From NCBI GenBank assembly GCA_012513125.1, contig JAAZCS010000028.1, positions 1-14,473 of the forward strand: a stretch of DNA of 14,473 nucleotides, given 5' to 3'. Positions 1-14,473 of the stretch are shown here, piece after piece. Numbering within the stretch: the stretch's first letter is position 1; the number at the start of each line of letters is the position of its first letter. Made by a program: the position numbers and the translations under genes. Origin of the DNA: Treponema sp. (GTDB lineage: Bacteria > Spirochaetota > Spirochaetia > Treponematales > Treponemataceae). The notes below the pieces were generated by a model, which worked only from the letters and a program-made list of their open reading frames with translations, did not search any database and was not told the DNA's origin.

Positions 1-230
1 TCATCATACTCGATAGGAGTATGCAAACTATTTACAAATCTATCCCTAAGCTCAAAACCTTCTGCTGAAGTCCATTCTTGCAAAGAATAAATTTTTTCAT
101 TATCTACTTCAACATGATTTACTTTTTCAATAATAGTATTTTTTTCAGCATCAACAGCATACTGTTTAGTCTGATCATCAAGAGATGCAATAATATCATT
201 TAAAAGTTCATCAGTTAATGAAAATACCAT
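1..230 (-). CDS. UPF0158 family protein, partial (C-terminus outside window)
   Basis: The gene starts at the ATG at 230-228 and reads leftward off the window, giving about 76 residues. The translation begins MVFSLTDELLNDIIASLDDQ and continues with a conserved-looking stretch, W-x-S-x-E-G-F-E-L-R-D-R-F-V, then a P-I-E-Y-D-E-like end. The acidic, helical N-terminus followed by a WxSxEGFxLRxxFVxxL segment resembles UPF0158 (PF03682) proteins, small soluble proteins of unknown function; this is recognition by eye. It starts only 3 nt after the clpP stop and has no obvious Shine-Dalgarno (the preceding bases are the end of clpP), so it is probably translated by coupling from the clpP mRNA. No function can be assigned. 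Confidence 0.6.
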   Translation of the reverse strand, partial: MVFSLTDELLNDIIASLDDQTKQYAVDAEKNTIIEKVNHVEVDNEKIYSLQEWTSAEGFELRDRFVNSLHTPIEYD

Positions 231-233
231 ATT

Positions 234-848
234 TTATTTTGGCAAATCAGAACGATTTTGAATCTTTGCGCTTATAAGCCCGTATTCAACCGCTTCCGAA
301 CAATCCAACCAGTGGTCTCTATCTGTATCTTTTGTAACTTGTTCTAAAGGAGTTCCTGTTTCATCGGCTATAATCTTATTCAACAAAGCATGTGTTTTTT
401 CCAATTCTCTTGCATGAATTTGAATATCTGTAGCAACACCACCAATTCCACTCATTGGTTGATGTATTAAATAACGACTATTTGGCAAACCAACTCTCTT
501 TTCTTTTGGCACAGAAAGAAGAATTATTGTGGCTGCACTTGCAATTAAACCCATTCCAATTAATACAACTGGAGCTTTGATAAATCTAATCATATCAAAA
601 ATAGCAAATCCTGCATCAACATCACCACCAGGTGAATCTATATACATATAAATCGTCTTTTTTGCATCATCAGCTTCTAGAACCAACAACTGTCTAACAA
701 TTTTTTCCGCCAAATCTTTGTTGATTTCGCCTGAAAGAATAATCTGCCTTGTTTTCAAAAACTTTTCAGTTAAAGGATCGGGCATTTCTGGTGTTTTTTT
801 AGTTTCATCTTCATCATTAAAAATAGGAGACTCATAAATTGATTTCAT
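234..848 (-). CDS. clpP: ATP-dependent Clp protease proteolytic subunit ClpP (second paralogue type)
   Basis: This is a 204-residue serine protease subunit that forms tetradecameric chambers fed by ClpX or ClpA/C-type unfoldases in the cytoplasm. The catalytic triad is visible: Ser104 in LIASAAT, His129 in RYLIHQPMSG, and Asp178 in the DTDRDHW segment, which aligns with E. coli DTERD. The substrate-binding strand IDSPGGDVDAG (70-80) is also present. The residues around the serine (GMGLIASAATIILL) differ from the usual GQAASMGAxLL, and the first 25 residues are acidic and Pro-rich (NDEDETKK). Both features suggest the divergent second ClpP found in many spirochaetes rather than the housekeeping copy; no clpX follows it. 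The ATG at 848 has a GGAG Shine-Dalgarno about 5 nt upstream and a good promoter at 910-882. The length is normal for the family. Confidence 0.95.
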   Translation of the reverse strand: MKSIYESPIFNDEDETKKTPEMPDPLTEKFLKTRQIILSGEINKDLAEKIVRQLLVLEADDAKKTIYMYIDSPGGDVDAGFAIFDMIRFIKAPVVLIGMGLIASAATIILLSVPKEKRVGLPNSRYLIHQPMSGIGGVATDIQIHARELEKTHALLNKIIADETGTPLEQVTKDTDRDHWLDCSEAVEYGLISAKIQNRSDLPK

Positions 849-881
849 TCTTACTCCAAAATCACTTAAATATATAACTTT

Positions 882-910
882 AATATAGCGAAAGAACAGC
901 CATTTTTCAA
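882..910 (-). promoter_or_regulatory. sigma70-type promoter of clpP
   Basis: On the minus strand a -35 TTGAAA (910-905) and a -10 TATATT (887-882) are separated by exactly 17 nt; each matches consensus at 5 of 6 positions. Transcription would start near 875, giving a leader of about 27 nt that contains the clpP Shine-Dalgarno. Confidence 0.7.
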
Positions 911-933
911 GCCGAATAATCCTTCAACACCTC

Positions 934-965
934 TTAATCAAACGAAAACGATTTCGCTTGATTAA
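934..965. promoter_or_regulatory. LacI-family operator-like dyad (probable autoregulatory site)
   Basis: A 32-bp inverted repeat has arms TTAATCAAACGAAA (934-947) and TTTCGCTTGATTAA (952-965), complementary at 13 of 14 positions and separated by ACGA. Its core, GAAAACGATTTC, has the central CG step and flanking A/T runs expected of LacI/GalR-family operators. The right arm contains the -35 hexamer of the regulator gene's promoter, so a bound repressor would block RNA polymerase there. It lies 59 or more bases upstream of the predicted clpP start site, so an effect on clpP is less likely. The site is seen directly; its use by the adjacent regulator is inferred. Confidence 0.75.
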
Positions 966-986
966 AACTTTGTCTGTCACTACAAT
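958..986 (+). promoter_or_regulatory. promoter of the LacI-family regulator gene
   Basis: A -35 TTGATT (958-963) and a -10 TACAAT (981-986) have a 17-nt spacer. The predicted start is near 993, leaving a leader of about 20 nt that carries a GGGAG Shine-Dalgarno (1002-1006). The -35 lies inside the right arm of the palindrome at 934-965. Confidence 0.65.
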
Positions 987-1012
987 TATATGGTAAGATT
1001 TGGGAGTTTTTA

Positions 1013-2026
1013 GTGATAACATTAAAAGATGTCGCAAAAGAATGCAATGTTTCATTTTCAACAGTTAGCAAGGCTCTAAAAAATAGTTCAGAAATCAGTC
1101 CTGAAACGATTAGACAAATTCAAAAAAAAGCAACTGAAATGGGTTATCATCCAAACATAGCTGCAAGAACGCTTCGGACAAACAAAGCTTTTGATATTGG
1201 CGTCATCTTTGAAGATAAAACTGGAAGCGGTCTTCAACATCAATATTTTGCAAAAATCATCAGTGGATTGCAAAAAACAGCACAAAAATACGGATACGAA
1301 ATTACTTTTACAGGGCGAACAACTCCATCCGATTCTTTTTTTGACTATTATAATCATATTAAATCAAGAAATTTTGATGGCGTTACAATTTTATCAGCAG
1401 ATTTCACAAAAAAAGATATTCAAAAATTAGTTCACAGCGAAATTCCCACTGTTACACTTGATTATTTTTATGATAGAAATCACACGTATATTATGAGCGA
1501 TAACGACAAAGGAATGCGAGAACTTGTTGAATATGCAATCTCCATGGGACATAAAAAAATAGCACTAATTCACGGTGAAAATACTTTCGTTACAAAAGAA
1601 AGAACAAACATTTTTTTAGAAATAATTAAAGACCACGGAATTTCAATTCCAAGCGAATATTTAGTTGAAGCAATGTATCACGACCCAAAAGCGAGTGAAA
1701 TAGCAACAAAATACTTGCTATCTCTTGATGATAAACCAACTTGCATTTTCTATCCTGATGATTATTCTGCCCTTGGAGGCATACAAGTTCTAAACAAATT
1801 GAATCTGACTCCAGGAAAAGACATCAGTATTGCAGGATATGACGGAATTATGTTGACATCTCTTTTAGTTCCTCCTCTTACAACTTATGAACAAGATGGC
1901 GAAACAATCGGAAAATTAATGGTCGAAAATTTGATTAACAAGATTGAAAATAATAATGATGTTAATTGCCAAAGAATTTTAGTTACAGGACACCTTTTAA
2001 AAGGCGGAAGTATAGCTAAAATATAA
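1013..2026 (+). CDS. LacI/GalR-family transcriptional regulator
   Basis: This 337-residue protein has the classic two-part layout. An N-terminal helix-turn-helix (residues 2-21, TLKDVAKECNVSFSTVSKAL) is followed by a hinge (NIAARTLRT, 48-56), whose Leu54 occupies the place of the Leu that LacI-family proteins insert at the central CG of their operators. The rest is a periplasmic-binding-protein-like sensor domain (about 60-337) with typical family stretches such as GHKKIALIHG, PTCIFYPDD and ISIAGYDG. The start is GTG at 1013, supported by GGGAG at 1002-1006; there is no better ATG, and the helix-turn-helix begins immediately. The effector is unknown; the family usually senses sugars or nucleotides. 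The operator-like dyad just upstream suggests autoregulation, and the aminotransferase gene 37 nt downstream is the likely co-regulated partner. Confidence 0.92.
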   Translation: MITLKDVAKECNVSFSTVSKALKNSSEISPETIRQIQKKATEMGYHPNIAARTLRTNKAFDIGVIFEDKTGSGLQHQYFAKIISGLQKTAQKYGYEITFTGRTTPSDSFFDYYNHIKSRNFDGVTILSADFTKKDIQKLVHSEIPTVTLDYFYDRNHTYIMSDNDKGMRELVEYAISMGHKKIALIHGENTFVTKERTNIFLEIIKDHGISIPSEYLVEAMYHDPKASEIATKYLLSLDDKPTCIFYPDDYSALGGIQVLNKLNLTPGKDISIAGYDGIMLTSLLVPPLTTYEQDGETIGKLMVENLINKIENNNDVNCQRILVTGHLLKGGSIAKI

Positions 2027-2051
2027 GTTTTTATGTAGAATGATTGTTCAA

Positions 2052-2057
2052 AGAGGT
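2052..2057 (+). promoter_or_regulatory. Shine-Dalgarno that fixes the aminotransferase start
   Basis: AGAGGT ends 6 nt before the ATG at 2064. It lies downstream of the alternative ATG at 2040, which has only A/T-rich sequence before it, so 2064 is the preferred start. Confidence 0.65.
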
Positions 2058-2063
2058 AATTCT

Positions 2064-3236
2064 ATGGACAAAAAAATTGCAAATAACTACGGAAGTTTTG
2101 ACTTAACTTTTGTAAAAGGAAAAGGTTCAACACTTTATTCTGAAGATGGCAAAAAATACATCGATTTTATTTCAGGTATAGGCGTAAATTGCCTTGGTCA
2201 TAATTACCGTCCATTAGTAAAAGCTATTTCAAATCAAGTAAAAAAAGAAATTCATATATCAAATTATTATTTTTCTGACATAGGCAAAACTTTTGCTGAT
2301 GAATTATTACAAATAACAGATTTTTCAGGAGCTTTTTTAGGCAATTCTGGAGCAGAAGCAAATGAAGCAGCAATTAAATTGGCAAGGAAATATGGACAGC
2401 AAAATGGTGGCGAAAAACGAAAAACAATTGTTACACTTGAACAGTCATTTCACGGAAGAACACTTGCCACTTTAACAGCTACAGGGCAGCAAAAATTTCA
2501 TCCTGACAGCTTTGCACCATACCCACAAGGATTTAAGACTATAAAACCAAATGATTACGAATCTTTGAATAATGCATTTGATGAAACAACTGCCGCACTT
2601 TTTGTAGAATGTATTCAGGGTGAAGGCGGTGTTAATTTAATTGACAAAGAATGGATAAAAAAAGCAAGCGAGCTGGCAAGAAAAGCCGGAGCCATTGTTA
2701 TGACTGATGAAGTTCAAACTGGCGTTTCTAGAACAGGAACTTTCCTTGCAAGTGATTATCTGGATTTTAATCCTGATGTTGTTACATTGGCAAAAGGAAT
2801 TGCAGGTGGCGTTCCGATGGGAGTATGTCTTTACAGAGGAAAAGCAGCAAATGTTTTTGTTGCCGGTGACCATCAATCAACATTTGGCGGAAACCCTTTA
2901 GCATGTGCCGCTGGACATGTTGTTCTTAATACTGTTACTGATGCTGATTTTTTAAATAGAGTTTGCTATGCCGGAGACTATATCAGAGGCAGAATTTCTA
3001 GTTGGAATCTTCCAATTGTAAAAGATGTAAGAGGACGAGGTTTGATGATTGGAACTCAAATTGATTCTTCAATAAAACCTTTTGACATTGAAGTAAAATG
3101 CCTTGAAAAAGGATTATGCACAACTACAGCCGGAAGTGATGTAGTAAGATTTCTTCCACCTCTAAATATTAGTGACGATGAAATTGAACAAGGATTAGCC
3201 ATTTATCAAGAAGTATTGCAATCCTTTTGTAAATAA
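2064..3236 (+). CDS. argD: acetylornithine-type class III aminotransferase (PLP-dependent)
   Basis: This is a class III (fold type I) aminotransferase of about 390 residues, the usual ArgD length. It should catalyse N-acetylornithine + 2-oxoglutarate conversion in arginine biosynthesis, or the related succinyl-diaminopimelate step for lysine. Visible motifs (numbered from this start) are GNSGAEANEAAIKLAR at 93-108 (PLP-phosphate loop), FHGR at 129-132, ECIQGEGGV (a substrate-carboxylate region), TDEVQTG with Asp215 for the pyridine nitrogen, and LAKGIAGGVP with Lys244 as the Schiff-base lysine, then STFGGNPLACA. An in-frame ATG at 2040 would add eight residues, but it lacks a ribosome site; the ATG at 2064 has AGAGGT (2052-2057) about 6 nt upstream and fits the family N-terminus. 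No other arginine gene is present. Ornithine or 4-aminobutyrate transaminase is a less likely alternative. Confidence 0.85.
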   Translation: MDKKIANNYGSFDLTFVKGKGSTLYSEDGKKYIDFISGIGVNCLGHNYRPLVKAISNQVKKEIHISNYYFSDIGKTFADELLQITDFSGAFLGNSGAEANEAAIKLARKYGQQNGGEKRKTIVTLEQSFHGRTLATLTATGQQKFHPDSFAPYPQGFKTIKPNDYESLNNAFDETTAALFVECIQGEGGVNLIDKEWIKKASELARKAGAIVMTDEVQTGVSRTGTFLASDYLDFNPDVVTLAKGIAGGVPMGVCLYRGKAANVFVAGDHQSTFGGNPLACAAGHVVLNTVTDADFLNRVCYAGDYIRGRISSWNLPIVKDVRGRGLMIGTQIDSSIKPFDIEVKCLEKGLCTTTAGSDVVRFLPPLNISDDEIEQGLAIYQEVLQSFCK

Positions 3237-3289
3237 ACATAGAATCTTTTAGTACATTCAGAAATTTTTTATTTAAAAGTAATAATGAT

Positions 3290-6200
3290 ATGAAATTTAA
3301 GAAATTCTATTTATTTTTAATCTTACTTAATGTAACATCTCTTTTTGCCAACGTTCTTAATCATCCAAGGAAAATTAATGTAATTTCAACAGAATATTTT
3401 GACATTATTTTTCCATCTGAATGCACTTTTTTTGCAGATCTTGTTTCGGAACATGCTGATTCATTCTATTTAGATGCTTGTGAAAAATTAAACGCCTCTG
3501 AAAAGTTCAGACTTCCAATTGTGATTTCGCCTGATTCTGATGTGTTATCTGTTGAATACGCCCCTTCTCCATATAATAGAATTGTTATTTACAGTTCTCT
3601 GCCTAAAAAAGACATAACATTTTATGAAGACGATCTTCTGTCTTTGTTAAATAAAGAAATTGTCATCATGACGGCTCGTACAAAACGAGATAAAAATCTG
3701 AAATTTATTGCAAATATCGTTGGTGGTGATTTGTTACAGCCTTCATATATTTTAAATGCACCTTATTCATTTGTTGAAGGAATTAATTTTGTTTCAGATG
3801 ATGATAAAGAAAAGCCATTATTAAAAGATAAATATTCACTGCAACTTTTGGCACAAGCTAAATCAGAAAAAAAGTTTCCATCTTGGTTTCAAATGTCTGG
3901 ATCTAGGGATATTTATCCAAAAAATGATTTAAGCATTGCTGCAATGTCTGGGTTTTCAGCATATATTCAACAAAGATGGGGATTTTCAAAATATATTGAT
4001 TTATGGAATGAATTTGAAAGTTTTCATCCAATAAAATTGTTTAAAGGCACTTTCGAAAAAAACTATGGAATTTCATTAAAACAAGCTTGGGCAGATTTTG
4101 AAGAGTCAATTCCCTTGCCAACTGACTTAATCGACGAAGAAGAGCTTGATACTATTTCAGAAAAAATGCTCTCTTTTGATAAAGACGGTCTTTATGAACA
4201 TCTAATCAGTACACCCTACGGATTTGTTTGGTTTGATAATCTAAAACATGAAGTTTCACTTTTTTCTGATAACAATCTTATTTCAAACACAAGGACATTT
4301 CTGTTTTTTGCTTCTGATGTTACATCCCTAAATTCTTCACCTGACGGCAGATTTTTGATTGTATCTTTTTCTAGAACATCAAACCGAAATAATTTAATGG
4401 AAGATTGTATTCTTATCTTTGATTTAAAACGACTTGTTTTTTTGGAAGAATCATACCCATTAAGAAGTGCATGCATTCTTGAAACTAATGACCAATTTTA
4501 TGCAATAGCGGGAATAAATATAAAGGATACTCTGGCTGAGTTACAAATAATTCCTTCTTCAGAAATCAACGAAATTTTGGCAGATGAAAGAGAAATTGAC
4601 TATTCTTCTTCAAAAAAAATTATTTATTCAAAAATATTCAACTACTCGCAAACACCTTACTCATTATGTTCAATGAATACAAATGAACTTTCTTATTTAC
4701 TTAATTCAGATAATAAAACATATTTTTGCAGTTTTGATATACAAACAAATAAAGAAAAGATTTTTGAAGTAAAAGATTCATCGGGTAATAATATTACGCT
4801 TTATAATCTTCATAGAAGTCATACTCATTTGAACAGCATAAATAATGAGAATTTATCAGAATTTGTATACACATTTCAATTCTTTGATAATTCAGACATA
4901 TCATTTATAAAAACTGGAATAATTACTATTGATGAGGATTTTAATCCTGTAAAAGTTCTACTACAAGATAAAAATGTATCAGGTGGAATTATCAGCTTGG
5001 CATTTGACAAAAATTCAGTTTTATTTTCAACAAGAAGATTTGAACATGATGAATTACGACGAATATCATTAGATAATTTATCTTTTATAAATGGAAATAT
5101 AATTAAAAGTGAAGAAAAAATAATAAAGGAACCTTCTGTTATTCCAGAATTCCAAATTACAAACACTAACAACAAAAAAATTACAAAACTTAATCAATAT
5201 TTCGTAAAAAAGTACACAGTTCTTCCATATTTATTTCACATAAGTGCAATACCTTTGATTTCCATTCTTGATTATTCTGATGAAAAATATGTAATCCAAC
5301 CGGGAATAGGCATTTCTTTTGTGACACAAAATGATCCGTTATTAAACAATAAAATTACATTCACTGCAAAATACAATTTTACAAACCCTATAGAAAATAT
5401 TGATATCATTTCTTCAACAAACGATTTTGATTCTATTCTGTATTTGTCCTATTCATTTGCAGAAAGTCTTACAAAACTTTTTTTTCTAACTGGGCAAAAA
5501 ACACTTTCTATTGATATTAAAAACAAATCAACACCTGTCGATATTGATCTCAATTCTATTGTTGATTTTTATGACAATGGACAGTATCAAATAAAAATAA
5601 ACACAAGCACAAATTGGGCTGTTCCATTAGGGATGACGTTTAAACACTTAAATCTTGGTTTAAAAAGTGAATTAAGAGCTTCTTCTATTTATTATGACTA
5701 TTCAACAAATACCTCATTGCTATTCAAATTTAATTATCCTTCAATTTTTGAATCCTATAGAACAATTAAACTATCATTCAATGGAGTTTTTTCAAATATC
5801 CATCAATATGGAATTTCACCTTATGAAAAAAGAGGTTTTTCCTTTGGTTTGAACATTTATTCACTTTGGGATTTTTATTTAATTGATGATAATGAATATC
5901 AACGCCAAGAATACTATGTAGAATTTCTTGACTCGCCAACTATAGAAAGTTATATCGACTATCTAACTTTTGAAAATGATACACTTGACGGTCCTTCTCA
6001 AATTAACTTGAATATTTTTGCTTCTCTTCAAATCCCACAATTAACACCTCTTCAAAATGTTGATAATTGGATTTTATCTGTACCAGCTACTATTAATGTA
6101 AATCTCTTTAGAAAAACTGGAGAAGCTTTTACATCAAATGCTGAAATACTTTTAATTGGAAAAGAAATTCAAAATGGTATACCAGCTTTATTATTATATT

Positions 6201-6472
6201 TTGAACGTGCAGGATTAATTCTGGGATATAATTTTACGTTGAATTATAATCGTTTTCTCATCAGTACACCTGATCTTAGAAACTTTGAAACATATCAAAA
6301 TATTTTCTCAAATACAGTATTAAGCGATTATGCCTATTTGAAATTAAACATCGATTTTTCCCCTGTTGTAGGTAAATACTCAACTTACAAGTTCTCAGCC
6401 AATCTAAATTTTAATTATTATATTAGAACTAACACTTTCAAAGTGAACTTTGGATTTTCCATAAATAAATAA
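3290..6472 (+). CDS. large exported envelope protein: inactive peptidase-MA-like domain, propeller-like middle, C-terminal beta-barrel-like region
   Basis: This 1060-residue protein has a signal peptide (MKFKK plus a hydrophobic core, likely cut after LFA at residue 20). Residues 30-275 follow the layout of gluzincin 'peptidase MA-like' domains: EYFDIIFPSE, an A-D-S-F-Y helix, a helix where HExxH is expected, then an EG motif (FVEGIN, Glu163), a FPSWFQMSGSRDIYP segment and a C-terminal WADF. At the HExxH site it reads KEIVI (122-126), so both zinc histidines are gone and peptidase activity is unlikely. Residues about 300-640 carry beta-rich repeats including a TolB-like SPDGRFLIVSF near 349. 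From about 644 to the end there are alternating aromatic/hydrophobic strands and an N-D-P-L-L-N-N-K motif reminiscent of Omp85/D15-like barrels, ending FKVNFGFSINK. It probably resides in the outer membrane. The start has only a weak ribosome site. It lies 53 nt after argD. Function unknown. Confidence 0.75.
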   Translation: MKFKKFYLFLILLNVTSLFANVLNHPRKINVISTEYFDIIFPSECTFFADLVSEHADSFYLDACEKLNASEKFRLPIVISPDSDVLSVEYAPSPYNRIVIYSSLPKKDITFYEDDLLSLLNKEIVIMTARTKRDKNLKFIANIVGGDLLQPSYILNAPYSFVEGINFVSDDDKEKPLLKDKYSLQLLAQAKSEKKFPSWFQMSGSRDIYPKNDLSIAAMSGFSAYIQQRWGFSKYIDLWNEFESFHPIKLFKGTFEKNYGISLKQAWADFEESIPLPTDLIDEEELDTISEKMLSFDKDGLYEHLISTPYGFVWFDNLKHEVSLFSDNNLISNTRTFLFFASDVTSLNSSPDGRFLIVSFSRTSNRNNLMEDCILIFDLKRLVFLEESYPLRSACILETNDQFYAIAGINIKDTLAELQIIPSSEINEILADEREIDYSSSKKIIYSKIFNYSQTPYSLCSMNTNELSYLLNSDNKTYFCSFDIQTNKEKIFEVKDSSGNNITLYNLHRSHTHLNSINNENLSEFVYTFQFFDNSDISFIKTGIITIDEDFNPVKVLLQDKNVSGGIISLAFDKNSVLFSTRRFEHDELRRISLDNLSFINGNIIKSEEKIIKEPSVIPEFQITNTNNKKITKLNQYFVKKYTVLPYLFHISAIPLISILDYSDEKYVIQPGIGISFVTQNDPLLNNKITFTAKYNFTNPIENIDIISSTNDFDSILYLSYSFAESLTKLFFLTGQKTLSIDIKNKSTPVDIDLNSIVDFYDNGQYQIKINTSTNWAVPLGMTFKHLNLGLKSELRASSIYYDYSTNTSLLFKFNYPSIFESYRTIKLSFNGVFSNIHQYGISPYEKRGFSFGLNIYSLWDFYLIDDNEYQRQEYYVEFLDSPTIESYIDYLTFENDTLDGPSQINLNIFASLQIPQLTPLQNVDNWILSVPATINVNLFRKTGEAFTSNAEILLIGKEIQNGIPALLLYFERAGLILGYNFTLNYNRFLISTPDLRNFETYQNIFSNTVLSDYAYLKLNIDFSPVVGKYSTYKFSANLNFNYYIRTNTFKVNFGFSINK

Positions 6473-6474
6473 AA

Positions 6475-6505
6475 AAACCATTCCGAATAAAATCCGAAAT
6501 GGTTT
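6475..6505. terminator. convergent bidirectional terminator
   Basis: The 14-nt arms 6475-6488 and 6492-6505 (AAACCATTCCGAAT and ATCCGAAATGGTTT) pair at 12 of 14 positions around a 3-nt loop. On the minus strand the stem is followed by seven T's (6477-6471), a classical intrinsic terminator for adk. On the plus strand, downstream of the barrel-protein gene, the T-rich tail is shorter. The element begins 3 nt after the plus-strand stop codon at 6472. Confidence 0.8.
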
Positions 6506-6528
6506 AATTAGAAAAAAAACTAATTAAA
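6503..6528. repeat. second inverted repeat abutting the adk stop
   Basis: TTTAATTAG (6503-6511) and CTAATTAAA (6520-6528) are perfectly complementary around a run of eight A's. The repeat overlaps the end of the terminator stem and the adk stop codon (6526-6524). It may be a backup minus-strand termination or 3'-end stabilising hairpin. Confidence 0.5.
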
Positions 6529-7150
6529 ATATTTTTTTAAATTCTTTCAAAAGAACATCTGTTTCTATTGAAGCATCTAAATCAGTTATAGCACCTTTTT
6601 CTTTAAAAAAATTGATTAAAGGTTCTGTTTGTTCTCTATAAACATCCATTCTGTGAAGAATAGATTCGCTCTTATCATCGTCGCGTTGATATAGTTCACC
6701 GCCACATTTATCACAAACACCTTCAACTTTTGGTGGAAGTGTTAGAACATTAAAGTTCGCTCCGCAAGATTTGCAAACACGTCTTGTTGAAAGACGGCGA
6801 ATTACAGCTTCATCTGCAATAACAAAATTTACTACTTTTACATCAGAACAAATAGATGTGAACATCTGTGCTTGAGGTATTGTTCTTGGAAATCCATCCA
6901 AAATAAAACCATTTGCTACATCAGGGGCAGAAAGTCTGTCTTTTACCAATTCACAAGTTACTTCATCACTAACCAAAGCACCAGAATCAATAATTGCCTT
7001 AACTTTAATTCCAAGTGGAGTTTGATTTTTAATCGCAGCACGGAAAATATCCCCTGTTGAAATGTGAGGAATTTTGTAATCAGCAGCAACTTTAACAGCC
7101 AATGAACCTTTACCAGCTCCCGGTGGTCCTAAAAAAATAAAATTATTCAT
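6524..7150 (-). CDS. adk: adenylate kinase with zinc-binding lid
   Basis: This 208-residue cytoplasmic enzyme catalyses ATP + AMP to 2 ADP. Motifs are the P-loop GPPGAGKG (8-15), STGDIFR (31-37, AMP binding), DGFPRT (85-90), and a long-form LID with four cysteines, C126-x2-C129 and C146-x2-C149, which is the structural zinc site found in many Gram-positive and some other bacterial adenylate kinases. The ATG at 7150 has a strong AGGAGA Shine-Dalgarno (7160-7155). It lies downstream of ettA and purB on the same strand, forming an adenine-nucleotide cluster. Its leader is unusual: a hairpin ending in six T's abuts the Shine-Dalgarno. The gene ends in a good terminator. Confidence 0.97.
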   Translation of the reverse strand: MNNFIFLGPPGAGKGSLAVKVAADYKIPHISTGDIFRAAIKNQTPLGIKVKAIIDSGALVSDEVTCELVKDRLSAPDVANGFILDGFPRTIPQAQMFTSICSDVKVVNFVIADEAVIRRLSTRRVCKSCGANFNVLTLPPKVEGVCDKCGGELYQRDDDKSESILHRMDVYREQTEPLINFFKEKGAITDLDASIETDVLLKEFKKIF

Positions 7151-7161
7151 AATTTCTCCTA

Positions 7162-7207
7162 TAAAAAAGTTATGAGTAAAGCTTCAGCTTTAGGAATAAC
7201 TTTTTTA
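7162..7207 (-). terminator. terminator- or attenuator-like hairpin directly before the adk ribosome site
   Basis: Outer arms AAAAAAGTTAT (7163-7173) and ATAACTTTTTT (7196-7206) pair perfectly over 11 bp; T7162 and A7207 add one more pair. Inside, after a 3x3 internal loop, TAAAGC (7177-7182) and GCTTTA (7187-7192) pair around a TTCA loop. On the minus strand the stem ends in six T's (7168-7163) and, 2 nt later, the AGGAGA of adk. This could stop transcription arriving from ettA, attenuate it, or control access to the ribosome site. Confidence 0.65.
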
Positions 7208-7208
7208 C

Positions 7209-7228
7209 GCTGTTTTGCATAAAACAGC
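7209..7228. repeat. perfect 8-bp hairpin, second of four in the ettA-adk gap
   Basis: GCTGTTTT (7209-7216) and AAAACAGC (7221-7228) pair perfectly around GCAT. It sits 1 nt from the neighbouring hairpin at 7162-7207. A weak minus-strand -10-like TATATT (7234-7229) lies just upstream of it but lacks a recognisable -35. Confidence 0.65.
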
Positions 7229-7239
7229 AATATATATGA

Positions 7240-7256
7240 AGTTTGCAACGCAAACT
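7240..7256. repeat. perfect 7-bp hairpin, third of four in the ettA-adk gap
   Basis: AGTTTGC (7240-7246) and GCAAACT (7250-7256) pair perfectly around AAC. There is no T-run on either side, so it is not a classical terminator. Confidence 0.6.
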
Positions 7257-7259
7257 GCC

Positions 7260-7301
7260 TAATTAACACTGTGATTTAATATAAAATCACAGTGTTAATT
7301 A
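7260..7301. repeat. perfect 18-bp inverted repeat directly after the ettA stop
   Basis: TAATTAACACTGTGATTT (7260-7277) and AAATCACAGTGTTAATTA (7284-7301) are exact reverse complements around AATATA. It begins one base after the ettA stop codon (7305-7303). In RNA it would form a very stable stem at the ettA 3' end. There is no T-run after it, so a role in RNA 3'-end protection or a protein-binding site is as plausible as rho-independent termination. Confidence 0.8.
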
Positions 7302-7302
7302 T

Positions 7303-9021
7303 TTATCTTGATAACTTTCTGTACACAGTTCTTTTTGGAACGCCGGCGTCTTCACCGAATTGAACTTTTTTCCATTCAGCGTATTCACTCCAGTTTCCTT
7401 CAAAAAAGCGTACTTCACTATTATTTTCAAAAGCCAAAATATGAGTGCAAATTCTATCCAAAAACCATCTATCATGACTTACAACTAAAGCACAACCAGC
7501 AAAATCTTCCAAGGCCTCTTCTAGGGCACGAACAGTTTGAACGTCTAAGTCATTTGTTGGTTCATCAAGCATCAACACATTTCCGCTTTCTTTTAACATC
7601 ATGCCTAAATTCAATCTATTTTTTTCACCACCAGAAAGAACACTTACTTTTTTATTCTGATCTGCTCCACCAAAGTTAAACCACGAACAATAAGCGTGTG
7701 CATTAACTTCCCTTACGCCGCCTTCAAGTGCTCTACCCTTTTCATCTACAGCTCCTAATCTTACTAAATCAGAGCCACCACCAAGAGTTTCATAAACAGT
7801 TTTATTATCATCAAGCGTAGATCTCATCTGATCAATATAAACAGGTTTTACTGTTGCTCCAATTTTAATTTCACCAGAATCAGGTTTTTCTAATCCGGTA
7901 ATTAATTTAAATAAAGTAGTTTTACCAGCTCCGTTTGGACCGACAATGCCAACAATTGCACCAGAAGGAATATGAAAGCTTAAATTTTCAAATAAAATTT
8001 TATCGCCAAAAGATTTTGTTAGATTTTCTGCATCAATAACTTGATTTCCAAGACGAGGTCCAGCAGGAATTGAAATTTGAGTATCTTTCAACTGAGTTTT
8101 AGACCCTTGTGCCATCAATTCATTATAACGAGTGATATGTTCCTTGTGCTTTGCCTGACGACCTTTTGCACCCATATGAATCCATTCCAATTCGCGTGCA
8201 ATTTCTTTTTGTCTTTGACTTTCACCTTTAGCTTCTAGAGAAAGCCTTTGGTTCTTCTGTTCCAACCAGCTAGAATAATTACCTTTAAATGGGTAACCTT
8301 CACCTCTATCAAGCTCTAAAATCCATCCTGCAACATCATCAAGAAAATATCTATCATGGGTAATTGCAATTACAGTTCCTTCATATTCATTCAAATGATT
8401 CTCAAGCCACGCTACTGTTTCTGCATCCAAATGGTTTGTTGGTTCATCCAATAAAAGAATGTCAGGTTTTTGCAACAAAAGACGGCAAAGTGCAACACGG
8501 CGACGTTCACCACCGGAAAGCACATCAACACATTGATCTCCTGTAGGACAACGAAGAGCATCCATTGCAAGCTCAAGATTGTTATCAAGATTCCAAGCAT
8601 CACAAGCATCAAGTTTTTCCTGAATTTCTGCTTGTCTTGAACAAAGCTTGTCAAAATCTGCATCTGGTTCACCAAAAGCTTCATTTATTTTATCAAATTC
8701 TGCCAATAAATCTGTGATATTTTTTACACCTTCTTTCACAACTTCCATTACGGTTTTTCCGCTTTGAAGTTCAGGCTCTTGCTCCAAATATCCAATTGTA
8801 TATCCTGGTGCGAGCGAAGTTTCACCGGCGTAATCCTTATCAATTCCAGCTAAAATCTTAAATAGACTTGATTTACCAGAACCATTTGGACCTATTACAC
8901 CAATTTTAGCCCCGTAATAATATGAAATGCTAATATCTTTTAATACGACTTTTGTTCCGTAAGAGCGTGAAACTCTATCCATTGTGTAAATGATTTTTTT
9001 GTCATCAAATGTTTTTGCCAT
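7303..9021 (-). CDS. ettA: energy-dependent translational throttle protein EttA (ABC-F ATPase)
   Basis: This 572-residue protein has two ABC domains and no transmembrane part. EttA binds the ribosomal E site and gates the first translocation step according to the ATP/ADP ratio. Domain 1 has Walker A GPNGSGKS (44-51), signature LSGGERRR (from 168) and Walker B LLLDEPTNHLD with catalytic Glu193. The interdomain linker contains ELEWIHMGAKGRQAKHKEH (277-295), matching the EttA P-site-tRNA-interaction motif. Domain 2 has GPNGAGKT (361-368), LSGGEKNR (from 462) and LMLDEPTNDLD with Glu487. Near-colinear similarity to E. coli EttA, including AGWILELDRGEG and NYSSWLEQK, separates it from Uup, YheS and antibiotic-resistance ABC-F types. 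The start ATG shares one base with the purB stop (TAATG), so translation is probably coupled. Confidence 0.95.
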   Translation of the reverse strand: MAKTFDDKKIIYTMDRVSRSYGTKVVLKDISISYYYGAKIGVIGPNGSGKSSLFKILAGIDKDYAGETSLAPGYTIGYLEQEPELQSGKTVMEVVKEGVKNITDLLAEFDKINEAFGEPDADFDKLCSRQAEIQEKLDACDAWNLDNNLELAMDALRCPTGDQCVDVLSGGERRRVALCRLLLQKPDILLLDEPTNHLDAETVAWLENHLNEYEGTVIAITHDRYFLDDVAGWILELDRGEGYPFKGNYSSWLEQKNQRLSLEAKGESQRQKEIARELEWIHMGAKGRQAKHKEHITRYNELMAQGSKTQLKDTQISIPAGPRLGNQVIDAENLTKSFGDKILFENLSFHIPSGAIVGIVGPNGAGKTTLFKLITGLEKPDSGEIKIGATVKPVYIDQMRSTLDDNKTVYETLGGGSDLVRLGAVDEKGRALEGGVREVNAHAYCSWFNFGGADQNKKVSVLSGGEKNRLNLGMMLKESGNVLMLDEPTNDLDVQTVRALEEALEDFAGCALVVSHDRWFLDRICTHILAFENNSEVRFFEGNWSEYAEWKKVQFGEDAGVPKRTVYRKLSR

Positions 9022-10448
9022 TAATTATTTTCCATTAATTTTAGATATTTTTCAGCCAATCTTTTTGACTTCTTAGCCGCTAATCCACAATAATTTGCTG
9101 GATTTTCAAAGAAATTTGCAGGATCTTCTACGCCTAATTTTTCAAGTTGAGCTGTAATTTTTGAATAAGCATCTGTGTGTGTTTTTAACACTTCAAAGAA
9201 AGTTTTTCCACTTTTTTCAGCTTCCAATGTAATTTTTCGGATAACTTCATGTCCGTCAGAAACACCAGCTTCTCCAAGTAAAATATAAGCTGGCTCTGCA
9301 AGAACACCACCTTTTACTTTTCCACCGGCACCAAGAAGATTTTTCAACATATTTTCTTTATCAGCCTGCAAACCGCTTACAACTTTTTTCATGCGTGCAA
9401 CTGCCATAGTAAAACCGGCAGTATAATCAGCGATAAATCTTTGACTCGCGGAATTTGTTAAATCTCTTTGATGTTCTGAAATTTGATCCATGTAAAAAGT
9501 AATCACACGTGGACACATAGCTTTCCATAAAGATTTAACATGTTCGCTGTTCCAAGGATTTCTTTTTTGAGGCATTGTTGATGACCCAACTTGTGTTGAT
9601 GAGAAATATTCAAATACTTCACCAATTTCCGATCTTTGCAAATTACGTAAATCGTCAGCCAAATTGGCAATAACACCAAATGCAACATTAAACTCTAAAA
9701 GAAGTCTAAGCAAATATTCAGGTTCAACCAATTGGTTTGAATATTCAGAAGGCTCTAAACCTAAGAAAGACAAATATCTTTTTTCTAAATCTTCTGGATC
9801 TTTTACAATCATGCTAGGACCATTGTAAGAACCAACAGGACCAGCCAATTTTCCTTTTAACTGATTTGAAAGTTCCTCAATACGAAGAATAGATTTTCCC
9901 AATCTGCTTACAAATTCCGCAATAGACCATCCAAAAGTGATAGGAATTGCATGCTGACCATGAGTTCTTCCAACTTGAGGTGTTGAGCAATCTCTTTGAG
10001 CAATTGTACATAACGCCTTTTCTAAATCTTTTAATTCAGGAAGAACAACATTCTGTGTAACATCGCGCATTCTCATAGAAAGTGCTGTGTCCAAAATATC
10101 AACAGATGTTGCACCTAAATGAACTAATGGAGCTAAATCAGAAGGCACTTTTGTCTTCATAACATTTACTAAAGCCCTAATATTATGCTGAGTTTTTTCT
10201 TCCTCTGCATACACTTCTTCTGGGTTAATGTTTTTTGCAGCTTCATCCAACTGTGATTCAATTTCTTTTGAAAGTTGGCCACGAATATCAAGATGAGCTT
10301 TTACCAATGCGGCTTCAGCTTTTGCACAAGAACGGACTGAGGCTTCCTCTGAAATATATTCGGAAAGTTTAGCAAAAACTTCCTTTTCTGACAAAGAATA
10401 ACGATGATCCAAACAGGATATGTTTTCAAAAATGTTTCTAGTTTCCAT
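9021..10448 (-). CDS. purB: adenylosuccinate lyase
   Basis: This 475-residue member of the fumarase/aspartase superfamily splits adenylosuccinate to AMP and fumarate, and SAICAR to AICAR, in purine synthesis. Superfamily motifs are HLGATSVDILDTA (from His110), GRTHGQHAIP with His163 and His166 (general acid region), and the signature loop GSSTMPQKRN (288-297) carrying the catalytic serine. The N-terminus (NISCLDHRYSLS) matches the PurB branch. An in-frame TAA two codons upstream and the family N-terminus fix the ATG at 10448. There is no Shine-Dalgarno before it; instead an extended -10 TGATATAAT ends 7 nt upstream, suggesting a leaderless transcript. The gene overlaps ettA by one base and lies 36 nt after the membrane-protein gene. 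Confidence 0.96.
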   Translation of the reverse strand: METRNIFENISCLDHRYSLSEKEVFAKLSEYISEEASVRSCAKAEAALVKAHLDIRGQLSKEIESQLDEAAKNINPEEVYAEEEKTQHNIRALVNVMKTKVPSDLAPLVHLGATSVDILDTALSMRMRDVTQNVVLPELKDLEKALCTIAQRDCSTPQVGRTHGQHAIPITFGWSIAEFVSRLGKSILRIEELSNQLKGKLAGPVGSYNGPSMIVKDPEDLEKRYLSFLGLEPSEYSNQLVEPEYLLRLLLEFNVAFGVIANLADDLRNLQRSEIGEVFEYFSSTQVGSSTMPQKRNPWNSEHVKSLWKAMCPRVITFYMDQISEHQRDLTNSASQRFIADYTAGFTMAVARMKKVVSGLQADKENMLKNLLGAGGKVKGGVLAEPAYILLGEAGVSDGHEVIRKITLEAEKSGKTFFEVLKTHTDAYSKITAQLEKLGVEDPANFFENPANYCGLAAKKSKRLAEKYLKLMENN

Positions 10449-10455
10449 AATTTAA

Positions 10456-10464
10456 ATTATATCA
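10456..10464 (-). promoter_or_regulatory. extended -10 promoter at the purB start codon
   Basis: On the minus strand TGATATAAT (10464-10456) is a full TGnTATAAT extended -10. The 17-nt-upstream hexamer TAGATT is a weak -35, which extended -10 promoters tolerate. Only 7 nt separate the hexamer from the purB ATG, so transcription should begin at or within about 2 nt of the start codon. Confidence 0.5.
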
Positions 10465-10484
10465 AAAAAGGATGTTATAATCTA

Positions 10485-12641
10485 TTACCTTTTACTCGCG
10501 ATTCCATTTACATTTGTTATTTTTGCGATAAAATCATCAGCTTCTTCCAAAGTCATTCCCTCTTTTACGACAACAGCTTCCTTTGCTTCAACTTGCTTAT
10601 ACATATCATTAGCTTCATTGTATGTAAGATCGGGCCTAAATGCTCTTATTATGTTGATAATATTTACTTTTCGGGCATTTGATGTATTTTCCAAAACAAC
10701 TGAATAAGTTGCCTCTGGTGAATCTGTAGAATTAGTCTGTAATTCTGTTGATTTTCCTGATAAATCTGATGATTTTGCCGAAGATTCCGCCTTATTTGCA
10801 TCAGAATGATTTTCCACAGGAGTCGGAACTGCTTCTTTTTCTGTTGAAACCGCACTTTGCTCCGATTCTGTCACTGTAGAATCTGTTACAGGTGAAGAAG
10901 AAGGAGTATCCGGTTTATATACAAGACGAATAACTTCGGATTCAGAACGATGTCTTGATTTTAACAACAATGTGCCATTATTACCTACATATACATAGCC
11001 AGAAGAATTGTAATTTTCGAATCTTGGATCTGTTCTAAATTGCATATCATAAATGTAAATTTCGTCAAAAGATTCAATTCCTTTTATAATCAAATAATGT
11101 GTGTATGTAACAGGGAAGTCGATAGTAAGTCTAATTGTGTCATCTGCATCCTTTTTGTAAGTAATAGAACGAGCAACTGTCCATGCCCAAACTTTATTTC
11201 CTTTTTCATTTGTATTAATAAGTTCAAAATGAGGATAATACCAGTTATCATAAGCCATGATAGTATATAGCCGAGAAAGTGTTTTCATATCAAATGATGA
11301 ATTATCAGAAAGATAAGAATTGATAATTACATGTCCGCCTTTTTCAAGAACGTTGTTTCCACTCAATTTTCCGTATCTGATTAATGCTGAACCAGTTTCT
11401 ACAGCTTGAACAACAGAAACAAAAGTATCATTTTCTGATAACGCAACAGTATCTCCCTCGTAAGAACAACATTGAGTTATCTTTTCTATACAAGTGTTGA
11501 TTATTGGTGTTAAATATTTTGCGTAATCAGGATTCAATTTGGTTAATTCTACATAAGTTGAAACAATTCCTGACGCTTGAGACAAAGTGCATTCCGATAA
11601 ATCATAAGCTGCTGTCTTTGACAATAAACTTGAAACAATTTTTGGATTACTATGAATTGCCAAGAAATTTGCAAGATTGTCCATTGTGTAAATATCCAAA
11701 TTAAATGAATCAACAGTTTTCTTAATCTGAGTTTCTTTTACTGAAATCTCATTTTCCAAAACTATGTTCATATTTGCAAGACTATCAAAATAAGGAGCTG
11801 ATAAATAAGTTCTTTGAATATCCTGCTTAAATGAAGACGGAATATTTTCAATTGCCTGTAAATAATCTCCATTTTCTGCCATAGCTGCAACATATGCAAC
11901 AACAGAAGATTCATTATAACTTCCGTCGCGTAAAGAAGAATTAAATAAAGATATAAAATTATTTCGTAAACTAGTAATAGAACTTTTATATATTGATTCA
12001 TCTGCCAAAGCAAGATTTACTATGCTATCAAATGTGAATTTTTCTTTATCATCATAAAGTGAATAATGTGCATTATCTCCATTCTCAGAAAAACTAACAT
12101 ATTCATCTTCATAACCATGAGTATATAAATTCCATGTACTATTTCGACCTTTCAAAATAACTCTTCGATCATTTTCAGAATCAAGTTGCTGCATATTTCG
12201 CGAATAACTATATGGCAAGTAAAAATGTTCCACATCAGAAGGCATGATAACAGAAACTGATAAAGGAGAATCTGATTTTTCATCGCTGACATCAATAATT
12301 AGTTCTATTCCATTTGAATAATCAAACTGATAAGAACGTACATTTGTTTTTCGCCAGGAAATCAATTCAACAGGTTTTCTTTCCTTTTCATTTTTGACCT
12401 TTATCAAAGCAGGATTTTGATCAGTTGCAGTAAAAATAATTCCGTTGTAATTCACCTGTAAATAGTTCTGTAAAACTGATACATTGTCTGAGGTTTTTGA
12501 TTCAGCTAAAACAATTTGAAGATTTCCATTTTTTTTGATAATGGTTGAATCATTTCTAAATTGCAAGACGAAAATGCCGATTATTATTATAATGTCTATG
12601 ATTAAAAATCTGATAGCTTTTCTTATTACGCGAGTACCCAT
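10485..12641 (-). CDS. inner-membrane-anchored periplasmic protein with C-terminal ribosomal L7/L12-like domain
   Basis: This is a 718-residue protein of unrecognised overall family. A basic N-terminus (MGTRVIRKAIR) precedes one hydrophobic helix (about 11-27) with no cleavage site, so it is probably an N-in signal anchor with the rest in the periplasm. Residues 35-200 and 460-576 look beta-rich; 200-460 look helical. Residues 577-643 are a Ser/Thr/Glu-rich linker. The last ~75 residues (644-718) resemble the L7/L12 C-terminal domain: Y-S-V-V-L, then K-V-N-I-I-N-I-I-R (658-666), L-T-Y-N-E-A (672-677) and V-V-K-E-G-M-T-x-E-E-A (691-701), in the order and spacing of L12's KVAVIKAVR, LGLKEAK and LKEGVSKDDA. 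The start ATG lacks a clear ribosome site and lies 9 nt after a good promoter's -10. It is the first gene of a possible unit with purB, ettA and adk. Function unknown. Confidence 0.75.
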   Translation of the reverse strand: MGTRVIRKAIRFLIIDIIIIIGIFVLQFRNDSTIIKKNGNLQIVLAESKTSDNVSVLQNYLQVNYNGIIFTATDQNPALIKVKNEKERKPVELISWRKTNVRSYQFDYSNGIELIIDVSDEKSDSPLSVSVIMPSDVEHFYLPYSYSRNMQQLDSENDRRVILKGRNSTWNLYTHGYEDEYVSFSENGDNAHYSLYDDKEKFTFDSIVNLALADESIYKSSITSLRNNFISLFNSSLRDGSYNESSVVAYVAAMAENGDYLQAIENIPSSFKQDIQRTYLSAPYFDSLANMNIVLENEISVKETQIKKTVDSFNLDIYTMDNLANFLAIHSNPKIVSSLLSKTAAYDLSECTLSQASGIVSTYVELTKLNPDYAKYLTPIINTCIEKITQCCSYEGDTVALSENDTFVSVVQAVETGSALIRYGKLSGNNVLEKGGHVIINSYLSDNSSFDMKTLSRLYTIMAYDNWYYPHFELINTNEKGNKVWAWTVARSITYKKDADDTIRLTIDFPVTYTHYLIIKGIESFDEIYIYDMQFRTDPRFENYNSSGYVYVGNNGTLLLKSRHRSESEVIRLVYKPDTPSSSPVTDSTVTESEQSAVSTEKEAVPTPVENHSDANKAESSAKSSDLSGKSTELQTNSTDSPEATYSVVLENTSNARKVNIINIIRAFRPDLTYNEANDMYKQVEAKEAVVVKEGMTLEEADDFIAKITNVNGIASKR

Positions 12642-12650
12642 AGTCTTTAT

Positions 12651-12679
12651 ATTCTAATTAATGATTAATGGAATTTCAA
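12651..12679 (-). promoter_or_regulatory. promoter of the L12-domain membrane-protein gene
   Basis: On the minus strand a -35 TTGAAA (12679-12674), a 17-nt spacer and a -10 TAGAAT (12656-12651) each match consensus at 5 of 6 positions. Only 9 nt separate the -10 from the ATG at 12641, predicting a leader of about 2-4 nt. The spacer contains a tandem ATTAATG pair (plus-strand 12657-12670), and ATTTCAAC occurs twice (12673-12680 and 12688-12695). Confidence 0.6.
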
Positions 12680-12719
12680 CTGTTTAGATTTCAACAAAAT
12701 TCATGAGGAAACAATTAAT

Positions 12720-14117
12720 ATGAAAAAAATTACACTTTTCGCTGTTACAATGTTGGCTTTTATGTTCTTATCAGTCTCTTGCTTAAGCTCTCCTTCAACA
12801 GATGGAAATTCAACAAAGCAAGATACAACGTCTAACACAAAAGATTCACCTGATGTGGAATTTGTTAAGAAAGTTCAAACTTTATTAAATAAAGGAGATT
12901 ATAAACAAGCGATTGCACTTTTTGACAATATGCCATCTCAATTAAAAAATAATCAAGATTTGCAGCTTATTTTGGCATCATTATATTTTTCGGATTCACA
13001 ATATGACGCAGCAAAAGAAGTTGCAGAAAAAGTTCTCGTTTCTGATCCAGATAACATGGAAGCGTTGGAGCTTTTATCGCTTATCGCAAAATCTACCGGT
13101 GACAAAAAAACAAATTCAGAGATAAATGCAAAAATTCTTACAAAAGATCCATACAATACGTCAATCAATATTCAACAAGCAGAAGATTATGTTCTAAATC
13201 ATAAATACAAACTGGCAAAAAATTCATACAAAAAAGCTCTTCAAAATGACCCAGAAAATAAAGACGCTTTATTTGGGTATGCACAAATGTCTTACTATAG
13301 TGGCGACGTAAAAGAAGCATCTGAGATTTTTCAACAGATTATCAACGATGATAAAACAAATTACCAAGCAATAGCATACCTTGGAAAAATTGCAGCTGAA
13401 GACCAGAATTACCTAAGGGCTCAAAATTATGTTCAAGAAGCAATAAAATATAATCCTACAAGTTATGATGCGTACCTAGATTTAGGAAGTTATCTTCGTT
13501 ATCAAGGAAAATATGAAGATGCAATAAAAGCATGGAACAAGGCGATTGAATTGGATTCAGGTTATTTTTTAGGCTATGCATATTTAGCAGGAATTTACGA
13601 TGAACAAAATAACTATAACAAAGCAATTGAAAATTATCATAAAGTAATAGAAACAAACCCAAAATATTTTTATGCATATGAAGCGTGTGCTGTTTTGGAA
13701 TTCCACGAAAAACAATATGAATCGGCACAAAAGAATTTTCAGAAAGCATATAGCTATAGCAAGAATTATTCTTACCAATTGATGATTGCTGCAATTTATT
13801 TAATTCAAAAAGATTCAATTAACGCAAAAAAAGTATTATCTTCTTTATTAAAGACATTAAACAGAGATAGTGCTGAATATGACCTTGTACGATTCTTCAA
13901 TGAGTCGTATAGCAAAAACGCAGAGGCAACATTAATTCAAAAAATCGAAAAAACCGATGACCGAAATGCAAAAGGCAAAATGCTTTTCTATATGGGACTA
14001 TATTATGAAATTAATGGATTTAGCGAAAATGCATTTGAATATTATTCAAAGGTGATTAAAATGCAAGCACCTATGTTCTTTGAATATAGATTTGCAGAAT
14101 GGGGAATTAAGGAATGA
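12720..14117 (+). CDS. TPR-repeat lipoprotein
   Basis: This is a 465-residue protein with a lipoprotein signal: MKK, a hydrophobic core and LSVSC with the lipidated Cys at 21, a permissive spirochaete-style lipobox. A Ser/Thr/Asn/Lys/Asp tether (22-45) follows. The rest is a tandem array of tetratricopeptide-type helix pairs, roughly nine to ten between 48 and 460; the clearest are YKLAKNSYKKALQNDPENKD (163-182), YEDAIKAWNKAIELD (265-279) and YNKAIENYHKVIETNPKYF (299-317), each with the Ala/Pro pattern of the family. TPR lipoproteins usually scaffold envelope protein complexes; no enzyme motif is visible. The ATG at 12720 has GAGGAA (12705-12710) 9 nt upstream. It overlaps the next gene by 4 nt (ATGA) and is divergent from the membrane-protein gene. 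Confidence 0.88.
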   Translation: MKKITLFAVTMLAFMFLSVSCLSSPSTDGNSTKQDTTSNTKDSPDVEFVKKVQTLLNKGDYKQAIALFDNMPSQLKNNQDLQLILASLYFSDSQYDAAKEVAEKVLVSDPDNMEALELLSLIAKSTGDKKTNSEINAKILTKDPYNTSINIQQAEDYVLNHKYKLAKNSYKKALQNDPENKDALFGYAQMSYYSGDVKEASEIFQQIINDDKTNYQAIAYLGKIAAEDQNYLRAQNYVQEAIKYNPTSYDAYLDLGSYLRYQGKYEDAIKAWNKAIELDSGYFLGYAYLAGIYDEQNNYNKAIENYHKVIETNPKYFYAYEACAVLEFHEKQYESAQKNFQKAYSYSKNYSYQLMIAAIYLIQKDSINAKKVLSSLLKTLNRDSAEYDLVRFFNESYSKNAEATLIQKIEKTDDRNAKGKMLFYMGLYYEINGFSENAFEYYSKVIKMQAPMFFEYRFAEWGIKE

Positions 14118-14473
14118 CACACACAAACGAATATAACGGACGAAAAATCACGTTGATTGGTACAGCTCATGTTTCGGAAATGAGTGTAAAAGAAGTTACA
14201 GATACAATCAATGAAATAAATCCTGATTGCGTTGCCGTTGAACTAGATGAAAAAAGAGCAGATTCAATCCAAAACCAGGAAAAATATAAGAATCTGGATA
14301 TTATAAAAGTTCTAAAAAACAACGAAGGCTTCCTTCTTTTGGCAAATCTTGTTTTATCATCGTTTCAGCGAAGAATGGGAATGAATGTCGGCATGAAACC
14401 CGGAGACGAAATGCTTGCTGCTATGAACACCGCAAAAGATAAAAATATCCCTTCTGTAATGGCAGATAGACCA
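14114..14473 (+). CDS. TraB/PrgY (TraB/GumN) family protein, partial (C-terminus outside window)
   Basis: The first 120 residues are present, running off the window in an open frame. The ATG at 14114 overlaps the TPR gene's stop as ATGA; GGGGA at 14101-14105 is a well-spaced Shine-Dalgarno. The sequence shows the family's N-terminal hallmark GTAHVS (residues 17-22, the GxxH-type motif shared with Tiki-like putative metallopeptidases), then VAVELDEKR (about 41-49), SSFQRRMG and KPGDEM. The family includes Enterococcus PrgY/TraB, which limits pheromone signalling, and membrane-bound bacterial and archaeal homologues; these usually have C-terminal transmembrane helices, not visible here. Overlap with the TPR lipoprotein suggests coupled translation and perhaps joint action at the envelope. 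Confidence 0.88.
   Translation, partial: MTHTNEYNGRKITLIGTAHVSEMSVKEVTDTINEINPDCVAVELDEKRADSIQNQEKYKNLDIIKVLKNNEGFLLLANLVLSSFQRRMGMNVGMKPGDEMLAAMNTAKDKNIPSVMADRP

Follow-up and report, generated by a model that had tools for sequence, protein, structure and literature searches.

What is the C-terminal domain (CTD) of a ribosomal protein doing at the end of a chain that begins with a membrane anchor? The usual place of the L12 CTD is the ribosome, on which it captures GTPases. In the window (the whole 14,473-nucleotide stretch of Treponema DNA analysed here), a 718-residue protein with a hydrophobic N-terminal helix ends in what looks like that domain. Here we ask whether the likeness is real, on which side of the membrane the domain lies, and what it might do there.

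An anchored protein with a three-part body

The gene, its parts and its divergent neighbour occupy the following positions of the window.

10485..12641, minus strand: 718-residue protein made of anchor, conserved body, linker and L12-CTD tail (open reading frame; homologues)
12558..12632, minus strand: N-terminal transmembrane helix, residues 4-28, with a basic N-flank (hydropathy, predicted helix, charge balance)
12039..12551, minus strand: beta-rich domain, residues 31-201, like the periplasmic domain of YidC
11247..12017, minus strand: alpha-helical domain, residues 209-465
10917..11234, minus strand: C-terminal beta domain of the body, residues 470-575 (model; invariant columns)
10719..10907, minus strand: disordered Ser/Thr/Glu-rich linker, residues 579-641, 63 residues (pLDDT < 50; fast-changing linkers in relatives)
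10488..10709, minus strand: L7/L12 C-terminal-like domain, residues 645-718 (profile, Pfam, models, superposition)
10638..10670, minus strand: equivalent of L12 helix 4, residues 658-668; the Lys65, Ile69 and Arg73 equivalents in or beside the helix are kept
10587..10622, minus strand: equivalent of L12 helix 5, residues 674-685; the preceding GLGL loop and the Lys84 equivalent are lost
12642..12719: 78-nt divergent intergenic region between the anchored-protein gene and the TPR gene
12720..14117, plus strand: divergent gene upstream of the 718-residue gene, with TPR domains (Pfam)

AlphaFold2, run on a 47-row alignment, predicts a three-part body, a disordered linker and a separate last domain (whole-protein pTM 0.60; block means of 80-95 over residues 641-718; linker pLDDT < 50). 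P0001, the row that was modelled, has one difference from the window protein (residue 36, K to E). Of the 64 invariant columns in the 47-row alignment, 25 fall in the body's C-terminal beta domain, and residues 31-201 resemble the periplasmic domain of YidC. We do not propose a catalytic role for the body, as its matches to GH31, GH105 and alpha-2-macroglobulin are at a level explicable by a shared arrangement and the Foldseek list is mixed. A Pfam scan of the whole protein up to E 1 returned only PF00542 and a weak match to Peptidase_C25_C.

Elsewhere in the window (3290-6472, plus strand) lies a gene for a 1060-residue protein whose N-terminus looks signal-like by eye. It has no match in Pfam (E 1) or NCBIfam (E 0.001), and tblastn at 1e-20 found none in the 80 named loci, the flanks of which (8 kb at most) may fall short.

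The tail is an L7/L12 C-terminal domain

Residues 645-718 are a genuine L7/L12 CTD and a true homologue of the bL12 domain. The initial annotation had read the L7/L12 C-terminal pattern at the protein's end from the letters of the window, and the reading was borne out: against a profile of 39 rplL CTDs from the genus, the window tail scores 28.1 bits, and the best of 20,000 shuffles reaches 9.7. Searching from the other side, a profile built from six tails finds a solved L12 at 1.2e-7. The PF00542 score straddles the curated cut-off of 25.9 bits (whole protein 21.3, last 122 residues 25.7, six-frame search 26.4), so that hmmscan places the window protein below it; relatives score 40.5 (P0051), 32.9 (P0112) and 28.1 bits (L104). 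The low scorers among the divergent tails, measured with the rplL-only profile, are L183 (16.4 bits), P0115 (13.7) and G006 (11.0). When long proteins were searched with the window tail alone (residues 640-718), the window protein was the sole match, one of 30 candidates. One relative, a 676-residue membrane-anchored protein (P0051, the same as L106), is publicly named 'ribosomal protein L7/L12', presumably from its tail.

The predicted structure agrees. A domain-only model made from the window's own letters has a mean pLDDT of 93.3, and the tail is predicted to adopt the beta-alpha-alpha-beta-alpha-beta fold of the L12 CTD. Superposed on L12 CTDs, as the initial annotation had proposed, it fits best at 1.1-1.6 Å. 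At an E-value of 0.001 or below, Foldseek returned 21 matches, 18 of them ClpS and three L12, and the tail profile also reaches one ClpS chain (E 0.013). The tail could be read as a convergent or generic alpha/beta fold, ClpS-like or resembling a region of PBP3, and not as an L12 derivative. We find that reading hardly credible. The ClpS adaptor shares 12-17% identity with the tail in structural alignments, and the Pfam scan up to E 1 found no ClpS family match in the window protein.

The rest of the chain differs from bL12. The N-terminal dimerisation domain with which bL12 binds L10 is absent from the window protein (Pfam scan up to E 1), and the gene is located between purB-like and TPR genes and not in an rplJ-rplL-rpoB region. 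The real rplL of the same genome lies elsewhere (C339), next to what look like frames for L10 and RpoB.

The tail is predicted to lie outside the inner membrane

The window protein has one N-terminal hydrophobic helix (residues 4-28) and no further stretch above the hydropathy limit used. The flanks of this helix carry charges of +4 before it and +2 after it. The same imbalance runs through the family: the N-flank is more positive than the C-flank in all 120 listed homologues (of 494), with means of +3.1 and +0.6. A single N-terminal helix with such flank charges predicts a cytoplasmic N-terminus and an extracytoplasmic remainder. The claim that the anchor puts the tail outside the inner membrane is thus supported as a prediction, and a strong one.

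About half of the factor-binding site is rewritten

In E. coli numbering, the residues of the factor-binding surface compared here are 65, 69, 70, 73, 79, 80 and 84. Across 12 aligned tails, position 65 is basic and position 69 is Ile or Val in every case, and position 73 is Arg or Lys in ten. The remainder of the site has gone: K70, G79 and L80 are retained in none of the 12 tails and K84 in one, all of these counts being alignment-dependent. Moreover, most tails have a one-residue insertion between the two helices, and tails of the window's type have four extra residues before the second strand. By this comparison the site is about half rewritten in the tails, which do not preserve the conserved helix 4/5 surface of bL12. 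It had been suggested that the glycines of true L12 are partly replaced here; indeed, the GLGL loop is lost and G79 is found in no tail. In bL12 that positively charged site, on helices 4 and 5, binds IF2, EF-Tu, EF-G and RF3, according to PMC6753160.

An apparently constrained tail in a minority of the family

The protein belongs to a spirochaete family (494 homologues to the query, 120 of them listed) with one N-terminal membrane helix, a conserved body of ~575 residues and a variable tail after about residue 575. Of the 296 phylum genomes sampled, 65 match the body; in most of those that belong to the window's family the match spans most of the body, and outside that family it is mostly partial.

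The L12 tail is a minority form of this widespread protein. With the rplL-only profile it was found in six of the 120 listed homologues (P0001, P0002, P0004, P0051, P0112 and P0115) and in four of the 80 named loci (L106, L110, L120 and L183), 74 of which have a tail of scorable length; the row ranked next reaches 1.4 bits. One further locus (P0039, the same as L123) shows by eye the start of an L12 domain at a contig end. The two samples overlap, since P0051 is L106 and P0039 is L123. Among 196 genomes of the genus, the tail profile places the domain on a window-type body in at least eight; G118 is a contig-edge fragment only, and G121, G055, G102 and G107 are the same cases as L106, L110, L120 and L183 and were counted once. 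The other 75 of the 80 named loci have no L12 domain by profile or by eye, and their tails are rich in A, E, T, S and P with a median of 49 residues. Only a minority of the family carries the domain, so it is not needed for the basic role of the body. On an 87-row body tree, made by a quick method with seven rows added for carrying the tail and with several long rows, the tail state changes at least eight times, five of them forced by starred branches, where gains and losses are indistinguishable.

Where the tail is present, selection seems to maintain it, and in the one pair compared its constraint is like that of the body and unlike that of the linker. In this pair, L110 and L120, the Nei-Gojobori dN/dS is 0.127 for the domain, 0.147 for the body and 0.452 for the linker. 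P0001 and P0002 are identical at 54 of 73 positions in the domain, 435 of 576 in the body and 19 of 59 in the linker.

The divergent TPR gene adjoins the body gene in 76 of the 80 named loci, and in the remaining four the body match begins no more than 175 nt from the locus end. Its product would be a lipoprotein, by reading of its N-terminus, and from this neighbourhood it is a possible functional partner of the anchored protein.

The domain probably came from the genus's own rplL

Two residues point to the source of the domain. Position 107 is Ile or Val in 11 of 12 tails and in 37 of 39 rplL rows of the genus; it is Lys in all 19 rplL rows from other genera. At position 117, Ala is present in 11 of the 12 tails and in 37 of the 39 genus rows, and Val in the same 19. 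Moreover, for each of six tails both the mean and the maximum score were higher with the genus rplL set than with other genera; the genus set here had 40 rows, one of them (L087, from G463) actually from another genus.

The tails and the exported-looking copies described below group with genus rplL in a domain tree with many long rows. When the long rows are removed the tails form one clade (100/99), with bootstrap values that are unsettled and a free search that missed better trees; for the same reduced set, an AU test did not reject trees joining the tails to the rplL of other genera (p 0.528). These tests of origin use 69 columns, too few for phylogenetic proof. Since the diagnostic residues 107 and 117 agree, we hold with moderate confidence that the tail is a duplicate of the CTD from Treponema's own rplL.

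Further exported-looking proteins with an L12 domain

The anchored family is not the only place where the domain occurs. We ran the tail profile against two overlapping sets, 196 genomes from the genus and 392 from the phylum, and detailed the further matches for 17 genomes. Other Treponema proteins whose N-termini look signal-like carry the L12 domain too, between one and four times each. A 192-residue frame in G025 has a hydrophobic N-terminus and two near-canonical copies, the better scoring 108 bits with the rplL-only profile; it looks lipoprotein-like from an FMGC motif read by eye. In G164, two copies (best 87 bits, same profile) follow a signal-like N-terminus and accompany FGE-sulfatase domains. 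G007, and G463 from another genus, have lipobox-bearing repeat proteins that each contain a single copy (86 and 84 bits); Pfam names the G007 repeats InlB-type and LRR. P0123 is a 785-residue protein whose N-terminus is hydrophobic; it has four near-canonical copies, the last two of them separated by a degenerate stretch (1.4 bits). The lipobox pattern was positive in G007 and G463 only, and negative in G025, G164, P0123 and G165. Six aligned copies from four of these other exported-looking proteins all have K65, I69, K70, L80 and K84, and four of the six have R73.

A search with the double domain of G164 returned three of 2526 candidates: its own cluster, P0123 and P0124. We set P0124 aside, since it is an L10-L12 fusion and no case of export. 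The weak tail-profile matches in G094, G114 and G182 (E 0.002-0.01) were rejected on their reading frames, and the match in G149 is 33 residues at a contig edge. G165 (L097) matches the tail profile and is too divergent to keep, with 7.6 bits against the rplL-only profile, below the shuffle maximum, and no Pfam family. G112 was not counted as exported, being a zinc-ribbon/Sel1 protein without a signal-like N-terminus.

Two of these loci deserve description. L095 2105-4162 (minus strand; from G164), like P0121, encodes two L12 CTDs followed by two stretches that match FGE-sulfatase (SUMF1-like). The cytoplasmic-looking protein of G112, at L077 343-1704 (plus strand), has a double zinc ribbon, a weak Sel1 repeat and a C-terminal L12 CTD.

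Among the phylum-search matches listed, the G463 protein is the only frame longer than 224 residues from outside the window's genus. The rplL of G463 itself falls with those of other genera, and the copy in its repeat protein is grouped with the one in G007 (99/94). The combination suggests that G463 acquired the repeat-protein gene from the window's genus by gene transfer. The two loci concerned (L093 in G463 and L094 in G007) have an almost identical L12 CTD set among repeats, in two genera.

Discussion

We propose that the tail is a CTD captured from the genus's rplL, carried on the linker of an inner-membrane-anchored and otherwise periplasmic protein, and working there as a docking domain; we put the probability of this reading at roughly 0.6. 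The N-terminal helix would hold the body at the membrane, the flexible 63-residue linker would supply reach, and the small, stable CTD would bind a partner, in the way that the hinged CTD of the ribosome captures GTPases. The anchor, hinge and CTD of the ribosomal stalk would in this way be repeated in the envelope. The first candidate partner would be the divergently encoded TPR protein, on its position alone, or another envelope protein. The docking function itself, like the protein- or ligand-binding module suggested in the initial annotation, is putative and drawn by analogy, and we hold it with moderate confidence.

Docking would be the simplest reading, and its main rival is a stable folded cap that binds no ligand and gives a variable tail protection from proteolysis or solubility. 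For such a cap any small fold would do, so that most sampled relatives can end in low-complexity tails; the 75 named loci with non-L12 tails speak for it, as do the repeated changes of tail state on the body tree, five of them forced. It fits less well with what has been kept. A basic residue at position 65 and Ile or Val at 69 in all 12 tails, Arg or Lys at 73 in ten, and a dN/dS of 0.127 over the domain in the one pair compared are more than an interchangeable cap would call for, and the sharing of the domain by unrelated exported-looking proteins, some with tandem copies, suggests more than a cap as well. We regard the cap as unlikely.

If a ligand is bound, it could be the ancestral one. 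EF-Tu outside the cytoplasm, or some other GTPase that has leaked or is displayed at the surface, might be held through the inherited surface, given that the L12 CTD binds IF2, EF-Tu, EF-G and RF3 by helices 4 and 5 (PMC6753160) and that the other exported-looking copies keep K65, I69, K70, L80 and K84 throughout and R73 in four of six. Tails of the window's type have had roughly half of this surface replaced, and for this protein we think such a ligand improbable. The retained Lys or Arg at 65, Ile or Val at 69 and, mostly, Arg at 73 would also suit an inverted topology, with a cytoplasmic C-terminus that still recruits a translational GTPase, now to the membrane. Here the flank charges of all 120 listed homologues favour the opposite orientation, N-terminus in and C-terminus out; K70, G79 and L80 are missing from all 12 tails and K84 from all but one; and it is the relatives with near-intact factor sites that bear signal-like N-termini. 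An inverted tail is in our judgement very improbable.

The docking reading can be extended, more tentatively, to the genus. The Treponema lineage may have copied its own stalk CTD repeatedly into exported proteins (membrane-anchored, lipoprotein-like, FGE-domain and LRR/InlB-repeat, with as many as four copies in a chain), where it would serve as an all-purpose docking module outside the cytoplasm. At least one of these proteins, the G007/G463 pair, would have passed to another genus. We give this wider claim somewhat less than even odds.

How does the protein compare with known systems? Envelope-binding proteins of the SPOR type have one N-terminal membrane helix, a long low-complexity linker and a C-terminal alpha/beta domain of ~75 residues. 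The window protein has this architecture in common with SPOR and similar C-terminal envelope-binding domains; the family is different, and the Pfam scan up to E 1 found no SPOR match in it. With the bL12 CTD (PF00542) the tail shares its sequence profile, its fold, its place at the end of a flexible hinge and positions 65, 69 and mostly 73. It differs from bL12 in sitting on a membrane-anchored, predicted extracytoplasmic protein that is without the dimerisation domain and encoded away from rplL, and in having a longer loop between helices 4 and 5 that has lost GLGL, together with the loss of K70 and K84. One of 473 orthocaspases, a cyanobacterial protein, carries Ribosomal_L12 as a rare accessory domain (PMC8283722). 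It is likewise an L12 domain fused to an unrelated protein, and the portion of that report available to us mentions neither export nor recurrence.

Already known, then, are the L12 fold and family, one orthocaspase fusion and one relative named 'ribosomal protein L7/L12'. No report of an exported L12 domain was among the literature matches listed, which were mainly open-access, seen as titles and abstract openings, and retrieved by queries without the slash of 'L7/L12'. The public name of P0051 is presumably explained by its tail, and such a name would mislead annotation pipelines. If our reading is true, a core part of the translation machinery has been turned into an envelope module: a clear natural case, under constraint and set in several unrelated architectures.
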